A stretch of 64,000 nt of DNA from Roseiflexus sp. RS-1 (GTDB lineage: Bacteria > Chloroflexota > Chloroflexia > Chloroflexales > Roseiflexaceae): positions 3,719,501 to 3,783,500 of the forward strand of contig NC_009523.1 in assembly GCF_000016665.1 (NCBI RefSeq), read 5' to 3'. The notes under the pieces were generated by a model that was not told the origin of the DNA, ran no database searches, and saw only the letters and a program-made list of their open reading frames with translations. Shown one piece after another: positions 1 to 64,000 of this stretch; position 1 is the first letter of the stretch, and each line of letters begins with the position of its first letter. A program made the position numbers and the translations under genes.

Positions 1-2074
1 GCTCGCGGTTCATCACGATCTTGTCGTCGTCCATCAGGTAGCCGAGTTGCTTCGCCTGAACGGCGCCCAGCTCACTGACCTTCGCCATCGCAATCGTCTC
101 GAACGCCTGTTGCAGATAGGGAAGCGGATCAGCGCCAGGCGTTCTGACATGCGGCGAGACGTGCCGGCGAACAAACTCCTTGCACCCGCCCCAGGCGGGG
201 ATCAGGCCCACCCCCAGTTCCACCAGACCCATATATGTCTCAGCGGCTGCCACCCGTCGCGCCGCTGCCAGGCAGACTTCGACGCCGCCGCCGAGCACGC
301 GGCCATACGGCGCAGCCACGATTGGTTTTGGACAGGTGCGGAAGCGGAAGAAGAGGTCCTGCGTTCCTTTGGCGAACTTCGCCGACTCTTCGGGTTTGCC
401 GCCCATTACCCCCATCAGCACGACCCCCAGGTTCACGCCAGCGCAAAAATCGGACGACTGATTGCCGATCACCATGCCGACCCAGCGATCCTCCTGGAGC
501 AGCTCAAGCGCTTTCCACCCCATCTCGGTGATCAGCGGATCGATGGCATTCACCTTGGCGTGGAACTCAAAGCAGAGCACGCCATCTCCCAGGTCGATAA
601 GCGATGCACTATGGTTGCGCGCGACTTCTTTCCCCTGGGCGCGCAGGTCGTCGAGCGACAGCACCCCTTCCGGCGGCGTGTATGCGACATACTGCGCGTC
701 TATCGGGCTCCACACGCTGACGATCCGGCCATTCTCGCGGCGATAGAAACTCTCGCCGCCCTTCGCCAGCATGTCTTCGACCCATGGTGCAATCGCTATG
801 TCGCGTTCACGCATGCGCTCGACTGTCTTCCGCACCCCGAGGGTGTCCCACACCTCGAAAGGACCAAGTTGATGGCTGAACCCCCAGCGCATGGCGCGGT
901 CGATATCGACGATGCTCTCAGAGATCTCCGGGATGCGTCGCGCTGTGTACGCCAGCATACGCAGCATGGTTTCGCGGATAAAGACGCCAGCGCGGTCGGT
1001 ATCGGCATTGTCGAACAGGAAGCGCAACCGCTCATGGAGGTCCTCAATCTTGCGCGCCTTGCCGACCAGATCGAAGCGCGGCTTCTTCGGCGGTTCATGC
1101 TCCATCGTTTGCAGATTGAGGGGCCAGAACTCGCGCCCGGATGCACCTTTCGTTTCTTTGTAGAAACCGATGCCGCTCTTGTTCCCCAGCCATCCTCTGG
1201 CGGCGATCGCCTCGATTTCAGGCGCGATCTTCAGCGCCTCACGCTCCTCGTCGTCGGGAAGCGCCGCATACAGATTGCGTTGCACATGCAGCATCACATC
1301 GATGCCGACAAGATCGAGGAGGCGGAAGGTTGCCGTTTTCGGTCTGCCGATCAATTCACCCGTCAGGGCATCGACCTCTTCGACGCTGTAGCCATTGCGC
1401 AGCGCATACCCCACCGTGGTGGCAATATCGTAACTGAAGATGCGGTTGCCGATAAAGTTGGGGCGATCCTTGCAGATCACCACGCCTTTGCCAAGCGTCA
1501 CATCGGCGAAGCGGCTGATCGCTGCAACGACCTGCGGGTCAGTGTCGGGCGTTGGAATGACTTCGAGGAGGTAGAGATAGCGCGGCGGGTTGAAGAAGTG
1601 CGTTCCCAGGAAATGCCTGCGAAAATCGTCGGATCGACCGGCTGCAATGGCGGCGATCGGGATGCCGGACGTATTGGATGAAACGATGCTGCCCGGCTTG
1701 CGCACCTGCTCGATCTTTTCCATCAACGCGCGTTTTGGTTCGAGTTGCTCGATAATCGCCTCGACGATCCAGTCGGCATCCGCGATCAAGGCGAGGTCGT
1801 CCTCCACATTACCGGTCACGATCCGGGAGATCGACTGCGGATCGAAGAGCGCTGCCGGGCGAGCGTTTTTGATCCGCTCCAGACCTGCCCGGACGAAGCG
1901 ATTGCGCACCTCCTTCGACTCGAGCGTCAGACCGCGTTTTTCTTCTTCGGGGGTCAGGCTGGACGGAACCGTATCGAGCAGCACGACCTGCAAACCGGCA
2001 TTGATGCAGTGGGCGGCGATGCCGCCTCCCATCGTACCGGCGCCAATGACGGCCACTTTCTTGATCTGGGTCAT
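1..2074 (-). CDS. 3-hydroxyacyl-CoA dehydrogenase / enoyl-CoA hydratase fusion, partial (C-terminus beyond window)
   Basis: Beta-oxidation enzyme: the N-terminal half oxidises 3-hydroxyacyl-CoA with NAD+ and the C-terminal half hydrates enoyl-CoA. My minus-strand translation begins MTQIKKVAVIGAGTMGGGIA, a Rossmann GxGxMG motif. It continues with the GTHFFNPP segment holding the 3HCDH catalytic His (about residues 145-155) and the NFIGNR motif. From about residue 490 a crotonase fold follows, with the oxyanion-hole Gly-rich stretch GRVLGGGVE and an LVELGVGLIPAWGG segment. About 691 residues are visible and the reading frame is open to the left edge. The start ATG at 2074 follows a GGAG sequence by about six bases. 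This order (dehydrogenase before hydratase) is that of FadN-type rather than E. coli FadB-type fusions. It is the last visible gene of a minus-strand run with two acyl-CoA dehydrogenases, so a shared fatty-acid or branched acyl-CoA degradation role is likely. Confidence 0.9.
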   Translation of the reverse strand, partial: MTQIKKVAVIGAGTMGGGIAAHCINAGLQVVLLDTVPSSLTPEEEKRGLTLESKEVRNRFVRAGLERIKNARPAALFDPQSISRIVTGNVEDDLALIADADWIVEAIIEQLEPKRALMEKIEQVRKPGSIVSSNTSGIPIAAIAAGRSDDFRRHFLGTHFFNPPRYLYLLEVIPTPDTDPQVVAAISRFADVTLGKGVVICKDRPNFIGNRIFSYDIATTVGYALRNGYSVEEVDALTGELIGRPKTATFRLLDLVGIDVMLHVQRNLYAALPDDEEREALKIAPEIEAIAARGWLGNKSGIGFYKETKGASGREFWPLNLQTMEHEPPKKPRFDLVGKARKIEDLHERLRFLFDNADTDRAGVFIRETMLRMLAYTARRIPEISESIVDIDRAMRWGFSHQLGPFEVWDTLGVRKTVERMRERDIAIAPWVEDMLAKGGESFYRRENGRIVSVWSPIDAQYVAYTPPEGVLSLDDLRAQGKEVARNHSASLIDLGDGVLCFEFHAKVNAIDPLITEMGWKALELLQEDRWVGMVIGNQSSDFCAGVNLGVVLMGVMGGKPEESAKFAKGTQDLFFRFRTCPKPIVAAPYGRVLGGGVEVCLAAARRVAAAETYMGLVELGVGLIPAWGGCKEFVRRHVSPHVRTPGADPLPYLQQAFETIAMAKVSELGAVQAKQLGYLMDDDKIVMNRE

Positions 2075-2103
2075 CGATGACTCCTTATCATCAAACGGAG
2101 AAG

Positions 2104-2128
2104 CGGGGGCGCCGGTGAAACGCCCCCG
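2104..2128 (-). terminator. GC-rich intercistronic hairpin
   Basis: An 8-bp perfect stem (CGGGGGCG at 2104-2111 with CGCCCCCG at 2121-2128) with a 9-base loop lies between the acyl-CoA dehydrogenase stop codon and the start of the downstream fusion gene. No clear T-tract follows on the minus strand, so it may be an attenuator or mRNA-stability hairpin rather than a full terminator. Confidence 0.4.
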
Positions 2129-2152
2129 TTCCCCTGCCGAACAACCGCTGCA

Positions 2153-3409
<1,257 letters not shown>

Positions 3410-3420
3410 TGTCGTTCTCC

Positions 3421-4515
3421 TCACACCATCGCCAGACCGAGGAACGTGCTGAACCCACGCCCGTTCCGCAGCCAGCGCTCGACTGGATGCTCGCGAATAT
3501 AGCCATGACCGCCAAGGATCTGCACGGCGCGGTCGGTCACCATCAACGCCATTTCATCAGCATACGCCTTGGCGAGCGACGCCGACTGCGTGGCATTGTG
3601 TCCTTTGTCGAGATGCCATGCCGCTTCATAGGTCATCAGGCGCGCCGCCTCGATTTCAATCGCCATCTCAGCCAGCATGAACGCAATTGCCTGGTTCTGC
3701 GCAATCGGTTTCCCAAATGCTTCGCGCTGCTTCGCATAATCGCGCGCATACTCGAAAGCGCCGCGCGCCACACCGACCGCCAGCGCCGCCAGCGCAACCC
3801 GCGAATAATTCATCAACGCTTCGATATCGATGCCCTGCTCGCCCCCCAGTCGACACGATGCCGGCACATGCACGTCGTCCAGGCGCAATTCGTAGGTTGG
3901 CAACGCGCGAATGCCCATGAAACTCTCGCGTTCCAGTACCGCCAGTCCTTCCGTGCCGCGTTCGATGATAAACGCCTGGGTCGTATCATTTTCACGGGCA
4001 TAAACCAGGAACGCCTGTGCATCGGCAGCGAGCGGCACGAGCGCCTTATGCCCCGTAATCTCGTAGACATTACCCTCACGCTCGGCAACCGTATGCAGCG
4101 CATGCGGGTCGAAACTCCAGCGCGGCTCGATCAACGCCGCCGTATACGGCGCAAACCCGCCTTCCACCGTGCGTGGCAACCAGCGTTCCTTCTGCTCTTC
4201 AGTGCCGAAGTGCAGGATCGGGATCGCAAACAGATTGGGGGTCATCAGGTACAGCGCCATGGACAGATCGCCATACCCCAACTCTTCTGCCGCCAGAACG
4301 CCGGTCAGCGCCTGATGCGTCTCGCCAAAGCCGCCGTACTGCTCCGGGATGGCGCTCGGCAACAAGCCCAGATCCCACCCCCGCGCAATAATGTCCGATG
4401 GAATTGCGCGCTTCTCGTCCGCCTCGTAGGCGGCGGGGCGCATCCGATCAACCGCATAGCGGCGCACGGTGTCGATGATCAACTGCTGCTCTTCCGACGG
4501 AGTAAACGATATCAT
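3421..4515 (-). CDS. acyl-CoA dehydrogenase-like protein lacking the catalytic glutamate
   Basis: A 364-residue acyl-CoA dehydrogenase fold protein. The N-terminal helical domain (EEQQLIIDTVRRYA), the middle beta-domain and the C-terminal domain with QREAFGKPIAQNQAIAF and QILGGHGYIREHPVERWLR are all recognisable. The protein ends at ...NGRGFSTFLGLAMV. Where the neighbour has YEGT it has FLGL, so Leu replaces the MCAD-type catalytic Glu. The alternative position used by isovaleryl-CoA and long-chain dehydrogenases (helix G, here NYSRVAL) holds Ser. Start ATG at 4515 has AGGAGA about six bases upstream. Known heteromeric acyl-CoA dehydrogenases of actinobacterial steroid catabolism pair one catalytic and one base-less subunit, so a non-catalytic partner of the downstream gene is a reasonable inference. 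Confidence 0.88.
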   Translation of the reverse strand: MISFTPSEEQQLIIDTVRRYAVDRMRPAAYEADEKRAIPSDIIARGWDLGLLPSAIPEQYGGFGETHQALTGVLAAEELGYGDLSMALYLMTPNLFAIPILHFGTEEQKERWLPRTVEGGFAPYTAALIEPRWSFDPHALHTVAEREGNVYEITGHKALVPLAADAQAFLVYARENDTTQAFIIERGTEGLAVLERESFMGIRALPTYELRLDDVHVPASCRLGGEQGIDIEALMNYSRVALAALAVGVARGAFEYARDYAKQREAFGKPIAQNQAIAFMLAEMAIEIEAARLMTYEAAWHLDKGHNATQSASLAKAYADEMALMVTDRAVQILGGHGYIREHPVERWLRNGRGFSTFLGLAMV

Positions 4516-4573
4516 AGGATATCTCCTTGTGTCTGGATGATGAGACTGCGCATGTCGTGCAATCTCGAATCCG

Positions 4574-5125
4574 CTAGCCGCTCAGCGCACCGATCTGCAT
4601 CAACAGCGGCAGGCTGCCCTCAAACCGCAATTTCCCCGTCATAAACGCCATCTGCCCGTTCAACTCGCCCGAAAGCATCTGTCGGTAATCATCCGTCGTC
4701 ATCCGCAGCGTCACCGACGGCTCGGATTGACCGCCAAAGATGCTGACGCTCTCAAACAAACTCTCGTCGGAGCGGGTCAACTCGAGTTTGACCATCCCGC
4801 GCAGATTCTTCACGATCTCGACCTTGCGACGGAGGAAATAGTCGATAAATGGCTCGACGGCATCCCCCTCCGCCACAGAACGCCAGTTGTCGTAGGTCAT
4901 CACGAGTTGCAGATCGGCATTTTCGATGCCGCCATCGACGAATTCAATCGACCCGCCCGAAACTTTCAACCCAAAAACGCCACCCTGATCGCCCTCCCCT
5001 TCAATCGTGTAGGTCACCGTCAACTCAGGCTGCGCCAGCACCTCTTCTGACGCGCCAGCAACTGCTGCAGCGAAGCGCTGCGGCACGACTTCCGCAAAAT
5101 AGACTGCCGGGGTGATGTCGCTCAT
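4574..5125 (-). CDS. SCP2 sterol-binding-fold lipid carrier protein
   Basis: A 183-residue protein. The C-terminal part (FMTGKLRFEGSLPLLMQIGAL) is the typical end of the sterol carrier protein 2 fold, which forms a hydrophobic tunnel binding fatty acids, acyl-CoAs or sterols. The N-terminal part (about residues 25-100) resembles a second SCP2-like half with an LTVTYTIEGEGDQGG strand region. I start it at the ATG at 5125 (MSDITPAVYF), which has a GAGGAAA stretch upstream. A frame open to 5245 would add 40 residues of unlikely composition. It precedes the two acyl-CoA dehydrogenases on the same strand with a 58-base gap, consistent with delivery of a hydrophobic acyl substrate. Confidence 0.8.
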   Translation of the reverse strand: MSDITPAVYFAEVVPQRFAAAVAGASEEVLAQPELTVTYTIEGEGDQGGVFGLKVSGGSIEFVDGGIENADLQLVMTYDNWRSVAEGDAVEPFIDYFLRRKVEIVKNLRGMVKLELTRSDESLFESVSIFGGQSEPSVTLRMTTDDYRQMLSGELNGQMAFMTGKLRFEGSLPLLMQIGALSG

Positions 5126-5425
5126 TGGGGTCTGTTTCCTCTCCGTTATGAATTCATGGAACGAACTGCCGATCGACGGTGTGCCAAAAAAGGCATCATC
5201 CGCCTCAAGATTGAACGATTCCGACACCGGTGCAATGCTGTCCACACTGACACTATCAGGTCACTGGTCGGGGATGGTGACTTCCATAACGCACTGTACC
5301 ATGAGGAAGTTGCGGAAATGTTGTGAAGATGTTGGCAAGAGGGAAAACAGAGGAAGCTGCCACATCGACGCCCAGGCGAACACCCGTAAGGCTCATCGCC
5401 CGGCGGCCAGACATCAAGGCGCCGG

Positions 5426-6004
5426 CTACTCGACGACTTCGAGCGTCAGCGTTTGTTCAAGGGGCGGATCGGGCGGCAGATCGAAAATCAGCGTCAGACC
5501 ACGATCGGGGGGCAGTGGAACGGTAAATTCAAACGTCGTCATTTCCCCCGGCGCCAGCGTCACACTGCTGCTCGTCCCGGTTGTATAGCGCACACCGCGG
5601 CTATCGCGAAAGACGAAAGCGCCCGGCGGTATGATCAGATCCCGGTTCCCGGCATTGCGGACGCTGCCGCTCACGATGATCTGATCACCGTTGCGACGCA
5701 TCCCGCTGACATGCACTTCGGCGCGGGGACCGATCGCGGTTGGCGTTAATGCCGCTGCCGTCCGACCTTCAGACAGACGCGTCCGCACCTCTTCAAGCGC
5801 GCGCAGGAGGTCGGGGGACGCCTGTGGCACGCCGATGCGCGGCAGGTCGAACGGCGGGTCAGAAGGATCGGGGGGGCGCGCCGCAAAACGCCGCGTCAAC
5901 TCCGGCGAACCAAAACCGCCGCCTGAGCTGCCGAACGCAATCAGCGCCAGCGCAATCAGCACGCCGAGCGCCAACATCGTTATCGTTGTGCGTTGGTCAC
6001 TCAT
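5426..6004 (-). CDS. membrane-anchored hypothetical protein with C-terminal beta domain
   Basis: A 192-residue protein of unknown function. Residues 1-10 are polar and about 8-28 form one hydrophobic helix (TMLALGVLIALALIAFG), followed by a Gly/Pro-rich linker, suggesting an extracytoplasmic domain on an N-terminal anchor. Residues about 100-190 look like an immunoglobulin-like or DUF4352-type beta domain (SGSVRNAGNRDLIIPPGAFVF, then LAPGEMTTFEFTVPLP), a fold often found in secreted lipoproteins. The ATG at 6004 is favoured over a TTG at 6034. It is divergent from the liv operon, with its start 37 bases from the liv -35 box, so the intervening inverted repeat could regulate both directions. 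Confidence 0.65.
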   Translation of the reverse strand: MSDQRTTITMLALGVLIALALIAFGSSGGGFGSPELTRRFAARPPDPSDPPFDLPRIGVPQASPDLLRALEEVRTRLSEGRTAAALTPTAIGPRAEVHVSGMRRNGDQIIVSGSVRNAGNRDLIIPPGAFVFRDSRGVRYTTGTSSSVTLAPGEMTTFEFTVPLPPDRGLTLIFDLPPDPPLEQTLTLEVVE

Positions 6005-6040
6005 ACCTGACTTCACCAGATCGTCGATCGTCAACGAAAC

Positions 6041-6069
6041 TTGACAAATCGCTATGATATGAGTACACT
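6041..6069 (+). promoter_or_regulatory. sigma-70-type promoter of the liv transport operon
   Basis: TTGACA at 6041-6046, a 17-base spacer and TACACT at 6064-6069. The -35 is a consensus match. It reads toward livK through a leader of about 370 bases. Confidence 0.6.
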
Positions 6070-6085
6070 CGCAGTATCATATCAT
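6054..6085. promoter_or_regulatory. candidate operator (9-bp inverted repeat) over the liv promoter
   Basis: ATGATATGA (6054-6062) and TCATATCAT (6077-6085) are exact inverted repeats with a 14-base centre. They cover the spacer/-10 edge and the expected start site of the promoter, the usual position for a repressor operator. The cognate regulator is not in the window. Confidence 0.45.
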
Positions 6086-6319
6086 TATTAAATAAGGACG
6101 AATCTTTATCGCCCTGAAGCCGACGGACCCGCACCCGGACGGCATTGAGGGACCACACCATCTGCCCGAACAGTCGAGCCGCATGTTCAGCGTCGGGCAT
6201 TTCACAGCCATACACGCAAGGTAGCGCCTCTCCGTCGAGGATAGCCGGTCCTGATCATGCTGTCAAGGAAAGGAGGGGTTTGCGGTAGTACGAAAAGGAA
6301 GGAGGTGAAAGGGCTGCAT

Positions 6320-6373
6320 ATGCGTTCAGGAAAAGCCTGCCGCCCCTACGCGGCAGACAGGCTCTGCGGGTAG
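6320..6373 (+). CDS. possible 17-codon leader ORF in the liv leader
   Basis: The liv leader holds a near-perfect anti-SD match GGAGGTGA (6301-6308), then after 11 bases an ATG and 17 codons (MRSGKACRPYAADRLCG) ending at TAG. A perfect 7-bp hairpin (CTGCCGC 6337-6343 with GCGGCAG 6350-6356) lies inside the ORF. There is no run of Leu, Ile or Val codons, so classical branched-chain attenuation is not evident. It may be a translated leader or only an isolated SD. The rest of 6070-6445 shows no other gene. Confidence 0.3.
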   Translation: MRSGKACRPYAADRLCG

Positions 6374-6445
6374 CCGCCGCACGTCGATACTCTGGCAATG
6401 CAGATTCCCGGAACAGATTCTCTCAGTGTACAAAGGAGAAGCACC

Positions 6446-7705
6446 ATGATGAAACGTATCAGTGCGTTTCTCATCTTCGCCCTGGTAGGCGCGATCCTGG
6501 CTGCCTGCGGCGGCGCGCCAGCGCAGCCGACCGCAGCGCCAGCGCAACCGACACCGGCGCCAGCGCAGCCAACAACCCCGCCAGCCGCCGGGATGAGCGG
6601 CACGATCAAGATCGCCACGCAAAGCCCGCTTTCCGGTCCGCAGGCAGCGCTGGGCGTCGGTATCCGCAACGGCGCCGAACTGGGTCTTGAGCAACTGGGG
6701 AAAACCCTCACCGACATGGGCTTTACGGTTGAACTGGAGCCGTTCGATGACCAGGCGAAGCCGGAAGTCGGTTCGGCGAACGCGAAGAACATCATTTCCG
6801 ATAACGATATTCTGTGCCTGGTCGGTCACCTGAATTCGGGAGTGGCGCTCGCCTCGCTGCCCGACTACCAGTCAGCCAGCCTGGTGATGGTATCGCCAGC
6901 GAATACGAATCCGAAGATCACCGAGAGCGGCTATCCCAACGCTTTCCGGATCGTGGGACGCGATGATGTTCAGGGCGCAGTCGGCGAGGAATTCGCCCGC
7001 ACCGAACTGAAGATCACGAGCGTGTACATCATCCACGACAAGACCGACTATGGCCAGGGCGTTGCGGAGTTCTTCCGCCAGAACGCCGAGAAGAACGGCA
7101 TCAAGGTGCTGGGTTTTGAAGGCACCGAAGAAAAGTCGGTCTTCGACTCGATTCTGACGCCGATCCAGGCTGCTAACCCCGACCTGATTTACTTCGGCGG
7201 GATTTACGACCAGGCAGCGCCGCTGTTCAAGCAGGCGCGCGATCGCGGCATTCAGGCGGCGTTCCTCGGACCGGACGGTCTCGACTCGCCGGTGCTGCTG
7301 GAAGTTGCCGGTGATGCGGTGAAGGGAATGTACTACACTTCAGTTGCTGCGCCGGTCAGCCAGTTCCCCGATGCCGCCAAATTCGCCGAAGACTATCAGG
7401 CGAAGTACAATGAAGCGGCGCCGCCGTTCTCGGCGCAGGCATACGATGCGATGGGCATCTGCGTCCAGGCGATTGCCAACGCTGCCAGGGCAGCCAACGG
7501 CAAGCCAACCCGCGCTCAGGTGCTTGAGGCAATGAAGACCCTGGGCGCCTATAAGGGCATCACCGGCACGTATGAATTCAACGCCAAGGGTGACCCGGTG
7601 AAAGGCACGTACTTCGTGTTGCAGGTCAGCACCGAGTCAGGCGCTCCGGCTGATGTGTGGAACAAGAATGCAGTCGTCAAGCGCCTTGAGATTGCTGCAC
7701 CGTAG
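6446..7705 (+). CDS. livK: branched-chain amino acid ABC transporter substrate-binding lipoprotein
   Basis: A 419-residue periplasmic-binding-fold protein (receptor ligand-binding / Leu-Ile-Val family). It starts at the second ATG region at 6446 with AAAGGAG eight bases upstream. A signal peptide ends in the lipobox LAAC with Cys21 as the lipidation site, followed by a Pro/Thr/Ala/Gln-rich tether (about 24-48). The two-lobe binding fold follows: GTIKIATQSPLSGPQAALG, then VSPANTNPKITESG, GRDDVQGAVGEEFA and FLGPDGLDSPVLLEVAGDAV. It captures the substrate outside the membrane for the LivHM/GF importer encoded just downstream. Substrates of this family range from branched-chain amino acids to amides and urea, so 'branched-chain amino acid' is a family-level call. 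Confidence 0.93.
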   Translation: MMKRISAFLIFALVGAILAACGGAPAQPTAAPAQPTPAPAQPTTPPAAGMSGTIKIATQSPLSGPQAALGVGIRNGAELGLEQLGKTLTDMGFTVELEPFDDQAKPEVGSANAKNIISDNDILCLVGHLNSGVALASLPDYQSASLVMVSPANTNPKITESGYPNAFRIVGRDDVQGAVGEEFARTELKITSVYIIHDKTDYGQGVAEFFRQNAEKNGIKVLGFEGTEEKSVFDSILTPIQAANPDLIYFGGIYDQAAPLFKQARDRGIQAAFLGPDGLDSPVLLEVAGDAVKGMYYTSVAAPVSQFPDAAKFAEDYQAKYNEAAPPFSAQAYDAMGICVQAIANAARAANGKPTRAQVLEAMKTLGAYKGITGTYEFNAKGDPVKGTYFVLQVSTESGAPADVWNKNAVVKRLEIAAP

Positions 7706-7744
7706 GCGACGTTCCAGTTCTACCGTTGAATGACAGCGGAGAGT

Positions 7745-7777
7745 GACCCGAAGTGTTCAAAATAGACACTTCGGGTC
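7745..7777 (+). terminator. hairpin between livK and livH
   Basis: A perfect 12-bp stem (7745-7756 with 7766-7777, GACCCGAAGTGT / ACACTTCGGGTC) with a 9-base loop and a short TTCTC tail. In transport operons such a hairpin after the binding-protein gene usually lets a fraction of transcripts stop or protects the abundant livK mRNA. Confidence 0.6.
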
Positions 7778-7809
7778 TTCTCAAAGTAGATTGAGGCAAG
7801 AGACGGTTC

Positions 7810-8991
7810 ATGGCAGCTGAAGCAACTACCGGTTCGGATCTGCTGATCAGGCGTCGCTCCTTCCGCTCGTTTGTGAGTGAGGTTTTCGGTCCGCTCCTTC
7901 AGGTCTTTCTTTTCGTCATCGGCAGTGCAATTGTCCTCGGGGGAATTGTGCTCCTCTTTGCCGTGATGCTGCGCGGCACACGCGAAGACATCGATCTGGT
8001 TCAGGGCACGATAACTATCCTGCCGCAGGTCATGATCGATGGTCTGGTGCGCGGTTTTCTCTACGCCACCATCGCCCTCGGCTACACGATGGTCTACGGC
8101 GTGCTGGAATTCATCAACTTCGCCCACGGCGAAATTTTCATGGTCGGCGCCTTCGTCGGCGCCTTTTTTAGTGCGGCGCTGGCTTCTTCCGGCATGCTGA
8201 CCACCCTCAGCCCGATTCTGTTCGTCATTGCCGCCGTCCTGCTCGGCATGGCGGTCTCTGGAGTTCTGGCAATGTCGATCGAGCGCGTCGCCTACCGCCC
8301 GCTGCGCAATGCGCCGCGCCTGGTGCCGCTCATCTCGGCGATCGGCGTTTCACTTGTGCTCCAGGACGTGATGCGCATGATCGCGGTGAACACAGGGCTG
8401 GGGTTCAATGCACAGTTCCGCACACCTGACCTTGGTCAACCGCTGGTGCTGGCGCAAATGCCGATTGCGGACGAGCGCACCATACCGGTCAGCATCGATA
8501 GTCGTTCGCTGATCTTCATCGTGGTGGCGATCCTGATGTTGATCGGGCTGAACTATCTGGTCAATATCACCAAACTGGGGAAGGCGATCCGCGCTGTGGC
8601 GCAGGACCGGGCGGCAGCCAGCCTGATGGGGATCGATGTCAACCGCGTGATTGCGATCACGTTCCTGATCGGCGGGGCGCTTGGCGGTGCGGCTGGTATT
8701 CTGTTCGGAATGCGCGTTGGCACGATCAACCCTTACGTCGGGTTCCTGCCGGGTCTCAAGGCGTTCACCGCTGCGGTGCTTGGAGGCATCGGCAACATTA
8801 CCGGCGCCATGGTCGGCGGTATTGTGCTCGGCTTTCTGGAAGCGTTCGTCGCTTCATATCTGTCGCTGTTCACACGCGGGCAGTTCTCCGGCGCAAGCTA
8901 CGCCGATATTGTGGCGTTCAGCATTCTGATCCTGATCCTGATCTTCCGACCCTCTGGCTTGCTGGGCGAAGCGGTGACGCAGAAGGTGTGA
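7810..8991 (+). CDS. livH: branched-chain amino acid ABC transporter permease LivH
   Basis: A 393-residue inner-membrane permease of the LivH family. The conserved core starts near residue 77 (GLVRGFLYATIALGYTMVYG, then FINFAHGEIFMVGAF) and carries the EAA-like cytoplasmic loop (GKAIRAVAQDRAAASLMGID) that contacts the ATPases. It continues to an AFTAAVLGGIGNITGAMVGG segment. About 75 extra N-terminal residues, including an additional hydrophobic helix (residues 32-57), precede the core, making it longer than the usual 290-310 residues. It partners LivM, whose ATG lies five bases after this gene's stop. Confidence 0.93.
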   Translation: MAAEATTGSDLLIRRRSFRSFVSEVFGPLLQVFLFVIGSAIVLGGIVLLFAVMLRGTREDIDLVQGTITILPQVMIDGLVRGFLYATIALGYTMVYGVLEFINFAHGEIFMVGAFVGAFFSAALASSGMLTTLSPILFVIAAVLLGMAVSGVLAMSIERVAYRPLRNAPRLVPLISAIGVSLVLQDVMRMIAVNTGLGFNAQFRTPDLGQPLVLAQMPIADERTIPVSIDSRSLIFIVVAILMLIGLNYLVNITKLGKAIRAVAQDRAAASLMGIDVNRVIAITFLIGGALGGAAGILFGMRVGTINPYVGFLPGLKAFTAAVLGGIGNITGAMVGGIVLGFLEAFVASYLSLFTRGQFSGASYADIVAFSILILILIFRPSGLLGEAVTQKV

Positions 8992-8995
8992 TGGT

Positions 8996-10360
8996 ATGGC
9001 TACAGAGAAGCGGCAAGTCAGTCCGTCTCCATCGCTTTGGGCGCAACTGCGGTCAACAGCGGGACGCGGTCCGGCGCCGTATGTGTTGATTGCCGCATAT
9101 GCGGCGATTGTATCGGCGCTGCTGCTGTCCAACCCGACGACCGGGCTTGGCACCGATATGGTCGTGGTGCTGTTCCTGCTGCTGATGTTCGTCATTTATC
9201 GCGCGCCGACGATGCTGGCATTCAAGTTGACGCTCGGCACGATCCTGCTGGCAGTTATTATGCCGATCTTTGGCGTCCTCAATCCGTTTTACATCGATGT
9301 TGTGACAAAGGCGGGGATGTTTGCTGCGCTGGCACTGGGTCTGAATGTGGTCGTCGGGTTTGCCGGTCTGCTCGACCTGGGGTATGTGGCGTTCTTCGCC
9401 GTTGGCGCCTATCTGTGGGGCATCTTCAGCACGCCGCAGATCTCCAACATTGTTCCCGGTATGGAACCGCTGCACGGCTCGTGGTTCTGGCTGTTCCTGG
9501 CGATCGGTCTGGTGGTAGGCGCCCTGTTCGGCGTGCTGCTCGGTCTGCCGGTGCTGCGGTTGCGCGGCGATTACCTGGCGATTGTCACCCTTGGTCTTGG
9601 CGAGGTGATCCGGGTGCTCGCCACGAACCTTGACCGACCGATCAATATTACGAACGGTTCTCAGGGCATCAAAGATATTGGACGACCGCCGCTCTTCATC
9701 GAGCCAGTCTTCCAGTCGTTGGGAATCACCATCTCACGGGTACAGGAGTATCAACTCTATTTCTATTTCCTGGTGCTGATCATTCTTGGGCTTACCGTCT
9801 TTGTCGTCTACCGCCTGAACAACTCGCGCATCGGGCGCGCCTGGACTGCAATCCGCGAGGATGAGACCGCCGCGATTGCGATGGGGATTCCGCTGGTGCG
9901 GATGAAACTGCTGGCGTTTGCCGTCGGCGCGTCGTTCGCCGGCGTGATGGGGGTCATCTTCAGCGCCCTGCAAACCTTCATCAACCCGCCGACGTTCGAC
10001 CTGCTGCGGTCGATCGGCATTCTCTCGATGGTCATTCTCGGCGGCATGGGGAGTATTCCAGGAACGATGCTGGGCGCGGTGATCGTGACCCTGCTCGACC
10101 TGCAACTGCTGCCGCGCATTGCCAGCGAACTGGCAGCGCTTCAGCGTCGCGGCGTTCCGATTCCGGCATGGTTCGACCCGGCGCAGTATCAGCGGTTGCT
10201 CTTTGGGTTGTTGTTGATCATTATGATGATTTTCCGTCCCGAAGGATTGCTGCCGGAGGATCGCCGCCGTCAGGAGTTGCACCACGATGAACCTGAACCG
10301 GCGCCTGAGACGCAGCAAGCAGCATCCGTTACGGAAACCGCGCAAAGCGCTGAAGGTTGA
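8996..10360 (+). CDS. livM: branched-chain amino acid ABC transporter permease LivM
   Basis: A 454-residue multi-spanning permease. The LivM signature regions are present: GLNVVVGFAGLLDLGYVAFFAVGAY, LPVLRLRGDYLAIVTLGLGEVIR, the cytoplasmic coupling loop GRAWTAIREDETAAIAMGI and GGMGSIPGTMLGAV. The first about 90 residues add two further hydrophobic segments relative to short LivM proteins. The C-terminus is a charged Glu/Gln-rich tail (about 420-454). Start ATG 8996 is tightly coupled to the livH stop. It forms the translocation pore with LivH. Confidence 0.93.
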   Translation: MATEKRQVSPSPSLWAQLRSTAGRGPAPYVLIAAYAAIVSALLLSNPTTGLGTDMVVVLFLLLMFVIYRAPTMLAFKLTLGTILLAVIMPIFGVLNPFYIDVVTKAGMFAALALGLNVVVGFAGLLDLGYVAFFAVGAYLWGIFSTPQISNIVPGMEPLHGSWFWLFLAIGLVVGALFGVLLGLPVLRLRGDYLAIVTLGLGEVIRVLATNLDRPINITNGSQGIKDIGRPPLFIEPVFQSLGITISRVQEYQLYFYFLVLIILGLTVFVVYRLNNSRIGRAWTAIREDETAAIAMGIPLVRMKLLAFAVGASFAGVMGVIFSALQTFINPPTFDLLRSIGILSMVILGGMGSIPGTMLGAVIVTLLDLQLLPRIASELAALQRRGVPIPAWFDPAQYQRLLFGLLLIIMMIFRPEGLLPEDRRRQELHHDEPEPAPETQQAASVTETAQSAEG

Positions 10361-10371
10361 GAGGTTTGATT

Positions 10372-11169
10372 GTGGCGCTCCTGGAAGCACAACATATTAC
10401 CAAGCAGTTCGGTGGACTTACTGCGGTCAACGATGTGTCGCTCACCATCGAAGCGGGCAGTATTGTGAGCGTTATCGGTCCTAACGGTGCGGGAAAAACG
10501 ACGTTCTTCAATGTGTTGACCGGGATCTACAAGCCGACCAAAGGGACGATCATCTTCGATGGTAAGGATATTACCGGTCTGCGTCCCGACCAGATCACGG
10601 CGCTGGGGATCTGTCGCACATTCCAGAATATCCGCCTGTTCAACGCAATGACCGTGCTCGAAAACGTTCAGGTCGGGATGCACACGCGATTGAATGCCGG
10701 ATTGTGGCAGATCATCTTTGGCACCCCCTCTGTCCGTGCCGAGGAGAAGGCATCGCTCGAACGGGCGCGCGAGTTGCTCCGATTCGTCAACCTGGACGAC
10801 CAGCGTAACCAGCTGGCGCGCAATCTGCCCTACGGTGATCAGCGCCGCCTTGAAATTGCGCGGGCACTGGCATCTTCACCAAAACTGATCCTGCTGGATG
10901 AGCCGACCGCCGGCATGAATCCGCAGGAAACAGCCGAAGCGACCGATCTGATCCGTCGGCTGCGCGATGAACTGGGAATCACGGTAGTGCTCATCGAGCA
11001 CGATATGCGGGTGGTGATGACCATCTCGGAACGCATTACCGTGCTCGACTATGGCACCAAAATTGCGGAGGGTCTTCCCCACGAGATCCGTTCCAACCCG
11101 CGCGTGATCGAAGCCTACCTGGGCAAAGGCGCCGCTGCGCACGGAATGGTGAAGGTTGAAGGTGGGTGA
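10372..11169 (+). CDS. livG: branched-chain amino acid ABC transporter ATP-binding protein LivG
   Basis: A 265-residue ABC ATPase. Walker A GPNGAGKTT is at residues 37-45, the LivG-type signature LPYGDQRRLEIARAL replaces the classical LSGGQ, and Walker B/D-loop LLLDEPTAGMNP follows. The C-terminus NPRVIEAYLG is typical of LivG. I prefer GTG at 10372 (GAGAGG seven bases upstream) to a TTG at 10357 that overlaps the livM stop. The last codons (MVKVEGG then TGA) are encoded by a GTTGAAG-type heptamer repeat that begins inside the gene and continues downstream, so the extreme C-terminus and stop are repeat-derived. Confidence 0.94.
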   Translation: MALLEAQHITKQFGGLTAVNDVSLTIEAGSIVSVIGPNGAGKTTFFNVLTGIYKPTKGTIIFDGKDITGLRPDQITALGICRTFQNIRLFNAMTVLENVQVGMHTRLNAGLWQIIFGTPSVRAEEKASLERARELLRFVNLDDQRNQLARNLPYGDQRRLEIARALASSPKLILLDEPTAGMNPQETAEATDLIRRLRDELGITVVLIEHDMRVVMTISERITVLDYGTKIAEGLPHEIRSNPRVIEAYLGKGAAAHGMVKVEGG

Positions 11170-11327
11170 AGGTTGAAGGTTGAACGATATAGCCCGTGCA
11201 GGCGGGCTTCGCAGCGCAAAGCCGAGGGTTGATGGGCGTTGAGCGATAATTCCGCTCTTGCCCGCGCAGGCGGGCTTCGTCTTGGCTAGCCGAGGGCTTC
11301 AGCCCGACGGCTCGTGCAGTTAGCGGA
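11170..11327. repeat. intergenic palindromic repeats after livG
   Basis: No gene is seen. GTTGAAG-type heptamers continue from the livG end, followed by two hairpin-forming stretches of the type GCCCGCGCAGGCGGGCTTCG. Related stretches recur at 25880-25920 and 26120-26165. Confidence 0.6.
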
Positions 11328-11501
11328 TTTATAACAGTTCTCACAAAGGTTGAACTGGTGGACGATGTTGAACACTCCCGGAATCGCGCTCTCCACGCGG
11401 TGACCGAAATGAATTTCGGTCTACACCCTGCTGAAAGTATGCGCCTCGCGCGACACGGCAGGACTGGACAGGGGTCAATGTATCCAGGAACTGCTATAAA
11501 T
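11328..11501 (+). mobile_element. MITE-like element, copy 1 (174 bp)
   Basis: The element is bounded by imperfect terminal inverted repeats TTTATAACAGTTC (11328-11340) and GAACTGCTATAAA (11489-11501). It has no ORF and carries an internal near-palindrome ACCGAAATGAATTTCGGT. A second copy in the opposite orientation lies at 26251-26427 with the same order of internal blocks. Confidence 0.6.
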
Positions 11502-11562
11502 TCTCAATATGAGGGCGAATACCGGTTTATATTCTGAATCTTCATAACCAGACACAAAATAC

Positions 11563-11737
11563 GGTTCCCGGTTCCCGGTTCCCGGTTCTCGGTTCTCAGT
11601 TCTCAGTTCTCAGTTCTCGGTTCCCGGTTCCCGGTTCTCGGTTCTCAGTTCTCAGTTCTCGGTTCTCAGTTCTCGGTTCTCAGTTCTCAGTTCTCGGTTC
11701 TTGGTTCTCGGTTCTTGGTTCTCGGTTCTTGGTTCTT
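11563..11737. repeat. heptanucleotide tandem repeat, 25 units (GGTTCTC family)
   Basis: Exactly 175 bases, or 25 units of 7, with consensus (G/A)GTTC(T/C)(C/T). The array ends seven bases before the livF ATG. Related arrays occur at 31127-31210 and 40401-40446. Confidence 0.9.
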
Positions 11738-11743
11738 ACCATC

Positions 11744-12457
11744 ATGCCATTACTCGAACTCAAAGACGTCCACACCTACTACGGCAATATTCACGCCTTG
11801 AAAGGCATCTCGCTGGCGGTCGAGCCGGGTGAGATCGTGACCCTGATCGGATCGAATGGCGCGGGGAAGAGTACGACGCTGCGCACCATTTCCGGGCTGT
11901 TGAAGCCACGTCGTGGCGAGGTCTGGTTCCAGGGAGAACGGATTGACCATCTCCCGCCACATAAGATCGTCGAGATGGGTGTGATCCAGGCGCCGGAGGG
12001 ACGCCGGATCTTTCCGCGCCTGACAGTGCGCGAAAATCTGGAAATCGGCGCATTTCTCCGCAAAGATAAAGCCGGGATTGCCAGAGATATGGAGCGCGTC
12101 TTCCATCTCTTCCCACGCCTCTACGAACGCCTCAATCAGCGCGGCGGCACGCTCTCCGGCGGTGAACAGCAGATGCTCGCCATTGGACGGGCGCTGATGG
12201 GACAACCGCGCGTGCTGCTCCTCGATGAACCGTCCATGGGGCTTGCCCCGGTGCTGGTCGAACAGATCTTCAGTATCATCAGCGACATTAATGCGCAGGG
12301 CACAACAATCCTGCTCGTTGAGCAAAACGCACTGATGGCGCTGGCAATCGCCCATCGCGGCTATGTGCTCCAGACGGGTGAGATTGTTCTGGCGGATACG
12401 GCGCAGGCGCTGCGCGAGAATACCCTTGTTCAGCATGCGTACCTGGGCGTCGGGTAA
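11744..12457 (+). CDS. livF: branched-chain amino acid ABC transporter ATP-binding protein LivF
   Basis: A 237-residue ABC ATPase, the second nucleotide-binding subunit of the Liv importer. Walker A GSNGAGKST is at residues 36-44, the signature TLSGGEQQMLAIGRALM and Walker B LLLDEPSMGLAP follow, and the LivF-typical YVLQTGEIVL lies near the C-terminus. The ATG at 11744 has no recognisable Shine-Dalgarno because a heptanucleotide repeat array ends seven bases upstream. It is separated from livG by 574 bases of repeat DNA, so either it is read through from livG or it has lost its original translation signal and is expressed differently. Confidence 0.93.
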   Translation: MPLLELKDVHTYYGNIHALKGISLAVEPGEIVTLIGSNGAGKSTTLRTISGLLKPRRGEVWFQGERIDHLPPHKIVEMGVIQAPEGRRIFPRLTVRENLEIGAFLRKDKAGIARDMERVFHLFPRLYERLNQRGGTLSGGEQQMLAIGRALMGQPRVLLLDEPSMGLAPVLVEQIFSIISDINAQGTTILLVEQNALMALAIAHRGYVLQTGEIVLADTAQALRENTLVQHAYLGVG

Positions 12458-12509
12458 GACGCAACAGCCCTGCCTCCAACAGCGCTGTTGCTCGTGAAAT
12501 GATGCGCGT

Positions 12510-13073
12510 ATGAGGTTGCGTCTGTTGCTGGCAGGGGTGGGGTTGCTGCTCATCGGGACACTGGTGATGGTTTTCGCGCTTGTCAACTGGACGGGTGCAT
12601 CTGGAGTGCGTGATGAGCAGATGCACGCAGAGCGGGTGTGGTACGCGCAGTCTCGCCATCACTACCGGATCGTCATTCGACAACGGACGCGTACCGGGGT
12701 CTGCGAACAGGATCTCGAGATTCGCAATGATCGTGTGCAGACGGTGTACCTGAACCAGTGTGCACAGCCGCCAATCTGGACGGTGCCTCGCCTCTTCAGT
12801 TGGGTCAGGCAACTCGGTCAACCGGCTGGACTCTGCTACCCTTCGTCCCTTCAATGCACCTGCCGCGTTTCCACGCACCTGCAGGTTCTGTTCGATCCGC
12901 AGTCGGGGTATCCCAGGCAGGTTCTGTACGAATGGGGTTTGCGACCGAATTGGGAGAGCATGGACTACTGGCAGTCGCTCGTGCTCGGTACTGATCGGGT
13001 AGATTGCGCCCGGCGCACCCGCGGCGGCGGCGTTGTTGAGATCACCGTCGTCTCATTCATGCCTCTTCCTTGA
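12510..13073 (+). CDS. hypothetical exported or membrane-anchored protein (DUF6174-like)
   Basis: A 187-residue protein not firmly recognised. An N-terminal hydrophobic segment (residues 4-27, LLLAGVGLLLIGTLVMVFALV) is a signal anchor. The remaining soluble part has a YRIVIRQRTRTGVCEQDLEI strand, a CTC motif (SSLQCTCRVSTHLQVLFDP) and YPRQVLYEW, a pattern resembling DUF6174-type secreted proteins. The start ATG is at 12510. It follows livF on the same strand by 52 bases and converges with the murF-alr gene, whose stop is 15 bases away. No function is inferred. Confidence 0.6.
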   Translation: MRLRLLLAGVGLLLIGTLVMVFALVNWTGASGVRDEQMHAERVWYAQSRHHYRIVIRQRTRTGVCEQDLEIRNDRVQTVYLNQCAQPPIWTVPRLFSWVRQLGQPAGLCYPSSLQCTCRVSTHLQVLFDPQSGYPRQVLYEWGLRPNWESMDYWQSLVLGTDRVDCARRTRGGGVVEITVVSFMPLP

Positions 13074-13088
13074 TCGATGGAACCTGTC

Positions 13089-15623
13089 TCATTCACTCAC
13101 TTCACGCGGCACCCGCGGCAGGATGGTCGCCACCACGTCGTAACTGATCGTCCCCAGCCAGCTGGCGACCTCAGCAACGGTGATACACGCATCGCCCTGC
13201 ACGCCGATCAACGTTACCAGATCACCGCGCCTGACTTCCGCATGATCGGTGACATCGATCATGGCGTAATCCATGCAGATGCGCCCGACAACTGGGGCGC
13301 GCCGACCGCGCACCAGCACTTCGCGCCACGGCGGTGCACGGCGCATGCCGTCCGCATACCCCACAGGAATGGTCGCAATCCGCGAATGGCGGCGGGTGAC
13401 AAATGTGCCGCCATACGATACCGGCGTTCCTGGAGGCAGATCACGCACCTGCGCCACCTCAGAGTGGAAGGAGAGCGCAGGACGCAACGCTGCCGGCAGC
13501 GTAACCCAGGGTGATGGCGCCAGCCCGTAGCACGCAATACCAGGACGCACCATATCGAAGCGCGCTCCCGGCAGACGCAACATGGCAGCGCTGTTGGCGG
13601 CGTGCACGACCGGCGGACGCAGCCCAGCGCCGGTCACCGCGTCGAGCGCGCTGCGGAATCGGCGTAACTGCGCCTCTGCTGCGCCGGGATCCGCAGCGTC
13701 GGCATCGGCAAAATGGGTGTACAACCCTTCGACGTGCACCCCCGGCAATCCGGCAAGCGAGCGGAGAAACGGACCCAACTCGTCCACGCTCAAACCGGTG
13801 CGCGCCATGCCGGTATCCACCTCGACATGCACTGGAACCGGCACGCCAGTCTCGGCGACAGCGGCACAGGCGCGTGCTGCATCATAGTCGAAGACCGTGA
13901 TGGCGACACCCAGCCGCGCTGCCTGCGCCACCTGCCACGGCGGTGTGTAGCCAAGCGCCAGAATCGGCGCGCCGATCCCGGCTTCGCGCAACGTCCGCGC
14001 TTCACCAAGCGTTGCGACTGCCAGAGCGACGGCGCCGCCAGCCAGCGCCGCGCGCGCCGCACGCACCGCACCATGACCATACGCATCCGCCTTGAGCACC
14101 GCCATCACGGGCACGCCAGCAATTGAACGCAAAGTCCGCACATTGTCGCGGATCGCATCCAGATCGATCCGCACCCACGTCGGGCGGTCGGGATCGGCGA
14201 TGCGCGTGGCGCGCCATCCGGCATCCTGACGCACCAGCGCCTGCGAGGCATTCACCGACGGATCGATCAGCGCAGCGACCAGGCGCTCCAGGCGCGCCGT
14301 TGCACCGCCACAGACCAGCACCAGATCACCTGCCCCCAGATCAGGCGGCAAGGCTTCGAGCGCACCGGCAATCGTATGCACGAGCGTCGCCGACATACCA
14401 GTACGCACCCGCTGCACGGCGCGCATGACGTGCGTTCCGGCATCCCCCTTCCAGATCAACAGATCGGCAGTGCGCGCCGCAAGCCTTCCGATCGCCGCAT
14501 ACGTATCGTTCTGCTCACCGGGGATGGAACTGTCGGCAGGAAGATCGCCGAGCACTGCGATTCGCCGTTGCGCCGGAAGGATCGCCAGCGTTCGCAACGC
14601 CGCCAACATCGCCGATGGTTCAGCGCCAACTGTATCATCGATCACGATCGCGCTGCTGCGCGCCAGATGTGGACGGAGACGTCCGGCTGGCGGCTCGACC
14701 AGCGCCAGCCGTTCGGCGGCGCGCTCCAGCGTCATCCCGCAGACAAGCGCCACTCCGACAGCAGCCAGCGCCGCGCCAACCGCCGGTTCACCGATCAGCG
14801 GAATGACCGTATCGACTGACTCGCCGCGATAACACACCCGCATGCGCGTCCCGTTGAGTGCATACTGCGGCGCCTCTCCGCGCAAATCGCAGGATGCGCC
14901 GGTTCCAAACGTCAGCACCCTGGCGCGGGTCGTGTCGCACAGCCCGGCGAGCGCAGGATCGTCACCGTTCACCACTGCCCATCCATCGACGGGAAGCGCA
15001 GCGACCAGTGCGCCATACTCACGCACCAGATCCGCAACCGATCCAAATGCCGATAGTCGCATCGGAGCGGCAGACGTGACAACCGCGACGTGCGGCGGAA
15101 AGAGCGCCGTCAGACGGTGCAACTCGCCAGGATACGCCGTGCCGTATTCCAGCACCGCAAAGCGGTGATCGTCCTGGAGCCGCGCAAGCGAGACCGGCAG
15201 CCCGATCAGCGAATTGAAACTGCGACGACTGCGAAAGGTCGGCGCAAGACCGGAAAGCACAGCAGCAATCGCGCGGGTCGCCGACGTCTTGCCGACACTG
15301 CCGGTCACGCCGATGACCCGTGGCGCAACCTGTCGCAACCGCGCTGCTGCCCAGCGCGCTGCAAGGAGCGCCGGATCATCTGTGACGATCATGGTGGTAT
15401 TGGACAGATCGGCGGGCGGCTTCTCACAGATCACGCCAGTGGCGCCAGCCGCCAGCGCATCGGCAATATAGGCATGACCATCGCCGCGCGGCGTGCGCAG
15501 CGCCAGGAACAGTTCCCCCGCAGCGGTCAACCGCGAGTCATACGAGAAGCCGCTGAACTGACGCGCATACACCGGTGACGCCAGTCGCCCGCCTGCCGCA
15601 AGAAGATCGTCCAGATCGATCAC
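13089..15623 (-). CDS. MurF-like domain fused to alanine racemase
   Basis: An 844-residue fusion. Residues 1-455 have the Mur ligase layout (Walker A GVTGSVGKTS with Lys112; VLEYG...GE at 158-167). Residues 480-844 are a fold-III alanine racemase converting L- to D-Ala, with PLP lysine Lys511 in VLKADAYGHG and the second catalytic Tyr in VSYGGTF. The racemase half looks intact. The MurF half does not: against E. coli MurF the His of AAAHLEGFGS is Arg189, the carbamylated Lys is Tyr203, the HNxxN motif is gone (GEPAVGAAL) and DDxYNANP reads DDTVGAEP. Fusions of murF and alr are known, notably in Bacteroidota. It starts at GTG 15623 after AGGGG. It is divergent from a dipeptide epimerase that also acts on cell-wall amino acids. 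Confidence 0.9.
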   Translation of the reverse strand: MIDLDDLLAAGGRLASPVYARQFSGFSYDSRLTAAGELFLALRTPRGDGHAYIADALAAGATGVICEKPPADLSNTTMIVTDDPALLAARWAAARLRQVAPRVIGVTGSVGKTSATRAIAAVLSGLAPTFRSRRSFNSLIGLPVSLARLQDDHRFAVLEYGTAYPGELHRLTALFPPHVAVVTSAAPMRLSAFGSVADLVREYGALVAALPVDGWAVVNGDDPALAGLCDTTRARVLTFGTGASCDLRGEAPQYALNGTRMRVCYRGESVDTVIPLIGEPAVGAALAAVGVALVCGMTLERAAERLALVEPPAGRLRPHLARSSAIVIDDTVGAEPSAMLAALRTLAILPAQRRIAVLGDLPADSSIPGEQNDTYAAIGRLAARTADLLIWKGDAGTHVMRAVQRVRTGMSATLVHTIAGALEALPPDLGAGDLVLVCGGATARLERLVAALIDPSVNASQALVRQDAGWRATRIADPDRPTWVRIDLDAIRDNVRTLRSIAGVPVMAVLKADAYGHGAVRAARAALAGGAVALAVATLGEARTLREAGIGAPILALGYTPPWQVAQAARLGVAITVFDYDAARACAAVAETGVPVPVHVEVDTGMARTGLSVDELGPFLRSLAGLPGVHVEGLYTHFADADAADPGAAEAQLRRFRSALDAVTGAGLRPPVVHAANSAAMLRLPGARFDMVRPGIACYGLAPSPWVTLPAALRPALSFHSEVAQVRDLPPGTPVSYGGTFVTRRHSRIATIPVGYADGMRRAPPWREVLVRGRRAPVVGRICMDYAMIDVTDHAEVRRGDLVTLIGVQGDACITVAEVASWLGTISYDVVATILPRVPREVSE

Positions 15624-15653
15624 GGAAAACCCCTATGTGAACAGTTCCATCGC

Positions 15654-15682
15654 TTGACATTTTTACGCGCCCGTGCAACAAT
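15654..15682 (+). promoter_or_regulatory. promoter of the dipeptide epimerase
   Basis: TTGACA at 15654-15659, a 17-base spacer and AACAAT at 15677-15682. It lies in the 117-base divergent gap and reads toward the ATG at 15741. Confidence 0.5.
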
Positions 15683-15740
15683 GGCACACCTGCAATCGGA
15701 TGATACCACACCGTTGCCCTGATACCTGTAGCACGCCGCT

Positions 15741-16856
15741 ATGACCGCACCGACAACCATTCGCGCCCTGACGGTTGCGCCGCTTGATATTCCGCTCCAC
15801 GAACCATTCGGCATTGCCAGCGGCGCGCAGGAGGTGGCGCGCAATCTGCTGGTTGCGGTGGAACTGACCGACGGCACACGCGGCTACGGTGAAGCAGCGC
15901 CATTCCCGGCGTTCAACGGCGAGACGCAGGACATGGCGCATGCCGCCATTCTGGCGGCGCGGTCGCTGGTTGAAGGCGCCGATGTGCGCGAATGGCGCCG
16001 GATCGCCCTGGCGCTTCCCGCTCTACCCGGTATGACCGGCTCAGCGCGCTGTGCCATTGAAACGGCGATCCTCGATGCCCTGACGCGCCGCGCGCGCCTG
16101 CCGCTCTGGGCATTCTTCGGCGGGGCGGCGACCTCACTGGAAACCGATGTAACCATCACCACCGGCAGCGTTACGGCGGCGGCGCGCGCGGCGCAGGCGA
16201 TTGTCGCGCGTGGAGTGACGACGATCAAGATCAAGATCGGCGCTGGCGACCCGGACGCCACCACCATCCGCACCATGGAACACGATCTGGCGCGGATTGT
16301 CGCCATCAGAGACGTTGCGCCCACCGCGCGCCTCATCCTCGACGGCAACTGCGGCTATACCGCTCCCGACGCGCTCAGGCTGCTCGATATGCTTGGCGTG
16401 CACGGCATCGTTCCCGCCCTCTTCGAGCAACCGGTCGCAAAGGACGATGAGGAAGGGTTGCGCCGCCTGACCGCAACACGCCGCGTGCCGGTCGCCGCCG
16501 ATGAAAGCGTTGCCAGTGCAACTGACGCAGCCCGGCTGGCGCGGAATGCCGCCGTGGATGTGCTGAACATCAAACTGATGAAATGCGGCATTGTCGAAGC
16601 GCTCGACATTGCTGCCATCGCCCGCACCGCCGGTCTGCACCTGATGATCGGCGGCATGGTCGAGTCGCTGCTGGCAATGACCGTCTCTGCCTGTTTTGCA
16701 GCCGGGCAGGGCGGCTTTCGCTTCGTCGATCTGGATACGCCCCTCTTCCTGGCGGAGAATCCGTTTGATGGCGGCATGACCTACCACGGCGGCACGATCG
16801 ACCTGACACTGATCGAAGCCGGGCATGGCGTCACGCCTCGTTCGCCAGCCCTGTAG
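15741..16856 (+). CDS. dipeptide epimerase (L-Ala-D/L-Glu epimerase family, enolase superfamily)
   Basis: A 371-residue enolase-superfamily enzyme of the MLE subgroup. The acid/base KxK motif is TIKIKIG (Lys163, Lys165), the metal ligands lie in LILDGNCG (Asp201), FEQP (Glu229) and AADES (Asp254), and the opposite base is Lys278 in NIKLMKCG. These segments are characteristic of dipeptide epimerases such as L-Ala-D/L-Glu epimerase, which recycles murein peptides. Length is normal for the family. It is transcribed from its own promoter, divergent from the MurF-Alr fusion, which fits a peptidoglycan-recycling context. Substrate specificity within this family varies widely, so the exact dipeptide is uncertain. 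Confidence 0.85.
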   Translation: MTAPTTIRALTVAPLDIPLHEPFGIASGAQEVARNLLVAVELTDGTRGYGEAAPFPAFNGETQDMAHAAILAARSLVEGADVREWRRIALALPALPGMTGSARCAIETAILDALTRRARLPLWAFFGGAATSLETDVTITTGSVTAAARAAQAIVARGVTTIKIKIGAGDPDATTIRTMEHDLARIVAIRDVAPTARLILDGNCGYTAPDALRLLDMLGVHGIVPALFEQPVAKDDEEGLRRLTATRRVPVAADESVASATDAARLARNAAVDVLNIKLMKCGIVEALDIAAIARTAGLHLMIGGMVESLLAMTVSACFAAGQGGFRFVDLDTPLFLAENPFDGGMTYHGGTIDLTLIEAGHGVTPRSPAL

Positions 16857-17101
16857 CCCCGTCATCCTGCCATTTCACCGTCAAGAGTGCGCTCCTGATT
16901 TAGTCATTCCATCCAAATCGCCTTCGCCGATCTTCGTACCGAGTCGCCCTACCGAAAATGGTTGCGATTTCATATAATGCGGAATATTGAACGTTCCTGG
17001 CACGTGTCATGCAAGGGCGCAGCGCGGATGACCACGTTTCGTCATCTGCGCCTGCGTATTGTCTGCGACATGGCGCACAACACTTCTGGGAGGATGGCTC
17101 A

Positions 17102-18526
17102 ATGGGAATGACTCCAAAAGATGTCCTGGCACTGATCAAAGAGCACGACATCAAGATGGTCGATGTCCGCTTCACCGATATGCCAGGCACGTGGCAGCAC
17201 TTCTCGCTGCCTGCCAGCATGCTCAGCGAGGACGATTTCGTGCATGGTCTGGGGTTTGACGGATCATCGATCCGCGGCTTCCAGGCAATCAACGAAAGCG
17301 ATATGCTGGTTGTCCCCGATCCAGACACCGCATTTATCGATCCGATGCTGAAGATTCCCACTCTTGCCCTCATTTGCGACATTCGTGATCCGCTGACCGG
17401 GGAAAACTACAGCCGCGATCCGCGCTACATTGCAAAGAAGGCGGAAGAATATCTCCGCAGCACCGGCATCGCCGACACCGCCTATTTCGGTCCCGAAGCG
17501 GAGTTCTTCCTGTTCAGCGATGTGCGTTTCGATCAGGGAAGCCACTTCGGCTACTACTTCCTCGACAGTGATGAAGGCATCTGGAACAGCGGCGCCGATC
17601 GCGGCGGAAAGAACCTCGGATACCGCCCGCGCTACAAGGAAGGGTACTTCCCCTGCCCGCCGCTCGACACACTTCAGGATGTGCGCTCACAGATCACGCT
17701 CAACATGATGGCGGCTGGCATCGAGGTCGAGGTGCATCACCACGAAGTCGCCACCGCCGGTCAGTGCGAGATCGACATGCGCTTCGACTCGCTGCTGCGC
17801 ATGGCGGATAAACTGGTCAAATACAAGTACATCGTCAAAAACACCGCACGACAGTTTGGTCTGACGGCGACGTTCATGCCCAAGCCGCTCTTCGGCGATA
17901 ACGGCAGCGGTATGCACTGTCACCAGAGTCTGTGGAAGGAAGGACAGCCGCTGTTCTACGATCCGAAGGGGTATGCGCTGCTCTCCGATACAGCGCGCTG
18001 GTATATCGGCGGGATTCTGACCCATGCACCGGCATTGCTGGCCATCTGTGCGCCGACAACCAACTCGTACCGCCGTCTGGTGCCCGGCTTCGAGGCGCCG
18101 ATCAACCTGGTCTACTCGCAGCGCAACCGCTCGGCGGCGATTCGCATTCCCACCTATTCGGACTCGCCGAAGGCGCGCCGCATCGAGTTCCGCGCGCCCG
18201 ATCCGACGTGCAACCCGTATCTGGCATTCTCGGCGATGTTGATGGCTGGCATCGACGGGATCAAGAACCGGATCGAGCCGCCGCCGCCGCTCGATGTCGA
18301 TATTTACGAACTGACGGCGGAGGAAAAGGCGCACATCCGTGGAACACCCGGCTCACTGGCAGAGTCGCTTGACGCACTTGAGGCGGATCATGATTTTCTG
18401 CTGGCAGGCGGAGTCTTCACCCCCGACGTGATCGAAACCTATCTGGATTACAAACGGTCGCGTGAACTGATCCAGGTTGCCATCCGCCCCCACCCCTACG
18501 AGTTCTTTATGTACTTCGACGCATAG
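17102..18526 (+). CDS. glnA: glutamine synthetase type I
   Basis: A 474-residue GS-I, which forms glutamine from glutamate, ammonia and ATP as a dodecamer in the cytoplasm. The start ATG 17102 follows GGGAGG, and an upstream open frame to 17009 is ignored. Visible motifs are the beta-grasp [20 protein letters not shown], the HHEVATAGQ glutamate/ammonia loop, the ATP-site [26 protein letters not shown] and [10 protein letters not shown]. Near residue 400 IYELTAEE keeps a Tyr at the adenylylation position of the GSI-beta enzymes, so covalent control by an adenylyltransferase is possible. A TATAAT (16973-16978) without a good -35 lies upstream. A terminator follows, and amtB and gltB lie next, making an ammonium assimilation cluster. 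Confidence 0.97.
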
Positions 18527-18545
18527 ATGCGCTTCCCCCATTGCG

Positions 18546-18588
18546 CAGGCACAGGGACGTTGTTCTCCCACGCCCCTGTGCCTGTTTG
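18546..18588 (+). terminator. terminator after glnA
   Basis: An 11-bp stem (CAGGCACAGGG 18546-18556 with CCCTGTGCCTG 18574-18584), a 17-base loop and TTTG tail, 20 bases past the glnA stop. Confidence 0.7.
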
Positions 18589-18893
18589 TGCATCATCGAG
18601 TCAGATAGATCATACAAGCAAAATTTCGCTAAAAACCCTTATTTGGGCACTAAAAACATCTGGTTTGTACAAAGTAAACAAGATCGAAACCGGATATTTC
18701 ATATGAACCGGACGTAGCGCAAACGCCGCTTCTGTCGTACTCTTCAGCACATCAATCGTCACACGTGTTCAACCTGATGCGAAGAAGCGGATCCTGCGCC
18801 CGCGCGCGTCGCAGGACGTTTTTCGTTCTGTCACGCATTGGGGTTGGACATCGTGATACCCGGCACTATCCTTACACAGAAGGAAGGAACAGC
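18589..18893 (+). promoter_or_regulatory. AT-rich upstream region of amtB with two palindromes
   Basis: No gene is seen. The region contains perfect 10-bp palindromes TTTGTACAAA (18664-18673) and TTCATATGAA (18698-18707), and an unusually AT-rich stretch for this genome. These are candidate regulator sites for the ammonium transporter gene. No clear -35/-10 pair could be fixed. Confidence 0.3.
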
Positions 18894-20330
18894 ATGGTCA
18901 GGCGACGAACAAAACTGATGCTCGGCATTGGCGCGCTCGCCGGTCTGTTGATCGGCACAACCGGAACATCCTTTGCCCAGGAGATCGATCCGGCGATTGC
19001 GGAAATGGGGGTTGTCACCGATACGATGTGGCTGCTGATCGCCGCCTTCCTGGTCTTTTTCATGCAGGCGGGCTTTGCGCTCGTCGAAGCCGGTTCCACG
19101 CAATCCAAGAACATGATCAACATCATGTTCAAAAACTTTATGGACTTCTGTATCGCTGCGCTGGCGTTCTGGATGATCGGTTGGGGTATCGCCTACGGCG
19201 CGACGGTCGGCGGGTTCTTTGGAACCGACCAGTTTTTCCTGGGAGATGTACGTGAGGCGGGGAGCGTGCCGACTCTTGCCCTCTGGCTGTTCCAGGTGGT
19301 GTTTGCGGGAACTGCGGCGACGATCGTGTCTGGCGCGATGGCGGAACGTACAAAGTTTGTTGCATACCTGATCTATAGTCTGGTTATCTCGATCCTTATC
19401 TACCCTGTCGTGGTCCACTGGGTATGGAGCGGCGCCGGCTGGCTCAATGACTACGATCCGACCACCACCGGCGACTGGGGATTCACCGATTTCGCCGGCT
19501 CGACAGTGGTTCACAGTGTTGGCGGTTGGGCGGCGCTGATGGGAGCATGGCTCCTCGGTCCGCGCCTGGGGCGCTATGGTCCGGATGGCAAGCCGCGCGA
19601 AATTCCCGGACACAGTGCAGCGCTCGCCGGTCTGGGGGTCTTTATTCTCTGGCTGGGATGGTATGGCTTCAACCCCGGCAGTCAGCTGGCGTTCAAAACC
19701 CAGGATGATGCCGATGCGATTGCGCTGGTGGCTGTGACGACCACGCTTGCTGCGGCTGCGGGCGCGGTTGGCGCAATGATCACAAGCTGGATCAAGAGTG
19801 GCAAGCCGGAACTCGGCGCATCGCTGAACGGCGTGCTTTCGGGTCTGGTAGCGATTACCGCCGGTTGCGCCTATATGCGTCCGATTGATGCAGTGATCGT
19901 CGGTCTGGTCGCCGGTCCGCTCTACGTGATCTCGATGAAGTGGCTGGAGGCGCTGAAGATCGACGACCCGGTCGGCGCGGTGCCGGTGCACCTGGTGAAC
20001 GGCGTCTGGGGGACGCTGGCGGTCGGTCTGTTTGCAACCATCGAAGGCAATACCGGTACAGTCGGTCTGTTTGCTGGCGGCGGTCCGCAGTTGCTGATCG
20101 CTCAGATCGTCGGCGTGCTGGCAATCGGCGTCTGGAGTGCGTTGACCAGTTTCCTGCTCTTCTTCATCATCAAGCGCACGATTGGTCTGCGCGTTTCGCC
20201 GGAAGAGGAAGAACTCGGTCTCGATATCGGCGAGCACGGGACGGTCGCGTACCCGGATATCCATAAGATGCCCGAACCTGAGACGATCCGCACGATTACC
20301 GGGAAGCCAGCTTCCAGCACGGCTGAGTAA
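18894..20330 (+). CDS. amtB: ammonium transporter
   Basis: A 478-residue Amt/MEP/Rh channel. A cleavable signal sequence (residues 1-28, ending TGTSFAQ) precedes the eleven-helix core, as in E. coli AmtB. The AMT signature region (DFAGSTVVHSVGGWAAL) carries the first pore His and GAVPVHLVNGVWGTL the second. The cytoplasmic tail after FFIIKRTIGLR (residues about 435-478) is the segment that contacts PII proteins in this family. The ATG at 18894 has AAGGAAGGAA upstream, whereas the longer frame to 18765 would place about 40 charged residues before the signal peptide and is rejected. No glnK lies next to it, unlike many bacteria. Confidence 0.96.
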   Translation: MVRRRTKLMLGIGALAGLLIGTTGTSFAQEIDPAIAEMGVVTDTMWLLIAAFLVFFMQAGFALVEAGSTQSKNMINIMFKNFMDFCIAALAFWMIGWGIAYGATVGGFFGTDQFFLGDVREAGSVPTLALWLFQVVFAGTAATIVSGAMAERTKFVAYLIYSLVISILIYPVVVHWVWSGAGWLNDYDPTTTGDWGFTDFAGSTVVHSVGGWAALMGAWLLGPRLGRYGPDGKPREIPGHSAALAGLGVFILWLGWYGFNPGSQLAFKTQDDADAIALVAVTTTLAAAAGAVGAMITSWIKSGKPELGASLNGVLSGLVAITAGCAYMRPIDAVIVGLVAGPLYVISMKWLEALKIDDPVGAVPVHLVNGVWGTLAVGLFATIEGNTGTVGLFAGGGPQLLIAQIVGVLAIGVWSALTSFLLFFIIKRTIGLRVSPEEEELGLDIGEHGTVAYPDIHKMPEPETIRTITGKPASSTAE

Positions 20331-20341
20331 GCCAGGCAAGG

Positions 20342-20376
20342 CGAGGTCTGGAGCGCACGCTCCAGACCTCGTTCCT
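20342..20376 (+). terminator. terminator after amtB
   Basis: A 14-bp perfect inverted repeat (20342-20355 with 20358-20371, GAGGTCTGGAGC core) followed by TTCCTG. Strong stem, weak T-tract. Confidence 0.65.
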
Positions 20377-20470
20377 GTGGAACGATCTTCCCCAGGTGAA
20401 CATCGCGCATATCAACTCCGCCGGAGAAACGTAACCTGCGTGTTCTCCTCTTTCCTGTCTTCATTTCTGC

Positions 20471-20499
20471 TTGACAAATCTCGTCTGTCGCTTTATAGT
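20471..20499 (+). promoter_or_regulatory. sigma-70-type promoter of gltB
   Basis: TTGACA at 20471-20476, a 17-base spacer and TATAGT at 20494-20499, the best promoter match in the window. It implies a leader of about 275 bases before the gltB start. I saw no recognised glutamine riboswitch in that leader. Confidence 0.65.
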
Positions 20500-20781
20500 A
20501 ACCCTTAACCTGATTTTGCGGATTGCAGCGACGCCCGCGGCCTGCTCGATTGAGGAGTGTGTGCTGTGGGCGTTTGTCGTCTATCGGTAAGCGACGCCTA
20601 CACCGGCGTTCATCAGCGCACTCGCGCTACGGCTGTTGCAACGCTTCCCAAAGCGGTCATTCGTTCGCATTCATCAGGGCATCCCGCATATACGCTTTCC
20701 GCTGATAGCAGCGCCGCTCCCCCGGGTCTGCGGAGCGCTGGTTCTGTGTACGCCATGTCAGGTAGCAAGGTGACAGACGAG

Positions 20782-23700
20782 ATGAACCAATTGAAAAACC
20801 TGAAGCAACGCGGTCTGTACGACCCGCGATTTGAACGAGATGCATGCGGTATCGGTTTTGTCGCGCGCCTCAGCGGTGAGCCGGACCACGCGATCCTGGC
20901 GTATGCGCTGATGGCGGTCGGGCGTATGGCGCACCGCGGCGGCGTGGCTGCCGATGGAAAAAGCGGTGATGGCGCCGGTGTGTTGACGCAGATTCCGCGC
21001 GCATTCTTTGCGCGTGAGCTGGCAATCCGCGGGATTCGCTATCCAGTCGACGATCTGGCCGTCGGCATGTTCTTTCTGCCCCAGAACGAAGGACACCGCA
21101 ATACTGCCCGCAGTGTGGTGGAACAGGTTCTTGCCCAGTATGGCATGGCGCTGCTGGCGTGGCGCCCGGTTCCGGTTAACCCGCATGCCCTCGGCGCGAG
21201 CGCGCGTGAGACGTGTCCGGTCATCGAACAGGCGCTGATTGCCCGCCCGCCGCATAATCACACCGCTCCGAACGCGTATGAGCGCGCCCTCTACCTGGCA
21301 CGCCGCACGATTGAAGCCGAAGCGCGCGCCCATCATCTGGAAGGTTTTTCCATCCCTTCGCTCTCCAGTCGCACGCTGATCTATAAAGGGTTGTTGGTTG
21401 CACCAGCATTGCCCGATTTCTATGAAGACCTGCGCGATCCATTGTATGAGACGGCAATCGCTCTCTATCATCAGCGCTACTCAACCAATACGTTTCCCTC
21501 CTGGGAACGCGCGCAACCCTTCCGTATGCTCTCGCACAACGGCGAGATCAACACGCTGCGCGGCAATATTATCTGGATGCAGGCGCGTGAGGCGGAGTGG
21601 CGCCGTGCGGCGATGGAGGTTGAACAACCCTCGCTGATCGAAGCGGCGATCGATGGCGATCCGCTGGCGATGGCGCTTAGCGCTGCAACGATCGGACCGG
21701 TTGTCGATACCAGCGGCAGCGACTCGGCAATGCTCGATAATGTGCTCGAACTGCTGGTTATGGGCGGGCGTGATATTCGCCACAGCCTGACGATGCTCGT
21801 TCCAGAAGCCTGGGAGCGCGTTCACGACATGGAACCCGCCCGACGCGCGTTCTACCAGTATCACGCCGGGTTGATGGAACCGTGGGATGGTCCGGCTGCG
21901 CTGGCGTTCTGCGACGGGCAGGTGGTCGGTCTGGCGCTCGATCGCAATGGGTTGCGTCCGGCACGCTACCTGTTGACCGATGATGGTCTGGTGATCTGTG
22001 GCTCGGAAGTCGGCGCGGTGGTGATCGATGAGTCGCGGATTGTGCGCAAAGGGAAGGTGGGTCCCGGTCAGATGATCGCTGCTGACCTGCGCACCGGGCG
22101 CTTTGAGGAAAATGATGAGATTCGCAGCACGCTTGCGGCGCGCCGTCCGTATGCCGAGTGGCTCAAGCGCCATATGCGCGTGCTCGCCCCGGCAGGCGCA
22201 CCGCGCGTCAGCGAACCGGATGAGCCGGAAAGCCACGCCTCACGTGAAAGCAAGTCGGCGCTGCTCGGCGAGTTGCAGCGTGCGTTTGGGTATACCGCCG
22301 AAGAACTGGCGGTCGTCCTCAAGCCGATGCTGCGCGATGGTCAGGAACCGGTCGGTTCGATGGGCGATGATACGCCGACTGCCGTTCTCGCTGACCGCCC
22401 ACGCCCGCTGTACAACTACTTCAAGCAACGCTTCGCCGAAGTGACCAACCCGCCGATCGACCCGATCCGCGAAGAACTGGTCATGTCCCTCTCGTTCAGT
22501 CTCGGGCGACGCGGTCATCTGTTGCTGGAAAAGCCGGAACATGCCCATCTGCTCCGTCTGGCAAGCCCGGTGCTGAACAACGAACATCTTGCGATGCTGC
22601 GCGATCTGCGCGATCCGGCATTTGCGACGGCAACACTCAATGCGACATTCGTGGCTGATGATGGCGTTCAGGGTATGCTCTCTGCGCTTGATCGCCTGTG
22701 TCGTGAGGCGGAAGCGGCGATTGCCGCCGATAAAGTTATCCTGATCATCAGCGATCGCGGCGTTGATGAACGCCACGCACCAATTCCAGCGCTCCTGGCG
22801 CTCGGTGCGGTGCACCAGCATCTCATTCGCGTCGGGTTGCGCACGTCGGTGAGCCTGGTGGTCGAGAGCGGCGAACCGCGCGAGGTGCATCACCTGGCAT
22901 GCCTGGTCGGGATGGGCGCTGAAGCGGTCAATCCGTACCTGGCGCTGGCAACCGTGCGCGCGCTCGCCGTCGAGCGCGATGAGGTGCGCGGGAAGGCAGC
23001 CGAAACCCACGACCGGCGCGCGGCTGGCGAACTGGCTGACGAAGCCGAACAGAACTACATTCACGCGCTCGAAAAGGGGTTGCTCAAGGTGATGTCCAAA
23101 ATGGGCATCTCCACCGTGGATAGTTACTGCGGCGCTCAGATTTTTGAGATCGTCGGTCTGGCGAAAGAAGTCACCGAACGCTGTTTTGCGGGCGTCCCTT
23201 CTCACCTCGGCGGGTATGGCTTCCGCAAACTTGCCGCCGATGTGCTCGAACATCACGATGCAGCATTCTCGAATCGTCTGCCGCTCCTCGCCGGTCGCTC
23301 GACACTGCCGCATCCGGGATATTACAAGTTCAAGAAGGATGGCGAGTATCACGCCTTCTCGCCAGCGGTCGTCCATGCGTTGCAACGCGCCGCCAACGGC
23401 GGCAGTTACGCCGACTATCTCGCCTACAGCAAACTGGTGCATGACCGTCCACCGGTTGAGTTGCGCGATCTGCTCGAAATCGTACCCCCCGATGAGCGCG
23501 AAGCAGGACCCGCCGCGCCGATCCCTGTCGATGACGTCGAACCGATCGAAGCAATTGTGCGGCGCTTCTCGACTGCGGCGATGTCCCACGGTTCGACCAG
23601 CGCCGAAGCGCACGAAACGCTGTCGATTGCGATGAACCGGCTTGGCGGCATGAGCAACTCCGGTGAAGGCGGCGAAGACCCGGCGCGCTACAACAACGAA

Positions 23701-25446
23701 CGCAACAGTACGATCAAGCAGGTCGCCTCCGGGCGCTTCGGTGTCACGCCGGCGTACCTGGCATCGGCGCTGGAGTTGCAGATCAAAATGGCGCAGGGGT
23801 CCAAACCTGGCGAGGGCGGGCAGATTCCCGGCATCAAGGTCTCTGAGGAAATTGCACGCATTCGCCATACGACGCCTGGCGTGGCGCTGATCTCGCCGCC
23901 GCCGCACCACGATATCTACAGCATCGAAGACCTGGCGCAGTTGATCTACGACCTGAAGCAGGTCAATCCGCGAGCGGCGGTGTCGGTCAAACTGGTTGCC
24001 GAAGCAGGCGTGGGGACGATTGCTGCCGGGGTTGCCAAAGGCGGCGCCGATGTGATTCATATTTCCGGGCATTCGGGCGGCACCGGCGCGTCGCCGCTCT
24101 CGTCGATCAAGAATGCCGGGATCAACTGGGAATTGGGGCTTGCGGAAACGCAACAGACGCTGGTGCTCAACGGGTTGCGCGGGCGGGTCCGGTTGCGTGT
24201 CGATGGCGGGTTCAAAACCGGGCGCGACGTGGTGATGGCAGCGCTGCTTGGCGCCGATGAGTTCTCGTTCGGCACCGCTGCACTCATCGCTGAGGGATGC
24301 GTCATGGCGCGCACCTGTCACACGAATAACTGCCCGGTCGGCGTTGCCACGCAGCGCCCCGACCTGCGCGCCAGATTTCCCGGTAAGCCGGAACACGTGG
24401 TCAACTTTTTCCGCCATGTGGCGCAGGAGGTACGCGAAATCCTGGCGTCAATCGGCGCACGGTCGCTCAATGATATTATCGGGCGCACCGACCTGCTGCG
24501 TCAGGTCCGGCGCGGTCACGCGGGCGCCGATGCGCTCGATCTGTCGGCGCTGCTTGCACGCTTTGACCGCCCCGGCGATCCGATCCGCAATGTTCAGCCC
24601 TGGAACGGAATGATCGAGATCGGTGCGCTGAACCGGCGGTTGATCGAGGATGCCGCCTGTGCGATCGATCACCAGCTGCACGTTGAATTGCACTACCCGA
24701 TCACGAATGTTGACCGCACCGTCGGCGCAACCCTGTCGGGCGAGATCGGGCGACGCTTTGGCGAGGCGGGATTGCCCGAAGGTATGATCACGGTGAGTTT
24801 CCGCGGCAGCGCCGGTCAGAGTTTTGGGGCGTTCCTGGCGCCCGGCATGCGGCTGCTGCTCGATGGTGAATGCAACGACTATGTCGGCAAAGGGATGGCG
24901 GGCGGCGAAATTGTTGTGCGGCCGCTGCCGCAGGCGCGTTATCCCTGGCACGAGAGTACGATCATTGGCAATACATGCCTGTACGGGGCGACCGGCGGCA
25001 CGCTCTTCGCAGCCGGGCGCGCCGGTGAGCGCTTCGCCGTGCGCAACTCGGGCGCGGTTGCAGTGGTCGAGGGGGTTGGCGATCACGGGTGCGAGTATAT
25101 GACGGGCGGTGTGGTGCTGGTCATCGGTCCGACAGGGCGCAACTTCGCAGCCGGCATGACCGGCGGCATGGCATATGTGTACGACGAAAACGGTGCATTC
25201 CCGTCGCGCTGCAACACCGAAATGGTCACGCTCACGATGCTCGACCCGGCGGATGAGGATAATGTGCGGGCGCTGCTGGTGCGGCACATGGAACTGACCG
25301 GCAGTCCACACGCGGCATCGCTGCTGGAGCGCTGGGAAGTGGCGCGTGGCGCGTTCTGGCGTGTTCAACCGCGCGGGATGGAGACGGTTCGCCTGCCGAA
25401 GGCGCTCCTGCGTGTCCGCGAACGCACCCTCGGCGCCCACCGGTGA
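20782..25446 (+). CDS. gltB: glutamate synthase large subunit
   Basis: 1554 residues, a full-length GOGAT alpha subunit that transfers the glutamine amide to 2-oxoglutarate. The N-terminal class II glutamine amidotransferase has its nucleophilic Cys in ERDACGIGFVA close to the N-terminus, where the family is processed to expose it. The FMN-binding synthase domain shows GGADVIHISGHSGGTGASP and LRVDGGFKTGRDV. The 3Fe-4S Cys cluster is in ARTCHTNNCPVGVATQ. The C-terminal GXGXG beta-helix is rich in GGTLFAAGRAG and TGGVVLVIGPTG type turns. I choose ATG 20782 (AAGGTGA upstream); an ATG at 20755 and a frame to 20557 are also open. No gltD is adjacent, so the NADPH- or ferredoxin-linked partner must be elsewhere. 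Confidence 0.96.
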   Translation: MNQLKNLKQRGLYDPRFERDACGIGFVARLSGEPDHAILAYALMAVGRMAHRGGVAADGKSGDGAGVLTQIPRAFFARELAIRGIRYPVDDLAVGMFFLPQNEGHRNTARSVVEQVLAQYGMALLAWRPVPVNPHALGASARETCPVIEQALIARPPHNHTAPNAYERALYLARRTIEAEARAHHLEGFSIPSLSSRTLIYKGLLVAPALPDFYEDLRDPLYETAIALYHQRYSTNTFPSWERAQPFRMLSHNGEINTLRGNIIWMQAREAEWRRAAMEVEQPSLIEAAIDGDPLAMALSAATIGPVVDTSGSDSAMLDNVLELLVMGGRDIRHSLTMLVPEAWERVHDMEPARRAFYQYHAGLMEPWDGPAALAFCDGQVVGLALDRNGLRPARYLLTDDGLVICGSEVGAVVIDESRIVRKGKVGPGQMIAADLRTGRFEENDEIRSTLAARRPYAEWLKRHMRVLAPAGAPRVSEPDEPESHASRESKSALLGELQRAFGYTAEELAVVLKPMLRDGQEPVGSMGDDTPTAVLADRPRPLYNYFKQRFAEVTNPPIDPIREELVMSLSFSLGRRGHLLLEKPEHAHLLRLASPVLNNEHLAMLRDLRDPAFATATLNATFVADDGVQGMLSALDRLCREAEAAIAADKVILIISDRGVDERHAPIPALLALGAVHQHLIRVGLRTSVSLVVESGEPREVHHLACLVGMGAEAVNPYLALATVRALAVERDEVRGKAAETHDRRAAGELADEAEQNYIHALEKGLLKVMSKMGISTVDSYCGAQIFEIVGLAKEVTERCFAGVPSHLGGYGFRKLAADVLEHHDAAFSNRLPLLAGRSTLPHPGYYKFKKDGEYHAFSPAVVHALQRAANGGSYADYLAYSKLVHDRPPVELRDLLEIVPPDEREAGPAAPIPVDDVEPIEAIVRRFSTAAMSHGSTSAEAHETLSIAMNRLGGMSNSGEGGEDPARYNNERNSTIKQVASGRFGVTPAYLASALELQIKMAQGSKPGEGGQIPGIKVSEEIARIRHTTPGVALISPPPHHDIYSIEDLAQLIYDLKQVNPRAAVSVKLVAEAGVGTIAAGVAKGGADVIHISGHSGGTGASPLSSIKNAGINWELGLAETQQTLVLNGLRGRVRLRVDGGFKTGRDVVMAALLGADEFSFGTAALIAEGCVMARTCHTNNCPVGVATQRPDLRARFPGKPEHVVNFFRHVAQEVREILASIGARSLNDIIGRTDLLRQVRRGHAGADALDLSALLARFDRPGDPIRNVQPWNGMIEIGALNRRLIEDAACAIDHQLHVELHYPITNVDRTVGATLSGEIGRRFGEAGLPEGMITVSFRGSAGQSFGAFLAPGMRLLLDGECNDYVGKGMAGGEIVVRPLPQARYPWHESTIIGNTCLYGATGGTLFAAGRAGERFAVRNSGAVAVVEGVGDHGCEYMTGGVVLVIGPTGRNFAAGMTGGMAYVYDENGAFPSRCNTEMVTLTMLDPADEDNVRALLVRHMELTGSPHAASLLERWEVARGAFWRVQPRGMETVRLPKALLRVRERTLGAHR

Positions 25447-25697
25447 TCATCCGTGCGCTCTTTGGGAATAAACCACGGATACACATGGATGAGACGGATG
25501 GGCATGGATGTTTTTATTCTTAATCCGTGCCGATCTGTGTTCTATTCATTAGAAACCACAGATTGCCACAGATGAGACGGATAGCCACGGATGTTTATTC
25601 TCAATCCGTACTCATCCGTGGACTATTCGCTGTCGTGCTCATGGAGATTGAGCATTAAATCCGGTATGCGCCGCGCGCCGTCGGGGTGAACCCCTCT
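25447..25697. repeat. ACGGAT-type dispersed repeats (two units)
   Basis: No gene is seen. Units contain CCACGGATTGCCACAGATG-like sequence and, facing it, ATCCGTGCCGATCTGTG-like sequence, so each unit can fold on itself. The same family forms the array at 30738-31124. A 40-base stretch starting TGGAGATTGAGCATTAAATC at 25639 recurs at 26072. Confidence 0.65.
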
Positions 25698-25871
25698 TCT
25701 CAAGGGTAGATTTCTTGGGAGAGATCAGTGATCTTCTGCATTCCGGCGCGCTTTTGCCCCTCATCCCCCCTGCCCCCTTTCAACCCACACGGGGAGAAGG
25801 GGGAGTTCAGGCGTTCTGATGCCTGAAACGGGAGATGTCCACAGGAGCTTCCTGGAAAAACCTACCTCTGT
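25698..25871 (+). repeat. dispersed 170-180-bp repeat, copy A
   Basis: Begins TCTCAAGGGTAGATTTCTTG and contains the internal hairpin arms CCCCTTT / GGGGAGAAGGGGG. Other copies are at 53396-53560 (inverted), 61217-61393 and 62141-62311. Confidence 0.75.
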
Positions 25872-26250
25872 AAGTGAACCCCTCGGCTAGCCAGGGCGAA
25901 GCCCGCCTGCGCGGGCGCGACGTTGCGCGTGCGGGCTGAAGCCCTCCCTGAGCGCGGGGAAGCCCCTGCGGGGCTCTGGCGTTCTCACCGCTGAGAGCGA
26001 TGGGCAGCACGATTGAACCACGTGCATCCTGGGTGCGCGGGCGTCCCCGCCCGCATGCGGAGACGGCGGGCTGATGGAGATTGAGCAATAAATCCGGTAT
26101 GCGCCGCGCGCCGTCAGGCTCAAGCCCTCGGCTACACGGGGCGAAGCCCGCCTGCGCGGGCTATGGTGGATGTGATCTCAAAACCATCACCATCCGTGCC
26201 GATCCGTGGTCTGTTCATTATGAAACCACGGATTGCCACGGATGTTTTCA
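25872..26250. repeat. mixed palindromic intergenic repeats
   Basis: No gene is seen. It holds GCCCGCCTGCGCGGGC hairpins (25905-25920, 26145-26162), a second copy of the TGGAGATTGAGCAATAAATC stretch (26072) and the left part of an ACGGAT unit, which is interrupted by the MITE-like element at 26251. Confidence 0.6.
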
Positions 26251-26427
26251 TTTCTTACAGCATTTCTCAGATACACTGACCATTGTTCCTTATCTGCCGT
26301 GTCGCGCGAGGCGTCTGCTGCCAGCGGATTGTAGACCGAAATTCATTTCGGTCGCCTTGTGGGGAGTGCGATTCCGGGAGTGTTGAACCTCGTCTGCCAG
26401 GTTCAACCTTTGTGAGAACTGCTATAA
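26251..26427 (-). mobile_element. MITE-like element, copy 2 (about 177 bp)
   Basis: Inverted relative to copy 1 at 11328-11501. It shares the internal ACCGAAATTCATTTCGGT near-palindrome, the block CCGTGTCGCGCGAGGCG and the end GAACTGCTATAA (26416-26427); the other end is degenerate (TTTCTTACAGCATTTC). Both flanks are halves of an ACGGAT repeat unit, so it appears to be inserted into that repeat. Confidence 0.6.
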
Positions 26428-26772
26428 TCCGTGCCGATCCGTCGCACCCGTGCCGATCCGTGTTCTATTCCGGCCTTGTAGGACAAAGCCCGCCGGAACG
26501 ACCTGCTGCTGTGATGCATGGCACGGCATAAATGACAGTTTCTTAATTCTTGTTGCGACACGTTAACCGAACAGGGAATGTAGGGCATTACAATCACCAA
26601 CGGCGCTGCGCAGCACTGCACGGATGATATTTCTTTCATCTGATTATGACAAGTTAACCGAAAAAAAACCGAAAAGGGGGTGATATTCTCATCGTAAGTA
26701 CTGCCCGTGGCGCGCTCCGCTGCTCCAGCGCGACGCACCGGGCGCAGGTTGCAGAACCGACAGGAGTTTGCT
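26428..26772 (+). promoter_or_regulatory. upstream region of the NHL/peptidase gene
   Basis: After a partial ACGGAT unit the sequence becomes unique. A 10-base direct repeat GTTAACCGAA occurs at 26562-26571 and 26653-26662, 91 bases apart, and could be a regulator site. No convincing -35/-10 pair was found. AGGAGT lies eight bases before the ATG. Confidence 0.3.
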
Positions 26773-29700
26773 ATGCATCTACGAACACTCATCGCCGTCG
26801 TATGCGCACTCTCCTTGGTGATGACCTCACTCGCCGTCACACTCGTCACCAGCAGCGCTGGTGAAGCAGCCCTGGCGCAGCAAACACAGCCCTACCGCGT
26901 TTTTCAGTTCGCCGTCGGCGCCCAGGCACCGGTGGGACAGTTCAACAATCCCTCCGGCGTGGCAGTGGCGCCCGACGGCACGGTCTACGTGGCAGATAGC
27001 GATAACCACCGTATCCAGCGCTTCAGTGCTGCTGGCGAGCTCCTCGGCGCGTGGGGATCGCCGGGCACGGGCGATGGACAATTCAGCAGTCCACGCAGCG
27101 TGGCAGTGGCGCCCGATGGCACGGTCTACGTGGCGGATACGGGCAACCACCGTATCCAGCGCTTCAGCGCCATTGGAACTTTCCTTGGTACGTGGGGATC
27201 GGCAGGACTTCTCATTGATGGTCAATTCTGGTATCCCTCCGACGTGGCGGTGACATCCGACGGTACAGTGTACGTGGTGGATGACCACCGCATCCAGCGC
27301 TTCAGCGCCACCGGAGTCTTTCTCGGCGCGTGGGGGTGGAGACCTGGCAAACGAGTGGCAGTGGTGCCCGACAACACGGTCTACGTGGCGGATAGTGACA
27401 ACCACCGTATCCGGCGATTTAGCGCCATTGGCGCGTTCCTTGGTGAGTGGGGATCACGCGGCAGCGGCGAGGGGCAGTTCAACACACCTTCTGACGTGGC
27501 AGTCGCACCTGACGGCACGGTCTACGTGGCAGACTACTGGAACCATCGCATTCAGCGCTTCAGCGCCGACGGAACCTTCCTCGGCGCGTGGGGATCAAGC
27601 GGTAGCGGCAATGGGCAATTCGTCGGACATTTGAGTGTGGAGGTAGCACCCAACAATACGGTCTACGTGGCAGATAGCTTCCGCATCCAGCGCTTCAGCG
27701 CCACTGGAACCTTCCTCGGTGCGTGGGGATCACGGGGCAGCGACCAAGGGCAATTCAGCAGTCCGAGCGGCGCGGCGGTGGCGTCCGACGGCACGGTCTA
27801 TGTGGCAGATAGTAACAACCACCGCATCCAGCGCTTCAGCGCCGACGGAACCTTCCTGGGCGCGTGGGGAGCGGAAGGCAGCGGTGACGGGCAGTTCGTC
27901 TATCCTCGTAGCGTGGCAGTGGCGTCCGACGGCACGGTCTATGTGGCAGATAGTAACAACCACCGCATCCAGCGCTTCAGCGCTACTGGAACCTTCCTGG
28001 GCAAATGGGGGTCGGAGGGCAGCAGCGACGGGCAATTCATATATCCTCTGAACGTAGCAGTAGCGCTCGACGGCACCGTCTACGTGGCGGATGTGGCTAA
28101 GGGTAGCATTCAGCGCTTTAGCGCCACCGGCGCGTTCATCGGCACGTGGGGGTCGCAGGAAGGGGCAGGCAACCTTCATTTCTATCCTGCTGGCTTGGCA
28201 GTAGCGTCTAACGGCGTGGTCTACGTGGCAAATGCCAACAAATCACGCATCGAGCGCTTCAGCGCCACCGGAACTTTCCTCGACGCATGGGGTTCTCTTG
28301 GCATCAACGACGGTCAGCTCTGGAGTCCTAGAGGTATAGCGGTGGCGCCTGATGGCACTATCTACGTTGCGGATACAGGTAACGGCCGCATTCAGCACTT
28401 TAGTGCCACTGGAATCTTCCTCGGCTCGTGGGATTCGTGGAGCATCTTTGACCGGCAGTTGTTACAAAGTCCTCTAGAAAGCCCCGAAGACGTGGCAGTG
28501 GCGCCCGACGGCAAGGTCTATGTGGTGGATAATGGCAACCACCGCATCCAGGTGTTCGGAACAGACTACCCAAATGCCTGGCGCGGCGAGTTCTTCGCCA
28601 ACGACTGGCTCACCGGACCGGTTCTGCACGTTGAGAATGTGCCCGACCTGTTCCTGAACCGGTCGTGGGTTGGGCAACCGGCGGCGACCATCCCCGCCGA
28701 CCATTTCACCAGTCGCTGGCTGCGCTATGTGAACTTCCCCACCACCGGACGCTACCGCTTCACCATCCGCGCCGATGATGGCGTGCGTTTCTGGATTGAT
28801 GACCGGCTGGTGGTCGAGTCCTGGCAGCCGCAGTTGCTCACCCGCGAGGTGACCGTTGAGCTGTCGGCGGGCTACCATAAATTGCTGGTCGAACATTGGG
28901 ATCGGGATGGTGGAGCGACGCTGGCGCTGGAGTGGGCGAGGGCGGACAATACAACGCCTACACCGACGGCGACCCCATCCCCGACGCCTACCCCATCGCC
29001 GACACTGACCCCATCGCCGACGGCGACCCCATCCCCGACGCCCACCCCGCCGATCGACTCCGCCATCGGGGTGGATCTGACAATCGGCCTGTATCGCAAT
29101 CCGAACAGCCAGGAGCGGGCGGTCTATGAGGAGATGATTCGCTATCTCGCCGACGCACTGTTCGAAGTGTCGAATGGCGCGCACAAACTGCGCACGGTGC
29201 GCATCTATCCGAACAATACATCAGCAAAAGATATTATCTGGGTGGAGAGATGCTGGCCGAGTGCCCACATTTCAGGATATGGGAGAGCACAACACGGTTT
29301 GCGTATCCAAATGTGCGACATATTCGACTTCGGCTCCGGTAGTTACAACTACTTGCAGAACCGGCGCGCCTGGGAGAATGCGGGCTATACCATCGCCCAC
29401 GAAATGGGGCACTACCTCTACTCGCTGTATGATGAATACCGAAACGACAGAAGAACGTGTGATTGGACAAATGATCCCGGTGCTCCTTGCCGGGACGACA
29501 TACCGGTCTCGCCATCGGTGATGCATAGTCAATGGAATGCTACAGGTGGTCAGTATAGCTGGCTGAACTTCTCGTCGGCGGCGAATTACAGCACAAGAAC
29601 GGCTCAGTACCGGGTCTATCGGGCAAGCGGCTGGGAGACGCTGGTCCGGCGACCGGAACTTGACCCACGCGATGGCGTGCTGGCATATTATCCACGCCGG

Positions 29701-30654
29701 CTGTACCACCCCGAACTGCGGAACGTCGCTCCGGCATCTGGCCAGCTCCCCCGCATCGATCTCATCACCGGGCACCAGGCGCGCAGTATGCTCCAGATTA
29801 TCTGGGAGCCGACATCAGGGGCATCGCTCGCCAGCGCCGATATTACGGCCAGCCTGTTCGCCCTGGAGGGCAACAATGTCACCTACCCGCAACCGGTGCG
29901 GCTGATTGCTGTGTTGCAACGCACCTTGCCGATTGCTGGCGCAACCGTGCGAGGGGAAGTCGTGCTGCCCAACGGTCAGACGCAATCCCTGACCTTCCGC
30001 GATGATGGGGTCGCCCCCGATGCACTCGCCGACGATGGGCAGTATTCAGCGCTCTTTGTGCCAACCCAAAATGGTCAGCATCAGTATCGGGTGACCTTCA
30101 CCAACCCCACGCAGGCGGCGGTTGAGGTCTATAATGGACTGCACCTTGCGCCGCCGCCGCCGGGGTACCAACCGGACGATTCGCTGCTGGCGCCTGTGCC
30201 AGTCGTCGAGAACTTCACCGTCAGCGCCCAAACGACGGTCGTGGTCAGCGGGGTCAGGAGCGACGACCACGGCAACGATCCCGGTACGGCCAGTCTGCTG
30301 AATACCGATAACCTGGATCAGTGGGGGCATATCGAGCGAGGTGGTGATCGTGACCTGTTCCGCATCACCGTCGCGCAGGATATGACGATTGTGGTGCGCG
30401 TGACCGATCTGGCAGCAGGGATGCAGCCGCGCCTGCGCCTGCTCGCCGGGGATGGGACGACGCCAATATCGGCATTATCGCTGGCGAAGAACTATCCGGC
30501 GCTGGTGTACACGGCACGGGCAGGCAGCGTGATCTACGCTGAGGTCAGCCACGTTGATCCCGCAGCGAGCGGCGGCGTGTACCGGATCAGCGCGGGTTCG
30601 CCTATCGTGAGCGATGGTCTGAACCAGGTGCATATCCCAATCGTGATACGATAA
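26773..30654 (+). CDS. secreted NHL-repeat / PA14 / CLCA-like zinc peptidase protein
   Basis: 1293 residues, exported by an N-terminal signal peptide (about 1-37, ending AALAQ). Residues about 45-595 hold 12 NHL repeats with the pattern VAVAPDGTVYVADSDNHRIQRFS, enough for two six-bladed propellers. A PA14 domain follows (598-730; RYRFTIRADDGVRFWIDDRL), then a Thr/Pro linker (about 727-760). Residues about 765-960 form a putative metallopeptidase: HEMGH at 876-880 and DE at 887-888 reproduce the HExxH(x6)DE spacing of eukaryotic CLCA proteins (HEWAH...FDEY), with SVMHSQ downstream. The tail has an Ig-like domain (LTFRDDGVAPDALADDGQYS), a pre-peptidase-type domain with DLFRITV, and ends VHIPIVIR. 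Start ATG 26773 follows AGGAGTTTGCT. Substrate and surface role are unknown. Confidence 0.85.
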   Translation: MHLRTLIAVVCALSLVMTSLAVTLVTSSAGEAALAQQTQPYRVFQFAVGAQAPVGQFNNPSGVAVAPDGTVYVADSDNHRIQRFSAAGELLGAWGSPGTGDGQFSSPRSVAVAPDGTVYVADTGNHRIQRFSAIGTFLGTWGSAGLLIDGQFWYPSDVAVTSDGTVYVVDDHRIQRFSATGVFLGAWGWRPGKRVAVVPDNTVYVADSDNHRIRRFSAIGAFLGEWGSRGSGEGQFNTPSDVAVAPDGTVYVADYWNHRIQRFSADGTFLGAWGSSGSGNGQFVGHLSVEVAPNNTVYVADSFRIQRFSATGTFLGAWGSRGSDQGQFSSPSGAAVASDGTVYVADSNNHRIQRFSADGTFLGAWGAEGSGDGQFVYPRSVAVASDGTVYVADSNNHRIQRFSATGTFLGKWGSEGSSDGQFIYPLNVAVALDGTVYVADVAKGSIQRFSATGAFIGTWGSQEGAGNLHFYPAGLAVASNGVVYVANANKSRIERFSATGTFLDAWGSLGINDGQLWSPRGIAVAPDGTIYVADTGNGRIQHFSATGIFLGSWDSWSIFDRQLLQSPLESPEDVAVAPDGKVYVVDNGNHRIQVFGTDYPNAWRGEFFANDWLTGPVLHVENVPDLFLNRSWVGQPAATIPADHFTSRWLRYVNFPTTGRYRFTIRADDGVRFWIDDRLVVESWQPQLLTREVTVELSAGYHKLLVEHWDRDGGATLALEWARADNTTPTPTATPSPTPTPSPTLTPSPTATPSPTPTPPIDSAIGVDLTIGLYRNPNSQERAVYEEMIRYLADALFEVSNGAHKLRTVRIYPNNTSAKDIIWVERCWPSAHISGYGRAQHGLRIQMCDIFDFGSGSYNYLQNRRAWENAGYTIAHEMGHYLYSLYDEYRNDRRTCDWTNDPGAPCRDDIPVSPSVMHSQWNATGGQYSWLNFSSAANYSTRTAQYRVYRASGWETLVRRPELDPRDGVLAYYPRRLYHPELRNVAPASGQLPRIDLITGHQARSMLQIIWEPTSGASLASADITASLFALEGNNVTYPQPVRLIAVLQRTLPIAGATVRGEVVLPNGQTQSLTFRDDGVAPDALADDGQYSALFVPTQNGQHQYRVTFTNPTQAAVEVYNGLHLAPPPPGYQPDDSLLAPVPVVENFTVSAQTTVVVSGVRSDDHGNDPGTASLLNTDNLDQWGHIERGGDRDLFRITVAQDMTIVVRVTDLAAGMQPRLRLLAGDGTTPISALSLAKNYPALVYTARAGSVIYAEVSHVDPAASGGVYRISAGSPIVSDGLNQVHIPIVIR

Positions 30655-30737
30655 CTCAGCCGTTGGGCAACAGCTCATCAATCAAGAACTGCAGAGAGTG
30701 GCGCGCCTGGGAATGTCCAGGCGCGCACTGCACTCTA

Positions 30738-31124
30738 TGCCGATCCGTATGCTCCTTTTGGAGCAACCACGGATTGCCACGAATGTTGTTCTTTCATAAT
30801 CCGTGCCGATCCGTGTGCCCTTTGGGAATAAACCACGGATACACACGGATTGGACGGATGGGCACGGATGTTGTTCTTCCTTGATCTGTGTGCATCCGTC
30901 GCACCCGTGCCGATCCGTGTTCTATTCATTAGAAACCACGGATTGCCACGGCTGTTGTTCTTCCTTGATCCGTGCCGATCCGTCGCACCCGTGCTCATCC
31001 GTGTTCTATTCATTAAGAAACCACGGATACACACGGATAAGACGGATTGCCACGGATGTTGTTCTTCCTTGATCCGTGCCGATCCGTCACATCCGTGCGC
31101 ATCCGTGTTCTATTCATCAAGCAA
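30738..31124. repeat. ACGGAT / ATCCGT repeat array (about five units)
   Basis: About five imperfect units of 70-90 bp. Each has CCACGGATTGCCACGGATG or CCACGGATACACACGGAT on one side and ATCCGTGCCGATCCGT on the other, joined by TTGTTCTTCCTTG and followed by GTTCTATTCATTA. Every unit can form a long stem. No gene is seen in 30655-31180. Confidence 0.85.
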
Positions 31125-31126
31125 TC

Positions 31127-31210
31127 AGTTCTCAGTCCTCAGTTCTCGGTTCTCAGTTCTCGGTTCTCAGTTCTCGGTTCTCAGTTCTCGGTTCTCGGTT
31201 CTCGGTTCTT
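31127..31210. repeat. heptanucleotide repeat, 12 units (GGTTCTC family)
   Basis: 84 bases, exactly 12 heptamers of AGTTCTC/GGTTCTC. It overlaps the 3' end of hom, whose stop codon and last codons are made of this repeat. Confidence 0.9.
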
Positions 31211-32242
31211 CCGCATCCGGTGCAGCGCCAGCAGATCAGAGATAATCGCAAAGCCGGTCGCAACGCCACCCGCGCCTGGACCGATGATCGTCACGTCGCC
31301 GAGCAGATCGGTGCTGATCGTCAACGCATTGGCGACGCCGGAAACGCCCGCCAGCGGATGGTCAGTCCTCAGACGCATTGGGCGCACCACGGCGTGCACG
31401 ACCTGCGCATCACGCCAGACGCGTGCGATCAGTTTCCAGCGTTCCCCGGCGGCAGTCGCCGCAGCGACCATATCGGGCGTAATGCCGGTGATTCCTTCAC
31501 GCTCCACATCCATGGGCGTCAGATGGGCATCCATCAACACATTCGCCAGGATCGCAGCTTTGCCGGCTGCATCATACCCTTCGACATCGCCGGTTGGATC
31601 GGCTTCGGCATAGCCAAGGCGCTGCGCTTCTGCAAGCGCGCTGGCATAGTCCATCCCGCGTTCCATTGCCGAAAGAATGAAATTGGTCGTGCCGTTCACA
31701 ATCCCGCGCACTTCCTGGATCTCACACCCCGCCAGATCGCTCCACCCCAACCGGAGCGCTGGCGTTCCCGCCATCACCGTCGCCTCGAAGCCGAGCAGCA
31801 CGCCACGCTCCTGCGCCAGACGTCGCAGTTCGGCAAAGTGCAACGCAATCGGTCCCTTATTTGACGTGATCACGTGCATGCCACGCGCCATCGCAGCGCG
31901 AATATACCCCGTCGCCGGTTCGCCGGTTGTCATATCGGTCGGCGACGCTTCCACCAGCACATCGGCATCGACCGACGCGATCATCTCGTCGGCGCTCCAC
32001 GCGCGCGCGCAATCCCACCCGCCGACGGCGCCGGATGCAGCGGATTGGAGCAACGCCGCAGCATCGATCCCGCCCGGATCGTAGACACACCAGCGTCGGG
32101 TACAGACCGCGACGATGCGCACATCGACGCCATAGCGCTCCTGCAGGCGTCGGCGGTGGAGCGACAGTATTTCGGCAAGCCCGCGCCCGACGCTGCCAAA
32201 CCCCACCAGCGCGAGACGATAGGTTGAATGTTCGTGCGTCAT
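31181..32242 (-). CDS. hom: homoserine dehydrogenase
   Basis: 353 residues; NAD(P)H-dependent reduction of aspartate semialdehyde to homoserine in the Thr/Met pathway. The nucleotide-binding loop is LALVGFGSVGRGLAEIL, the catalytic region contains VITSNKGPIA with the conserved Lys, and the family signature EVRGIVNGTTNFILSAM and EADPTGDVEGYDAAGKAAILAN are intact. There is no C-terminal ACT domain, so it is the short form without built-in threonine feedback control. The C-terminal NREPRTEN is encoded by the GGTTCTC heptamer array, i.e. the original end has been replaced or extended by repeat sequence. It is divergent from a GNAT gene, 119 bases away. Confidence 0.95.
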   Translation of the reverse strand: MTHEHSTYRLALVGFGSVGRGLAEILSLHRRRLQERYGVDVRIVAVCTRRWCVYDPGGIDAAALLQSAASGAVGGWDCARAWSADEMIASVDADVLVEASPTDMTTGEPATGYIRAAMARGMHVITSNKGPIALHFAELRRLAQERGVLLGFEATVMAGTPALRLGWSDLAGCEIQEVRGIVNGTTNFILSAMERGMDYASALAEAQRLGYAEADPTGDVEGYDAAGKAAILANVLMDAHLTPMDVEREGITGITPDMVAAATAAGERWKLIARVWRDAQVVHAVVRPMRLRTDHPLAGVSGVANALTISTDLLGDVTIIGPGAGGVATGFAIISDLLALHRMRKNREPRTEN

Positions 32243-32285
32243 TGGATCATTCCTGTCACGCTCGTCTTAAGATGACGCATTGCGT

Positions 32286-32291
32286 TATAAT
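32286..32291 (+). promoter_or_regulatory. candidate -10 box for the GNAT gene
   Basis: A consensus TATAAT in the hom/GNAT divergent gap, 70 bases before the GNAT ATG. No good -35 is visible at 16-18 bases. Confidence 0.35.
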
Positions 32292-32361
32292 GTCAAGAAA
32301 CATCAACCCCATTCCGATAGAACCTGATGTATCATATCATAAAGCAGGAGCGAGAGAGCAC

Positions 32362-32925
32362 ATGAAGACACAAACCGACTCACAACATTTCGTGCGCGGA
32401 CATGGCACAGTCACCGTCGTCACCCGCAAAGGGCGCAAAGTGCGCATCCGGCATATCCGGCCCACCGACGCCGGGTTGCTGGTCGATCTCTTTCATCATC
32501 TATCGCCCGAAACGCGGCGCTTTCGCTTTTTTACCGCCCTGCCCGATCTGCCCGAAGACATCCTGTGGCGCGAAGCGCGTCGCTACGCCGATTTCGATGA
32601 GCACAAACAGGCGGCATTCATTGCACTGGCGCGCGAAGGCGGCAAAGATCATGCCATTGGCGTGGTGCGCCTGGTGCTCGACAAGAACGACCCGGACACT
32701 GCCGAATTCGCCATCGTTCTGCGCGACGACTATCAGCGCGAAGGGTTGGGAACGATCATGCTCGACCTGTTGCTGCAACTGGCGCTGGTGCGTGGCATCA
32801 AACGGCTGCGCGGCATCTCGCTGGCGGACAACGAAGGCATCCACCGCCTGATCCAGAAGTGCGGCTTCCCCGTAACGAGCCATACGTCCCACGGCGAAAC
32901 CACGCAGATCATTCACCTGGAATAG
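32362..32925 (+). CDS. GNAT-family N-acetyltransferase
   Basis: 187 residues. IRHIRPTDAGLLVDLFHHLS near residue 30 and PETRRFRFF match the N-terminal part of the acetyltransferase domain found at the C-terminus of Pat-type protein acetyltransferases. The acetyl-CoA pyrophosphate loop is QREGLGTIML in motif A (about residues 130-140), followed by LADNEGIHRLIQKCGF (motif B). It transfers an acetyl group from acetyl-CoA, but the acceptor cannot be told. Start ATG 32362 has GGAGCGAGAG upstream. Open frame upstream to 31927 is antisense to hom and is rejected. It stands alone between hom and the nuo operon. Confidence 0.85.
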   Translation: MKTQTDSQHFVRGHGTVTVVTRKGRKVRIRHIRPTDAGLLVDLFHHLSPETRRFRFFTALPDLPEDILWREARRYADFDEHKQAAFIALAREGGKDHAIGVVRLVLDKNDPDTAEFAIVLRDDYQREGLGTIMLDLLLQLALVRGIKRLRGISLADNEGIHRLIQKCGFPVTSHTSHGETTQIIHLE

Positions 32926-33034
32926 CGCTCACATCTGGACACGTCTGCCGCAATCACGAACCGGCTTCCCCTGGCGCAGCCCGCCCCGCTGTGAAATTCC
33001 TTAATCTCTGGTTATAGCCCTTATACCTGTTTGT

Positions 33035-33064
33035 TTGCGATTTCACGAAGGGTTATGATATACT
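33035..33064 (+). promoter_or_regulatory. promoter of the nuo operon
   Basis: TTGCGA at 33035-33040, an 18-base spacer and TATACT at 33059-33064, 54 bases upstream of the nuoA ATG. It is the only clear promoter seen before the 12-gene operon. Confidence 0.6.
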
Positions 33065-33118
33065 CAAGTAGCATTCGCACACCAGCGCAAGACAGTGTCC
33101 AGCAAGGAGGGCGGCTCG

Positions 33119-33475
33119 ATGCTTGCGAACTACGCATTTATCGGCGTATTCTTCATCGGTGCGATCATCTTCCCGATTATTCCGCTTGCGGCCGCCTACT
33201 TTCTCGGTCCCAAACGACCCACGCCGATCAAACTCGACACCTATGAGTGCGGTCTGGAGGCGATCGGCGATATCCGGGTGCAGTTCAAGATCCAGTACTA
33301 CCTGTACGCGCTGGCATTCGTTATTTTCGATATCGAGGTCGTGTTCCTGTACCCGTGGGCAGTCGCGTATGGACAGTTGGGGCTGTTTGCGTTCATTGCG
33401 ATGGCGATCTTTCTCATTATCCTGATCGGTGGTCTGGTGTACGAATGGAAGAAGGGGGCGCTCGAGTGGGTGTAG
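33119..33475 (+). CDS. nuoA: NADH-quinone oxidoreductase subunit A
   Basis: 118 residues with three membrane helices. The matrix-loop signature [20 protein letters not shown] carries the conserved Cys-Gly-x-Glu, and [15 protein letters not shown] is the second family hallmark with its conserved acidic pair. The ATG 33119 has AAGGAGG upstream and is preferred to an ATG/GTG region at 33095. First gene of the operon; it helps form the quinone chamber and the proton-channel entry. Confidence 0.96.
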
Positions 33476-33786
33476 GCGAGGCGAGAGGCGAGAGGGGTTG
33501 AAGGTTGAACGTTGCACGTTGAACGTGGGACGACAACGTGTAGGGGCGCAGCGGCGCTGCGCCCGTACCGGGGGCGAGGCGCGAGAAGTTGAAGGTTGCA
33601 CGTTGAACGTGGGACGACAACATGGAGGGGCGCAGCGACGCTGCGCCTGGACCAGCAGCGGAGGCGGCGCGCGGCGAGGGGCATGAGGGGTGAAGTGTGA
33701 GGCGTGAGGAGTTAAAGGTTGCACGTTGCACGCAGGAAGGCAAGGTGAAGTAAGACGCGCAGCACGCAGCACGAGAGGAAAGCAAC
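33476..33786. repeat. repeat-filled gap between nuoA and nuoB
   Basis: No gene is seen. Two copies of a block made of GTTGAAGGTTGCACGTTGAA-type heptamers, then GGGACGACAAC and GGGGCGCAGCGGCGCTGCGCC (a GC-rich hairpin), lie at about 33495-33565 and 33585-33650. A further heptamer run follows at 33713-33735. An SD (GAGAGGAAAG) for nuoB has been kept at the end. Confidence 0.7.
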
Positions 33787-34593
33787 ATGTCGGATGATCG
33801 TGAGATACAACTCGAAGCCGAAAAGCATGGCGTCTTTTTGACAACCATGCAGCGATTCTATAACTGGGGACGGCGATCCTCGATCTGGCCCCTGTCGTTT
33901 GGTCTGGCATGCTGCGCCATTGAGATGATGGCGACCGGTCTGGCGCGCTTCGACCTGGCGCGCTTCGGAGCGGAGATGTTCCGCGCGTCGCCGCGCCAGG
34001 CGGACCTGATGATTGTTGCGGGGACGGTCACCAAGAAGATGGCGCCGCAGGTGGTGCGGCTCTACAATCAGATGCCCGAGCCACGCTACGTCATCTCGAT
34101 GGGCGCATGCGCAACGTCGGGCGGTCCGTTCCGCGATGGGTACAATGTGTTGCGCGGCATCGATCTCCTGATCCCGGTCGATGTCTATATTCCCGGTTGC
34201 CCGCCGCGCCCCGAAGCGCTGCTCCACGCACTGATGACATTGCAGAAACAGATCGATGCGCAGCGCCTGAACCAGGTGCGCTGGTATGGCAAACGCGAGG
34301 CGAAAGAGTATCCGGTGCCGACGTTCGGGAAACATGGGTTGGAGATCGATGGCAAACTGATCGATCCGGTCGGCGGTTTGCCGCTGGTCAGCCCGTATAC
34401 GTCACCCACGCACGGTGAAATGCGTTCCGGGATGATCGAGCATCCCGAACTGGTGCGCCATTTCCCGATCATGGACGAAACAGTCGAGCGCGAGTCGCCC
34501 TATAAGGCGACGGGCATTGCGATTGAGATCGCCCACAATGACCTGAAGCGTCCTGCTGTCGAGGTGGACCATGCCGAAGATGAGCGCCGCTGA
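33787..34593 (+). CDS. nuoB: NADH-quinone oxidoreductase subunit B (N2 cluster)
   Basis: 268 residues. It ligates the N2 4Fe-4S cluster next to the quinone: Cys42-Cys43 in [11 protein letters not shown], Cys108 in MGACATSGG and Cys138 in [12 protein letters not shown]. The core ends near residue 170, and about 90 extra C-terminal residues ([17 protein letters not shown] onward) are unusual in length but common in Chloroflexota/actinobacterial forms. Its last 23 bases overlap the nuoC start, implying translational coupling. Confidence 0.96.
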
Positions 34594-35140
34594 ACTCAAG
34601 GAGCGACTGGCTCAAGATCTGCCTGGTGTTCTCATGCCGACACGCACCCGCACGCAGACGAGCAACGGCAGCGAGGCATCGGTTGCTGACGGGAAGGCTG
34701 CGCGCCCTAAACGCGGAGAACACGCGCCGGTCGATCTGCTGGCGACCGATGATGCAGTGGTGTATCCTGAGCGTCTCCCCGAAGTGGCGCGGTATGTGCG
34801 CGATGTCCTCGGTTACGAACTGCTCTCGAACATTACCGCCGTCGACTACCTTGCCGACGGGGTGATCGAGATGGTGTATCATTTCTTCCATCTCGACGGC
34901 GGTCCTGCGCTGGTGATCAAAACCCGCGTGCCGCGCGATCATCCGGTGGTTCCATCACTGACCGATGAGTGGCCTGGAGCGAACCTGCAGGAGCGTGAGG
35001 CGTTCGATCTGTTCGGCGTGGTGTTCACCGGGCACCCCAATCTGACGCGCATTTATATGTGGGATGAATTCGAGGGATGGCCCATGCGCAAAGACTTTCC
35101 CAAGCAGGGCGATAAGTATTTCGGCGATAGCGGTGAGTGA
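34571..35140 (+). CDS. nuoC: NADH-quinone oxidoreductase subunit C
   Basis: 189 residues, peripheral arm 30-kDa subunit. The family motif is present as [20 protein letters not shown] followed by [18 protein letters not shown]. About 60 N-terminal residues are low-complexity and charged ([20 protein letters not shown]). The ATG 34571 lies inside nuoB with GAGGTGG upstream. It links NuoB and NuoD in the quinone module. Confidence 0.94.
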
Positions 35141-35171
35141 GGAAGGGCGCGACGCCCTGCAGGTGTGAGCA

Positions 35172-36296
35172 ATGCTTCAGACGCAGGAACTCCAGATTAA
35201 TATCGGACCACAGCACCCATCGACGCACGGGGTTTTTCGGATGATCGTCACGGTCGATGGTGAGACGATCGTCGATCTCAAGCCGGTGTTCGGCTATCTG
35301 CATCGCAACCACGAGCAACTGGCGGAGGTTTCGACGTATATTCAGTCGATGCCGTACACCGACCGTCTCGATTATTTCAACTCGATGGCGAATAACCATG
35401 CGCTGGCGCTGGCGGTCGAAAAACTTGCCGGTATCAGCGTGCCGCAGCGCGCCGAATATATTCGTGTGCTGATGGTCGAACTGACCCGCATTCTGAACCA
35501 TGCGTCGGCGGTGGGCTTTCTGCTCAACGATATGGGCGCCTGGCAGACGCCGTTGATGTTCGGGATGCGCGAGCGGGAGAAGATTCTCGACCTGTTCGAG
35601 ATGGCGAGCGGCGCACGGATGATGTGCAACTATTTCCGCTTCGGCGGTGTGTGGCGCGACCTTCCGCCAGAGTTCATCCCGCAACTCAAGGAGTTGATGC
35701 AGGGGTTGCCGTCATTTTTCGATGAGTTCGAGCGCCTGCTGAAAGAGAACGAAATCCTGCTCTCACGCACGATCAATGTCGGCGTTCTGCCAAAGGAGGT
35801 CGCCGTCTCGTACAGCGTCACCGGTCCGGTGCTGCGTGCGTCCGGCATTCCGTATGATGTGCGTCGCGCCGAGCCGTACAGTGTGTACGATGAACTCGAC
35901 TTCGATATTCCGATCGGGTCGGTCGGCGATGTCTATGATCGCTTCCTGATCCGCATCGAGGAAATGCGGCAGAGTTATCGGATTCTCCAGCAGGTGATCG
36001 AGCGTCTGCCCGATACCACGGGCGGGCATATCAATCCTGCGATGGCGAACATTGGGAAACAGAAGGCGTTGCGCCCGCCGCCGGGTGATGCGTATGCGCG
36101 TATCGAATCACCGAAAGGCGAGCTTGGCTTCTATCTGGTGAGCGACGGGAGTGAGCGACCATACCGCTACAAAGTGCGGGCGCCTTCGTTCATCAACCTG
36201 ACCCCCCTTGGCGACATGTGTCGGGGGCACAAGGTCGCCGATGTGGTGGTCATTCTCGGCAGCATCGACATTGTGATGGGCGAAGTGGATAAGTAG
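35172..36296 (+). CDS. nuoD: NADH-quinone oxidoreductase subunit D (49 kDa)
   Basis: 374 residues. [15 protein letters not shown] carries the His that contacts the quinone headgroup, [12 protein letters not shown] replaces the usual HRGxEK stretch, and the end IVMGEVDK matches the family. It is related to the [NiFe]-hydrogenase large subunit but lacks the metal-binding Cys pairs. Together with NuoB it forms the quinone reduction site. A 130-base gap without a gene separates it from nuoI. Confidence 0.95.
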
Positions 36297-36429
36297 AAAT
36301 TTGAAACTCGCGGCACGATAATACGATTCGAACCCGAAAGCATTCGACGATACTCCATAATGCACCATGGGTGTGCAGGATGCGGCGCTTCAGGCGAATC
36401 GCTGAAAGCATGGTAAAGGTGCAACGTTG

Positions 36430-37752
36430 ATGATAACAGAAACAGAGCCAGAGACAACCGAAACCCAGACAACACGCGGTAAGGTGTACGTTATCGACCG
36501 CGGACGGCCAAAATTGCGCGCCGGGCAGGGGTTGCTGACCGGTCTCGATGTTGTGTTTCGCCATTTTCGCGATGCGTTGACGCGCAAACTGGAGAAACCA
36601 AGCCAGCAAACCGGCGTTTTTACCGTTCAGTATCCCGAAGAGCGTTTGAAACTGCCCGAAGCGTTTCGCAATTTCCCGATCTTGCTCTACGATGACGAAA
36701 CCGGTCATGAGTTGTGTACGTCGTGTTTCCAGTGTCAACGCATCTGTCCGCCCCAGGTCATTCATATGACCCAGGCGCGCGATCCGGCGACCGGCAAGGC
36801 AGTCCCGGCAGTCGCCGAGTTTCTGATCGAGTATGATGCGTGCATGAGTTGCGGTCTGTGCGCTGAAGTCTGCCCATTCGACGCGATCAAAATGGATCAT
36901 GAGTTCGAGTTCTCAACCGATGTGCACGGCGGGTTGACGATCAATAAGGCGGGATTGAACCGTCCTATTTCGTACTACGAAAAGATTGCGCCGACGTTCT
37001 GGGCAGAGGTGAAGGACGGCGCGATGAAGAAGTTGCAGGGCAACATGAAGCGCCGCCCCGACCTGATCGGTGTTGCGCCGCAGATGATCGACACGATCAA
37101 GGCAAAGCGCGCCGAAGCCGCCGTTGCTCAGGCGCCCGCCCCTGCTCCCTCAGCGCCCGACAGCGCGCCAACCGACAAAGCGGCCCGCCTGGCTGCTATT
37201 CGCGCAAAGGCGGCAGCAAAGGATGCTGAAGCGCAGCCTGCACCATCGGACGACAGCGCGCCAACCGACAAAGCGGCCCGCCTGGCGGCTATTCGCGCTG
37301 CCAACGCCGCCAGGAAAGACGAAGCGGCGGATGTGGCGCAAACGTCTGATACCACGCCCGACGACAAAGCGGCTCGCCTGGCGGCCATTCGCGCTGCCAA
37401 TGCCGCCAAAAAGGCGACGGCTGAAGGCGCACCCGCGTCGGCATCCGCCGCACCGGCTGCCCACGCCGCGCCGACATCCGATACGCCGCCCGCCGCCAGC
37501 AGCACGCCCGACGACAAAGCCGCCCGCCTGGCGGCCATTCGCGCTGCCAATGCCGCCAAAAAGGCGGCGGCTGAAGGCGCACCCGCGTCGGCATCCGCCG
37601 CACTGCCTACCCACACCGCGCCGACATCCGACACGCCGCCCGCCGCCAGCAGCACGCCCGACGACAAATCCGCCCGCCTGGCCGCCATCCGCGCTGCCAA
37701 TGCCGCCAAAAAAGCCGCTGCTCAAAAGCAAGACGGAAATGACGATCAATAG
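36430..37752 (+). CDS. nuoI: NuoI-type ferredoxin subunit with long repetitive C-terminal tail
   Basis: 440 residues against about 160-230 for usual NuoI. Residues 1-225 are the 8Fe ferredoxin domain, with CTSCFQCQRICP (Cys96, 99, 102, 106) and CMSCGLCAEVCP (Cys138, 141, 144, 148) ligating clusters N6a and N6b. Residues about 235-440 are an Ala/Pro/Asp-rich tail holding five copies of DKAARLAAIRA (near 249, 280, 312, 362, 412). The last units have a 50-residue period, mirrored in near-identical 150-bp DNA repeats at 37360-37509 and 37510-37659. The tail resembles those of RnfC/RsxC-type proteins more than any complex I subunit I know. Start ATG 36430. Its position between nuoD and nuoH is non-canonical but usual for reduced operons. 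Confidence 0.92.
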   Translation: MITETEPETTETQTTRGKVYVIDRGRPKLRAGQGLLTGLDVVFRHFRDALTRKLEKPSQQTGVFTVQYPEERLKLPEAFRNFPILLYDDETGHELCTSCFQCQRICPPQVIHMTQARDPATGKAVPAVAEFLIEYDACMSCGLCAEVCPFDAIKMDHEFEFSTDVHGGLTINKAGLNRPISYYEKIAPTFWAEVKDGAMKKLQGNMKRRPDLIGVAPQMIDTIKAKRAEAAVAQAPAPAPSAPDSAPTDKAARLAAIRAKAAAKDAEAQPAPSDDSAPTDKAARLAAIRAANAARKDEAADVAQTSDTTPDDKAARLAAIRAANAAKKATAEGAPASASAAPAAHAAPTSDTPPAASSTPDDKAARLAAIRAANAAKKAAAEGAPASASAALPTHTAPTSDTPPAASSTPDDKSARLAAIRAANAAKKAAAQKQDGNDDQ

Positions 37753-37763
37753 GTGAGCATACT

Positions 37764-39122
37764 ATGACGGACATTCTGAGATCGTGGATTGGCAGCGCCC
37801 TGCCCGACTGGTTGATCGTCTTGATAGCCTATCTGATCGTCACAACGATCGTCCTGTTCTACGCCGTCGGCAACTTCATTCTGATGGTGTGGGCGGAGCG
37901 ACGGGTTGTTGCGCGCATGCAAGACCGTCTCGGACCAAACCGGGTCGGACCGGCGGGTTTGCTGCAACCAATCGCCGACGCGGTCAAGATGTTCACCAAG
38001 GAAGACATCGTTCCACGCAATGCTGATCGCTGGGTTCACCTGCTGGCGCCGGTCGTCTCGCTGGCGCCGGTGGCGATGATGCTCGCCGTCATTCCCTGGG
38101 GGCGCGGGTGGGAGCCGATCGATCTGAACGTCGCCCTGCTCTACATTGTCGCAGTATCGGCGGTATCGGGCGTCGGGCTGATGATGGCGGGTTGGGGGTC
38201 GAACAACAAATTCGCGCTACTTGGCGCGATGCGCGCCGTTGCGCAACTGGTCTCCTACGAAATCCCGGCGGTCACTGCGCTGCTGACCGTCGTCGTCCTG
38301 GCTGGCGGCATGTCGCTGCTGAACCTGCCGCACTTGCAGGCGGGCGTGCCGATCATGGGCGCGACCATTCTCTGCAACGATCCGGCGGGATGTTCGCCGC
38401 TGCTCTATACCACAATCACATCGTTCCCCGGTTCGCCGAATGAACCGGTGCAGGCGCTCGATCTTGGTCTGGGATGGTGGGTGTTTACGCCGGTCGGGCT
38501 GCTTGGCTTCGTGGTCTTTTTCATTGCCGCGCTGGCGGAAGGTGAGCGCACGCCGTTCGACATTCCAGAGGCCGACTCGGAGATCGTTGCAGGGTATATG
38601 ACCGAATACAGCGGAATGAAGTTTGCCACGTTCTATATTGCGCAGTATATTCTCAACTTCGCACTGGCAGCGCTCGCAGCCACCGCATTCCTTGGCGGAT
38701 GGCAGGGACCGGGGGTCGCGGCGCTGGCGAATATGGGCGGTCCCTGGGTGCATGCTGCTGCTGCGCTGTCGGCATTCTATCTGCTTGCCAAAATCTGGAT
38801 TCTGTTCTTTGTGATGATCTGGTTGCGCGGCGCGTTCCCGCGGTTGCGCGTCGATCAGTTGATGGACTTTGCCTGGAAACTGTTGCTGCCGCTCGCGCTG
38901 GTCAATATTGTGTCCGCATCGCTGATGGTGTCGATCACGCAGTGGACAGGCGCGCAGTGGAGCGGAGTGGTGAATCTCGATGGCTTCGCCTCCTGGCAAC
39001 GTCAGTTGATCGCGGTGATTGTGACGGCAATTATCAATATCGCCGCCACATACTGGATTCTCTCGATCAACCAGCGTCCGGCAGAGCAAGAATGGGACGA
39101 GGAGTTGGTCGTGGCGCCCTGA
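37764..39122 (+). CDS. nuoH: NADH-quinone oxidoreductase subunit H
   Basis: 452 residues, eight or more membrane helices. The quinone-channel signatures are AERRVVARMQDRLGPNRVGP near residue 45, QLVSYEIPAV and ALAEGERTPFDIPEADSEIV with its conserved acidic loop, and AKIWILFFVMIWLRGAFPRLR. It connects the peripheral arm to the membrane arm. An insertion of about 40 residues (CNDPAGCSPLLYTTITSF region, about 210-240) lengthens it relative to E. coli NuoH (325). Start 37764 is 11 bases after nuoI. Confidence 0.96.
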   Translation: MTDILRSWIGSALPDWLIVLIAYLIVTTIVLFYAVGNFILMVWAERRVVARMQDRLGPNRVGPAGLLQPIADAVKMFTKEDIVPRNADRWVHLLAPVVSLAPVAMMLAVIPWGRGWEPIDLNVALLYIVAVSAVSGVGLMMAGWGSNNKFALLGAMRAVAQLVSYEIPAVTALLTVVVLAGGMSLLNLPHLQAGVPIMGATILCNDPAGCSPLLYTTITSFPGSPNEPVQALDLGLGWWVFTPVGLLGFVVFFIAALAEGERTPFDIPEADSEIVAGYMTEYSGMKFATFYIAQYILNFALAALAATAFLGGWQGPGVAALANMGGPWVHAAAALSAFYLLAKIWILFFVMIWLRGAFPRLRVDQLMDFAWKLLLPLALVNIVSASLMVSITQWTGAQWSGVVNLDGFASWQRQLIAVIVTAIINIAATYWILSINQRPAEQEWDEELVVAP

Positions 39123-39161
39123 GCGTGCCAGCGGGATAAGCGCTGTTGACGGATCGGCGAT

Positions 39162-39809
39162 ATGAATACATTGATAACCATTCTCTTCCTGGTCTTTGCT
39201 GTGTTCATCCTTGTGGCGGCGATCATGACCGTCACGGTAAAGAACATTGTGCATGCTGCACTCTGGCTGATCTCGTCGTTCTTCGGCGTCGGCGCGCTCT
39301 ACCTGTTGATGGAGGCGGAGTTCCTCGGCGTGGCGCAGGTGCTGATCTATGTCGGCGCGGTGTCGATCCTGATCCTGTTCGCCATCATGCTGACGCGTGA
39401 CCTGGAAGGAAGCCAGAATCGGCAACTGACACCGCGCTGGTGGATCGCACTGCTTGTGCCAGCAGCACTGTTCGGACTCCTGATCGTGCCGACGGTCATG
39501 ACCCACGCATGGCAACTCCCGCCGCCGCCGCCTGCCGGTCAACCGCCGTCCATCTCCGGCGCACAACAGATCGGTACGGCATTTATGCGCGAATATCTTC
39601 TGCCGTTCGAAGTGGCGGCCATCCTGCTGCTGGTTGCCATGATCGGCGCGATTGTGGTCGCCTTCGAGGAGCGTGAGCAACGACGCCGCGTGTTGACGCT
39701 GGCGGAACAGGTGCGTCTGCGTCGGCAACGGCAGCAGCAGGTTGCAACCCTTCCTGAGCCAGCGGTGAGCGCTGTTCAACCGTCGGAGGCCACCGGCGGC
39801 GAGACGTGA
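39162..39809 (+). CDS. nuoJ: NADH-quinone oxidoreductase subunit J
   Basis: 215 residues with five membrane helices. The VKNIVHAALWLISSFFGVGALYL segment and AEFLGVAQVLIYVGAVSILILFAIML (the pi-bulge helix TM3 of this subunit) are diagnostic. The C-terminal 40 residues are a charged cytoplasmic tail (EEREQRRRVLTLAEQVRLR). Only a weak SD is visible before ATG 39162. Confidence 0.95.
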   Translation: MNTLITILFLVFAVFILVAAIMTVTVKNIVHAALWLISSFFGVGALYLLMEAEFLGVAQVLIYVGAVSILILFAIMLTRDLEGSQNRQLTPRWWIALLVPAALFGLLIVPTVMTHAWQLPPPPPAGQPPSISGAQQIGTAFMREYLLPFEVAAILLLVAMIGAIVVAFEEREQRRRVLTLAEQVRLRRQRQQQVATLPEPAVSAVQPSEATGGET

Positions 39810-39863
39810 GCGGGATCGAGGCTGAGTGTTCTGCTTTCCTGTTGTTCTGCATCGAGGCGCGCT

Positions 39864-40190
39864 ATGCCGTCAATGACTGAGGCGGTTCCACTTCCCTGGG
39901 TGCTGACCCTTGCCGGCGCACTCTTCTGCGTCGGGCTATTCGGCGCACTCTCACGGCGCAACACCGTCGGCATTCTGCTGGGCATTGAACTGATGCTCAA
40001 CGCCGTGAACATTAATCTGGTTGCGTTCTGGCGCTACCTGGAGCCGAATGTCGTCGCCGGACAGACCTTCGCGCTGTTTGTCATTACCGTTGCCGCTGCG
40101 GAAGCGGCCATCGGTCTGGCGATGATTATTGCCATCTACCGCGCGCGCCAGACCGTCAATGCCGATGAGGTCGATAGTTTGCGCGGGTGA
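39864..40190 (+). CDS. nuoK: NADH-quinone oxidoreductase subunit K
   Basis: 108 residues, three helices. The conserved membrane Glu residues appear in [20 protein letters not shown] and [18 protein letters not shown]. It forms part of the half-channel chain between NuoH/J/A and the antiporter-like subunits. GAGGCG lies six bases upstream of the ATG. Confidence 0.96.
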
Positions 40191-40199
40191 GAGATGCCG

Positions 40200-40446
40200 T
40201 TGCAGGTTGCAGGTTGCAGGTTGAAAGTTGACAGTTGCAGGTCGCAGGTTGCAGGTTGACAGTTGCAGGTTGCAGGTTGCAGGTTGACAGTTGCAGGTTG
40301 CAGGTTGAACGTGGGAGCGTTGCAGGTTGCAGGTTTGGGGTTGCAGGTTGCACGTTGAAGGTTACAGGTTTGGGGTTGAAAGTTGCACGTTGAAGGTTGT
40401 TCTCGGTTCCCGGTTCTCAGTTCTCGGTTCTCAGTTCTCAGTTCAA
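40200..40446. repeat. heptanucleotide repeats between nuoK and nuoL
   Basis: From 40200 to about 40400 the unit is GTTGCAG with variants GTTGAAA, GTTGACA, GTTGAAG, in near-perfect 7-base phase. From about 40401 it changes to GGTTCTC/AGTTCTC units. Both families therefore meet in one gap. An AAGGACAG SD for nuoL follows directly. Confidence 0.85.
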
Positions 40447-40455
40447 GGACAGCGT

Positions 40456-42633
40456 ATGGGATGGTTTTTGCAGAATGCCTGGCTGATCCCGCTCCTGCCG
40501 CTGATCGGCTTTGCGGTCATTACCCTGACGCCGATCCAGCGCAATAAGCAGGCGAGCGCATGGCTGGCGACATTGCTGATGGTCGGTGCGACGATCATCG
40601 CGCTCGGCACCGCCGTCGAAGTTGCCAGCGGCGTCAAAATCGAACCAGATGGCGCAGTTGCAGAACCGACGCACGCGACACACACCGCAGCGCCTGCCGG
40701 AGAAAAGGCCGGTCACGGCTTCGAGTGGCGCGACCCGAACATCGTTCGCACCGTGCGCTGGGCGCCATCCGGCGGCGACATCCCATTCACCATGGGGTAT
40801 ATCATCGACCCGGCAGTGGCGGCGATGCTGGTGATGGTCACGATTACCGCCACCTGCATTCACCTGTTTTCGGTCGGCTACATGGCGCATGATCCGCGCC
40901 AGGCGCGTTTCTTCTCGTTCATTTCGCTCTTCACCGCCGCAATGCTGGCGATGGTGATGGCCAGCAATCTATTGCTCTTCTTTATGGCGTGGGAGATCAT
41001 GGGGCTTTGCTCCTACCTGTTGATCGGCTTCTGGTACGATAAAAACTACGCCGATCCCAACCAGATCACCCCGCGCCAGGCGGCGATCAAGGCATTCATT
41101 ACTACCCGGATCGGCGACGTGCTGTTGATGATCGGTCTGGCATGGCTGTGGACTGAAGCTGGCACCCTGGAACTCGGCACAGGACCCGGACAGGTGTTCA
41201 ACCCGGAGTTGCTGGAGCGGCTGGCTGCCACGGTCACCGGCATCGGCATCAGCGCCGCCACCGGTATCGCGCTGCTGATCTTCTGCGGCACCATCGGCAA
41301 ATCGGCGCAGTTCCCGCTGCACGTCTGGCTTCCTGACGCGATGGAAGGTCCGACTCCGGTCTCAGCCCTGATCCACGCCGCCACCATGGTGTCGGCGGGT
41401 GTGTTCCTGACCGCCCGTACCTTCCCGATCTTCCAGGTCAGCGATGCGTTGCCGATTGTTGCAACCATTGGCGCGTTCACGGCGCTGTTCGCCGCGCTGA
41501 TCGCCGTCGGTCAGTTCGATATCAAGCGCATTCTGGCATACTCGACCCTTTCGCAACTGGGGTTCATGGTTGCGGCGCTGGGCATCGGCGGATGGGTGGC
41601 AGCCATGTTTCACCTGCTGACCCACGCCTTCTTCAAGGCGCTGCTGTTCCTCGGTTCGGGGTCGGTTATCCACGGTATGGAAGCTGCGGTCGGTCACGAC
41701 TCGAATACCGCGCAGGACATCCGCAACATGGGGGGGTTGCGCCGTCTGATGCCGGTGACGTTCTTCACCTATATGGCGGGCTTTCTGGCGCTTGCCGGGT
41801 TCCCCGGTTTCGCCGGGTTCTGGAGCAAGGACGAAATCCTGGCGGATGCGTTTCGCGCCAATACGCTGGTATGGATTGTGCTCAGCCTGGCATCACTCCT
41901 GACGGCATTCTACATGACACGCCAGGTGATGCTGGTGTTTTTCGGATCGTTCCGCGGTCATCATCCACGGCAACCGGCGTATGCGTTCGCGCACCACGCT
42001 GATCACCACCACGAGGCGCACGACCCGCACGAAAGTCCCTGGACGATGACCGTGCCGCTGGTGATTCTGGCGCTGTTTGCTGTGTTCGCCGGTCTCGTCA
42101 ATCTACCGTTCGACGGGTTCCATCATCTGGCGGAGTTCTTCGGGCAGGAAGCAGGAAAACTGAACCTGCTGGTCATGGGGATTTCGAGCGCGATTGCGCT
42201 TGTCGGCATTGCGCTTGGCTGGCTGGTGTACCGTCAGGCGTTCACAGCCTCGGCTGAGGAAGCCGACCCGCTGGAACGGATGGTTCCCGGCGTCTTTACC
42301 ATGCTCAACCGCAAGTTTTATATCGATGAACTGTACGCGGCGACGTTCGGCGCACTCACAACCATCCTGGCGCGCGTCTGGACATGGTTCGATGCACAGG
42401 TGCTGGATCGCCTGGTGATCGATACCGGACGCTTTACCCGTTTCCTGGGACAGGTGAACTTTATTATCGATGATGCCGTGCTGAACGACGGCGCCGACCT
42501 GGTGGCAACCGGCACGCAGGTTGCCGGGGATCGCACGCGCCGGACAACCACCGGCAAAATCCAGGATTATGTTGCGCTGGCTTTTGCCGGCGCTGTCGTG
42601 CTGGGGGTGCTGTACCTGTATGTGGTGCGGTGA
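40456..42633 (+). CDS. nuoL: NADH-quinone oxidoreductase subunit L
   Basis: 725 residues, Mrp antiporter-like proton pump at the distal membrane arm. MAWEIMGLCSYLLIGFWYD holds the key Glu of TM5, FPLHVWLPDAMEGPTPVSALIHAATMVSAGV and YSTLSQLGFMVAALG are family signatures, and the long C-terminal region includes the lateral helix (HHPRQPAYAFAHHADHHH His-rich loop near 515, then MVPGVFTMLNRKFYIDELY). The ATG at 40456 starts MGWFLQNAWLIPLLPLIGF; the frame open to 40327 only translates repeats. Confidence 0.96.
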   Translation: MGWFLQNAWLIPLLPLIGFAVITLTPIQRNKQASAWLATLLMVGATIIALGTAVEVASGVKIEPDGAVAEPTHATHTAAPAGEKAGHGFEWRDPNIVRTVRWAPSGGDIPFTMGYIIDPAVAAMLVMVTITATCIHLFSVGYMAHDPRQARFFSFISLFTAAMLAMVMASNLLLFFMAWEIMGLCSYLLIGFWYDKNYADPNQITPRQAAIKAFITTRIGDVLLMIGLAWLWTEAGTLELGTGPGQVFNPELLERLAATVTGIGISAATGIALLIFCGTIGKSAQFPLHVWLPDAMEGPTPVSALIHAATMVSAGVFLTARTFPIFQVSDALPIVATIGAFTALFAALIAVGQFDIKRILAYSTLSQLGFMVAALGIGGWVAAMFHLLTHAFFKALLFLGSGSVIHGMEAAVGHDSNTAQDIRNMGGLRRLMPVTFFTYMAGFLALAGFPGFAGFWSKDEILADAFRANTLVWIVLSLASLLTAFYMTRQVMLVFFGSFRGHHPRQPAYAFAHHADHHHEAHDPHESPWTMTVPLVILALFAVFAGLVNLPFDGFHHLAEFFGQEAGKLNLLVMGISSAIALVGIALGWLVYRQAFTASAEEADPLERMVPGVFTMLNRKFYIDELYAATFGALTTILARVWTWFDAQVLDRLVIDTGRFTRFLGQVNFIIDDAVLNDGADLVATGTQVAGDRTRRTTTGKIQDYVALAFAGAVVLGVLYLYVVR

Positions 42634-42698
42634 AGGTTCGTAAGGTTGAAGGCACGTCCCGAACACAGCAGTAGGGTTGCAGGTCCGAAGGTAACCAT

Positions 42699-44384
42699 AT
42701 GACATACCTGGCATACGCATCGACGCCATGGCTGACGCTGCTGATCCTGTCACCCCTGGTCGGGCTGGCGCTGACGGCGCTGGCAGGCGCGCTGCGCCTC
42801 GATGATCGCACAGCCATGATCGGCGCAACGGCGTGGTCTACCGTCCCCCTTGCTCTGGCAATTATCGTCTGGGTCGGGTTCAACCCGAACGCCACCGCCG
42901 ATGGGCAGGGGGTCGTGCAATTCGTCGAGAAGATTCCGTGGGTGCAGGCGATCCGGGTCGATTATTTCGTTGGGGTGGACGGCATCAGTATGCCGCTGGT
43001 GATCCTGACGGCGGCGATGACGCCGGTGGCGATGCTGGCGTCGTTCAGCGTCACACAGCGGGTGAAACTGTACCTGGCGCTGATGTTTCTGCTGGAAACG
43101 GCAATGCTGGGGTACTTCCTGGCGCTCAATTTCTTCTTCTTCTTCATCTTCTGGGAATTCAGCCTGGTTCCGGCATATTTTCTCATTCAAGGATGGGGAC
43201 GCCGCCACACCACTGATGCCGACCCGGAACAGCGCCGCCGCGATGCCGCACTGAAGTTCTTCGTCTATACCATGGCCGGTTCGATCGGCATGCTCCTCCT
43301 GTTTCAGTTCTTCTATGTCGCCACCGCCGCCGCCGGTATTCCAACGTTCGATCTGATCACGCTGGCGCGATTGGGGCAGGGGTTGACGGTCGAACGCGCG
43401 GCGCTCGATCCGGTGAACCTGACGTTGCAAGAGATTATCTTCAATTATGTCGAGCAACTCGGAATTGCCGATGTGCTTGGGCGTTACCCGTTGCTCTACA
43501 CATCGATTGCGTTCTGGGCGATTTTTATCGCCTTTGCGATCAAACTCGGCATCTGGCCCTTCCACACCTGGCTGCCGGACGCCTATAGCGAAGCGCCGCC
43601 AGCGGCGTCCATCCTGTTGGCGGCGGTGATGTCGAAAATGGGCGCCTACGGCATGCTGCGCCTGATGCTTCCCCTGGTTCCCGACGCGGCGCAGTATTTT
43701 GGTCCGGCAATCGGCGCGCTGGCGCTGATCGGCGTTGTGGCTGGCGCCTTCGGCGCACTCGGTCAGGTCGGCGGCGACCTCAAGCGCCTGATCGCGTACA
43801 CCTCGGTCAACCACATGGGGTACGTCGGTCTGGCAATTGCCGCAGCTGCGACCGTCGGCGCGGCGGATGTCGCCACCCGTGCAACGGCGATCAATGGCGC
43901 GTTGTTCCAGATGGTTGCGCACGGTCTCTCAACCGGCGCGCTCTTCCTGATGGCGGGCATGCTTGCCGAACGCACCGGCTCCGACGACATGCGCTCGCTC
44001 GCCGGGTTGCGCACAACGATGCCGGTCTTTGCCGGTGCAATGGGCGTGGCGACCTTCGCCAACCTGGGGTTGCCCGGTCTTGCCGGGTTCGTCGGCGAGT
44101 TCTTCATCTTCCGCGGCGTCTGGGCATCGCTGCCGCTCTTCGCGCTGCTGGCGACCATCGGGCTGGTTGTGACCGCGCTGGCGCTGCTGCGCATGTATGG
44201 GCAGATGTTCCATGGGCAGACGAACGAACGCAGCGCTATGCCCGACATGCGTCTCGCCGGACGCGAGTTCCTGGCAGTTGCACCGCTGCTGATCGCGCTG
44301 CTGATCCTTGGCATCTACCCGGCGCCGATCATGGACCTGTCGAACCAGACGGCAACCGCGCTGGCGAGAGTATTCCTGCCGTGA
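42699..44384 (+). CDS. nuoM: NADH-quinone oxidoreductase subunit M, copy 1
   Basis: 561 residues. VDYFVGVDGISMPLVILTA, FIFWEFSLVPAYFLIQGWG (TM5 Glu), FHTWLPDAYSEAPPAASILLAAVMSKMGAYGMLR (broken helix TM7-8) and LIAYTSVNHMGYVGLAIA are the antiporter-like hallmarks. It differs clearly from the second copy downstream (25 bases after), so the two are old paralogues rather than a recent duplication. SD AAGGTAACC precedes ATG 42699. Confidence 0.94.
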   Translation: MTYLAYASTPWLTLLILSPLVGLALTALAGALRLDDRTAMIGATAWSTVPLALAIIVWVGFNPNATADGQGVVQFVEKIPWVQAIRVDYFVGVDGISMPLVILTAAMTPVAMLASFSVTQRVKLYLALMFLLETAMLGYFLALNFFFFFIFWEFSLVPAYFLIQGWGRRHTTDADPEQRRRDAALKFFVYTMAGSIGMLLLFQFFYVATAAAGIPTFDLITLARLGQGLTVERAALDPVNLTLQEIIFNYVEQLGIADVLGRYPLLYTSIAFWAIFIAFAIKLGIWPFHTWLPDAYSEAPPAASILLAAVMSKMGAYGMLRLMLPLVPDAAQYFGPAIGALALIGVVAGAFGALGQVGGDLKRLIAYTSVNHMGYVGLAIAAAATVGAADVATRATAINGALFQMVAHGLSTGALFLMAGMLAERTGSDDMRSLAGLRTTMPVFAGAMGVATFANLGLPGLAGFVGEFFIFRGVWASLPLFALLATIGLVVTALALLRMYGQMFHGQTNERSAMPDMRLAGREFLAVAPLLIALLILGIYPAPIMDLSNQTATALARVFLP

Positions 44385-44409
44385 ACGGCGATATGCAACA
44401 GGACGACGT

Positions 44410-45933
44410 ATGAACCTGATCGATCTGCCGACGAATGTTCCCTGGCTCAGCCTGATATGGCTCAGCCTGGTGGCGCCAACGCTCATCATCGCGCTGTTGA
44501 AGCCGGAACAAAAGCGTGAAATCCGCATCGTTGGCGCAGTCTTCTCGTTCATCTCACTGGCGCTGACGCTGCTGGTGTATCTCGCGTATGACTACCGCAG
44601 TCCGCAGCAGTTTCAGTTCCTCGAAGAAGTTCCCTGGCTGCCGGAACTCGGCATCAACTATATCCTTGGCGTTGATGGCGTCAGCCTGCCGATGTTGCTG
44701 CTCAACGGTCTGGTCATTTTCACCGGTGCGCTGATCAGCTGGAATATCGAAGAACGGACGCGCGAATACTGGGCGCTACTGTTGCTGCTGGCTGCTGGCG
44801 TATACGGCGTCTTCGTGTCGCTCGACCTGTTCCTGCTCTTCATCTTCTATGAACTGGCGGTGCTGCCGATGTATCTGCTGATCGGCATCTGGGGGAGCAC
44901 GCGCAAAGAGTATGGCGCGATGAAACTGACGCTCTACCTGATGGGCGGGTCGGCGTTCATCATTCTGGGCATGGTCGCCGTCTACTACAGCGGGACGCTG
45001 CGCACTTTCGATATGCGCCTGCTGGCGCAATCGGCGCTGTTCAGCCGCGATGTTCAGATCGTCTTTTTCGTGCCGCTGTTCCTTGGGTTCGCAGTGCTGG
45101 CGGGCATGTTCCCGTTCCATACGTGGTCGCCGACCGGACACGTCGCCGCGCCGACGGCGGTTTCGATGCTGCACGCCGGTGTGTTGATGAAACTGGGGGC
45201 GTATGGCTGTCTGCGGGTGGCGATGTGGATCTTTCCCGAAGGCGCCAGTTACTGGTTGCTGCCGATTGCCATCGCCACGCTGATCAATGCGGTGTATGGC
45301 GCATCGATCGCCATGACGCAGCGCGACTTCAAGTTCATGATCGGGTATTCGTCGGTCAGCCACATGGGGTTGACGCTTATGGGGCTGGCGGCAGCCAATA
45401 CCATCGGCATAACCGGCGCGGTGCTGCAAATGTTCGCCCACGGCGTGATGACCGCCCTCTTCTTTGCGGTTGTCGGGCGGATGGTGTATGACCGGACGCA
45501 CACCCGGCAGTTCCCGGAACTCGGCGGTCTCTTCAATGTGATGCCCTTCGCTGCGATTGTGTTCATCATCGCCGGGCTGTCGTCGATGGGGATGCCGGGG
45601 CTGGCAGGCTTCTGGGCGGAGTTCAACATTTTCATGGGCATGTGGCAGCGATTCCCGCTGATTGCGGTGCTGGCCGGCATTTCAATCCCAATCACTGCTG
45701 GCTATATTCTGCTTGCGGTGTACCGGGTGTTCTTCGGTGAACTGAAGAACCCTGAGTTCCGCCGCCTGCCTGGACTGACCACGCCGGAGTATGTTGCCGG
45801 CGCGATCCTGGCGGCTGTGCTGATTGTCAGCGGGATCTACCCGGCGTATTTGACCGAACCGATTGAAGCAAGCGTGCGACCGATCGCCGAGGCGCTGGCG
45901 CGTGCCGGGGCGCTGGGGATGGCGGGGCGTTGA
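44410..45933 (+). CDS. nuoM: NADH-quinone oxidoreductase subunit M, copy 2
   Basis: 507 residues. ILGVDGVSLPMLLLNGLVIF, LLFIFYELAVLPMYLLIGIWG, FHTWSPTGHVAAPTAVSMLHAGVLMKLGAYG and IGYSSVSHMGLTLMGL mark a second complete NuoM-like antiporter subunit with its proton-path Glu and Lys residues. Start ATG 44410 (AGGACGACG upstream) is chosen over an open frame to 44308 that overlaps copy 1. Two NuoM subunits in series would give this complex I one additional pump module, or the copies may be alternatives. Confidence 0.93.
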   Translation: MNLIDLPTNVPWLSLIWLSLVAPTLIIALLKPEQKREIRIVGAVFSFISLALTLLVYLAYDYRSPQQFQFLEEVPWLPELGINYILGVDGVSLPMLLLNGLVIFTGALISWNIEERTREYWALLLLLAAGVYGVFVSLDLFLLFIFYELAVLPMYLLIGIWGSTRKEYGAMKLTLYLMGGSAFIILGMVAVYYSGTLRTFDMRLLAQSALFSRDVQIVFFVPLFLGFAVLAGMFPFHTWSPTGHVAAPTAVSMLHAGVLMKLGAYGCLRVAMWIFPEGASYWLLPIAIATLINAVYGASIAMTQRDFKFMIGYSSVSHMGLTLMGLAAANTIGITGAVLQMFAHGVMTALFFAVVGRMVYDRTHTRQFPELGGLFNVMPFAAIVFIIAGLSSMGMPGLAGFWAEFNIFMGMWQRFPLIAVLAGISIPITAGYILLAVYRVFFGELKNPEFRRLPGLTTPEYVAGAILAAVLIVSGIYPAYLTEPIEASVRPIAEALARAGALGMAGR

Positions 45934-46130
45934 AGGTGGAACGTTGAGCGTTGAGCGTTGAACGTTGCAGGTGGAAGGTGGAACGTTGAGCGTTGAGCGT
46001 TGAACGTTGCAGGTGGAAGGTGGAACGTTGAGCATTGAGCGTTGAACGTTGAACGTTGCAGGTGGAAGGTGGGACGTTGAGCGTTGAACGTTGAACGTTG
46101 CAGGTGGAACGTTGCAGGGGGAAGGTTGAG
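45931..46130. repeat. GTTGAAC/GTTGAGC heptamer-rich repeats between nuoM and nuoN
   Basis: Starts at the nuoM stop and runs almost to the nuoN ATG. Composite units of GTTGAGC, GTTGAAC, GTTGCAG and GTGGAAG recur about four times with a period near 56-60 bases. No gene is seen. Confidence 0.85.
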
Positions 46131-46136
46131 GGTGAT

Positions 46137-47759
46137 ATGTCGTTCCAGATCACCGATATCCCGCGTATTCTTCCGGAGTTGATGCTCCTGCTGCTGGGGT
46201 TGCTGGTGCTCGGTTCCGATATTCTGACGCGCTGGGGGCGCGGCGCACAGGCGCAGGCTGAACGCGCCAGAGAAGCCGGTCAACTGACCGCTGTCGGTCT
46301 GGGGCTGGTATTCATCGTGGGGTTGGTGCAGAGCCGCTTCCTCTTCACCGTCCCTGATCCGACCGGCGGACCGCTGGACGTTCTGCTGACGCTGGGGCGC
46401 AATCTTCAGGCGGGCGGTCCGGGAGGATCGCCGGTGTTGGGCGCGTTCGCAACCGATGAGTTCACCACGGTAGCGCGCCTGACCTTCATCGGCGCAGCGT
46501 TGCTGACGTCGCTGCTGGCGATGGGGTATCGGTTGACCGCCAATCCTGGCGAGTTCTATTCGTTGCTTATCTTCTCGACCCTGGGGATGTCGATCATGGC
46601 AGCGGCGACGGAGTTCATTCTGGCGTATCTGGCGCTGGAACTGTCGTCGATTGCGCTCTATGTGCTTGCCGGATACTTCCGCGAAAGTGAACGCTCGCCA
46701 GAAGCCGGGTTGAAATACTTCCTGTTTGGATCGCTCTCCTCGGCGATTTTCCTGTACGGCATCAGCCTGACCTACGGCTTCGTCGCCAGTGAGAATCAGA
46801 AAGCCGGCGGCACGCCGATCATCGCCACGCTCTTTTCGGAAGTCGGGCGATTTGCAACCGGTGACGCCGCGCGCAGCCCGCTATTGATCCTTGGCATACT
46901 GTTCGTGATCGCCGGATTGGGGTACAAGATTTCGGTCGTGCCGTTCCACACATGGGCGCCGGATGTGTATCAGGGAGCGCCGCCACCGGTGACTGCCTTC
47001 CTTTCGACGGCATCGAAAGCAGCCGGGTTCCTGCTGCTCTACCGGTTGCTGACGACGGCGTTCCCAGGGGCGGTTGGAACGCCGCGCCTGGAAGAATTCA
47101 GCGGCTGGACGAGCGTGCTGGCGATCCTGGCGCTGGTGACGGTGCTGGTAGGGAATCTGGCAGCGCTGCCGCAGACCAATGCGCGCCGTCTGCTGGCGTA
47201 CTCATCGATCGGGCATGCCGGTTTTCTGTTGCTCGCCGTGCTGCTCTGGTCATCGACATCACCGGTTGATCGGACATTCGGCACGTCAGCGCTGATCTAC
47301 TACCTGATCGTCTACACGCTCACCAATCTGGGCAGTTTCGGTGTGCTGGCGGTGCTGACCAGGGCGCTGGGCAGTGATGACCTGAGTGCCATGCAGGGTC
47401 TGTGGCGACGCAATATGCCGCTGACCTTAATGATGACGATCCTGATCCTGTCACTTGCAGGCATTCCGCCACTCGCCGGTTTCTGGGCGAAGTTCTTTGT
47501 CTTTATGGCGGGCTACCAGGCAGGCGCCGTTCCGCTGGTGACCGTCGCCGTTGTGATGACGGTCGTCAGTCTGTATTACTATCTGCGTTTTCTCAAGGCG
47601 ATGTGGATTTTGCCAGCGCCGTCAACGACGCCTTTCTCGACACCGCCGGTTGCGAATGCTGCCATCATCGTATCAACGGTGCTGGTGGTGCTGCTCGGTT
47701 TGCTGCCGAACCTGATCTGGGGGACGATCAGCAGCGCAGCGAGTGTTGCGGCGCGTTAG
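46137..47759 (+). CDS. nuoN: NADH-quinone oxidoreductase subunit N
   Basis: 540 residues, third type of antiporter-like subunit. [24 protein letters not shown] (TM5 Glu), [49 protein letters not shown] and [18 protein letters not shown] identify it. Last gene of the operon. ATG 46137 with GAAGGTTGAGGG upstream, where the SD itself is part of the repeat block. After its stop the next gene begins 41 bases later. Confidence 0.95.
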
Positions 47760-47800
47760 GCGCATGCGCGGCAAGGCTTCCATACCGTCATGTGTTCCTT

Positions 47801-48364
47801 ATGACCGACCAACCGACACCTGAGCATAATGATCCGCTCGCTCCACGGGAGGCGTCTGAATATCCCGGTGGCGCGACCCTGTTTGAGCGTCTGCTCGAAC
47901 AGGCGCGTGACAACAGCAGTGGTCGGGCGCACCGCAGCACGCCGAACCCGAACGATGTGGAAACAGTGATTGATCGTCTGATCGAACAGGCGCGCGCCGA
48001 AGGTGCGTTCGACAACCTGCCCGGCGCCGGTAAGCCGCTGATGTATGACGATGATGCGCTGACGCCGGAAGATATGCGCGCCGGGTTTCGCATGCTGAAG
48101 AACGCCGGGTTCGCCCCTCTGTGGATTGAAGCTCGCCGTGATATTGACACTGAGCGCGCCCGCATCGCTGCCTGGCTCCACGACACCAACCGCCGCTGGT
48201 CGCGCCTTCCACCCGCCATCCGCGCCCGTTTGCGCGCCGAATACCACGAGATGCTTACCAACCTCCAGCGTCAGATTATCTCATACAACCTTACCGCACC
48301 ACCGGCTGCGGGTCAGATTGAGGGTCTGCGCATCGCAGAAGAGATGCGCAAACTGGGAGAATAG
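47801..48364 (+). CDS. DUF1992 (DnaJ-homologue subfamily C member 28-type) protein
   Basis: 187 residues. DVETVIDRLIEQARAEGAFDNLPGAGKPL followed by DDDALTPEDMRAGFRMLKNAGFAP is the conserved DUF1992 core, found in bacteria and in the vertebrate DNAJC28 protein. No J-domain HPD is present here. Function is not established. The N-terminal 50 residues are polar and probably disordered. It lies 41 bases after nuoN on the same strand and may be read through from the nuo operon. The ATG has no obvious SD. Confidence 0.8.
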   Translation: MTDQPTPEHNDPLAPREASEYPGGATLFERLLEQARDNSSGRAHRSTPNPNDVETVIDRLIEQARAEGAFDNLPGAGKPLMYDDDALTPEDMRAGFRMLKNAGFAPLWIEARRDIDTERARIAAWLHDTNRRWSRLPPAIRARLRAEYHEMLTNLQRQIISYNLTAPPAAGQIEGLRIAEEMRKLGE

Positions 48365-48386
48365 TCCCATCTCGACTCTCCTGGAG

Positions 48387-48407
48387 ACGAGGGCATTGTG
48401 CCCTCGT
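48387..48407 (+). terminator. hairpin after the DUF1992 gene
   Basis: A perfect 9-bp stem with a 3-base loop (ACGAGGGCA 48387-48395 with TGCCCTCGT 48399-48407), but no T-tract follows. It may end the nuo transcript. Confidence 0.45.
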
Positions 48408-48546
48408 AGACGCGACGAGGGCGAGACGCCCGCGCTCCCAGGCGCGAGTGTTGCCCCAGGTGTGAATAGTTACGACAGGTGCGTAACTTTGATCGTGTAC
48501 AATACTATAACAATTGCATGGTCTGTGGCGAAAGATACAAAACGGT

Positions 48547-50481
48547 ATGATCGACCTGCCATTTTTGACCAACCTGCTCCTTGCGGTCAACGATATTCTG
48601 GCTTCTGCCGTTCTGATCGTTTCATTTTCACTCCTGGTCTACCTGGTGCTGCAAAACCGGTACACTCCCATTGCGCGCGCGCTGGCGGTGCTGCTTGGTA
48701 GCATTGTCGTTGTCTTTGGCGGCGACGTGCTAACGCAGCAGGTGCAGCGTGAGGAGACCCTTCACTTCCTGCTGCGCGCCCAGTGGCTCGGCATCGTCGG
48801 TGTGCCAGCAGGATACATTCACCTCGCCGATGCCCTGCTGGATTTCAGTGGTCAGCATAACCTCCGCAGACGCTGGAGCGTTCCCATGGCTTACGTCATC
48901 AGCGCTGTGTTCCTGGCGCTGGCATGGGGAACAGACCTGGTATTGCGCAACGGTGTCCAGGTTCAACCTGTTGCACAATTCAACGCCGGTCCGCTCTTCT
49001 GGGTCTTCACGCTCTACTTCACCATCGCGTGTCTCGCCGGGCTGGCAACCACGCTCCACGTGCGCGACGCAGCGCTCACACCAACCCTGCGCCGGCGGAT
49101 CACATACCTGAGTCTGACATTCGTCGGTCCGGCGATCGCGGTCTATCCCTTTCTCATTATTCCTCTCCCGGAGAACATGATTCCGTTCACAGTCGTGCTC
49201 TTCCTGGTCGCCGTGGGCAACGTCGCCGTCCTGATGATGACGACGGTGATGGTCTACAGTATCGCATTCCAGGGATTGCCGCTTCCCGACCGTCTGATCA
49301 AGCAGGACTTTATCCGCTGGGTGTTGTACGGTCCATTCGTCGGCGTCAGTATTGCGCTGTTCCTGCGTGCGACACCAATCCTGGCGCGCTGGCTGGGGTT
49401 GCCGGAGCAGGCGCTGCTGACCGCTGGCGTAGTTATTATGACCGTCATTATGCCGCTGTTCGTCAACCGGCTGAAACCATACCTCGACGCCCTGGTCTAT
49501 GCGCAGGATCACGCCGAGATCGATTATCTGCGCGCTCTGCCACGCAATACATTCACCCAGGCGGACCTGCGGAGTCTGCTGGAGAATACGCTGGTGGTTG
49601 CATGCGGGGCATTGCGCTCCGAGACAGGATTCGTCGCTGCACCGGATGATGCAGGCGGCTACACAGTCAAAACGCTGGTCGGATCGCGCCAGGTGGTGCG
49701 GCGATTCGTCAACGAACACCCGCTCACAGAATTGATGGCGCGTCTCTCACGATTGCCGGTGCGACCACCCGGTGACACCCCGCCAGCCGACGCATTTTTG
49801 CGGGTTGAAGGGTTCTGGTTGCTGCCGCTGCGCACCCCTGACGGCGCGTTGCTCGGCTGTCTCGGCATCGCTTACCCGCACGACACGTTGAGCGTCGATG
49901 CGCGGCGCCTGATCGGTGCGTTGACCCACCGAATGGAACTGGCGCTCGAAACCGTTCAGATGCAGCAGCGGTTGTTCAACACCCTGCGCGGGCTGGGACC
50001 GGATATGCAGTCGCTCCAGCATCTCAGCACGCAACTCGAACAGGCGACCCCTGCTTCACTTCAGACGCTCGAATCCGACGTTGCATCACTGCCCGAATTT
50101 CCCCAACTGGTCAAAGAAGCGCTGGCGCACTACTGGGGCGGACCGAAACTCTCCGAAAGTCCGCTGCTCGGATTGCGCACGGTGCGCCGGGTCCTCGAGG
50201 AACAAGGGGGCAGTCCGACGCGCGCATTGCAGGCGGTGTTGCGCCAGGCGATTGAGAATCTGCGCCCTGATGCGCAACTCGACCCCTCGGCGCAGGAGTG
50301 GCTGCTCTACAACATCCTGGAGATGCGCTTCCTGCAGGGGCGCCGCATCCGCGAAACCGCCGACCGGCTGGCGATGAGTGAGTCTGACCTGTACCGCAAG
50401 CAGCGCATCGCCGTTGAAGAAGTGGCGCGCCAACTGGCGCTGATGGAGGAGTCGGCAAACCGGGCGATGGTGGAGCGGTAG
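48547..50481 (+). CDS. 7TM - GAF-like - HTH-like membrane sensor/regulator, no kinase domain
   Basis: 644 residues. Residues 1-315 contain about eight hydrophobic helices in the pattern of histidine-kinase-type 7TM sensor modules (FLTNLLLAVNDILASAVLIVSF to VIMTVIMPLFVNRLKPYLDA). Residues about 345-480 look like a GAF domain (LRSLLENTLVVACGALRSETGFV to RRLIGALTHRMELALETVQM), which often binds small ligands. The C-terminal 120 residues are helical, with FLQGRRIRETADRLAMSESDLYRKQRIAVEEVARQL resembling a helix-turn-helix. There is no HisKA, HATPase or GGDEF motif. I start at ATG 48547 rather than TTG 48514. Role is unknown; a membrane-tethered transcription factor is a hypothesis. Confidence 0.6.
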   Translation: MIDLPFLTNLLLAVNDILASAVLIVSFSLLVYLVLQNRYTPIARALAVLLGSIVVVFGGDVLTQQVQREETLHFLLRAQWLGIVGVPAGYIHLADALLDFSGQHNLRRRWSVPMAYVISAVFLALAWGTDLVLRNGVQVQPVAQFNAGPLFWVFTLYFTIACLAGLATTLHVRDAALTPTLRRRITYLSLTFVGPAIAVYPFLIIPLPENMIPFTVVLFLVAVGNVAVLMMTTVMVYSIAFQGLPLPDRLIKQDFIRWVLYGPFVGVSIALFLRATPILARWLGLPEQALLTAGVVIMTVIMPLFVNRLKPYLDALVYAQDHAEIDYLRALPRNTFTQADLRSLLENTLVVACGALRSETGFVAAPDDAGGYTVKTLVGSRQVVRRFVNEHPLTELMARLSRLPVRPPGDTPPADAFLRVEGFWLLPLRTPDGALLGCLGIAYPHDTLSVDARRLIGALTHRMELALETVQMQQRLFNTLRGLGPDMQSLQHLSTQLEQATPASLQTLESDVASLPEFPQLVKEALAHYWGGPKLSESPLLGLRTVRRVLEEQGGSPTRALQAVLRQAIENLRPDAQLDPSAQEWLLYNILEMRFLQGRRIRETADRLAMSESDLYRKQRIAVEEVARQLALMEESANRAMVER

Positions 50482-50503
50482 TTTTTCTGACCCGATGTTC
50501 TCG

Positions 50504-50512
50504 TGGTACAAT
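50504..50512 (+). promoter_or_regulatory. extended -10 promoter of lpdA
   Basis: TGG followed by TACAAT (50507-50512) is an extended -10 element. The -35 region is poor. It lies 109 bases before the GTG start. Confidence 0.4.
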
Positions 50513-50620
50513 ACCGCTTACACGACTCGCGGACGACCGGCGGCGCCCTGCCGCCGCTCGCGAGTCGATCCGCACATTCCCGTCTGCAATCCAGACGCAC
50601 TGAATAGAAAGGTGACTTCC

Positions 50621-52036
50621 GTGACCGACACCCTCTACGATGTGATTGTCATTGGCGGCGGACCCGGCGGATATGTCGCTGCCATTCGCGCTGCCCAGCT
50701 TGGGTTGAAAACCGCCGTCGTCGAGCGCCAGGCGATGGGGGGCGTCTGCCTGAATGTCGGGTGCATCCCGACCAAGGCATTGCTCCATACCGCCGATCTG
50801 CTCGATGAACTGCGCGAGGCGAAACGCTTCGGCGTGATTGTCGAAGGCGTGTCGCTCGATTGGGAAGCGACGCTGCGCCAGAAGGACACCGTGGTTAAGA
50901 CGATGACCAGCGGCGTTTCGTTCTTGATGAAGAAGAACAAGATCGATGTTGTCAACGGATCTGCCCGTCTCGCCGGACGCGGACAGGTTGCGGTCAGCAG
51001 CCCCGAAGGGCAGCATCGCACATTGACGGCAAAGCATATTATCATCGCTGTCGGCGCTCGCCCCCGCGAAATCCCGGCGATCGGCGCAGTGTTCGACAAT
51101 GACCGCATCCTCTCTTCGACCGGCGGGCTAAACATTCCCACCGTTCCCAAATCGCTCCTGGTGGTCGGTGCAGGCGCAATTGGGGTCGAGTTCGCTTCGA
51201 TGTACCGCGCGTTCGGCGCAGAGGTGACACTGGTCGAAATGCTGCCGCGCGTTGTGCCGCTCGAAGATGAGGAGGTCAGCGCCGAACTCGCCCGCGCGCT
51301 CAATCGTCGTGGCATCAAAATCTTTGCTGGCGCAAAACTCAACAACCTGGAGAAGGTCGACGGCGGCGTGATGGCGCGCCTGGTCGATGTACAGGGCGCC
51401 GAGCATGCACTCACATTTGAGCGTGCGCTGGTTGGCGTCGGTATTGTGCCAAATACCAGTGACATCGGGCTGGAAGAAGTCGGTGTCGCGCTCGATCCAC
51501 GCGGATTCATCAAAGTCGATGATCATATGCGCACAAATGTCGAAGGGATTTACGCCATCGGCGACTGTGCCACCACCACGCCCTGGCTGGCGCACAAAGC
51601 ATCGGCTGAAGGTATCGTCGCTGCTGAAACGATCGCCGGTCATCATACGCAACCGCTCGACTACGGCAAGATCCCGGCGTGCACCTACTGTAACCCGGAG
51701 ATCGCCAGCGTCGGGTTGACCGAGGCAAAAGCACGTGAGCAGGGGTACGATGTGAAGGTGGGCAAATTCGCCTTCACCGGCAACGGTAAAGCGACGATCC
51801 TTGGTCAGCGCCAGGGGTTCGTCAAGATTGTCGCCGACAAACAGTACGATGAGGTGCTCGGCATTCACATGATCGGTCCGCGCGTCACCGAACTCATCGC
51901 CGAGGGAGGTCTGGCGCTGTCACACGAAGCGACCGCCGAATCGATCATGCGCACGGTTCACGCCCATCCGACGCTCTACGAAGCGATTGTCGAAGCGGCG
52001 CACGCGGCGGCTGAGGGCGCGGCGATCCACATGTAA
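50621..52036 (+). CDS. lpdA: dihydrolipoamide dehydrogenase (E3)
   Basis: 471 residues, FAD flavoprotein that reoxidises dihydrolipoamide of 2-oxoacid dehydrogenase or glycine cleavage complexes using NAD+. The FAD loop is VIVIGGGPGGYVAAIRAA, and the redox disulfide is Cys43/Cys48 in GGVCLNVGCIPTK. The NAD loop is LLVVGAGAIGVEFASMY, the second FAD motif is GIYAIGDC, and the catalytic His-Glu pair is HAHPTLYEAIVEA at the C-terminus. I use GTG 50621 with AAAGGTGA upstream instead of the frame open to 50495. No E1/E2 genes are adjacent; a small Cys-rich gene follows after 12 bases. Confidence 0.95.
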   Translation: MTDTLYDVIVIGGGPGGYVAAIRAAQLGLKTAVVERQAMGGVCLNVGCIPTKALLHTADLLDELREAKRFGVIVEGVSLDWEATLRQKDTVVKTMTSGVSFLMKKNKIDVVNGSARLAGRGQVAVSSPEGQHRTLTAKHIIIAVGARPREIPAIGAVFDNDRILSSTGGLNIPTVPKSLLVVGAGAIGVEFASMYRAFGAEVTLVEMLPRVVPLEDEEVSAELARALNRRGIKIFAGAKLNNLEKVDGGVMARLVDVQGAEHALTFERALVGVGIVPNTSDIGLEEVGVALDPRGFIKVDDHMRTNVEGIYAIGDCATTTPWLAHKASAEGIVAAETIAGHHTQPLDYGKIPACTYCNPEIASVGLTEAKAREQGYDVKVGKFAFTGNGKATILGQRQGFVKIVADKQYDEVLGIHMIGPRVTELIAEGGLALSHEATAESIMRTVHAHPTLYEAIVEAAHAAAEGAAIHM

Positions 52037-52048
52037 CGGAGGGTTGCC

Positions 52049-52429
52049 ATGCCGATCATGATCAACCTGACATCCGCCGGGCATGGCGGAACATCCCTTT
52101 CCTGCGGCACACACGGCGGTTGTGGCGTCGATTGCGACTGCGGTTGCCCCTATACCGGCATGGAGGAGAAGGGCAACGTCGAGTTGATCGCCGATGTTGA
52201 ACGTCGTTATCCGAACGAATGGCTGGTCTTCGTCATTCCCCCCAGCGAAGACGATTTCGCCCCCGAACGCGGCATGCTGGTCGCGCACAGCACCGACGAC
52301 GCCGAGGTGTTCGAAGCGATCACGCGCATTACCCACAACCAGGTTGTGCACGTCTATTTCAACGGAACATTCGATGCATACCAGAAGTGGATGGATGCGG
52401 GGATGGAAGTCGGGAAGGTTGAAGGTTGA
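52049..52429 (+). CDS. small Cys-rich protein of unknown function downstream of lpdA
   Basis: 126 residues, not recognised. The N-terminal 35 residues hold five Cys (19, 25, 29, 31, 33) in CGTHGGCGVDCDCGCP, a likely metal or Fe-S binding cluster. Residues 45-120 look like a globular alpha/beta domain (ERRYPNEWLVFVIPPSEDDF, then NQVVHVYFNGTFDAYQKW), with surface-acidic stretches. The ATG has GGAGGG upstream and lies 12 bases after lpdA, so co-expression with dihydrolipoamide dehydrogenase is likely. The C-terminal GKVEG and the TGA stop are encoded by the start of a GTTGAAG heptamer run. Confidence 0.7.
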   Translation: MPIMINLTSAGHGGTSLSCGTHGGCGVDCDCGCPYTGMEEKGNVELIADVERRYPNEWLVFVIPPSEDDFAPERGMLVAHSTDDAEVFEAITRITHNQVVHVYFNGTFDAYQKWMDAGMEVGKVEG

Positions 52430-52595
52430 AGGTCGGTGAAGGTTGAAGGTTGAAGGTCGGTGAAGGTTGAAGGTAGGGGCGCCCCCCGCACGGCGTAAAT
52501 GTAGGGGCGCACGGCAGCGTCCCCCCCGCACGGCAATGCGCCCCCCCCCGCACGACGTAAATGTAGGGGCGCACGGCAGTGCGCCCCCACCGACC
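52412..52595. repeat. heptamer run and TAGGGGCGC repeats
   Basis: GTTGAAGGTCGGTGAAGGTT units extend from inside the preceding gene to about 52475. They are followed by three copies of a TAGGGGCGC...CCCCGCACGGCGTAAATG block to 52590. No gene is seen. Confidence 0.75.
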
Positions 52596-52598
52596 GGG

Positions 52599-53234
52599 TC
52601 AGAGATCCAGATTCCCCTTGTGCCCTTCAGCATACGCGCGCAGCACGGCGGCAGCGACATCGCCTGGTGCGTGGGCGCTTTTGGGAAGGCGGAATGGCGC
52701 TTTGCGCCACAAGGGGGTATCGACCGCGCCAACCCGCACATTCGTCACGCGCCGGTCGCGCACCTCTTTTGCCAGCACAGTCACATAGGCATCAAGGGCT
52801 GCCTTGGAAGCAGCGTAGGCGCCGAGTTTGGGAAGCATGATCCGATCAACATACGCGCCGATGAAAACCAGATGCCCGCCCGACGGAACCAGCGCGAGCG
52901 AGTGGGTCACCGCCAGGTGAGCGCCGGTCACGTTCGCGCCAAAGATACGCTCCCACTCGCTGGCAGTCGTGTCCGCCAGCGGCTTGCCGATCATATCGCC
53001 AGCAGCGTACACCCACAGATTGACAGCGCCCTCGGACTGCTGCGCAGCCCAGAGTGCAGCGGCTGCAACATCCGCCTCGCGCGACAGTTCCGCGCTGTAT
53101 GACTCAATGTCCATGTCGCTCAGCGCTGCTACATCACGCGCTATTCCCAGCACACGCCACCCATTCTCGCTCAGCGTGTCAACCAGTGCGCGACCGATCC
53201 CGCCGGCTGCACCCCAGATCAGCGCTGTTTGCAT
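52599..53234 (-). CDS. short-chain dehydrogenase/reductase-like protein
   Basis: 211 residues. The NAD(P) loop is LIWGAAGGIGRALVDTL, the N-terminal cofactor Asp region is DMDIESYSAEL, the conserved Asn is in IFGANVTGAHLAV and the active-site pair is Tyr-x-x-x-Lys in YAASK. In FabG-type enzymes a Ser lies 13 residues before that Tyr, but here the position is Ala (LVFIGAYVDRIMLPKLGAY), so the catalytic triad is incomplete. Substrate is unknown. It stands alone, convergent with the lpdA pair and tandem with lon. Confidence 0.8.
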   Translation of the reverse strand: MQTALIWGAAGGIGRALVDTLSENGWRVLGIARDVAALSDMDIESYSAELSREADVAAAALWAAQQSEGAVNLWVYAAGDMIGKPLADTTASEWERIFGANVTGAHLAVTHSLALVPSGGHLVFIGAYVDRIMLPKLGAYAASKAALDAYVTVLAKEVRDRRVTNVRVGAVDTPLWRKAPFRLPKSAHAPGDVAAAVLRAYAEGHKGNLDL

Positions 53235-53395
53235 ATGCGTCTCCCTGTCCGAATTGTTCGATATTATTCTGTCTCGTATACGTTGCGTTCAACAACCCGG
53301 ATGGGAGGAAGCGGGACTAACCGCAACCACGGTCACTCTTTGGGCTTCAGGACAAATAAACTCCCCCCTCTCCCCGTGTAGAAGAAGGCTCGCAG
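53235..53395. other. intergenic, no gene seen
   Basis: Between the SDR start and the dispersed repeat. It carries a partial second copy of the GAAAGCC/CTCCCC repeat sequence (about 53340-53385). No promoter with a clear -35/-10 pair was found. Confidence 0.5.
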
Positions 53396-53560
53396 GCGTA
53401 GTTTTTTGGAAAGCCCCCGTGCACCATCTCCCGTTTCGGGCATCAAGACACCCAGACTCCCCCTTCTCCCCTTGTGGGAGAAGGGGGTTGGGGGGATGAG
53501 GGGCAAAAACGCACGGGAATACGGAAAACTGCGCATCTCTCCCAGGAACCTTACCCTTGG
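53396..53560 (-). repeat. dispersed 170-180-bp repeat, copy B (inverted)
   Basis: Minus-strand copy of the element at 25698-25871. Its hairpin arms CCCCCTTCTCCC / GGGAGAAGGGGG are intact. The element overlaps the last codons of the lon gene, whose CAAGGGTAA end matches the repeat's CAAGGGTAG start. Confidence 0.75.
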
Positions 53561-55998
53561 GCGTTTTGCTCCCCCTCGCGTCGTTTGTCGCTCTCGTTGG
53601 TCTTTCCGCCCTCGCGGAGACGCTCGGCGAAGGCGCGCAGTCGCGTCATGACCCGTCCGTTGACGCTCTCCGGCGGGTATTCGCCGTTTGCATCGCGCTC
53701 ACCGGCTGGCACGCCGGTCAGCAGTGCAATGCCTTCATCGATGGTCAGCGCCGTCCAGATATGGAACTGCCCTTCACGCACCGCTTCCACCACATCACCG
53801 CGCAGCATCAGGTTCTGAACATTCGCCTGCGGAATGAGCACCCCCTGTTCGCCGGTCAGCCCACGCAGACGACAGACATCGAAAAACCCCTCGATCTTCT
53901 GGTTCACCCCGCCAACTGCCTGGATTTCGCCACGCTGGTTGACCGAGCCGGTCACTGCGATGCCCTGGCGTAACGGCAGTTCTGCCAGCGCCGAAAGCAG
54001 GGCGAACAACTCCGCCGCCGATGCACTGTCGCCCTCGACCCCCTCGTAACTCTGCTCGAAGACCAGCCGCGCTGAAAGGGTCAGTGGTCGCTCCTGACCG
54101 TACCGATCCGCCAGGTAGCCGCTGAGAATGAGCACCCCTTTGCTGTGGATCGGTCCGCCGAGTTTCACTTCGCGCTCGATGTCGAGGATCGACCCACGCC
54201 CCGGTCCCACACTGACGCTGATACGGCTCGGTCTGCCAAACGTATAGTCCCCCAGGCTCAGAACCGACAATCCGTTGATCTGGCCAATTTTTGCGCCTTC
54301 GGTATCGATCAAAATGATGCCACGGTCGATCAATTCCTGGATGCGCGCCTGGATCATGTTCGAACGGTAGACCTTCTCCTCCAACGCGCGCGTAACGTGC
54401 CGTTCCAGAATTGCGTCGCACCCCTCCTGGCACGCCCAGTAATTCGCCTCGCGCACCACATCGGTCAGCGCGCCGAAATGGGTCGAAAGACGCTCCTGAT
54501 CCTCGGCAAGCCGCAACGAGTGCTCCAGCAGACGCGCGGCTGCGTCATTGGAGATTGACAGCAGACCCTCGCGCTCGCAAAAGCGCCGGAACAGGTGGAG
54601 CGAACCGTGCAGGTTCTCCGCATTCAGCGGCATGCTGATGTCAAAATCGGCTTTGACCTTGAACAGGGTCGAGAACTCATCATCATAGGCGGCGAGCAAA
54701 TAGTACGGTGGCGGCGGTCCCACCAGTATAACTTTGAGTTCGAGCGGTATGGGTTGCGGGCGCAGACTCTTGACGGTTGTGAGACCCAGCCGGTCGGCGA
54801 GTTCTTCGATCTGAATCTCGCGGGTGCGCAGCGCGCGTTTGAGACCATCCCAACTGAAATAGTCGCGCAGCAGGTCTTCCGCCTCGATGACCAGAAAGCC
54901 GCCATTGGCGCGGTGCAGGCTGCCGGGTTTGATCATGAGAAAGTCGGTGTACAGTGCGCCAAAGTGGGTTTCCTTCTCGATACGCCCGAACAGGTTGGGA
55001 TAGGTCGGGTTGTATTCGACAACGACCGGCGCGCCCTGCTGACGACTGTTATCGATCAGGACATTCACCTGATACTTGCGGAACGGCAATTCTTTGAGCC
55101 ATGGGACCGATGCCAGATCGACCTGCGCCTCGCCCGACGGTTGCTGCTGACCGCCGGAACGGAAGGGATCGGGATTCTCCTGGATATCCTTCTGAACCGC
55201 TTCCAGAAACGCTACCACCTCCGGCAGATCGGCGTACTGTTCCTGCAAGTCGTCGATCAACCCGCCGACGATATACTCGACGACCTGACGATCAATCTCT
55301 TCCATACGCTGGCGCGCAACCCGCTCCGCAGCGCGCACCTGTTTCATCACCTGCTTGAGTTCGTCCTGGAGCATGGCGCGACGACGCAGCAACTCTTCAC
55401 GCTGTTCCGGCGTCATTGCCTGAAATGCAGCATCACTCAACGGCTCGCCGTTGAGGATTGGGATAATCATGATGCCGACCGGACCGGCTTGTAAGACAAA
55501 CCCCTGCCGTGCAGCGCGTTCGCTGATCTGACTGAGCAATTCTTCACGCCGGGAGTTGAGTTGCTGCAGCACCTCATCCCGCCGCGCCGCATACTCATCG
55601 CTCTCGAACGCGCGCGGCAATTCTGCACGCAGATGCGCGATCATCATATGCACATCCTGCTGCAAGCGTCGCCCACGACCGGGTGGCAAACGCAACGCCC
55701 TTGGCTGGTAGGGATCGTCGAAATCGTTGACATAGCACCAGTCCGACGGCGTTGGGCGACGCTGCGCCAGTTCTTCGATAAATGCCTGAACAGCGGTCAT
55801 TTTACCGATGCCGGGCGGACCGGCGGCGTAGATATTGAAGCCGCCATCGACCATATTGAGACCAAAGCGCAGTGCGGCGACCGCGCGCTGCTGACCGATG
55901 ATGCCGCTGTCGCCTGGCGGCGCTTCAGTCGCAGGAAGGGTAATCTGCGCAGGATCGAACGTGCGACGCAACCGTTCAGGCGGAAGTTCTGTAGCCAT
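53551..55998 (-). CDS. Lon-like AAA+ ATP-dependent protease
   Basis: 815 residues of the LonB-like AAA_32/Lon_C group (as E. coli YcbZ), cytoplasmic. An N-terminal Walker A GPPGIGKM is at residues 60-67. A long coiled-coil-rich insertion occupies about 150-290 (EELLRRRAMLQDELKQVMKQ). The central ATPase part continues with HRANGGFLVIEAEDLL (Walker B-like) and KVILVGPPPPYYLL. The C-terminal S16 protease has the catalytic Ser660 in EGDSASAAE and Lys701 in VNQKIEGFF. I start at ATG 55998 (AGGGATG upstream). An upstream frame to 56073 overlaps the agmatinase gene and is Cys-rich nonsense. The C-terminal AQG and stop come from a dispersed repeat. Confidence 0.92.
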   Translation of the reverse strand: MATELPPERLRRTFDPAQITLPATEAPPGDSGIIGQQRAVAALRFGLNMVDGGFNIYAAGPPGIGKMTAVQAFIEELAQRRPTPSDWCYVNDFDDPYQPRALRLPPGRGRRLQQDVHMMIAHLRAELPRAFESDEYAARRDEVLQQLNSRREELLSQISERAARQGFVLQAGPVGIMIIPILNGEPLSDAAFQAMTPEQREELLRRRAMLQDELKQVMKQVRAAERVARQRMEEIDRQVVEYIVGGLIDDLQEQYADLPEVVAFLEAVQKDIQENPDPFRSGGQQQPSGEAQVDLASVPWLKELPFRKYQVNVLIDNSRQQGAPVVVEYNPTYPNLFGRIEKETHFGALYTDFLMIKPGSLHRANGGFLVIEAEDLLRDYFSWDGLKRALRTREIQIEELADRLGLTTVKSLRPQPIPLELKVILVGPPPPYYLLAAYDDEFSTLFKVKADFDISMPLNAENLHGSLHLFRRFCEREGLLSISNDAAARLLEHSLRLAEDQERLSTHFGALTDVVREANYWACQEGCDAILERHVTRALEEKVYRSNMIQARIQELIDRGIILIDTEGAKIGQINGLSVLSLGDYTFGRPSRISVSVGPGRGSILDIEREVKLGGPIHSKGVLILSGYLADRYGQERPLTLSARLVFEQSYEGVEGDSASAAELFALLSALAELPLRQGIAVTGSVNQRGEIQAVGGVNQKIEGFFDVCRLRGLTGEQGVLIPQANVQNLMLRGDVVEAVREGQFHIWTALTIDEGIALLTGVPAGERDANGEYPPESVNGRVMTRLRAFAERLREGGKTNESDKRREGEQNAQG

Positions 55999-56069
55999 GC
56001 AGCATCCCTGTTGATCACACCGACACCTGGAGCATCGGCGTCGGAACCGTAGACATTGTACTACGATCC

Positions 56070-57011
56070 TCACCGTGCAAGCGCGACCAGCGACAGGAAC
56101 TCATAGCCCACCTGCGCCGCCAGATGCGCCGTGATCTGTCCGTGATCAAGCGCTGGCAACACTTCCACCACATCGCCGCCGACCCAGCGCACACCGGTGC
56201 AGGCGCGCAGGTACGCCAGCCCCTGAAAACTGGTCGGTCCGCCGACTTCGGGCGTACCCGTGCCAGGCGCATACGCCGGGTCGAAGAAATCGATATCGAA
56301 CGACAGGAATGCCGGGCGATCACCAACCCGCGTGCGCACCAGGTCACCGATCTCCCGCGGCGAACGCGCCAGGAGTTCGGTTGTGGTCAGAACGGCGAAC
56401 CCCATATCACGCGCCATCTGGAGATCCTCCGGACCGTACAGCGGACCGCGCATCCCCAGTTGCACCGAACATTCGGGGAGGATCAGCCCTTCCTCGACAG
56501 CACGGCGGAACGGCGTGCCGTGCGTGTACTTCTGCCCGCCATAGTAACTATCCCACAAATCGCCGTGAGAGTCGAACTGCACGAGCGCCAGCGGTCCATA
56601 GACTGCTGCCAGGGCGCGCAGTTCCGGCAGCGCCACACTGTGATCGCCACCCAGGGAGAGCGTCACGACGCGGGCTTCCGCCAGGGGACGGAGGGTGGCG
56701 GTAATGGCGGCGTGACTCTCGTGAATGAAGCCAGGCGCAACCGGCGCATCGCCATAATCGATGCACGACAGGGTTGCAAAGACGTGGACATCGAGTTCCG
56801 GATTGTAGGGACGCAGCAGCACCGACGCACTGCGGATCGCCTCCGGACCGAAGCGCGCACCAACCTTAAAGGTTGCGCCGGTATCGAACGGCAATCCGAC
56901 GACGGCCACATCAACGTCCTCCGTTGTCTGAACGCATGGTAGTCGAGCAAATGTGCGAATACCGGCGAAACGCGGTGATGCAAGCGAGTCGGCAGGTTGA
57001 TAGCGAGGCAT
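56070..57011 (-). CDS. speB: agmatinase / arginase-family ureohydrolase
   Basis: 313 residues. The binuclear Mn2+ ligands are in LGGDHS, FDSHGDLWD (Ser replaces Ala of the usual DAHxD) and LSFDIDFFDPAYAPGTGTPE, all typical of agmatinases, which make putrescine and urea from agmatine. Start ATG 57011 has CAGGAG upstream and gives MPRYQPADSLASPRF. Upstream frame to 57047 is rejected. It is the leading gene of a minus-strand pair with lon (71-base gap). Related family members act on guanidinobutyrate or other guanidino acids, so the exact substrate is not certain. Confidence 0.88.
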   Translation of the reverse strand: MPRYQPADSLASPRFAGIRTFARLPCVQTTEDVDVAVVGLPFDTGATFKVGARFGPEAIRSASVLLRPYNPELDVHVFATLSCIDYGDAPVAPGFIHESHAAITATLRPLAEARVVTLSLGGDHSVALPELRALAAVYGPLALVQFDSHGDLWDSYYGGQKYTHGTPFRRAVEEGLILPECSVQLGMRGPLYGPEDLQMARDMGFAVLTTTELLARSPREIGDLVRTRVGDRPAFLSFDIDFFDPAYAPGTGTPEVGGPTSFQGLAYLRACTGVRWVGGDVVEVLPALDHGQITAHLAAQVGYEFLSLVALAR

Positions 57012-57025
57012 CGTTGGCTCCTGTT

Positions 57026-57187
57026 TCAGCGGGATCGACGATAGCACAGGAAGTATAGCGCGTTTTGGGGTTGACTGTGGAATCGTCCTCCAGGCCAGCC
57101 TGCGAGCAGGCGGTCGAAGAGGTTTGCGTGTTCACGCATCACCCTGGTAAATGCACGCGCGTCCAGTTCCCATTCAAAAAATGGCAC
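57026..57187 (-). pseudogene. possible small ORF or gene remnant upstream of speB
   Basis: A 53-codon frame starting at GTG 57187 translates to a plausible protein-like start (PFFEWELDARAFTRVMREHA) and stops 15 bases before speB. No SD is evident and I recognise no family. The rest of 57012-57282 shows nothing else. Confidence 0.2.
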
Positions 57188-57282
57188 TGAACGCGCGTTC
57201 GCCAGCCCTTAAGATGTTTCATCAGGTTCGCCGGGAGTCCTGAATAGCCTCATCGACGATAATTGTGAACATAGCGGCGCCG

Positions 57283-60231
57283 TCAGCGAACAACCAGTGG
57301 CAGGTGCACGAACGTATACGGGTCAGGATTTGTCGCAACATAGGTCGACAATTCGCCCTGACGAGTAAACGGTTCGCCAGCGCTGCTCCGGCCTGATGCA
57401 ATAACACTGAAGGTTGCTGTGCCGGGAGTGAACGGGCCGATGAACGTTGTCGCATAGACACCGTCGCCAGCCGCGCCATCGCCGTGCCTGCCGTCATCAT
57501 AAAGCGGCAGGGTTAGCGCGACCGGTTGACCAGGCAACGTAACCGTCAGCACGACCGTCGCTCCGGTAATCGGCGCGTTGTCGGCCAGCGTAACGATACA
57601 TATCATCGGCTCGGTCGTCAGGTACGCCATCTTGCCCAGATAGAAGCCCATGGTGAGACTGGCGCGCGCCAGGACACGCGCCACAAACGGTTCATCGCCA
57701 GTGGCGGCGGGTTGAGCGACAGAATCTGGCTCCACGACATGCTCAGCAGGAGTGGATTGAGCGACAGGCTCTGGCTCTATGACACGCTCAGCAGGATCAG
57801 GCGACAGGTCGGGAGTGACATCATGCTCTGGTTCCACAAACCCGTCGGCTGGACGCTCAACCAACGGCTCTGACGTAGCGACAGTCGGCTCATCGATGAT
57901 GGTCGCAGACGAAGCCGCCGCGCGACTGAGGAGAATGCGCCAGACGCCAGGGGTAAGCGTTGGAGCGCGCACACGGTAGTAGGCATAGGTTGATCCGCCG
58001 ACGTAGTCAATACTGTCATTCGCAGCGGCGCTTGCAGCGTCAATGGTCGCACCGCCGGGCGTCTGGAGCGAGAACGTCACACCGGCGCCAGCATTTGTCC
58101 AGCTGACCCAGAAGGTGGCTTCCGAAACAGAAGAGTCAACCGTTACGTCGCGGGTCACAGTAGCGCCAGCCGCAATTGTGCCATCAATTGTGATCAGAGT
58201 CTGGCGATTACTGACCGCACCCGAGATGGTGTTATAAATGCCGGCCAGCTGGTCAGGACGCGGCGCATAATTGTAGGTTCCGCCAGTCTGTGCGGCGATT
58301 GAGAGCATCAATTGTTGATCGGCGTCTGTGCCCAGGCCAATGGTATGCACCGTGATCTGCGACGCGCGAATCTGCGGCAAAACGTCGCTGACGTAGGGTG
58401 CTGTGTTCTCCTGACCGTCGCTGAGCAGGACAATCGCACGCGTGCGACCGGGTGCGCTGGCGGAGAGCAACTGCTGGCTGCGTTGCAGACCGCCGCCAAT
58501 TGACGTACTGCCGCGCGGCGTCAGCGTCCCAATCGCTGCGATAGCGTCAGCGCGCGCATCAACCCATTTCGGACCCACCGTTACATCGTCAATATACCAG
58601 CCATCACGCGTCAGATACGCATTGGTGGTCAGGCGGAAGCGCAACCGGATCGTCTGCCCGCGATAGGGGCTGAGATCGATCACCGCACGACTCCATGTTG
58701 TATTGACGCCGGTATATGCTGCCAGCGATTGCCAGGTAGCGCCATTATCAGTCGAAACTTCGACCCGGCCGTAATCGAAATAGTTTTCGATATCATAACG
58801 GTGCCAGAAAGAGAGCGCGGGCGTGGTCAGTGACGCAGGAAGAACAATAGGATCGGCGATTGCGAGGACACTATTGGCATTGTTGGCATAATTCCCCGCC
58901 GGGCTGTCTGTCCAGGCGGCGCTGCCGCGATACGCAACCGACGTCAATCCCCAGGGCGGGTCGGGTATCCATTTGCCCGTACCGGATTCCATCGTATCGG
59001 TAAAGATCAGCGACGATAACGGCGGCGGATCGGTAATCACCGTCAGCGGGAAGGCTGTCGTCACGCGGTCGTCGAATCCCACCACGCCAACGCCATCACC
59101 GACCTGCATAAGATCGACAAATTGACGCGCTGCGTTGTGCGCCGCCGGCATCTTATTGTCGGTCGACATGCTGCCCGAGCGGTCGAGCGTGAGAATGACG
59201 TTGGCATTCGATGCACCGTTGTAACTCACGGCGCTGGCTTCCGTCGCAGTAGCGCCCTTGATAGACACTGTCAGGTCGTATGCACCGCTTCCAGTCTGTG
59301 GAGGCGCCTGTACCTCCATCGTATAGCGTGTGGGTGTCATATTGATAATCGTGGCAGGTTTACCACCAACTGTGACCGTCACATCCTGGAGACTTGCAGA
59401 TCCTGCATATGCGATCTCGATGGTAAACTTTGAAGGACTTGCCGGTGTGCCGACATCAACCGGATTTGCCTTTGATGGACGGAGGATCTTGAGCGCTGGC
59501 GGTGCACTGCTATTGATAGGTGCGCCCGAACAGCTTGACTGCCCTCCACCGATGAGGTACGGCATTGGATCAACCGTGATCCGGTCCGGCAGGGTATAGG
59601 TATCTGGTTTATAAGCCACCTCGAAATGGAGATGCGTTATGGGATCGTTCGCCCTGGGATCGTTCGCCACGTAATAGCGCCAGTTGCCCTGTCTGCCAAT
59701 GACCTCGTTCTGGCGCACAGTCTGACCAACGGCAAGACCCTGCGCAACGTAACTTTCGCGAGTGTCGTCGTTGGCCATGTGCTGGTACACGGTGTACACC
59801 TTATTAGTTGAGATGCCAGGAACGCCCTGGTGCTCAAGAATAACGACCGACAATGGATAGTTGCCAGGATTAGGTGTTCCGGCTGAATACCATCTACCGC
59901 TGCGGTCGCCCCAGTAGATGCCTGCAACGACCCCATCATATACCGCACGGACTTCTGCTCCTGGCATGACGCCGCAACCGGTTGGTTCCCTACAAGAGCA
60001 ACCGGCAGAGCGCCAACTCCATATATCGATTCCCCGATGAGCACCCGGACCATCGCCGCTCCAACTGAGTCCCATAAAACCCGTCGCAGGCATCGAGAAA
60101 ACCGGTGTTGCAGGAGGCGGATATGCAGTTGCACTGAGAGCAATTTCCTGCGTCAACGCACCGGATACCCCAAACGTCATCACGAGAAGAGTCACGACAC
60201 TGATAGCATGCATCAATCGATACGAGAACAT
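57283..60231 (-). CDS. secreted M23 peptidase / VWA-domain multidomain protein
   Basis: 982 residues, exported by an N-terminal signal peptide (about 1-27). Residues 45-225 are an M23 (LytM-like) metallopeptidase with all ligands: His65 and Asp69 in HRGID, His151 in VYQHM and His200/His202 in THLHFEV. An Ig/TIG-like domain (245-338) follows. A VWA domain starts at 343 with the MIDAS motif DRSGS and resumes at about 558 (GSTSIGGG, VLLSDGQEN). Between these halves, residues 405-553 form an inserted MAM-like jelly-roll (TDTMESGTGKW ... GWYIDDVTVG). After it come a CLCA-like beta domain, an acidic Pro/Val repeat linker (about 790-850) and an Ig-like domain with LPLYDDGRHGDGAAGDGVYA. The protein ends VHLPLVVR. 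SD AAGGAGG precedes ATG 60231. Confidence 0.85.
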   Translation of the reverse strand: MFSYRLMHAISVVTLLVMTFGVSGALTQEIALSATAYPPPATPVFSMPATGFMGLSWSGDGPGAHRGIDIWSWRSAGCSCREPTGCGVMPGAEVRAVYDGVVAGIYWGDRSGRWYSAGTPNPGNYPLSVVILEHQGVPGISTNKVYTVYQHMANDDTRESYVAQGLAVGQTVRQNEVIGRQGNWRYYVANDPRANDPITHLHFEVAYKPDTYTLPDRITVDPMPYLIGGGQSSCSGAPINSSAPPALKILRPSKANPVDVGTPASPSKFTIEIAYAGSASLQDVTVTVGGKPATIINMTPTRYTMEVQAPPQTGSGAYDLTVSIKGATATEASAVSYNGASNANVILTLDRSGSMSTDNKMPAAHNAARQFVDLMQVGDGVGVVGFDDRVTTAFPLTVITDPPPLSSLIFTDTMESGTGKWIPDPPWGLTSVAYRGSAAWTDSPAGNYANNANSVLAIADPIVLPASLTTPALSFWHRYDIENYFDYGRVEVSTDNGATWQSLAAYTGVNTTWSRAVIDLSPYRGQTIRLRFRLTTNAYLTRDGWYIDDVTVGPKWVDARADAIAAIGTLTPRGSTSIGGGLQRSQQLLSASAPGRTRAIVLLSDGQENTAPYVSDVLPQIRASQITVHTIGLGTDADQQLMLSIAAQTGGTYNYAPRPDQLAGIYNTISGAVSNRQTLITIDGTIAAGATVTRDVTVDSSVSEATFWVSWTNAGAGVTFSLQTPGGATIDAASAAANDSIDYVGGSTYAYYRVRAPTLTPGVWRILLSRAAASSATIIDEPTVATSEPLVERPADGFVEPEHDVTPDLSPDPAERVIEPEPVAQSTPAEHVVEPDSVAQPAATGDEPFVARVLARASLTMGFYLGKMAYLTTEPMICIVTLADNAPITGATVVLTVTLPGQPVALTLPLYDDGRHGDGAAGDGVYATTFIGPFTPGTATFSVIASGRSSAGEPFTRQGELSTYVATNPDPYTFVHLPLVVR

Positions 60232-60300
60232 GCACGACCTCCTTCAGCACTGCTGATACGAAGCCCGCGCAAGGCGAAAACGAAGCGACAACATGCGGGA

Positions 60301-60364
60301 TACACTGAGTCTACTCCTGCCCCCCGTCACAAATATATCGCTGTTCATGAAAAATGCGTAAAAA
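60301..60364. repeat. 64-bp direct repeat, copy 1
   Basis: Starts TACACTGAGTCTACTCCTGC and ends TTCATGAAAAATGCGTAAAA. Nearly identical to 60547-60610, which lies 246 bases downstream in the same orientation. Confidence 0.8.
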
Positions 60365-60546
60365 GTAGTACACCGCCTGCACGTGCAGGAGATTGCCGCA
60401 TCGACGCCTGTTCCCTGCTCAACAGACGCATCTTCACCTGGCGTGCCGCCTCGTACTGCTGCACCAGCACCATTCGCCCGCTCGCAGCGAGATAGACGGC
60501 ATCGGGGTGATCCTGCAAGTGATTGAAGTGCCTGCGCTCCATTCGT
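60365..60546. other. unique segment between direct repeats, no recognised gene
   Basis: A 65-codon minus frame (60345-60542) crosses it but has no SD and resembles nothing I know. It may be a remnant. Confidence 0.3.
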
Positions 60547-60610
60547 TACACCGAGTCTACCCCTGCCCCCTGTCACAAATGTACCACTGTTCATGAAAAA
60601 TGCGTAAAAA
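60547..60610. repeat. 64-bp direct repeat, copy 2
   Basis: Starts TACACCGAGTCTACCCCTGC and ends TTCATGAAAAATGCGTAAAA. See copy 1. Confidence 0.8.
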
Positions 60611-60614
60611 TCGG

Positions 60615-60944
60615 ATGGTCCGGTTGCACGGAATTCCCTTGCTGTGCATCACTACCGGCGCCACATTCCGGCCTGCCGGACACGCGCAGTGGGTCTGGCG
60701 CCGCGACCTGCCGCCGACCAATGGCGGCATGTGGCAGGACAGCGGGACATGATGCACAGAACGCGCCAGTCGCCTGCCATGCACCCTGCTCGCATGGCGG
60801 GACGACCGCTCCACCGACCCATGGTTTGTGATGACGACGCTGGAAGCGGGGCATGCCGACAGTGCCTGGTATGGCGTGCGGGTCTGGTGCGAACCGGGCT
60901 TCACATTGACCAAACGCCACAGATGGCATTTGTCATCGCCGCCC
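60615..60944 (+). pseudogene. degenerate DDE transposase fragment
   Basis: Plus-frame translation starting at ATG 60615 gives VRLHGIPLLCITTGATFRPA, then WVWRRDLPPTNGGMWQDSGT and an in-frame TGA. The same frame continues with LAWRDDRSTDPWFVMTTLEA, ADSAWYGVRVWCEPGF and TKRHRWHL. The W...DPWFVMTTL ... Y..R.WCE..F...K spacing resembles the C-terminal catalytic part of IS4-like DDE transposases, whose catalytic Glu lies in a YxxRxxxE motif. The gene is short, broken by a stop and lacks the first Asp region, so it is a relic. Confidence 0.45.
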
Positions 60945-61035
60945 CGGGATGCCCGCCCTCCGATCCCGCCCGGCGCCGCCCGCCACCGCGCGGGCGCACG
61001 CAGCAACGCGCTCGCTGCGCGCGAGGGAATGTGCC

Positions 61036-61216
61036 ATGCCCGATCATCGTCGACTCGCCATCCTCATCAGGCATCGCAAAGCGGCGCACGTCACCCTGGC
61101 GCAGATGGCCTGCGCCTGCGGTCTCGAGGGGAGCCGCGCCTATGAGTCGGTGAGCGCGTGGGAGCGGGGCGAGGCAGCGAAGATCGCTGCACCCCTGACC
61201 TTCCCTTCATCGCGGC
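61036..61216 (+). pseudogene. truncated helix-turn-helix (XRE-like) gene
   Basis: From ATG 61036 the frame reads MPDHRRLAILIRHRKAAHVT, then LAQMACACGLEGSRAYESVS and AWERGEAA. This is the layout of an XRE-type helix-turn-helix N-terminus, with SVSAWERGE as the recognition-helix region. After about 60 codons it runs into dispersed repeat copy C at 61217, which replaces the rest of the gene. Confidence in the HTH call is moderate. Confidence 0.4.
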
Positions 61217-61393
61217 TCTCAAGGGTAGATTTCTTGGGAGAGATCGGTGATCTTCTGCATTCCGGTGCGCGTTTGCCCCTCATCCCCCCTGCCCCCTTCT
61301 CCCACACGGGGAGAAGGGGGAGTCTGGGCATTCTGATGGCTGAAACGGGAGATGGCATACAGGGGCTTGCCGAAAAATCCACCCCTGTGAGGG
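61217..61393 (+). repeat. dispersed 170-180-bp repeat, copy C
   Basis: Same start (TCTCAAGGGTAGATTTCTTG) and hairpin as copy A. It truncates the HTH gene and ends where the 156-bp tandem repeats begin. Confidence 0.8.
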
Positions 61394-61394
61394 G

Positions 61395-62137
61395 AAGGGC
61401 TGGCGATTGACATCGCGCCGTGCAGGCGTTCCGCCGGGCGTCCGCCTTCGTGGACGCTGCCCCGTCCGCTGTGGCACGCGGTGGTTGGCGGGTTTGACAG
61501 AGGGAGGGGCTGGCGATTGACATCGCACCGTGCGGGCGTTCCGCCGGGGAAGGGGCTGGCGATTGACATCGCGCCGTGCAGGCGTTCCGCCGGGCGTCCA
61601 CCTTCGTGGACGCTGCCCCGTCCGCTGCGGCGAGCGGTGGTTGGCGAGTGTGAGGGGAGAGGGGCTGGCGATTGACATCGCGCCGCGCGGGCGTTCCGCC
61701 GGGGAAGGGGCTGGCGATTGGAAATCGCGCCGTGCGGGCGTTCCGCCGGGCGTCCGCCTTCGTGGACGCTGCCCCGTCCGCTGCGGCACGCGGTGGTTGG
61801 CGGGTTTGAGAGAGGGAGGGGTTGGCGATTGACATCGCGCCGTGCGGGCGTTCCGCCGGGGAAGGGGCTGGCGATTGGAAATCGCGCCGTGGGGGCGTTC
61901 CGCCGGGCGTCCACCTTCGTGGACGCTGCCCCGTCCGCTGCGGCACGCGGTGGTTGGCGGGTTTGAGAGAGGGAGGGGTTGGCGATTGACATCGCGCCGT
62001 GCGGGCGTTCCGCCGGGGAAGGGGCTGGCGATTGGAAATCGCGCCGTGGGGGCGTTCCGCCGGGCGTCCACCTTCGTGGACGCTGCCCCGTCCGCTGCGG
62101 CACGCGGTGGTTGGCGGGTTTGAGAGAGGGAGGGGTT
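61395..62137 (+). repeat. 156-157-bp tandem repeat, about 4.7 units, each with hairpins
   Basis: The marker GCGTCC(A/G)CCTTCGTGGACGC starts at 61438, 61594, 61750, 61907 and 62064. It folds into an 8-bp stem with a CTTC loop. Each unit also has one or two copies of a GGCGATTGACATCGCGCCGT sub-repeat. The last two units are almost identical. All six frames are open over long distances because of the repeat, and no frame is thought to be a gene. Confidence 0.85.
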
Positions 62138-62140
62138 GCT

Positions 62141-62311
62141 CTCAGGTGTAGAGTTTTTGGGAGAGATGAGCGATGTTCTGCATTCCCGTGCGCTGTTGCC
62201 CCTCATCCCCCCTGCCCCCTTCTCCCACACGGGGAGAAGGGGGAGGTTGGGCGTCCTGAAGCCCAAAACGAGCGAAGGAACGCCGGGGCTTGCCGAAAAG
62301 CCTGCTCCTGT
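62141..62311 (+). repeat. dispersed 170-180-bp repeat, copy D
   Basis: Starts CTCAGGTGTAGAGTTTTTGG, keeps the CCCCCTTCTCCCACACGGGG hairpin and ends GCCTGCTCCTGT. It lies 18 bases before the first degenerate CRISPR repeat. Confidence 0.8.
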
Positions 62312-62328
62312 CCAGCCCGCCTGTGGAA

Positions 62329-62433
62329 GGGGTAATTCCCTGCCTTGCAGGGCAGTGGTCGCTTCCGCGCGTGCGCTGGCGCCGTCGGCGCCGCGCCCCT
62401 ATCATCCTCTGCACTGCGGACAGTGGTCACTTC
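62329..62433 (-). CRISPR. two degenerate CRISPR repeats at the leader-distal end
   Basis: 62329-62365 ends in CAGGGCAGTGGTCGCTTC and 62397-62433 in CGGACAGTGGTCACTTC, both eroded on their left halves. They are 31 bases apart, and 37 bases separate the second from the first intact repeat. Decay at this end marks it as the old, trailer side of the array. Confidence 0.8.
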
Positions 62434-62470
62434 TCTCTCCCCTCACTCCTCTTCCCTCACTCCTCGCACG

Positions 62471-64000
62471 GTCTCAATCCCCTTCATTGCGGGGCAGTGG
62501 TCGCTTCCGGGGGGCAAGGAGGAAAGAAAAATGTTCTTTGAATTTGTTTCAATCCCCTTCATTGCGGGGCAGTGGTCGCTTCGCTTGCCTGGCGCAGGCG
62601 CCGGACGACGCGGACGTGTCTCAATCCCCTTCATTGCGGGGCAGTGGTCGCTTCTGTTTGGGGGGTGGTGGAGTGGAGGTACGACCTCCACGTCTCAATC
62701 CCCTTCATTGCGGGGCAGTGGTCGCTTCTTATCTTGGCGGACCGAAGGACGATGACGACGACGAGTCTCAATCCCCTTCATTGCGGGGCAGTGGTCGCTT
62801 CTGATAAACAGTTGGACCCGAGTGCGTATCGTTTATAAGTCTCAATCCCCTTCATTGCGGGGCAGTGGTCGCTTCAAGGGGACTAGTAGTCCCCGCCCCC
62901 CGCCGCGCTCGCCGTCTCAATCCCCTTCATTGCGGGGCAGTGGTCGCTTCCTTTCCAGACGCCGTCCTTGGGGGACGATTTTAAACTGGTTTCAATCCCC
63001 TTCATTGCGGGGCAGTGGTCGCTTCGGTCTCCCAGGCGATGGACAATCTCACGCCCTTCAAGGGTTTCAATCCCCTTCATTGCGGGGCAGTGGTCGCTTC
63101 CCATCGCCTGGGGGGTCCGGGTCTCCCCCAACAAGAAGTTTCAATCCCCTTCATTGCGGGGCAGTGGTCGCTTCCTATTATGGGATTCAAGTCTAAACGA
63201 CTGGCCCATCTTGTTTCAATCCCCTTCATTGCGGGGCAGTGGTCGCTTCGGAAACCGTGGGTCCGAGGTCGTGGGAACCGTCATGTTTCAATCCCCTTCA
63301 TTGCGGGGCAGTGGTCGCTTCCAAGCGCGGGCACAGAAGGAGATCGAATTGCGCAAGGTTTCAATCCCCTTCATTGCGGGGCAGTGGTCGCTTCCTGGGG
63401 CAAGGAGGAAAAATGGAAGCTCTGTTTTGTTTCAATCCCCTTCATTGCGGGGCAGTGGTCGCTTCGCCGCGCCGCCCGCCAGAGGAGGTATGAGATGAGT
63501 CATGTTTCAATCCCCTTCATTGCGGGGCAGTGGTCGCTTCCGCGCAACGAAAGGAGAACATATGAACCCGAATATTCATGTTTCAATCCCCTTCATTGCG
63601 GGGCAGTGGTCGCTTCTCCGCTTACAAGGCTCTGGGTACGCCAGATGAGCCTACGTGTTTCAATCCCCTTCATTGCGGGGCAGTGGTCGCTTCACTCGAT
63701 ATTACAGGTCGTATTGCAGGGTTTGCCAAGTTTGTTTCAATCCCCTTCATTGCGGGGCAGTGGTCGCTTCCCCTCGGGATGCTTGCTCTCCTGGCAGGAG
63801 GCCTTTTTGTTTCAATCCCCTTCATTGCGGGGCAGTGGTCGCTTCCTGCAGACCATAGTATCGTTAGTAACGGGGGTTTTTTGTTTCAATCCCCTTCATT
63901 GCGGGGCAGTGGTCGCTTCCCTTTTTAGCCCCTTTTGTGCCGGTGATTGTTTTCCTTGTTTCAATCCCCTTCATTGCGGGGCAGTGGTCGCTTCGATTTC
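62471..64000 (-). CRISPR. CRISPR array, 21 intact 37-bp repeats, 20 full spacers, continues past the right edge
   Basis: On the plus strand the repeat begins GTTTCAATCCCCTTCATTGC and ends GGGGCAGTGGTCGCTTC. Intact copies start at 62471, 62546, 62618, 62692, 62765, 62839, 62914, 62989, 63064, 63138, 63213, 63285, 63358, 63429, 63504, 63580, 63657, 63734, 63809, 63883 and 63958. Spacers are 34-40 bp. On the minus strand the repeat ends ATTGAAAC, the usual crRNA 5' handle of type I-B/III-like systems, so transcription is inferred right to left with the leader beyond 64000. Repeats 1 and 3-7 have GTCTC instead of GTTTC, changing the handle to ATTGAGAC. No cas gene is in the window, so the type is not settled. 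Confidence 0.97.

What the first reader, a model, noticed from the sequence alone, without database searches (positions are those of the whole stretch)
62508..63579. CRISPR spacers that capture translation-initiation sites
Four of 20 spacers contain a strong Shine-Dalgarno sequence followed at 4-8 bases by ATG, all in the same plus-strand orientation. Spacer 1 (62508-62545) has AAGGAGG then ATG. Spacer 13 (63395-63428) has AAGGAGG-AAAA-ATG. Spacer 14 (63466-63503) has AGGAGG-TATGAG-ATG. Spacer 15 (63541-63579) has AAAGGAG-AACAT-ATG. Spacers 1 and 13 also share GGCAAGGAGGAAA although their coding parts differ, as if two genes of one phage family were sampled. Since the array is inferred to be read from the minus strand, the crRNAs would be antisense to these messages and would cover the ribosome-binding site. 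That suits an RNA-targeting (type III-like) effector and hints at acquisition or selection favouring start regions, possibly even acquisition from RNA.
Basis: partly seen in the sequence, partly recalled or inferred. Interest (0 to 1): 0.82.

Follow-up and report, generated by a model that had tools for sequence, protein, structure and literature searches.

The report
RNA-recording CRISPR array capturing gene starts
This is a CRISPR memory array beside a reverse transcriptase, and its stored fragments come overwhelmingly from the message-sense strand of unknown invaders and include ribosome-binding start sites far more often than chance, which fits memory written from RNA; most of the start-site excess, however, comes from repeated sampling of one invader leader sequence.

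Summary
Confirmed: spacers 1, 13, 14 and 15 carry Shine-Dalgarno (SD) plus ATG at the stated coordinates, all on the plus strand. The array continues past the window (58 spacers), and a sister array with the same repeat has 86. Of 139 unique spacers, 9 hold AGGAG-N3-10-ATG in sense and 1 in antisense (shuffle mean 0.42). Two other arrays of the same genome give 2/106 and 0/98. A codon model puts about 91% of spacers in sense. The leader lies on the right, so crRNAs are antisense. About 5 kb beyond it lie cas1, a stand-alone group-II-like reverse transcriptase (RT) and an RNase H gene, then CARF and Csm6 genes. Related RT-linked arrays repeat the strand bias: similar spacer pairs agree in strand 46:2. 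Their SD-ATG rate is only 1.7%, about what sampling of compact sense RNA would give. The excess here comes largely from one leader family (CCGCCGCAMGGCGG-GGGGGCAAGGAGGA...ATGGAAG) hit by eight spacers. Best reading: RT-dependent memory of sense RNA, probably RNA-virus or phage transcripts. A special preference for start sites is not shown; ATG placement is unphased; the source was not found. By-product: an RNase H gene upstream of the RT in 13 of 13 genomes.

The parts
62471..64000 (-). CRISPR array, 37-nt repeat (sense orientation GTTTCAATCCCCTTCATTGCGGGGCAGTGGTCGCTTC), transcribed on the minus strand; continues 2.8 kb beyond the window (to genome 3786321; 58 spacers in all)
   Evidence: Repeats read directly; leader on the right shared with the sister array; Rfam CRISPR-DR10 on minus strand
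62508..62545 (+). Spacer 1: leader GGGGGGCAAGGAGGAAAGAAAA then ATG TTC TTT GAA TTT (MFFEF)
   Evidence: homologous start region captured by another species of the genus (G011: GGGAGGAAGAAATGTTCTTCGAAATC)
63395..63428 (+). Spacer 13: GGGGCAAGGAGGAAAA-ATG GAA GCT CTG TTT T, same leader family
63466..63503 (+). Spacer 14: AGAGGAGG-TATGAG-ATG AGT CAT
63541..63579 (+). Spacer 15: AAAGGAG-AACAT-ATG AAC CCG AAT ATT CAT
62350..62365 (.). Decayed repeat remnant GGGCAGTGGTCGCTTC, leader-distal (old) end
62413..62433 (.). Second decayed repeat remnant ACTGCGGACAGTGGTCACTTC
   Evidence: Read

Best explanation
The array is the memory of an RT-equipped (type III-like) CRISPR adaptation module. Fragments of about 36-40 nt are taken from sense RNA of invaders (RNA-virus genomes or highly expressed phage transcripts), copied by the stand-alone RT, freed of RNA by the neighbouring RNase H, and integrated by Cas1 next to the right-hand leader. 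They are kept mainly in the orientation that yields antisense crRNA. Start sites appear because the sampled RNAs are compact and rich in SD leaders, and because one structured 5' leader family (GC hairpin, G-run, GCAAGGAGGA, ATGGAAG) was sampled repeatedly from diverging variants. Shown: sense bias, motif enrichment, gene neighbourhood, conserved RNase H-RT pairing. Inferred: copying from RNA, the role of RNase H, the effector used, and the nature of the invaders.
For: SD-ATG 9 sense: 1 antisense, shuffle mean 0.42; absent or rare in two other arrays of the genome. Codon model.7% of spacers sense where pure sense DNA gives 67.9%, versus 47% in a control array. RT, Cas1, CARF and Csm6 genes lie beside the array, and the RT is conserved in relatives. 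One relative (G028) has Cas10, Cmr3, Cas6, Cas1, RT and a 155-repeat array within about 34 kb. In five relatives' arrays similar spacer pairs agree in strand 46:2, 40 of the 46 with shifted ends, so not duplications. Hairpins of 5 bp or more in 33% of RT-array spacers vs 22% of controls, p = 0.002. G028 holds two sense tRNA-like pieces. RNase H upstream of the RT in 13 of 13 genomes, acidic active-site motifs conserved.
Against: No protospacer found in 50,697 phages, in IMG/VR by seven patterns (one chance-level hit) or in family genomes. Strand bias in type III systems can arise from selection alone without RT (PMC7515739). One SD spacer is antisense. In Marinomonas, RT-Cas1 acquires in either orientation without preferred RNA regions (PMC11014452). 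The array of G145 shows little strand bias. No Cas2 was recognised next to Cas1.
Confidence: 0.72

Rival explanations
1. Spacers are acquired from both strands of DNA, and the sense bias is left by selection, because only antisense crRNAs let a type III effector recognise transcripts. Start regions are over-represented because early, strongly transcribed genes protect best.
For: Shown in Thermus without any RT: unique spacers unbiased, surviving spacers strongly biased (PMC7515739). Several type III effector loci exist in this genome.
Against: Does not explain the linked RT and RNase H in every relative, the tRNA-like pieces, the hairpin enrichment, or the near-absence of opposite-strand pairs (46:2). 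A type I-B array near type III genes shows no SD-ATG (0/98).
Confidence: 0.22
2. The start-site excess is a sampling effect: one invader family with a conserved SD leader was met many times, and start sites are otherwise sampled at the background rate. (Compatible with the main explanation; it concerns the excess only.)
For: Eight spacers share the leader. Other RT-linked arrays give only 1.7%. After collapsing, 6/136 vs 8/471, p = 0.10.
Against: Five further SD-ATG spacers of this genome do not belong to the core leader family, and the pooled other arrays still exceed shuffles (8 vs 1.29). It does not explain the strand bias.
Confidence: 0.6
3. Initiating ribosomes protect the start region from nucleases and so feed 35-40-nt footprints to the RT.
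For: Spacer length is close to that of an initiation footprint (own knowledge); SD and ATG are both inside the spacers; RT arrays are rich in structured sequence.
Against: ATG position runs from 13 to 35 with no phase (KS p = 0.27); the rate in other RT arrays is not raised beyond random sense sampling.
Confidence: 0.08

Closest known systems
RT-CRISPR clade 9, Chloroflexi (Toro et al. 2017, PMC5541045)
   Same: Stand-alone group-II-like RT beside cas1 and an array, no effector genes adjacent; that paper lists three such records
   Different: That paper has no complete clade-9 operon and does not mention RNase H. Here a relative has a III-B effector set in the same contig and an RNase H gene accompanies the RT in 13 of 13 genomes
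Marinomonas mediterranea type III-B RT-Cas1 (PMC5576922, PMC11014452)
   Same: RT-assisted adaptation in a type III context
   Different: There RT is fused to Cas1 and acquisition is in either orientation without preferred RNA regions; here RT is separate, with strong sense bias and an RNase H partner
Arthrospira RT-linked III-B arrays (Silas et al. 2017, PMC5513706)
   Same: Large RT-linked spacer sets with no traceable source
   Different: Here the spacers themselves reveal strand and a shared leader without any protospacer
Roseiflexus RT-CRISPR spacers matching hot-spring RNA viruses and viroid-like RNAs (Neri et al. 2022, Lee et al. 2023; own memory, not held)
   Same: Probably this very organism and array type
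   Different: I could not check which spacers matched; start-site and strand statistics are not known to me from those papers

Membership tests
RT-CRISPR clade 9 | Group-II-like RT separate from Cas1, next to cas1 and an array | tested here: met
   array-to-cas1 distance about 5 kb
RT-CRISPR clade 9 | RT falls in the clade-9 branch of the RT tree | not tested
   No reference tree was built; placement rests on presumed phylum and architecture
Type III CRISPR-Cas | Cas10 effector complex encoded with the array | tested here: inconclusive
   None adjacent; three Cas10 loci over cut-off elsewhere, two with III-D type subunits; a relative's III-B set shares the contig with RT and array
Type III CRISPR-Cas | CARF/HEPN signalling genes near cas genes | tested here: met
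   CARF-TM and Csx1/Csm6
RNA-acquiring CRISPR | Spacers derive from RNA | not testable with these tools
   Only indirect: sense bias, hairpins, tRNA-like pieces
CRISPR targeting RNA viruses | Spacers match RNA-virus genomes | not testable with these tools
   No RNA-virus metatranscriptome set is held; DNA collections negative

The most novel reading that the evidence does not exclude
RT-CRISPR adaptation in these bacteria preferentially captures translation-initiation regions and structured leaders of invader RNA (ribosome- or fold-protected fragments), aided by a dedicated RNase H, so that crRNAs mask ribosome-binding sites.
Probability: 0.12. Interest if true: 0.85.

Novelty: new variant of a known kind. 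Interest (0 to 1): 0.58.

Why it matters
Sources of RT-linked spacers have been called enigmatic (PMC5513706). Here the spacers alone, without any protospacer, show that one strand is recorded, that translated and structured RNA is sampled, and that one leader family recurs. That gives a sequence tag for fishing the invader out of hot-spring metatranscriptomes. The constant RNase H-RT-Cas1 neighbourhood suggests a concrete order of steps (copy, strip RNA, second strand, integrate) that differs from the RNA/cDNA duplex integration described for Marinomonas, and it can be tested.

Tried and rejected
Compositional artefact: rejected by dinucleotide shuffles. General property of the genome's arrays: rejected by two control arrays; the third, small array (repeat CGGTTCACCCCCACG...) was left out because my repeat trimming was wrong for it. 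Self-derived spacers: no convincing own-genome matches. DNA prophage or plasmid source of the leader: absent from 26 family genomes apart from the arrays themselves and two 2-mismatch chance hits; 13 hits in unrelated species of genome contigs, judged chance. RNA-phage and DNA-phage yardsticks (MS2, phi6, Galaxy) gave 0-1.3% SD-ATG windows, not 6.5%. Ribosome-footprint phasing: not seen. Array duplication as cause of same-strand pairs: 40 of 46 pairs have shifted ends. G036 and G137 arrays were left out of pooled counts because repeat orientation was uncertain (G036 has one antisense hit as oriented).

Full report
Setting. The window is genome positions 3719501-3783500 of a single 5,801,598-base contig. 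The array runs from window 62471 to genome 3786321 and holds 58 spacers. A sister array with the same repeat (86 spacers) lies at 3151615-3158050 on the other strand. After removing duplicates 139 spacers remain.

Observation. The four motifs and coordinates are exact. In all 139 spacers AGGAG-N3-10-ATG occurs 9 times in sense and once in antisense; 1000 dinucleotide shuffles give a mean of 0.42 and a maximum of 4. Two other arrays of the genome give 2/106 and 0/98. The second of these is type I-B by Cas8b and Cas3; the first was not typed. The antisense case is spacer 55 of the same array, which reads GGCGGGTGGGCAAGGAGAAAGGAAATGGAAACG when reversed.

Orientation. The flank to the right of both arrays is 96% identical over 700 bases, starting next to the last repeat, while the left flanks are only partly similar. 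Decayed repeats lie on the left of array 1. The leader is therefore on the right and crRNAs read from the minus strand, in agreement with the Rfam model's strand. They are antisense to the SD-bearing messages.

Sense bias beyond the motif. A codon-usage model trained on host genes.7% of spacers sense (p = 0.0006). It.9% on true sense 38-mers, so about 91% of spacers would be sense (my arithmetic). The untyped control array gives 47%. The I-B array gives 38% as printed, p = 0.02, a weak bias.

Neighbourhood. About 5 kb right of the leader, on the minus strand, lie cas1 (398 aa), an RT (444 aa, FMDD motif, an insertion of roughly 110 aa) and an RNase H-like protein (250 aa), followed by PDC-S70-like and UPF0175 genes, CARF-TM, WYL and Csx1/Csm6 genes. 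No Cas10 is adjacent; three Cas10 loci over the cut-off lie elsewhere, two with III-D type subunits. This fits the description of RT-CRISPR clade 9, Chloroflexi (PMC5541045), though no tree was built here.

Relatives. The RT is found in 19 of 400 genomes of the phylum at E <= 1e-70. Eleven RT-linked arrays with homologous repeats gave 471 further spacers. SD-ATG: 8 sense, 3 antisense, shuffle means 1.29 and 0.83. In the five larger arrays similar spacer pairs agree in strand 46:2, with 40 of 46 showing shifted ends, so they are not array duplications; shuffles give about none. In the window's genome the ratio is 26:14, weaker, perhaps because its spacers are very GC-rich and hairpin-rich. G028 carries Cas10, Cmr3, Cas6, Cas1, RT, RNase H and a 155-repeat array in one contig stretch, and two of its spacers look like sense pieces of tRNA (not confirmed by a tRNA model). 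G145 shows almost no strand bias, so the property is not universal.

The leader family. Spacers 1, 13 and 55 of this array and 7, 14, 15, 25 and 47 of the sister array align on CCGCCGCAMGGCGG-GGGGGCAAGGAGGA; four of the five that reach a start codon continue to ATGGAA, but spacer 1 continues to ATGTTCTTTGAA. The latter also appears in another species of the genus. So at least two genes share the leader, as in segmented RNA genomes or repeated intergenic elements (inference). Two overlapping neighbours (14 and 15) cover 62 contiguous bases. Collapsing this family leaves 6/136, not clearly above the other RT arrays (p = 0.10).

Structure. RT-array spacers hold Watson-Crick hairpins of 5 bp or more in 33% of cases, control arrays in 22% (p = 0.002). 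GNRA/UNCG loops on such stems are 7 sense to 0 antisense, but this is one of several tests tried, and folding z-scores alone did not separate the sets clearly.

Source. None found in phage records, in IMG/VR patterns, or in family genomes. This is compatible with RNA replicons absent from DNA collections but does not prove it; most spacers anywhere have no match (PMC5513706). Published work, read only as cited in other papers, reports riboviruses targeted by RT-type III systems (PMC10847044) and a CRISPR-targeted circular RNA in Yellowstone springs (PMC13096302).

Mechanism. Sense RNA is copied by the RT, RNA is removed by RNase H, a second strand is made and Cas1 integrates next to the leader; antisense crRNAs are retained. 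All of these steps are inferred from gene content and spacer statistics. Selection alone can produce strand bias (PMC7515739), so acquisition bias and selection cannot be separated here. No positional phase of the ATG was found, which speaks against ribosome footprints. The claim that start regions are favoured as such is therefore not supported beyond the leader family.

Noticed in passing
L017:12764-13516 (genome 3794264-3795016) and 12 relatives: An RNase H-like gene with conserved acidic active-site motifs lies upstream of the CRISPR RT on the same strand (52-2444 bases) in 13 of 13 genomes; in nine it is the genome's only hit to that family. Its absence in RT-lacking relatives was not tested.
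   Followed up: partly
L017:11397-12731, residues about 195-312: The RT carries an insertion of about 110 residues just before the motif GVPQGGALSPLL, also suggested in the G028 RT.
   Followed up: no
Sister array spacers 14/15, 48/49, 54/55; G028 array 9/10, 44/45: Neighbouring spacers overlap in target sequence on the same strand, as if two fragments of one RNA were taken in succession.
   Followed up: partly
Sister array spacers 39-42 = 58-61: A four-spacer block is duplicated within the array.
   Followed up: no
window 61347-62138: Five head-to-tail copies of a 157-base GC-rich unit directly left of the array.
   Followed up: no
genome 3786322 onward and 3151614 downward: Both arrays share not only the leader but the following sequence, 96% identical over 700 bases, as if array and neighbour gene were duplicated together.
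   Followed up: no
G028 array spacers 3 and 130 (L115): Two spacers look like sense pieces of tRNA (GGTTGTAGCTCAGTTGGTAG and GGTTCGATTCC); origin host or phage not determined.
   Followed up: partly
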